A DNA stretch of 12,176 nucleotides from the NCBI GenBank assembly GCA_003660965.1, contig QMVF01000009.1, positions 1 to 12,176 of the forward strand. The letters run 5' to 3'. The stretch is from Microcaldota archaeon (GTDB lineage: Archaea > Micrarchaeota > Micrarchaeia > Burarchaeales > Burarchaeaceae). Position numbers and translations under genes: made by a program. The notes under the pieces were generated by a model that searched no databases, had not been told where the DNA came from, and was given only the letters and a program-made list of their open reading frames with translations. How positions within the stretch are numbered: the first letter of the stretch is position 1; every line of letters begins with the position of its first letter. Positions 1 to 12,176 of this stretch are shown here, one piece after another.

Positions 1-21
1 CCTTACGCTAACCCCCTTCAT
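1..21 (-). CDS. Start of the gene downstream of lysW (cut by window edge)
   Basis: Only the first seven codons are visible (MKGVSVR). The ATG overlaps the lysW stop codon by four bases (ATGA), continuing the overlap chain of the operon. A GGGGCGA stretch just upstream, inside the lysW end, could act as ribosome binding site. By context this could be the ATP-grasp ligase (LysX/ArgX) that joins the substrate to the LysW C-terminal glutamate, or another LysW-pathway enzyme. Seven residues cannot decide this; the product is inference from position only. Confidence 0.5.
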
Positions 22-188
22 TCGCCCCAGTCCTCTTCTACTACTGGTGCGGGCTGAATTTTCAATGGCTGCAAGCTCATCACTTCGAGCCTTGAGCCGC
101 AGTCCAGGCAGCTGAAAATTTCACCGAGCTCAAGCTCTTTCTTTGGCTTCAGCACGCAGTCGCATTCCGGGCATTTGGTTTCCATCAT
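18..188 (-). CDS. lysW: LysW-type amino-group carrier protein
   Basis: A 56-residue acidic protein, the usual size of LysW. It has an N-terminal zinc-ribbon pattern (C6-x2-C9 and C27-x2-C30, with an extra C11) and ends in the family hallmark EDWGE. In this family the side-chain carboxyl of the last glutamate is linked to the amino group of glutamate or 2-aminoadipate. This prevents cyclisation and gives later enzymes a negatively charged handle during ornithine or lysine synthesis. Placement directly after argG points to arginine/ornithine synthesis here, though some archaea share one LysW between both pathways. Two adjacent ATGs are possible. The first (188) overlaps the argG stop as ATGA. 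The second (185) is better spaced from the Shine-Dalgarno GAGGTG (2 versus 5 nt). The gene was found by direct translation and is very well supported despite its length. Confidence 0.93.
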   Translation of the reverse strand: MMETKCPECDCVLKPKKELELGEIFSCLDCGSRLEVMSLQPLKIQPAPVVEEDWGE

Positions 189-1393
189 CCCACCTCGTTT
201 GCATTTGTTATTTCATTCGCCAGCTTTGACTGCAGCCCCCACAGTTGAATGAAGCCCTCTGAGGCCTTTTGGTCGAAAAGGCTGGCCTTATCATAAGTTG
301 CCAAATTCAGATCGTAGAGTGCGTTTGGCGAGGAGAGTGAAACCACCTTGCAGCTGCCCTTGTAGAGCTTGAGCTTAACCTTGCCCTTTACTTTCTTGTT
401 GGCCTCATCCATGTAGGCATTGAGCGCATTCACAAGTGGATCGTGCCAGAGGCCTGCATAAACCAGATAGCTCCATTTGCTCTCCAGTATTGGTTTGAAC
501 TGGTTCTCGTGTATAGTGCTCACGTATTTTTCAAGCTCCTTGTGCGCCTTGATTATGCACTCTGCAGCAGGACATTCGTAGACCTCGCGCGTCTTAAGCC
601 CCACTATCCTATCCTCCATGTGCTCCATTATTCCAACCCCGTGTGCTGCGGCTATTGAATTGAGCTTTGCTATCAGGGCGTGCAGTTCGAGCTTTTCGCT
701 GTTTAATTTTATTGGCAAGCCCTTCTCGAATTCCAATTCAACAAACTCTGCCTTATCTGGTGCTTTTTCAGGCAGGGTGACTAGTCGGAATGCATCTGCT
801 GGTGCTTCCTGTTCAGGCTTCTCGAGAATTCCGCATTCGGTGCTCTTGCCCCAAAGATTTTCATCGGTTGAATAGGTTTTGTTCTCGTTTGGAATTGGTA
901 TGCTGTGCGCTTTTGCATAATCGATTTCCTCATCGCGCGAAAGATTCCAGTTGCGTATTGGTGCAAGCACTTTGAGCTTTGAATTAAGGCAGGCAATTCC
1001 GACTTCCACCCGAACCTGATCATTACCCTTGCCAGTGCAGCCATGCGCAATAGCGTCCGCGCCCTCTTGCTCTGCTAGTTGAACTGCAAGTTTTGCTATA
1101 AGTGGGCGGCCCAGGGCAGTGCTCAGGGGGTAAACGCCTCCGTAAAGTGCATTTGCCTTTATTGCCTTGGCTATATAATCGTATGCAAATTCCTTCTTCG
1201 CATCTATTACGAAAGCCTTTTCAGCTCCAAGCTTCAGAGCCTTTTCCTTTGCCGCATTCAAATCAAGGTCTGACTGGCCCAGATCAACAGTTAGGGTGAT
1301 GAGCTTGGCTCCGTATTTCTCCTGAATCATTTTGAGAAGAACGCTAGTGTCAAGCCCGCCTGAGTAGAGCAGTACGACTTTTTTGAAATTCAT
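185..1393 (-). CDS. argG: Argininosuccinate synthase
   Basis: Joins citrulline and aspartate using ATP, releasing AMP and pyrophosphate, to make argininosuccinate in the cytoplasm. From MNFKKVVLLY the protein has 402 residues, the normal length. The PP-loop SGGLDTS is at residues 11-17, followed by the family blocks around STALGRPLIAK (91-101) and HGCTGKGNDQVR (117-128). The frame stays open 59 codons further upstream, but that stretch lies wholly inside argF and has no family similarity. The ATG at 1393 instead directly precedes the conserved N-terminus, has a GGGGTGA Shine-Dalgarno 4 nt upstream and overlaps the argF stop by 4 bp. It is third in the argH-argF-argG-lysW operon, so translation is probably coupled to argF. 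Confidence 0.96.
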   Translation of the reverse strand: MNFKKVVLLYSGGLDTSVLLKMIQEKYGAKLITLTVDLGQSDLDLNAAKEKALKLGAEKAFVIDAKKEFAYDYIAKAIKANALYGGVYPLSTALGRPLIAKLAVQLAEQEGADAIAHGCTGKGNDQVRVEVGIACLNSKLKVLAPIRNWNLSRDEEIDYAKAHSIPIPNENKTYSTDENLWGKSTECGILEKPEQEAPADAFRLVTLPEKAPDKAEFVELEFEKGLPIKLNSEKLELHALIAKLNSIAAAHGVGIMEHMEDRIVGLKTREVYECPAAECIIKAHKELEKYVSTIHENQFKPILESKWSYLVYAGLWHDPLVNALNAYMDEANKKVKGKVKLKLYKGSCKVVSLSSPNALYDLNLATYDKASLFDQKASEGFIQLWGLQSKLANEITNANEVG

Positions 1394-2301
1394 GCATTCA
1401 CCCCTGGCTTTGGATTCGAAAGCATCAGCAGAACTGCCTTCTGAACATGCAGACGATTGGCAGCTTGCTGGAAGACTGCTGATTGCGGGCCTTCGATTAC
1501 ATCTGGAGCAACTTCCAAGCCCTTGTGCGCTGGCAAGCAGTGCATGAATATTGCATCTGGCTTTGCGCATTCCATGAGCTCCTGCGTGATTTGAAAGCCC
1601 TTGAATGCCTTGAGCTTCTGCTCTGCTTCATTCTCCTGGCCCATGCTCACCCAAGCATCTGTATAAACTACATCTGCATCGGCTGCTGCTTCGGGCGGCT
1701 TATTGGTGCGGTTTACAGTAAAGCCGTTGTTTGCAACTTCAGATGCCTTTTTGATTATCGATTTGCTAGGTCCGTAGTTGGCAGGTGAAGCAATTGCAAT
1801 TTCAAGCCCAGTAAGTGCGCAGGCGAGCAGCAGGGAGTTGGATACATTATTGGAATCACCTATGTAGGCAAGTTTGGTTTTATGCAAGCCCTTCGATTCG
1901 CTTATGGTAAGCAGGTCCGCTAGCGCTTGGCAGGGATGCTCGAGATTGCTGAGTGCATTTATTACTGGAATCGGACTGTGGGCTGCCAAAGCCTCGAGTG
2001 ATGAATGGCTGTTAACGCGCGCAAGCAGGAAGTCTGCATATTGTGCTATTGAGTTTGCAGTATCGTGCGCATCCTCATGACCATTGAGAAGATGTGCTCC
2101 GCCCAACTCTATATAATACCCGCCCATCTGCAGAACTGCAAGCTGAAAGGAGAGCTTTGTGCGGGTGCTGGACTTTTCAAATATAGCCGCCAGTGCCTTG
2201 TGCTTGAGTGCGTGCGCATAGGTAGGTGGATTTTCCTTTACAGCTTTTGCTAGGGAGAGGACTTTTGAAACGTTGATGTCGGTTATTGATAGGAAGTTCA
2301 T
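1390..2301 (-). CDS. argF: Ornithine carbamoyltransferase
   Basis: Transfers the carbamoyl group of carbamoyl phosphate to ornithine, giving citrulline. The protein has 303 residues, normal for the family. The carbamoyl-phosphate loop SSTRTKLSF is at residues 44-52, HPCQ at 122-125, the ornithine-side DAWVSMG at 215-221 and HCLPA at 254-258; a C-terminal NRLHVQKA block is also present. The combination of HPCQALAD, SMG and HCLPA favours ornithine over aspartate as substrate. The phosphate loop reads STRTK where STRTR is usual, a conservative change. Acetylornithine or other variant substrates cannot be fully excluded, but the neighbouring argG and argH support the ordinary pathway. The ATG overlaps the argH stop by 4 bp with only a weak Shine-Dalgarno (GGTTGA), suggesting coupled translation. 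Confidence 0.94.
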   Translation of the reverse strand: MNFLSITDINVSKVLSLAKAVKENPPTYAHALKHKALAAIFEKSSTRTKLSFQLAVLQMGGYYIELGGAHLLNGHEDAHDTANSIAQYADFLLARVNSHSSLEALAAHSPIPVINALSNLEHPCQALADLLTISESKGLHKTKLAYIGDSNNVSNSLLLACALTGLEIAIASPANYGPSKSIIKKASEVANNGFTVNRTNKPPEAAADADVVYTDAWVSMGQENEAEQKLKAFKGFQITQELMECAKPDAIFMHCLPAHKGLEVAPDVIEGPQSAVFQQAANRLHVQKAVLLMLSNPKPGVNA

Positions 2302-3674
2302 TTGCTCAACCCTGCCAGCAACTTTTCTGAATTTTTCAGAATTTGAGATGGGTTCGGACCGCTGGCTGTGGTTTGTTCAACCACCCAATTTGCATCCTTA
2401 CACTGAGAAAGCTCGCTTGCCTGAACTGAAACTCCAAATTGCTTAAGCTCTGAATTCAAAACCTCTAGTTTCAACTCGCCGCTTCCTTTTGCAAGCGCCT
2501 TTTCAATTGTTTTTCTGGACTGGTTGAATGGAATTTTGTACTCCAGCGTGAGCTGCTCAGCAACTGCAAGCGAGGTGGTGGAAGGCTGGAGGGAGGAGAG
2601 CATTTTCTCTGTATTTGGTTTTAGCTCTGCAATCACTTCAGGCATTATGGCGAGTGAGGGAAGGAAATGTGAAATAGCCTTCAGCAATTCCTGCTTTCCG
2701 AACTGCGAGTCCTTGTTGTAGCCTGCTAAGTTTGATTTTGAAAGCGAGAGAATTGAGAGGAGCGAGGAGTGCGCGAGGGTGGTCTTTGCTTTTATGGCCT
2801 CCAGAACATCCGGGTTTTTCTTTTGAGGCATTGCAGAGCTTCCGGTTGTATGCTTTTCACTAAGCTGAATGTAATCGAATTCGCTGGTTGAGAAGAGCAT
2901 GAGCGTTTGGGCCAGTATACTAAGGTGGGTCATTGTGGAAGCAAGGCAGTAGGCAAAGTCTGCCTCCAGCTCCCAGCGGCTTGCAATTGCATCAAGTGAG
3001 TTTTCATAGGCTTTTGAAAAGCCAAGCAAGTCTGCAGTTTGAGCAGAATTGATTGGAAAGGTTGTGCTGAAGCCGGTGCCTGCACCCAGTGGGCAGGAGC
3101 TGTGAAGCTCGAGCCATTGGTCGAACTTCTGCGCATCGCGCTTAAACGAGTAGGCAAATGCAAGCAGCAGGTGGCCAAGGGTTGTGGGAAGGGCCTGTTG
3201 ATGATGAGTGTAGCCTGGCATTATGGAGTTTGAAGTTTCCTTTGCCTTTTCTGCAAGTGCTTTTGCAAGTTTTAGAAGTGAGGTTTTGAATTCACTAGCT
3301 TTTTGATTTAGAAAAATAGCTTCGGATGCAGCAACCTGATCATTGCGGCTTAGGCCGCAGCGGAAGTTTCCTGCTTTTGAGTTTTCGCTCAAGTAGTTGT
3401 AGACTGAAGTATGGATGTCCTCTGCTGGTTTCAGAAGCTTTGCGCCTTCCTTTTCAAGTTTTGAAATTGCAGTTAGCAGGCTCTCTTTTTCCTCATTTGA
3501 AATTATATTTTGTGAAGCGAGCATCTGTACATGGGCCTTGCTTACTGCAAGCTCGGCTGGAAGAAGCTGGAGATCTGCCTCCCAGTCTCCGCTGGAACAG
3601 AAATCAACTGCATTCTGACCTATTGCACTATAGCCACTGCCCCATAGCAAATTGCCGGTATGTTTATTTTCCAT
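2298..3674 (-). CDS. argH: Argininosuccinate lyase
   Basis: Cleaves argininosuccinate to arginine and fumarate, the last step of arginine synthesis. At 458 residues it matches the normal length for this fumarase/aspartase-superfamily homotetramer. Visible landmarks are LLWGSGY near the N-terminus (family LWGGRF region), SRNDQVA at 109-115, GYTHHQQALPTT at 154-165 (family GYTHLQ block), and the superfamily signature GSSAMPQKKNPD at 278-289, which carries the mobile catalytic loop. It is the first gene of the operon: a TATA element about 27 nt upstream of its ATG predicts a leaderless transcript, and a 4-bp ATGA overlap leads into argF. Having the last enzyme of the pathway first, ahead of the carrier protein, is notable. 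Confidence 0.96.
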   Translation of the reverse strand: MENKHTGNLLWGSGYSAIGQNAVDFCSSGDWEADLQLLPAELAVSKAHVQMLASQNIISNEEKESLLTAISKLEKEGAKLLKPAEDIHTSVYNYLSENSKAGNFRCGLSRNDQVAASEAIFLNQKASEFKTSLLKLAKALAEKAKETSNSIMPGYTHHQQALPTTLGHLLLAFAYSFKRDAQKFDQWLELHSSCPLGAGTGFSTTFPINSAQTADLLGFSKAYENSLDAIASRWELEADFAYCLASTMTHLSILAQTLMLFSTSEFDYIQLSEKHTTGSSAMPQKKNPDVLEAIKAKTTLAHSSLLSILSLSKSNLAGYNKDSQFGKQELLKAISHFLPSLAIMPEVIAELKPNTEKMLSSLQPSTTSLAVAEQLTLEYKIPFNQSRKTIEKALAKGSGELKLEVLNSELKQFGVSVQASELSQCKDANWVVEQTTASGPNPSQILKNSEKLLAGLSK

Positions 3675-3696
3675 GCATAATTGGAGTTTTGCGCTG

Positions 3697-3706
3697 GATT
3701 TAAAAC
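3697..3706 (-). promoter_or_regulatory. TATA box of the argH-argF-argG-lysW operon
   Basis: On the minus strand the sequence reads GTTTTAAATC. Its TTTAAA core is centred about 27 nt before the argH ATG, the distance at which archaeal transcription starts at or next to the start codon. No Shine-Dalgarno is evident between the box and the ATG, which fits a leaderless mRNA. Assigned by position and composition only. Confidence 0.65.
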
Positions 3707-3759
3707 TTTCGTTAAATATGTTGCAAATAAAACTTATTATGTTTTAAATAGAACATTCT

Positions 3760-4173
3760 TTATTCCCGAAAGGAAGCTTTCCGCGTTTTTATGGCCGCTT
3801 CGGCCTCGCTTCTGCTTACAGTTTCCCGAATTTCGTAGACTATCATGTGGCGTCTGGTTCTTGTCTTGTTGAAAAACTTGACCAGGATGGAACTTTTGCC
3901 CGTTAGCTTTATGGCTGCGAACTTGACAACTGCAAGGTGCTTGTACTCTCCCTTTGGCCTGTAGCCGAACCGAAACATCAGCGCCCTGCCGGCCTGGAGC
4001 ATCGAATTGTAAGCTATGGCCAAGGCCCAGTCGTAATCGCCGCTTTCGAAAACTGTTCTGGATGTCTTCAGGTCTTTTTCAGCGGAAGCTAAGGTTTGCT
4101 CAACGAGCTTCGGTGTGGTTTCAAAAGCTTCTATCAGACCCTCGGCCAACAGATTTTCTAAACTCACGCTCAT
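3760..4173 (-). CDS. HEPN-domain protein, partner of the upstream nucleotidyltransferase
   Basis: A 137-residue, mostly helical protein resembling HEPN proteins of MNT/HEPN pairs. It has the family run around AEKDLKTSRTVFESGDYDWA (31-50), then AYNSMLQAGRALMF (54-67) and GYRPKGEYKH (70-79). In many such pairs the HEPN member is an RNase-type toxin and the nucleotidyltransferase neutralises it by AMP transfer. The catalytic signature is not canonical here: instead of a clean R-x4-6-H there is TRTRRHMIVYE (104-114), with R108 to Y113 spaced as R-x4-Y, so RNase activity is uncertain. The start lies 53 bases inside the end of the nucleotidyltransferase gene in another frame, an unusually long overlap. 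The conserved region begins soon after this ATG, so a much later start would remove family sequence. Toxin-antitoxin function is inferred. Confidence 0.82.
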   Translation of the reverse strand: MSVSLENLLAEGLIEAFETTPKLVEQTLASAEKDLKTSRTVFESGDYDWALAIAYNSMLQAGRALMFRFGYRPKGEYKHLAVVKFAAIKLTGKSSILVKFFNKTRTRRHMIVYEIRETVSRSEAEAAIKTRKASFRE

Positions 4174-4717
4174 CGCCTTTTATCATTATCAGCGGGTTCT
4201 TTATTATGTTTATCAGCAGATGGTGCCCCTCTTGCGCATTCTTCAGGAATTCGGCCTTGGTCCACAGCACGTAGTTTATCTCCCTGCCAGTTTTCCTCTC
4301 TGCTACTGAGATGATGCGCATCAGGCTTGATTGGTTGATTTTGCCCACTAACAGGAGGTCTATGTCGCTCTTTTCATTTTCAGTTCCCTTTGCAAAGCTC
4401 CCGTATATTATGGCATAGTCTATTGCGCTTCTCTTGAAAGCGTTTTGCAACAATGCGCCAAGGCTTTCGGTCTTCAAAAACAAGTTTTTGATGTCCTTGT
4501 AAATAGGGGAGCGCCTGTTGATCCCCCATATGCACAGGTTACCGACCTTCTTGCTTGAGACCAGACCGAGCTGCTCCAGCGTTTCGAGCTCCTTCTTCAC
4601 ATATATAGGGGTTATGTCTATGCGCCGTGAGATCTCCCGTAGATGAAGGGGCTTTGAGAATAGGAGGAGCTCTAGCAACCTCGTAGTTGTCTTTGATTTG
4701 AAAAGTTTTTCCAACAT
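4121..4717 (-). CDS. Winged-helix / MNT-type nucleotidyltransferase fusion
   Basis: A 198-residue protein with two parts. Residues 1-65 look like an ArsR-like winged helix (LREISRRIDITPIYVKKELETLEQLGLV, about 26-53). Residues 98-180 form a minimal nucleotidyltransferase of the polymerase-beta superfamily, with the metal-binding pattern GSFAKGT...SDIDLLLVG (G106, S107, D118, D120). The third acidic position usually found downstream is not obvious; the corresponding strand reads REINYVLW. It is followed, with a 53-bp overlap, by a HEPN gene, the standard MNT/HEPN arrangement. The fused DNA-binding domain and a palindrome in its own promoter suggest autoregulation. The ATG is preceded by TTTAAA at about 29 nt. 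Function as an antitoxin that AMPylates HEPN is inference from the family. Confidence 0.85.
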   Translation of the reverse strand: MLEKLFKSKTTTRLLELLLFSKPLHLREISRRIDITPIYVKKELETLEQLGLVSSKKVGNLCIWGINRRSPIYKDIKNLFLKTESLGALLQNAFKRSAIDYAIIYGSFAKGTENEKSDIDLLLVGKINQSSLMRIISVAERKTGREINYVLWTKAEFLKNAQEGHHLLINIIKNPLIMIKGDEREFRKSVGRGSDRSF

Positions 4718-4729
4718 GTAATCTATCAG

Positions 4730-4743
4730 TATACGAACGTATA
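4730..4743. promoter_or_regulatory. Candidate operator palindrome in the MNT/HEPN promoter
   Basis: Perfect 6-bp inverted repeat TATACG-AA-CGTATA. It touches the downstream edge of the TATA element and precedes the expected transcription start near 4717. A repressor bound here would block TBP/TFB or polymerase. The adjacent gene encodes a winged-helix protein, the natural candidate ligand. Binding is inferred, and short AT-rich dyads can occur by chance. Confidence 0.45.
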
Positions 4744-4750
4744 TTTAAAG
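4742..4750 (-). promoter_or_regulatory. TATA box of the nucleotidyltransferase-HEPN pair
   Basis: On the minus strand it reads CTTTAAATA, with TTTAAA centred about 29 nt before the ATG at 4717. It lies in the 51-bp gap after the RuBisCO stop codon, so the pair can be transcribed independently of the RuBisCO gene. Confidence 0.6.
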
Positions 4751-4768
4751 TTTACGCTTTCCTTCGAG

Positions 4769-6064
4769 TTATTTTGGCTTAAGCCTCCCCCATTTCTTAA
4801 GTGCCTGCGCGAGTTCCTCGTGCTTCTTCGCGTATTCCTCAAGCGCGATGCCGTGCATGCTCGCTTCAACAGCCTGCCTAGCTGCGATTGCGCCTGCGCG
4901 TGTGCCCTTCGGGTGGCCGTGAATTCCGCCGCTTACCAGAATCACGCATTCCTTGCCTAGAATCCGCATGACTTCCGGCACTAGGCCTGGATGAAGGCCT
5001 CCTGAGGAAACTGGGAAGGCTGGCTTTATTGAGCCCCAATTCTGGGCGAGCAGCGTGCCTGCCTCTGCCCTAGTTTTCTTCTCGCGCAGAACATTTGCAA
5101 TTGAATTTACCTCGTGCTTCCCGCCTACCAGTTTGCCAACTGCGGTGCCGCCATGAATCTCGTCTACTCCAATCAGCCTCATCAATTTTGCAAGGAATTG
5201 CATGGTAATTCCGTGCTTCAGGTTGCGGTCAAAGGATGCGTGCATTGCCCTGTGTGCATGGATTGCAATTCCATAATCTCCAAGCACTTCGCGCATGGTC
5301 TGCACTGCTGAAGTTCCGCATACAACCACATCAAGCATTGCATAGCGCCAGCCATGCTCGTGCAGTACTTTAGCTCGCTTAATCATTTCGCGCGTTTCCC
5401 CGGTTATATTTATGAGTGCATCTTTCCGCTCGCCCGTTTCGCGTTCTGCCTTATCCCGCAGCTTGGTCATCAGCCTTACCCGCTCGCTGAAGCGGTTGAA
5501 TTTTTGTGAGGTTAGGTTTTCATCATCCTTTACCAGATCAAATCCTCCAAGCCAAGTTTCAAATCCAACTTGCGCATGCTCGCTGGCGCTGAAACCAACC
5601 TTTGGCTTTGGAACTGCTCCCAGCATGGGCCTTCTCTTTACTTTCATAAGCCTGCGCAAACCATGAATTCCGTGCCTGGGTCCTTTGAAATTCTTTAAGT
5701 AGGAGGGGGGCAAGACTACATCCATCAAACGAAGGTTTTTCAGAGCTTTCATTCCGAATATGTTGCCCGCAATTCCGCTCAGCAGCTGGGGTGCATTGCC
5801 CGCTTCCCACAAATCAAGCGGGTAGGCTATCTTCACGTAGTTGCCCTTGATTTCGTAGGCAGTTGCCATCAGATCTTTCATGCGTGGCGGGAGCTTGTGC
5901 AGGGTGGTCCAAGTTCCGGTTGAGCTTTCTGATGCTATTCTGCCTGCAGCCTCCTTTGAGCTCACTCCCTTTGCAGGTTCAAAGTAGAAGAGTGCAACCA
6001 AATCATTCTTGTTTGGCCTATAACTTGTATTTACGAAATCAGCGTACCATTCAATGCGCGCCAT
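4769..6064 (-). CDS. rbcL: RuBisCO large chain, archaeal form III-like
   Basis: Ribulose-1,5-bisphosphate carboxylase of 431 residues. The catalytic set is present (spinach numbers in brackets): E46 (E60), T51 and W52 (T65, W66), N101 (N123), K153 and K155 in KPK (K175, K177), the carbamylated lysine K179 with D181 and E182 in VKDDE (K201, D203, E204), H271-R272 (H294, R295), H304 (H327), K311 of loop 6 (K334) and S354-G355-G356 (S379-G381). It should be an active enzyme rather than a RuBisCO-like protein. Loop 8 reads VSGGIHGHP, where Thermococcus-type enzymes have GGGTLGHP. In archaea form III works in AMP/nucleoside salvage with AMP phosphorylase and ribose-1,5-bisphosphate isomerase; neither is in this window. 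The frame opens 17 codons upstream, but similarity starts at MARIEWYADF and a TATA box lies 26 nt before this ATG. Confidence 0.95.
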   Translation of the reverse strand: MARIEWYADFVNTSYRPNKNDLVALFYFEPAKGVSSKEAAGRIASESSTGTWTTLHKLPPRMKDLMATAYEIKGNYVKIAYPLDLWEAGNAPQLLSGIAGNIFGMKALKNLRLMDVVLPPSYLKNFKGPRHGIHGLRRLMKVKRRPMLGAVPKPKVGFSASEHAQVGFETWLGGFDLVKDDENLTSQKFNRFSERVRLMTKLRDKAERETGERKDALINITGETREMIKRAKVLHEHGWRYAMLDVVVCGTSAVQTMREVLGDYGIAIHAHRAMHASFDRNLKHGITMQFLAKLMRLIGVDEIHGGTAVGKLVGGKHEVNSIANVLREKKTRAEAGTLLAQNWGSIKPAFPVSSGGLHPGLVPEVMRILGKECVILVSGGIHGHPKGTRAGAIAARQAVEASMHGIALEEYAKKHEELAQALKKWGRLKPK

Positions 6065-6085
6065 GAAGTAGCTTCTGCAGATGGG

Positions 6086-6094
6086 AATAAATAG
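6086..6094 (-). promoter_or_regulatory. TATA box of the RuBisCO gene
   Basis: Minus-strand CTATTTATT centred about 26 nt upstream of the ATG at 6064. This supports that ATG as a leaderless start over the in-frame ATG at 6115. A competing AT-rich block near 6140 sits at similar distance from 6115 but is equally explained by the divergent gene. Confidence 0.55.
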
Positions 6095-6132
6095 GTGAGC
6101 TTTGAGTTTGGGCAAAATTCAACGGGCAGTAG

Positions 6133-6180
6133 ATTAATATAATAAATTAATATAGTAAAAAAACCATAGTAATATGGTGG
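6133..6180 (+). promoter_or_regulatory. Promoter region of the pentapeptide-repeat gene with a dyad and SD
   Basis: Two 9-bp direct copies of ATTAATATA (6133-6141 and 6146-6154) provide TATA-like elements. The second predicts a start near 6176. A 6-bp inverted repeat ACCATA-gtaa-TATGGT (6163-6178) covers that start, and GGTGG (6176-6180) ends 4 nt before the ATG as a possible Shine-Dalgarno. The dyad may be an operator; this is inferred from placement alone. Confidence 0.4.
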
Positions 6181-6184
6181 TCTG

Positions 6185-7471
6185 ATGCCCAGTAGAGCTG
6201 TCAGGAGTGCGGAGAGAAAGGCACCTGTTGATGTTGCATATGATAATGCAGTTGCATGGCTTGGAAGACAGGTTTCACCTGAAGATGCCCAGTATAATGA
6301 AACTTATTTGCCCATGCTTGATAAGATGAAGGGGTATGTTGGGGATGATGTGGATGCATTCAATGCTCTTTTTGAAGTATTTCAATATCACATAGATGTA
6401 AAGAATTACATACTGGATAATTTTACGGAGGAGGATCCGACCCGCACTATGCTCATGTACAATTTGAGAGTTGCCTGGGAGCACTGGGGCCAGGATTTGA
6501 GCAGGGGCGGAGAACTTTATGCTGATTTTGGGGAGGAGCTTGACAGGCTGGTTGCCAATCCGAGAACCGATGTGGACATGATGTGGAGGCCTCGGGCTCC
6601 TGCTGCATATCATAGGCACGACTTTACAGGAATGAGCAAGCAGGAAATAGCTGCATTCGTGCGCTCATATAATGGCGCGGCTCCACTGGATCTGCGGGGA
6701 GTGGATTTATCCTATACCGATCTTACAGGAGTAAACCTAATGGGTGCAAACCTAGAGGGTGCGAATCTTTCAAATACTCGCTTGAGCGGTGCCAATTTCT
6801 CATTCACAAATTTGAGGAATGCGCATTTACAATATGGACAGGTTTATGACATGCGAGGAATAAGCTTTGTTGGCGCAAATATGGAGGGGGCTGATCTCAC
6901 CAACATGATAATTACAGGGATTGGTGATTTTTCAGGTGCCAATTTGACAGGTGCAACTATGAGAAGGGCGCATTTGGAGTTTGCACTATTGAATGCAAAC
7001 TTTACTGGAGCGGACCTTGCCCAAGCCAGGGTGCTATCTGCAGACTTGCGGGGTGCGAATCTCAGGGGCGCGAACCTAACTGAAGCGATGATGAGCGGCG
7101 CAAATCTTCAGAAATCCAATTTGCGCGGAGCTGAAATGACAGGTGCTGTGCTGGAGCATGCGAACTTGCAAGGCGCTGATATGCAGGAGGCAAACATAGT
7201 GGCTGTGAATTTCCGGGATGCCATCATAATAGGTGCTGATCTTACCGGCGCGCATCTTGATGGGTCTGTATTTACAGGTGCTCTATTTGGAATACCAGCG
7301 AATGCAACTATTGAGCAGGGCCATTTGATGATACCTGACGGTACTGGGAGAAGGAGAATAGTAAGATTGGATGTGGAGGCAGCCAGGCAGGCGGACAAGA
7401 CTCGATTTCCTTCAAGGTATTACGATCTGCTTACCTATGAGCAGCAGAATTCTGTTTACGCGACTTTCTGA
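6185..7471 (+). CDS. Pentapeptide-repeat protein with unrecognised N-terminal region
   Basis: A 428-residue protein without signal peptide or clear membrane segment. Residues 1-165 are mostly polar and probably helical and match no family I recognise. Residues about 166-370 are roughly forty tandem pentapeptides of the A(D/N)LxG type (for example GANLEGANLSNTRLSGANF at 187-205), which fold as a right-handed four-sided beta-helix. The tail (371-428) leaves the repeat. The repeat shows regular L/F/M at the central position and A/S two before it. Only a few pentapeptide proteins have known roles, such as DNA-mimicking gyrase protection in the Qnr/MfpA group, and nothing here identifies that function. 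It is transcribed divergently from the RuBisCO gene and is followed after 57 bp by proS. Repeats of this kind are commoner in bacteria, so transfer is possible but unproven. Confidence 0.9.
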   Translation: MPSRAVRSAERKAPVDVAYDNAVAWLGRQVSPEDAQYNETYLPMLDKMKGYVGDDVDAFNALFEVFQYHIDVKNYILDNFTEEDPTRTMLMYNLRVAWEHWGQDLSRGGELYADFGEELDRLVANPRTDVDMMWRPRAPAAYHRHDFTGMSKQEIAAFVRSYNGAAPLDLRGVDLSYTDLTGVNLMGANLEGANLSNTRLSGANFSFTNLRNAHLQYGQVYDMRGISFVGANMEGADLTNMIITGIGDFSGANLTGATMRRAHLEFALLNANFTGADLAQARVLSADLRGANLRGANLTEAMMSGANLQKSNLRGAEMTGAVLEHANLQGADMQEANIVAVNFRDAIIIGADLTGAHLDGSVFTGALFGIPANATIEQGHLMIPDGTGRRRIVRLDVEAARQADKTRFPSRYYDLLTYEQQNSVYATF

Positions 7472-7500
7472 TCTGAAGGAGCTTGCCGCATACCGATAGG

Positions 7501-7508
7501 AATATAAG
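7501..7508 (+). promoter_or_regulatory. TATA box of proS
   Basis: AATATAAG centred 24-25 nt before the first ATG of proS, inside the 57-bp gap after the pentapeptide gene. This predicts a separate leaderless transcript. Confidence 0.5.
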
Positions 7509-7528
7509 AATTTGAGAGAGAGTAGAAG

Positions 7529-8938
7529 ATGATGAATGTTCCAAAATCGAATTTCTCGGAATGGTACAACTACGTGCTTGAAGAAGCGGAGATACTTGAC
7601 ATAAGATACCCAGTAAAGGGAATGCCTGTTTACAAGCCCTGGGGCTTCAAGATAATGAGGAGGTGCTTTGATCTGCTCGAAGCTCTGCTCAACTCAGCGG
7701 GCCATGATGCATCCTACTTTCCTCTCTTGGTGCCTGAAGAGCAGTTTGCAAAAGAGGGGAAGCACATAAAGGGCTTTGGCTCAGACGTACTGTGGGCAAC
7801 TCACGGGGGGGAGCAGGAGCTTGAGAGAAAGCTTGCCCTTAGACCTACAAGTGAAACCATAATGTATCCAATGTTCGCTCTCTGGATAAGGTCTCATGCA
7901 GACCTTCCCCTAAAAGTGCACCAGACAGTGTGCGTTTACAGGCATGAAACCAAAGCAACTAAGCCTTTGATAAGGGGGAGGGAGGTTTACTGGAATGAAG
8001 CCCATACCGTGCATGCGAATGCAGAGGAGGCGGAAATGCAGGTTGGGGAGGGAGTTCATATTTACAAGCGGTTTTTCGACAGCCTGGGAGTCCCTACCAT
8101 GATTCTTAAAAGGCCGGAGTATGACACATTCCCTGGTGCAGCATATTCTCTCGCTTTTGATGCATTGATGCCTGATGGAAAAACCTTGCAGGTTGGCACT
8201 GTTCATAATTTGGGGGATAATTTCTCCAAGGCATATGGAATTCAGTATGATGATGCGCATGGAGAGAAGAAAGGCGTTTACCAGACTTGCTACGGCATAA
8301 GTATGAGATGTCTTGCAATTGTAATAGCAGTGCACGGAGATGACAAGGGGCTTATGCTGCCTTCAAGCGTGGCGCCTGTTCAGGCAGTATTGGTTCCTAT
8401 ATTCTTTGGAAAGAAGGAGGAGCTGCTTAAGAAGTGTGAGGAGCTCAGAGCAAGTTTGGAAGCTGGGGGAGTTAGAACTAAGATTGATGACGAGGATGTG
8501 AGGCCTGGCGAAAAGTACTACTACTGGGATGCGCGTGGTGTTCCATTGCATATTGAAATAGGTCCAAGGGAGCTTGATGCTGGAAAGGTGGTGCTGGTAA
8601 GCAGAGATGGGAGGAAGAAAAGTGTTGATGAGAAGGATGTTTTGAATGAAGTTAAAACTATGCTGGAGGAGCAGGATAAGAGGCTTTACGAGAGGGCTTC
8701 CAAAAAGCTACAGGCAAGCATGAAGAGCGCGAAGAGCATAGATGAGCTGAAAGGGATTATGAATAAAGAGAAAGGATTTGTTAAGATTGGATGGTGCGAG
8801 GAGGAGAAGTGTGCTGAGAAGGTTGAGGTGCAGGGTGCTGCTGAAATAAGGGGATGCGAATATAATAAGAGGGAGGCAATGAAGTGCGTAGCCTGCGGAA
8901 AGGAAGGGATTGCAGTGTGGGCTGCCAAGGCATACTGA
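7529..8938 (+). CDS. proS: Prolyl-tRNA synthetase, archaeal/eukaryotic type
   Basis: Class II aminoacyl-tRNA synthetase that charges tRNA-Pro. At 469 residues it is short, without the insertion domain of the bacterial long form. Visible features are FPLLVPE (64-70, motif 1 region), LRPTSET (104-110), motif 2 RHETKATKPLIRGREVYW (138-155) followed by NEAHTVHA, motif 3 with R260 in GISMR and HGDDKG (269-274). An anticodon-binding domain follows (about 284-380). The C-terminal extension of archaeal/eukaryotic ProRS carries a probable zinc site (C423, C428, C453, C456, with C443 between) and ends in the characteristic tyrosine. Two adjacent ATGs (7529, 7532) fit the TATA distance about equally. 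A downstream MscS gene follows but has its own TATA. Confidence 0.97.
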   Translation: MMNVPKSNFSEWYNYVLEEAEILDIRYPVKGMPVYKPWGFKIMRRCFDLLEALLNSAGHDASYFPLLVPEEQFAKEGKHIKGFGSDVLWATHGGEQELERKLALRPTSETIMYPMFALWIRSHADLPLKVHQTVCVYRHETKATKPLIRGREVYWNEAHTVHANAEEAEMQVGEGVHIYKRFFDSLGVPTMILKRPEYDTFPGAAYSLAFDALMPDGKTLQVGTVHNLGDNFSKAYGIQYDDAHGEKKGVYQTCYGISMRCLAIVIAVHGDDKGLMLPSSVAPVQAVLVPIFFGKKEELLKKCEELRASLEAGGVRTKIDDEDVRPGEKYYYWDARGVPLHIEIGPRELDAGKVVLVSRDGRKKSVDEKDVLNEVKTMLEEQDKRLYERASKKLQASMKSAKSIDELKGIMNKEKGFVKIGWCEEEKCAEKVEVQGAAEIRGCEYNKREAMKCVACGKEGIAVWAAKAY

Positions 8939-8942
8939 AGCC

Positions 8943-8972
8943 TTTTAAAAGTTCATAATTAAGGTGAGTGCC
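8943..8972 (+). promoter_or_regulatory. TATA box and SD-like site before the MscS gene
   Basis: TTTTAAAA (8943-8950) is centred 26-27 nt before the ATG at 8973. GGTGA (8963-8967) lies 5 nt before the same ATG. Both signals select 8973 over the in-frame GTG at 8964, which is itself part of the SD-like motif. If transcription starts at the ATG the SD would not be in the mRNA; read-through from proS could use it. Confidence 0.55.
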
Positions 8973-10106
8973 ATGGGAAGGCTTGACTTTATACCAGATT
9001 TTTCTGCTGAAATAAAGGCATTGCTGCCTTTCAACAGCGATGTGGGGCTGTTCGTAGTAGGAGTTGTGTACTTCATAGCCCTGTTTTTAATTCTGAGAAC
9101 TTTGGGCTATATTGGAATGCGGATAGTGGATAGGCTGAGCGGCAAGACTAAGACAACTTTTGATGACCATATAATTGAAGCGGCCAAGAGCGTTATGAAT
9201 ATACTTGTAATTTTTCTTGCCGCCTTCCTCGCATTCTTCATGGTTGCTCCAGAGGCAGCCATATTCGGCTATCCTGTTCGCGAAGTTTTCATAATGCTGG
9301 GAATAATTCTGGCTGCCCACATAGCCCAGAGGTTCGTACTTGCACTTTTGAGGTGGTATGAGGATGAACTGGCGCCTATGGGAAGGCCGAAGCGCAAGGA
9401 GCTTTTCTCATTCATAAATAATATTATAAAGATTGGAATTTACGCTACAGCCCTCACCATAGTTCTGGCACGTATGGGTATAGAAATAGGGCCTTTGCTT
9501 GCAGGCCTTGGGGTAGCGGGCTTGGCAGTTGCTCTTGCACTGCAGGACTCGCTTACCAACCTGTTTGCAGGCATACATATTCTGGCAGACAAGCCTTTCA
9601 AAGTTGGGGATTTCATAATAGTTGATAATGATGAGAGCAAGAAAGGGTATGTGGAGGAGATTGGCTGGCGCTCAACGCGCATAAGGTTCCCGCAGAACAA
9701 TGTTCTCATAGTGCCCAATGCAAAGCTTGCTTCAAGCCAGATAATAAACACCTATCAGCCCTCTAAACCTATGTCAATTGTGTTTACTGTGGGTGCATCT
9801 TATGAGGACAAGCCGGATAAGGTCATCAAGGTGATAAACCGGGTTATTGACCGGATTCTCAAAAACCACCCAGATATTGGCGATAGGGAGTTCAAGATTG
9901 TAAGGCTGGCTGATTACAAGGATTCGAGCATAGATTATGTAATTGTAATCAAAGTGAAGGAGTTCATGGCACAGTATGGAGTGATGGGAGAGGTTAAGCG
10001 GCAGATTTACTACGAGTTTGAGAAGGAGGGAATAACCATACCCTTCCCGCAGACAGATGTTCACTTGTTCCAGCAGAAGGGAAAGAAAGGAAAGAAGGCA
10101 GGCTGA
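8973..10106 (+). CDS. MscS-family mechanosensitive channel
   Basis: A 377-residue membrane protein that should open under membrane tension to release solutes on osmotic downshock. Hydrophobic segments lie at about 24-43, 74-91, 104-127 and 150-170, followed by the pore helix: GLGVAGLAVALALQDSL (178-194), then NLFAGIHILADKPFKVGDFI, the classic MscS Gly/Ala-rich TM3 and lead into the beta domain. The upper vestibule beta domain spans about 204-265 and the alpha/beta domain about 268-357, ending in the family PFPQTDVHL. The C-terminus is a short lysine-rich tail (KGKKGKKAG). Relative to the minimal three-helix MscS it appears to have one extra N-terminal membrane helix. It ends 40 bp from the 3' end of the convergent tRNA gene. 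Confidence 0.94.
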   Translation: MGRLDFIPDFSAEIKALLPFNSDVGLFVVGVVYFIALFLILRTLGYIGMRIVDRLSGKTKTTFDDHIIEAAKSVMNILVIFLAAFLAFFMVAPEAAIFGYPVREVFIMLGIILAAHIAQRFVLALLRWYEDELAPMGRPKRKELFSFINNIIKIGIYATALTIVLARMGIEIGPLLAGLGVAGLAVALALQDSLTNLFAGIHILADKPFKVGDFIIVDNDESKKGYVEEIGWRSTRIRFPQNNVLIVPNAKLASSQIINTYQPSKPMSIVFTVGASYEDKPDKVIKVINRVIDRILKNHPDIGDREFKIVRLADYKDSSIDYVIVIKVKEFMAQYGVMGEVKRQIYYEFEKEGITIPFPQTDVHLFQQKGKKGKKAG

Positions 10107-10110
10107 GCAT

Positions 10111-10136
10111 CTCATTTATTTTCTTTTGATTTTTCG
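10111..10136 (+). terminator. T-rich terminator after the MscS gene
   Basis: A pyrimidine-rich, mostly T tract with several runs of 3-5 Ts begins just past the MscS stop codon, matching oligo-T termination in archaea, which needs no hairpin. It would end the MscS transcript before the opposing tRNA gene. Confidence 0.5.
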
Positions 10137-10160
10137 GATGCCATAGTAGTCCCGGGAGGA

Positions 10161-10215
10161 TTTCCGGCACCCTTTTTAGGGGTGTAGAGAGGGGGCGAGA
10201 ATCGTGCCCCCTCCT
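10161..10215 (-). other. tRNA-Gln intron 2 (T-loop, 59/60), 55 nt
   Basis: Interrupts the T-loop between G59 (10216) and T60 (10160). At this position a four-pair central helix forms between exon T54-G57 (TTCG) and intron 10166-10163 (CGGA). The T stem is the outer helix and there are three-base bulges A58-G59/A10215 and A10162-A10161/T60. Placing the splice at 57/58 or 58/59 gives a plausible T-loop but a poorer helix, so 59/60 is preferred. The intron contains two hairpins: GGGGGC/GCCCCC (extended to about 9 bp, 10214-10188) and CACCC/GGGTG (10184-10168). Confidence 0.83.
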
Positions 10216-10236
10216 CTCGAACCTCCGCTAACAGGT

Positions 10237-10289
10237 TTCCTTTCTTTTCTTTCCGCGGGCACTTTCTTTTTCTAAAAGAAAGGGCCCTT
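10237..10289 (-). other. tRNA-Gln intron 1 (anticodon loop, 37/38), 53 nt
   Basis: Lies between G37 (10290) and A38 (10236). A bulge-helix-bulge can be drawn: exon C32-T35 pairs with intron 10242-10239 (two A-T, one G-T, one G-C). This leaves three-base bulges G36-G37/A10289 and A10238-A10237/A38, cleaved after their second base as archaeal tRNA endonuclease does. The intron-side helix is weak. The intron body holds a strong hairpin: CTTTCTTTT and AAAAGAAAG (10282-10274 and 10270-10262, 9 bp, loop AGA), extended by GGGC/GCCC after one mismatch. Confidence 0.85.
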
Positions 10290-10327
10290 CCAAAGCCTGT
10301 CGTGCTTGACCACTACACTACGGGACT

Positions 10328-10349
10328 ATAAGGAACCGAGGTTCCTTAT
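10328..10349. repeat. Perfect inverted repeat abutting the tRNA 5' end
   Basis: Two 10-bp arms, ATAAGGAACC and GGTTCCTTAT, separated by two bases (GA on the plus strand). The repeat ends exactly one base before nucleotide 1 of tRNA-Gln. The TATA element at 10372-10379 predicts a transcription start near 10350, so the repeat would make up the whole pre-tRNA leader. It could form an RNA hairpin stacking on the acceptor stem or be a protein-binding site on DNA. Function unknown. Confidence 0.8.
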
Positions 10350-10371
10350 CATCCTCCTTACTCAGATTCTG

Positions 10372-10379
10372 CTTATATT
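10372..10379 (-). promoter_or_regulatory. TATA box of the tRNA-Gln gene
   Basis: Minus-strand AATATAAG immediately follows the stop codon of the upstream phospholipase D-family gene. At about 26 nt to initiation, transcription would begin near 10350, about 22 nt before the mature tRNA. Confidence 0.55.
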
Positions 10380-10380
10380 A

Positions 10381-10923
10381 TTAGCTGTATGCGGCCTGCC
10401 AGTCCTGCTCAAAGAGCTGCTGGAATTCCCCTACTGTTGCCTCATCATCAATCAATACGCTTGCCTCGCGGTTCTCGTTCATTGCATGCCAGCTCCAATT
10501 ATGAGAGCCCACTAAAACGCGCTTGCCATCGATTATTAGGAACTTGGCATGGTTTGTGCGTGAGGGAGTTGCCCACCTTACCTCAACTCCGGCATCCCGC
10601 AAGTATTCTGCTGTCTCGAGGTTCGGATTGTTGCCGCTTAGGGTGGGCTCAAGAAGTACGCGCACTTCAACTCCGCGCTCATGTGCTTCTATGAGTTCAT
10701 CTGCAAGCGCACGGTAGCTGAACACGTATACTTCGAGCTCAAGCGAAGAGGAGGCTGAATCAATTGCTGAGGTGAATTCGTGCATTCCATCTGGAGAGAA
10801 TATTGAGGTGATGGTGGGTGAGGAGGCGGTGAAATCAGAGGTGTAGAGCAGAAAAGCGGCACCCACCAGTATGCCAAGGGTGAAGGCAATGAAGAGGTGG
10901 AAGAGCCTGAAGCGCAGCCTCAT
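10381..10923 (-). CDS. Membrane-anchored phospholipase D-family protein (single HKD motif)
   Basis: A 180-residue protein. Residues 7-27 form one hydrophobic segment after a basic start (MRLRFR), so it is either a signal peptide or an N-in anchor that puts the catalytic domain outside. Residues about 40-180 are a compact PLD-like domain with one complete HKD motif: H125-x-K127-x4-D132-x6-G139-S140-x-N142. Single-motif members such as the bacterial nuclease Nuc work as homodimers and cleave nucleic acid or phosphodiesters; the lipid or nucleic-acid substrate cannot be told from sequence. The gene ends just before the tRNA-Gln promoter and starts divergently from a KaiC-like gene, with TTTAAA about 27 nt upstream of its ATG. 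Confidence 0.9.
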   Translation of the reverse strand: MRLRFRLFHLFIAFTLGILVGAAFLLYTSDFTASSPTITSIFSPDGMHEFTSAIDSASSSLELEVYVFSYRALADELIEAHERGVEVRVLLEPTLSGNNPNLETAEYLRDAGVEVRWATPSRTNHAKFLIIDGKRVLVGSHNWSWHAMNENREASVLIDDEATVGEFQQLFEQDWQAAYS

Positions 10924-10941
10924 GGATGAAAATGGGTTCGA

Positions 10942-10954
10942 TATTTATTTAAAA
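10942..10954. promoter_or_regulatory. Shared TATA element for divergent genes
   Basis: The 52-bp gap between two divergent ATGs has one AT-rich core. TTTAAA (10948-10953), a self-complementary box, lies 27-28 nt from the PLD-family ATG (10923) and 25-26 nt from the KaiC-like ATG (10976). One element could therefore place leaderless starts for both genes, with flanking BRE sequence deciding orientation. Confidence 0.55.
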
Positions 10955-10975
10955 CGTCCTAGTGAATAGAGGGGC

Positions 10976-11671
10976 ATGGAAGTGAATGCAGACGAGTTTT
11001 TGAATATAAAGAAGAAGTTTTCCGGCAAGGGTCTGCTGGTATCAGGGGACATATCGAGTGCTGTGGAAAGGCTCTGCTGCTTTTCGGTATATCATTTTCT
11101 GAAGCACAATAAGAAGGAAAAGGTGCTGTGGGTGTCTACTGATGACCCGTACAGCAAGGTGATTAGGATATTTGAGGAGTATGGTTATGATATAAAGCCC
11201 TATTTGAACCGGTTTTATTTCGTGGACTTGATAAGCCTGAAATCAGGTGCAGAAATTGAGGAGAAACCAAAAGTAAAGTATGTACAGGATCCGGGAAACC
11301 TTACTGAGCTTGCGCTTGCAATAAGCGAGTTTATAGAGGATGAGAAGGTGAATCTGGTTGTAATCTACTTCCTGAACAGCCTTTTGATTTACAATGAAAT
11401 TCCGCGCGCTCTGGAGTTCATACGAGTGATGGTTGCGCGCGCATTTGATTCAAAGTTCGCATTCCTTGGAGCATATATCGAGGGTGAGCATGATCATAAA
11501 TCAAGAACTGCCATAAGGCTGTCCATGGATGCAATGGCCAAGATGGAGAATTCGCATCTGCATCTTATAACTTCAAAGAGCATTAGTTCGTTCTCGTTTG
11601 AATTCACTAAAGACCAGCTGAAGCTTACGGAGGCAAAGGGCAACTTCTCAAGGGAGAAGTTCCTTCAGTAA
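10976..11671 (+). CDS. Degenerate KaiC/RecA-like protein, probably non-catalytic
   Basis: A 231-residue protein with the layout of archaeal KaiC-like/RadA-superfamily signalling proteins. It shows a first strand and loop GLLVSGDISSAVERL (19-33), a helix, then VLWVSTDDPYSKVIRIFEEYGYDI (50-73), typical of this group, a strand LVVIYFLNSLLIYNE (127-141), and a C-terminal half with SMDAMAKMENSHLHLI (183-198). The P-loop has lost the GxxGxGK(T/S) pattern and the Walker B strand lacks its acidic residue, so ATP hydrolysis is unlikely. It may be a structural or regulatory relative. GAGGGG just before the ATG could help initiation, and the shared TATA gives a leaderless alternative. It overlaps the convergent ACT-domain gene by 7 bp at the 3' end. 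Exact family uncertain. Confidence 0.75.
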   Translation: MEVNADEFLNIKKKFSGKGLLVSGDISSAVERLCCFSVYHFLKHNKKEKVLWVSTDDPYSKVIRIFEEYGYDIKPYLNRFYFVDLISLKSGAEIEEKPKVKYVQDPGNLTELALAISEFIEDEKVNLVVIYFLNSLLIYNEIPRALEFIRVMVARAFDSKFAFLGAYIEGEHDHKSRTAIRLSMDAMAKMENSHLHLITSKSISSFSFEFTKDQLKLTEAKGNFSREKFLQ

Positions 11672-12176
11672 TCAGCCATGCTCTCCAAAAGCTCATAAGC
11701 CCTTATCGCATCCTTTTTTGAAAGGATGAACACGGTGTCAGTATAGCAGGAGTAATACTCCTTAATGTTTATCCCATAGCGTGCCAGAAGGTCTGACACG
11801 AAGGCTACGAAGCCGAGGGTGCGCTCGATTTTTGGCGGCGAGGTTAGGAGCACTATGCAGTTGTCCCGATCCACGCTTATAACGCTCGCCTTCCCGATCA
11901 TTTTCAACACATCTTCAACTAAATCGTTGTCCACTATTACCGTAATTGCATTGTCTGAATTCACCATCACGAACTCGCGGGCCTCGTTGTAGATTTTTTC
12001 CAACTTCACCAGATGCTTGAAGCGCGGGCTTATGTGAATTACGGACACATCGCTGCGTATGCTGCTCCTGGTTCTTCCCAGAAGTTTGCGCAAGTCTGTT
12101 TTCTCCTCATAATCCTCAAGCGATTCTGCATACCTCATTACAGCTGCCTTTATAGCTACAAAGCTTGCCCGCGGCA
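11665..12176 (-). CDS. ACT-domain protein, predicted amino-acid-responsive regulator (5' end outside window)
   Basis: A complete 157-residue protein can be read from the ATG at 12138. However, the same frame stays open to the window edge, and the extra residues (PRASFVAIKAAVMRYAESL across the junction) look like a continuous helix, so the real start is probably outside. The C-terminal part, TLGFVAFVSDLLARYGINIKEYY... up to the end, has the beta-alpha-beta pattern of an ACT domain (hydrophobic strand, helix, then GINI). The stretch before it (about 54-100) may be a second ACT-like half. The arrangement resembles archaeal stand-alone ACT proteins of the COG2150 type, predicted to regulate amino-acid metabolism. 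No ligand is identifiable. It overlaps the convergent KaiC-like gene by 7 bp. Confidence 0.72.
   Translation of the reverse strand, partial: PRASFVAIKAAVMRYAESLEDYEEKTDLRKLLGRTRSSIRSDVSVIHISPRFKHLVKLEKIYNEAREFVMVNSDNAITVIVDNDLVEDVLKMIGKASVISVDRDNCIVLLTSPPKIERTLGFVAFVSDLLARYGINIKEYYSCYTDTVFILSKKDAIRAYELLESMADY

Follow-up and report, generated by a model that had tools for sequence, protein, structure and literature searches.

A two-intron tRNA-Gln(UUG) gene in a micrarchaeal genome whose tRNA genes, as far as read, nearly all carry a T-loop intron

A tRNA-Gln(UUG) gene with one intron at the canonical site 37/38 and a second at 59/60 in the T-loop, where interruptions are rare, is no isolated oddity of its genome: almost all tRNA genes that we read in this micrarchaeon carry a T-loop intron. 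The tRNA introns of the genome form dispersed sequence families that appear to have been copied between tRNA genes and between sites. Taken as a whole, the explanation that we favor is partly inferred and drawn from sequence comparison, and we hold it to be very probably correct: the locus would be a functional single-locus tRNA-Gln(UUG) whose two introns, of EndA type (the bulge-helix-bulge class), come from families copied between tRNAs.

The two-intron observation is confirmed. On either strand of the window (the whole 12,176-nt stretch of DNA analyzed), a purpose-written scanner for cloverleaves with invariant bases and optional introns at 37/38 and 59/60 found tRNA-Gln(UUG) as the sole candidate scoring at least 14. 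It scored 20.5 out of 21 with a mature length of 73 nt, and a control of 40 first-order Markov shuffles of the window, searched on both strands, gave two matches, both at 14.0. The original prediction had placed the gene at 10147..10327, with introns of 53 nt (37/38) and 55 nt (59/60); the scanner agrees and adds the strand, which is minus, so that the 181-nt precursor runs from 10327 to 10147 with exons of 38, 21, and 14 nt (Table 1). The same score, and the uninterrupted 73-mers that relatives carry, bear out the accompanying claim that excision of both blocks leaves an intact 73-nt cloverleaf. Default ARAGORN and Rfam scans of the window missed the locus, and a covariance model trained with intron inserts detected it at 45.2 bits. 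A whole-window Rfam cmscan with E up to 1 returned a single match and no intron family; a group I intron was set aside, as no catalytic intron family was matched in that scan, and so was a split or permuted tRNA gene, since the three exons are collinear, on the same strand, and inside 181 nt.

Table 1. Exons, introns, and leader of the tRNA-Gln(UUG) locus (window positions)
Feature	Position	Strand	Evidence
Exon 1: acceptor 5′ strand, D-arm, anticodon arm to G37	10290..10327	-	scanner; aligns with uninterrupted L038/L039 orthologues
Intron 1, 53 nt, site 37/38, family I (pyrimidine tract, purine tract, mini-hairpin, second purine tract)	10237..10289	-	scanner; absent in L038/L039
Exon 2: position 38 to G59 (anticodon stem 3′ strand, variable loop, T-stem 5′ strand, T-loop 54-59)	10216..10236	-	scanner
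Intron 2, 55 nt, T-loop 59/60, family II: GGGGGCACG..CGCCCCC hairpin, then CACCCC..GGGTG hairpin	10161..10215	-	scanner; identical in tRNA-Asn(GUU); absent in L038/L039
Exon 3: T60, T-stem 3′ strand, acceptor 3′ strand, discriminator A	10147..10160	-	scanner
Palindromic leader hairpin, 10-bp arms, 2-nt loop, ending exactly at the tRNA 5′ end	10328..10349	-	10 net pairs, offset 0

All 27 tRNA genes that we read in the genome are interrupted. Among them 25 have a T-loop intron, a count that is biased toward interrupted genes by the five (5/27; Ser-GCU, Leu-CAA, Trp, Leu-UAA, and Val-CAC) found via intron patterns, that includes three (Ile, Pro-UGG, and Trp) running into a contig end before completion, and that becomes 20/22 when only genes found by tRNA models are considered. 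The bin (G000; 812,789 bases in 138 contigs) is fragmented and 77% complete. The Rfam tRNA model RF00005 gave seven matches in it, only two of them over the cut-off; Rfam tRNA matches at E up to 1 numbered 22, 22, 27, and 42 in G001 and G002 (same family), G007 (another family of the order), and G010, respectively. Our own tRNA model, built from 28 uninterrupted tRNAs and retrained on intron-bearing matches, marked 21 places in the genome, all 21 readable as tRNA genes, to which Asp-GUC was added from the Rfam model search. Eighteen of the 27 genes were read by the scanner (T-loop intron in 17, 37/38 intron in 15, both in 14, neither in 0), and nine by eye (Ile-GAU, Gly-UCC, Val-UAC, Pro-UGG, Ser-GCU, Leu-CAA, Trp-CCA, Leu-UAA, and Val-CAC). 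The exceptions without a T-loop intron are His-GUG, with a 37/38 intron, and Val-UAC, with D-loop and 37/38 introns; no uninterrupted tRNA gene, the type easiest to detect, was found in the bin among the 27 genes read. By our own count, with nine genes read by eye, these genes hold about 53 introns, some at 29/30, at 30/31, and in the D-arm. ARAGORN with introns allowed recovered one gene (His, labelled Ser) among the first seven loci of the genome. Judging from the 25/27 genes, nearly every tRNA would require excision of a T-loop intron before it is complete, and the T-loop may have become a second near-universal intron site in this genome.

A simple sequence pattern, GTTCRN{0,6}CCCTTTTC, searched in 301 genomes of the class, gave nine matches in this genome versus none in a backward control. 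Its tally of 153/301 genomes was rejected as a count of T-loop introns, most other genomes matching at about control frequency, and one match in this genome (L193) proved to lie in a protein gene. A second pattern, AAAGCGNNNNCGGAAA, occurred in 105/301 class genomes with many singletons at control level and was likewise rejected.

Integrases commonly use the T-arm and 3′ end of tRNA genes, the part that an intron at 59/60 splits. T-loop introns might on that ground be favored for breaking the 3′-half sites of tRNA-targeting integrases, an idea of site breaking that accessible text attributes to Randau and Soll (PMC3293823). The position of 59/60, which divides the T-arm and 3′ end, and the fact that almost all tRNAs of the genome are affected both suit this idea, which we nevertheless judge unlikely, since it accounts for the persistence of introns and not for their movement.

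Relatives carry T-loop introns as well, at lower shares. By scanner, distinct genes with a T-loop intron make up 13/31 in G001 (150 of 197 candidates scored), 9/32 in G002 (150 of 198), and 13/30 in G007 (150 of 268); among 12 tRNA genes examined in G010 there are none. Compared with the 17/18 scanner-read genes of the present genome, the fractions in G001, G002, and G007, each taken over its 150 scored candidates, are lower (P = 2e-4, 5e-6, and 5e-4, respectively, Fisher’s test). At least five T-loop introns seen by eye lie outside these scanner counts (L130, L132, L255, and L256 in G002; L245 in G007). The scanner misread the anticodon or the 37/38 intron at L118 (really Gly-UCC), L277, L292, and L212, where the T-loop assignments stand, and a spurious row in a protein-like region (L088) was left out of the relatives, similarity, and covariation counts. 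T-loop introns also occur in genomes of family f17 (G061, G067, G068, G077, and G078) and in G013 of family f6. The site thus serves in several families of the class, and in the genome studied here it is almost fully filled.

The T-loop intron of the window has an identical counterpart in another tRNA gene. Its 55 nt match the T-loop intron of tRNA-Asn(GUU) at 55/55 positions (L153), and in a DNA search the Asn locus aligned over 63/65 bases at 100%. A third copy, inverted and partial (92% over 37 nt, G000:C63:14-50, L316), directly precedes, as judged by eye, the start of an initiator tRNA that is cut by the contig end. Both Gln and Asn have G59 in this genome and A59 in relatives, as if the neighboring base had travelled together with the intron. 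Similarity extends well beyond this pair: of the 688 pairs that 38 introns of this genome form across different tRNAs, 193 beat the best of 4,000 shuffled pairs, and 85 of these high-scoring pairs join a 37/38 intron with a T-loop intron. In the sister genome G001, a near-identical 44-nt T-loop intron, unlike the introns of the present genome in sequence, sits in four tRNAs (elongator Met, Arg-CCU, Glu-UUC, and L277, whose anticodon was misread; L273, L274, L276, and L277), its copies showing few and partly paired differences. Because T-loop interruption is near universal and an identical copy of the insert exists, the inserts seem to be spreading among tRNA genes. Copying would take place at the DNA level, for example by gene conversion via shared T-loop flanks.

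Close relatives have empty sites at the same locus. The prolyl-tRNA synthetase (ProRS) encoded at 7529-8938 of the window has its nearest counterparts in Candidatus Burarchaeum (L038 and L039), at about 70% identity, and NCBI taxonomy places Candidatus Burarchaeum in class Candidatus Micrarchaeia. With these as its nearest named relatives, in kingdom Nanobdellati (often called DPANN), the genome is indeed not Thermoproteales-like, as had been supposed from its protein genes. The gene order RuBisCO-ProRS-MscS-tRNA-PLD-KaiC-ACT is kept in both Burarchaeum genomes, with the tRNA in opposite orientation in L039, and the syntenic tRNA-Gln(UUG) is in both an uninterrupted 73-nt gene with neither intron. 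The mature tRNA of the window differs from these orthologues at 6 and 8 positions, including changes on both sides of pair 3-70 (T-A vs. C-G) and of pair 51-63 (A-T vs. C-G in L039). Since the syntenic orthologues are uninterrupted and stems have changed on both sides, both blocks are genuine insertions, and the gene that they interrupt is under selection. The T-loop introns of five tRNAs of this genome (Gln-UUG, Phe, Gly-GCC, Asn, and Thr-GGU) are absent in both sister genomes, which points to gain in its own lineage. For the two tRNA-Gln(UUG) introns, gain in this lineage is most likely, a direction (gain here vs. loss in the relatives) that rests on two sister genomes.

Elsewhere in the window, positions 185-6115 hold genes for argininosuccinate synthase and the RuBisCO large subunit (Pfam). 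The genes between these two presumably encode ornithine carbamoyltransferase and argininosuccinate lyase, which they resemble.

The empty sites also bear on a more conservative account, in which the T-loop introns date far back and were passed on vertically, Burarchaeum has lost many of them, and the similarity across tRNAs reflects shared structural constraint. Some T-loop introns do look orthologous across genera (those of tRNA-Tyr here and in G001 are identical at 52/57 positions), and several families of the class contain T-loop introns; however, the full identity of the Gln and Asn introns with a shared G59 needs recent copying, neither sister genome has the T-loop intron in any of the five tRNAs, and a different T-loop intron has been copied among four tRNAs of G001, so that we consider purely vertical inheritance quite improbable. 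A decayed pseudogene or assembly artefact, with another copy functional, is scarcely credible even for a fragmented, 77%-complete bin, given the perfect cloverleaf, the compensatory stem changes, the recurrence of the architecture in 25/27 tRNA genes on many contigs and in the G001, G002, and G007 assemblies, and a search of the bin, which lacks roughly one quarter of the genome, that found no second, uninterrupted tRNA-Gln(UUG), the observation that the original prediction had set against its own reading.

In the mechanism that we propose, the T-loop intron would be guided by a four-pair helix between tRNA positions 54-57 (TTCR) and intron positions -6 to -3 (YGRA), covarying with R57. The scanner collected 64 T-loop introns of at least 12 nt from all genomes, for which we fixed the cut register at 59/60. 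In this register the central helix has four pairs in 36 introns, three in 12, two in 7, and one in 9, the last two classes making up 16/64; a forced 58/59 register gives four pairs in 10/64 and a forced 57/58 register in 0/64. Position 57 and intron position -6 are Watson-Crick matched in 47/64 introns (17/64 are not), vs. a permuted mean of 30.0 and maximum of 43 with 0/20,000 permutations reaching 47, a contrast somewhat inflated by intron relatedness. One group, cut at about 57/58 and including Arg-UCG and Ser-GGA of this genome, deviates from the standard motif and has a different junction; further introns probably belong to it. A T-loop junction of its own kind (TTCA, GGCC.. to ..AAA, AAT), which lacks the standard central helix, was seen in two families (L148, L159, L157 and, in family f17, L169 and L197).

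Both splice motifs of the window appear relaxed and not strict. The original prediction of a four-pair central helix flanked by three-base bulges at both sites stands in part: when the T-arm is folded alone and unconstrained, the fold shows the T-stem and, at 59/60, both the central helix (TTCG:CGGA) and the 3′ bulge, but the bases of the 5′ bulge pair with intron bases. At 37/38 the helix C32UUU:AAGG includes a G-U pair and the minimum-energy fold favors another register, and at neither site is the strict two-bulge form the minimum-energy fold.

Cutting of the precursor at 37/38 and 59/60 would fall to a broad-specificity three-unit (epsilon-2) endonuclease, after which RtcB would join the exons. 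RtcB is encoded in this genome (G000:C47, E = 2.3e-182). EndA (PF01974) has matches in 59/60 genomes, with just a 173-aa frame in G005; the sole exception is the present 77%-complete bin, where EndA was found neither by profile nor with the sister protein as query. The ARMAN-type three-unit enzyme that had been predicted is encoded in both same-family genomes, G001 and G002, as 386-aa epsilon-2 frames, with 0 matches in the bin itself. The G001 protein aligns end to end with the ARMAN-2 EndA 4fz2, a close homologue of solved structure (E = 2.4e-136), and retains Y236, H251, K282, and K161; the first three are catalytic and K161 is the lysine of the ARMAN-specific loop, according to the accessible text of PMC6379350.

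Family I introns share a characteristic anatomy. In them a pyrimidine tract, a complementary purine tract (R1), and a short hairpin are followed by another purine tract (R2), the mirror image of R1, the two purine tracts covarying in length (window 10237-10289; L004, L152, L153, L155, and L194). R2 mirrors R1 over the full compared length in 35 of 48 distinct elements, vs. a mean of 7.5 and a maximum of 15 when R2 is reshuffled among the elements (2,000 trials), a comparison uncorrected for relatedness and including a few elements that look like chance matches in A-rich regions. One reading of this mirroring, for which antiparallel pairing cannot account, is a triple-strand arrangement. Family I elements were also noticed in an apparent 23S rRNA intron of G001 (L249, G001:C12, by eye) and outside recognized tRNA genes (between genes at L244, G000:C36; intergenic or uncertain at L246, L248, and L260).

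Sequences flanking the tRNA genes recur as well. The near-perfect palindrome AAGGAACC..GGTTCCTT in the window leader (10328-10349) abuts the tRNA 5′ end. A leader hairpin with 7 or more net pairs, lying no farther than 3 nt from the 5′ end, was found in 11/18 genes examined in this genome, 13/30 in G001, 16/33 in G002 (where the spurious L088 is still among the 33), and 1/30 in G007. By eye, some 37/38 introns (L007, L106, and L207) have a sequence similar to the palindrome at their 3′ end. Similar trailers, TCTAG..TCTGTCTAGACTCC, directly follow tRNA-Asp (L158), tRNA-Arg-GCG (L004), and the tRNA-Asp of G001 (L092), and the tRNA-Ser-GCU leader (L192) holds tandem copies of a AAAGGAGGTTGATAAGGAACCTTGG unit.

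Several known systems resemble this one. ARMAN-1 and ARMAN-2, which by taxonomy belong to the same archaeal class, likewise have multi-intron tRNAs and an epsilon-2 EndA; a near-universal T-loop intron and dispersed families, both present in our genome, go unmentioned in the accessible parts of PMC4033280, PMC6379350, and PMC12397907. The site 59/60 is among the listed non-canonical archaeal tRNA intron positions, for which Crenarchaeota and Nanoarchaeota are rich sources (PMC4090602, accessible parts). Our introns share with those the site, an apparently relaxed bulge-helix-bulge, and the co-occurring 37/38 intron, whereas 59/60 is there one of many scattered sites and the micrarchaeon uses the T-loop (57-60) in 25/27 genes. 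In Thermoproteales, similar introns with rapid gain are described at canonical and other sites of different tRNAs (PMC4090602, PMC4033280, accessible parts). Both systems have near-identical introns that recur in more than one tRNA and at more than one site; the phylum is unrelated, however, and the micrarchaeal families have their own conserved architecture with the T-loop as preferred target. Pyrobaculum calidifontis, reported to have the most tRNA introns among assessed complete genomes (71 in 46 genes; PMC8450103, accessible parts), has a likewise very high load, at 1.5 per gene vs. about 53 introns in 27 genes here, none of them uninterrupted. The 59/60 site and dispersed tRNA introns in other archaea were therefore known already. 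No genome in which nearly all tRNAs have a T-loop intron was met in the literature searched on tRNA introns of Micrarchaeota/DPANN, ARMAN, and Burarchaeum and on T-loop introns, a body of text outside which many subscription papers lie, and the word “intron” is absent from the main text of PMC8561730, which describes Burarchaeum.

More tentatively, and as a possibility to which we give distinctly less than even weight, the tRNA introns might constitute an actively copying class of elements with the T-loop as preferred new target, making T-loop splicing obligatory for almost every tRNA, and the common family might have a triple-helix-like three-strand core that acts in splicing or copying. In practical terms, most tRNAs of such genomes escape a standard model (RF00005 places 2 over the cut-off vs. 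27 genes read), which biases the tRNA counts used for genome quality. A very recent copy, unoccupied sites at the corresponding locus of close relatives, and one site filled in nearly every tRNA read together open the origin of archaeal tRNA introns to direct testing.
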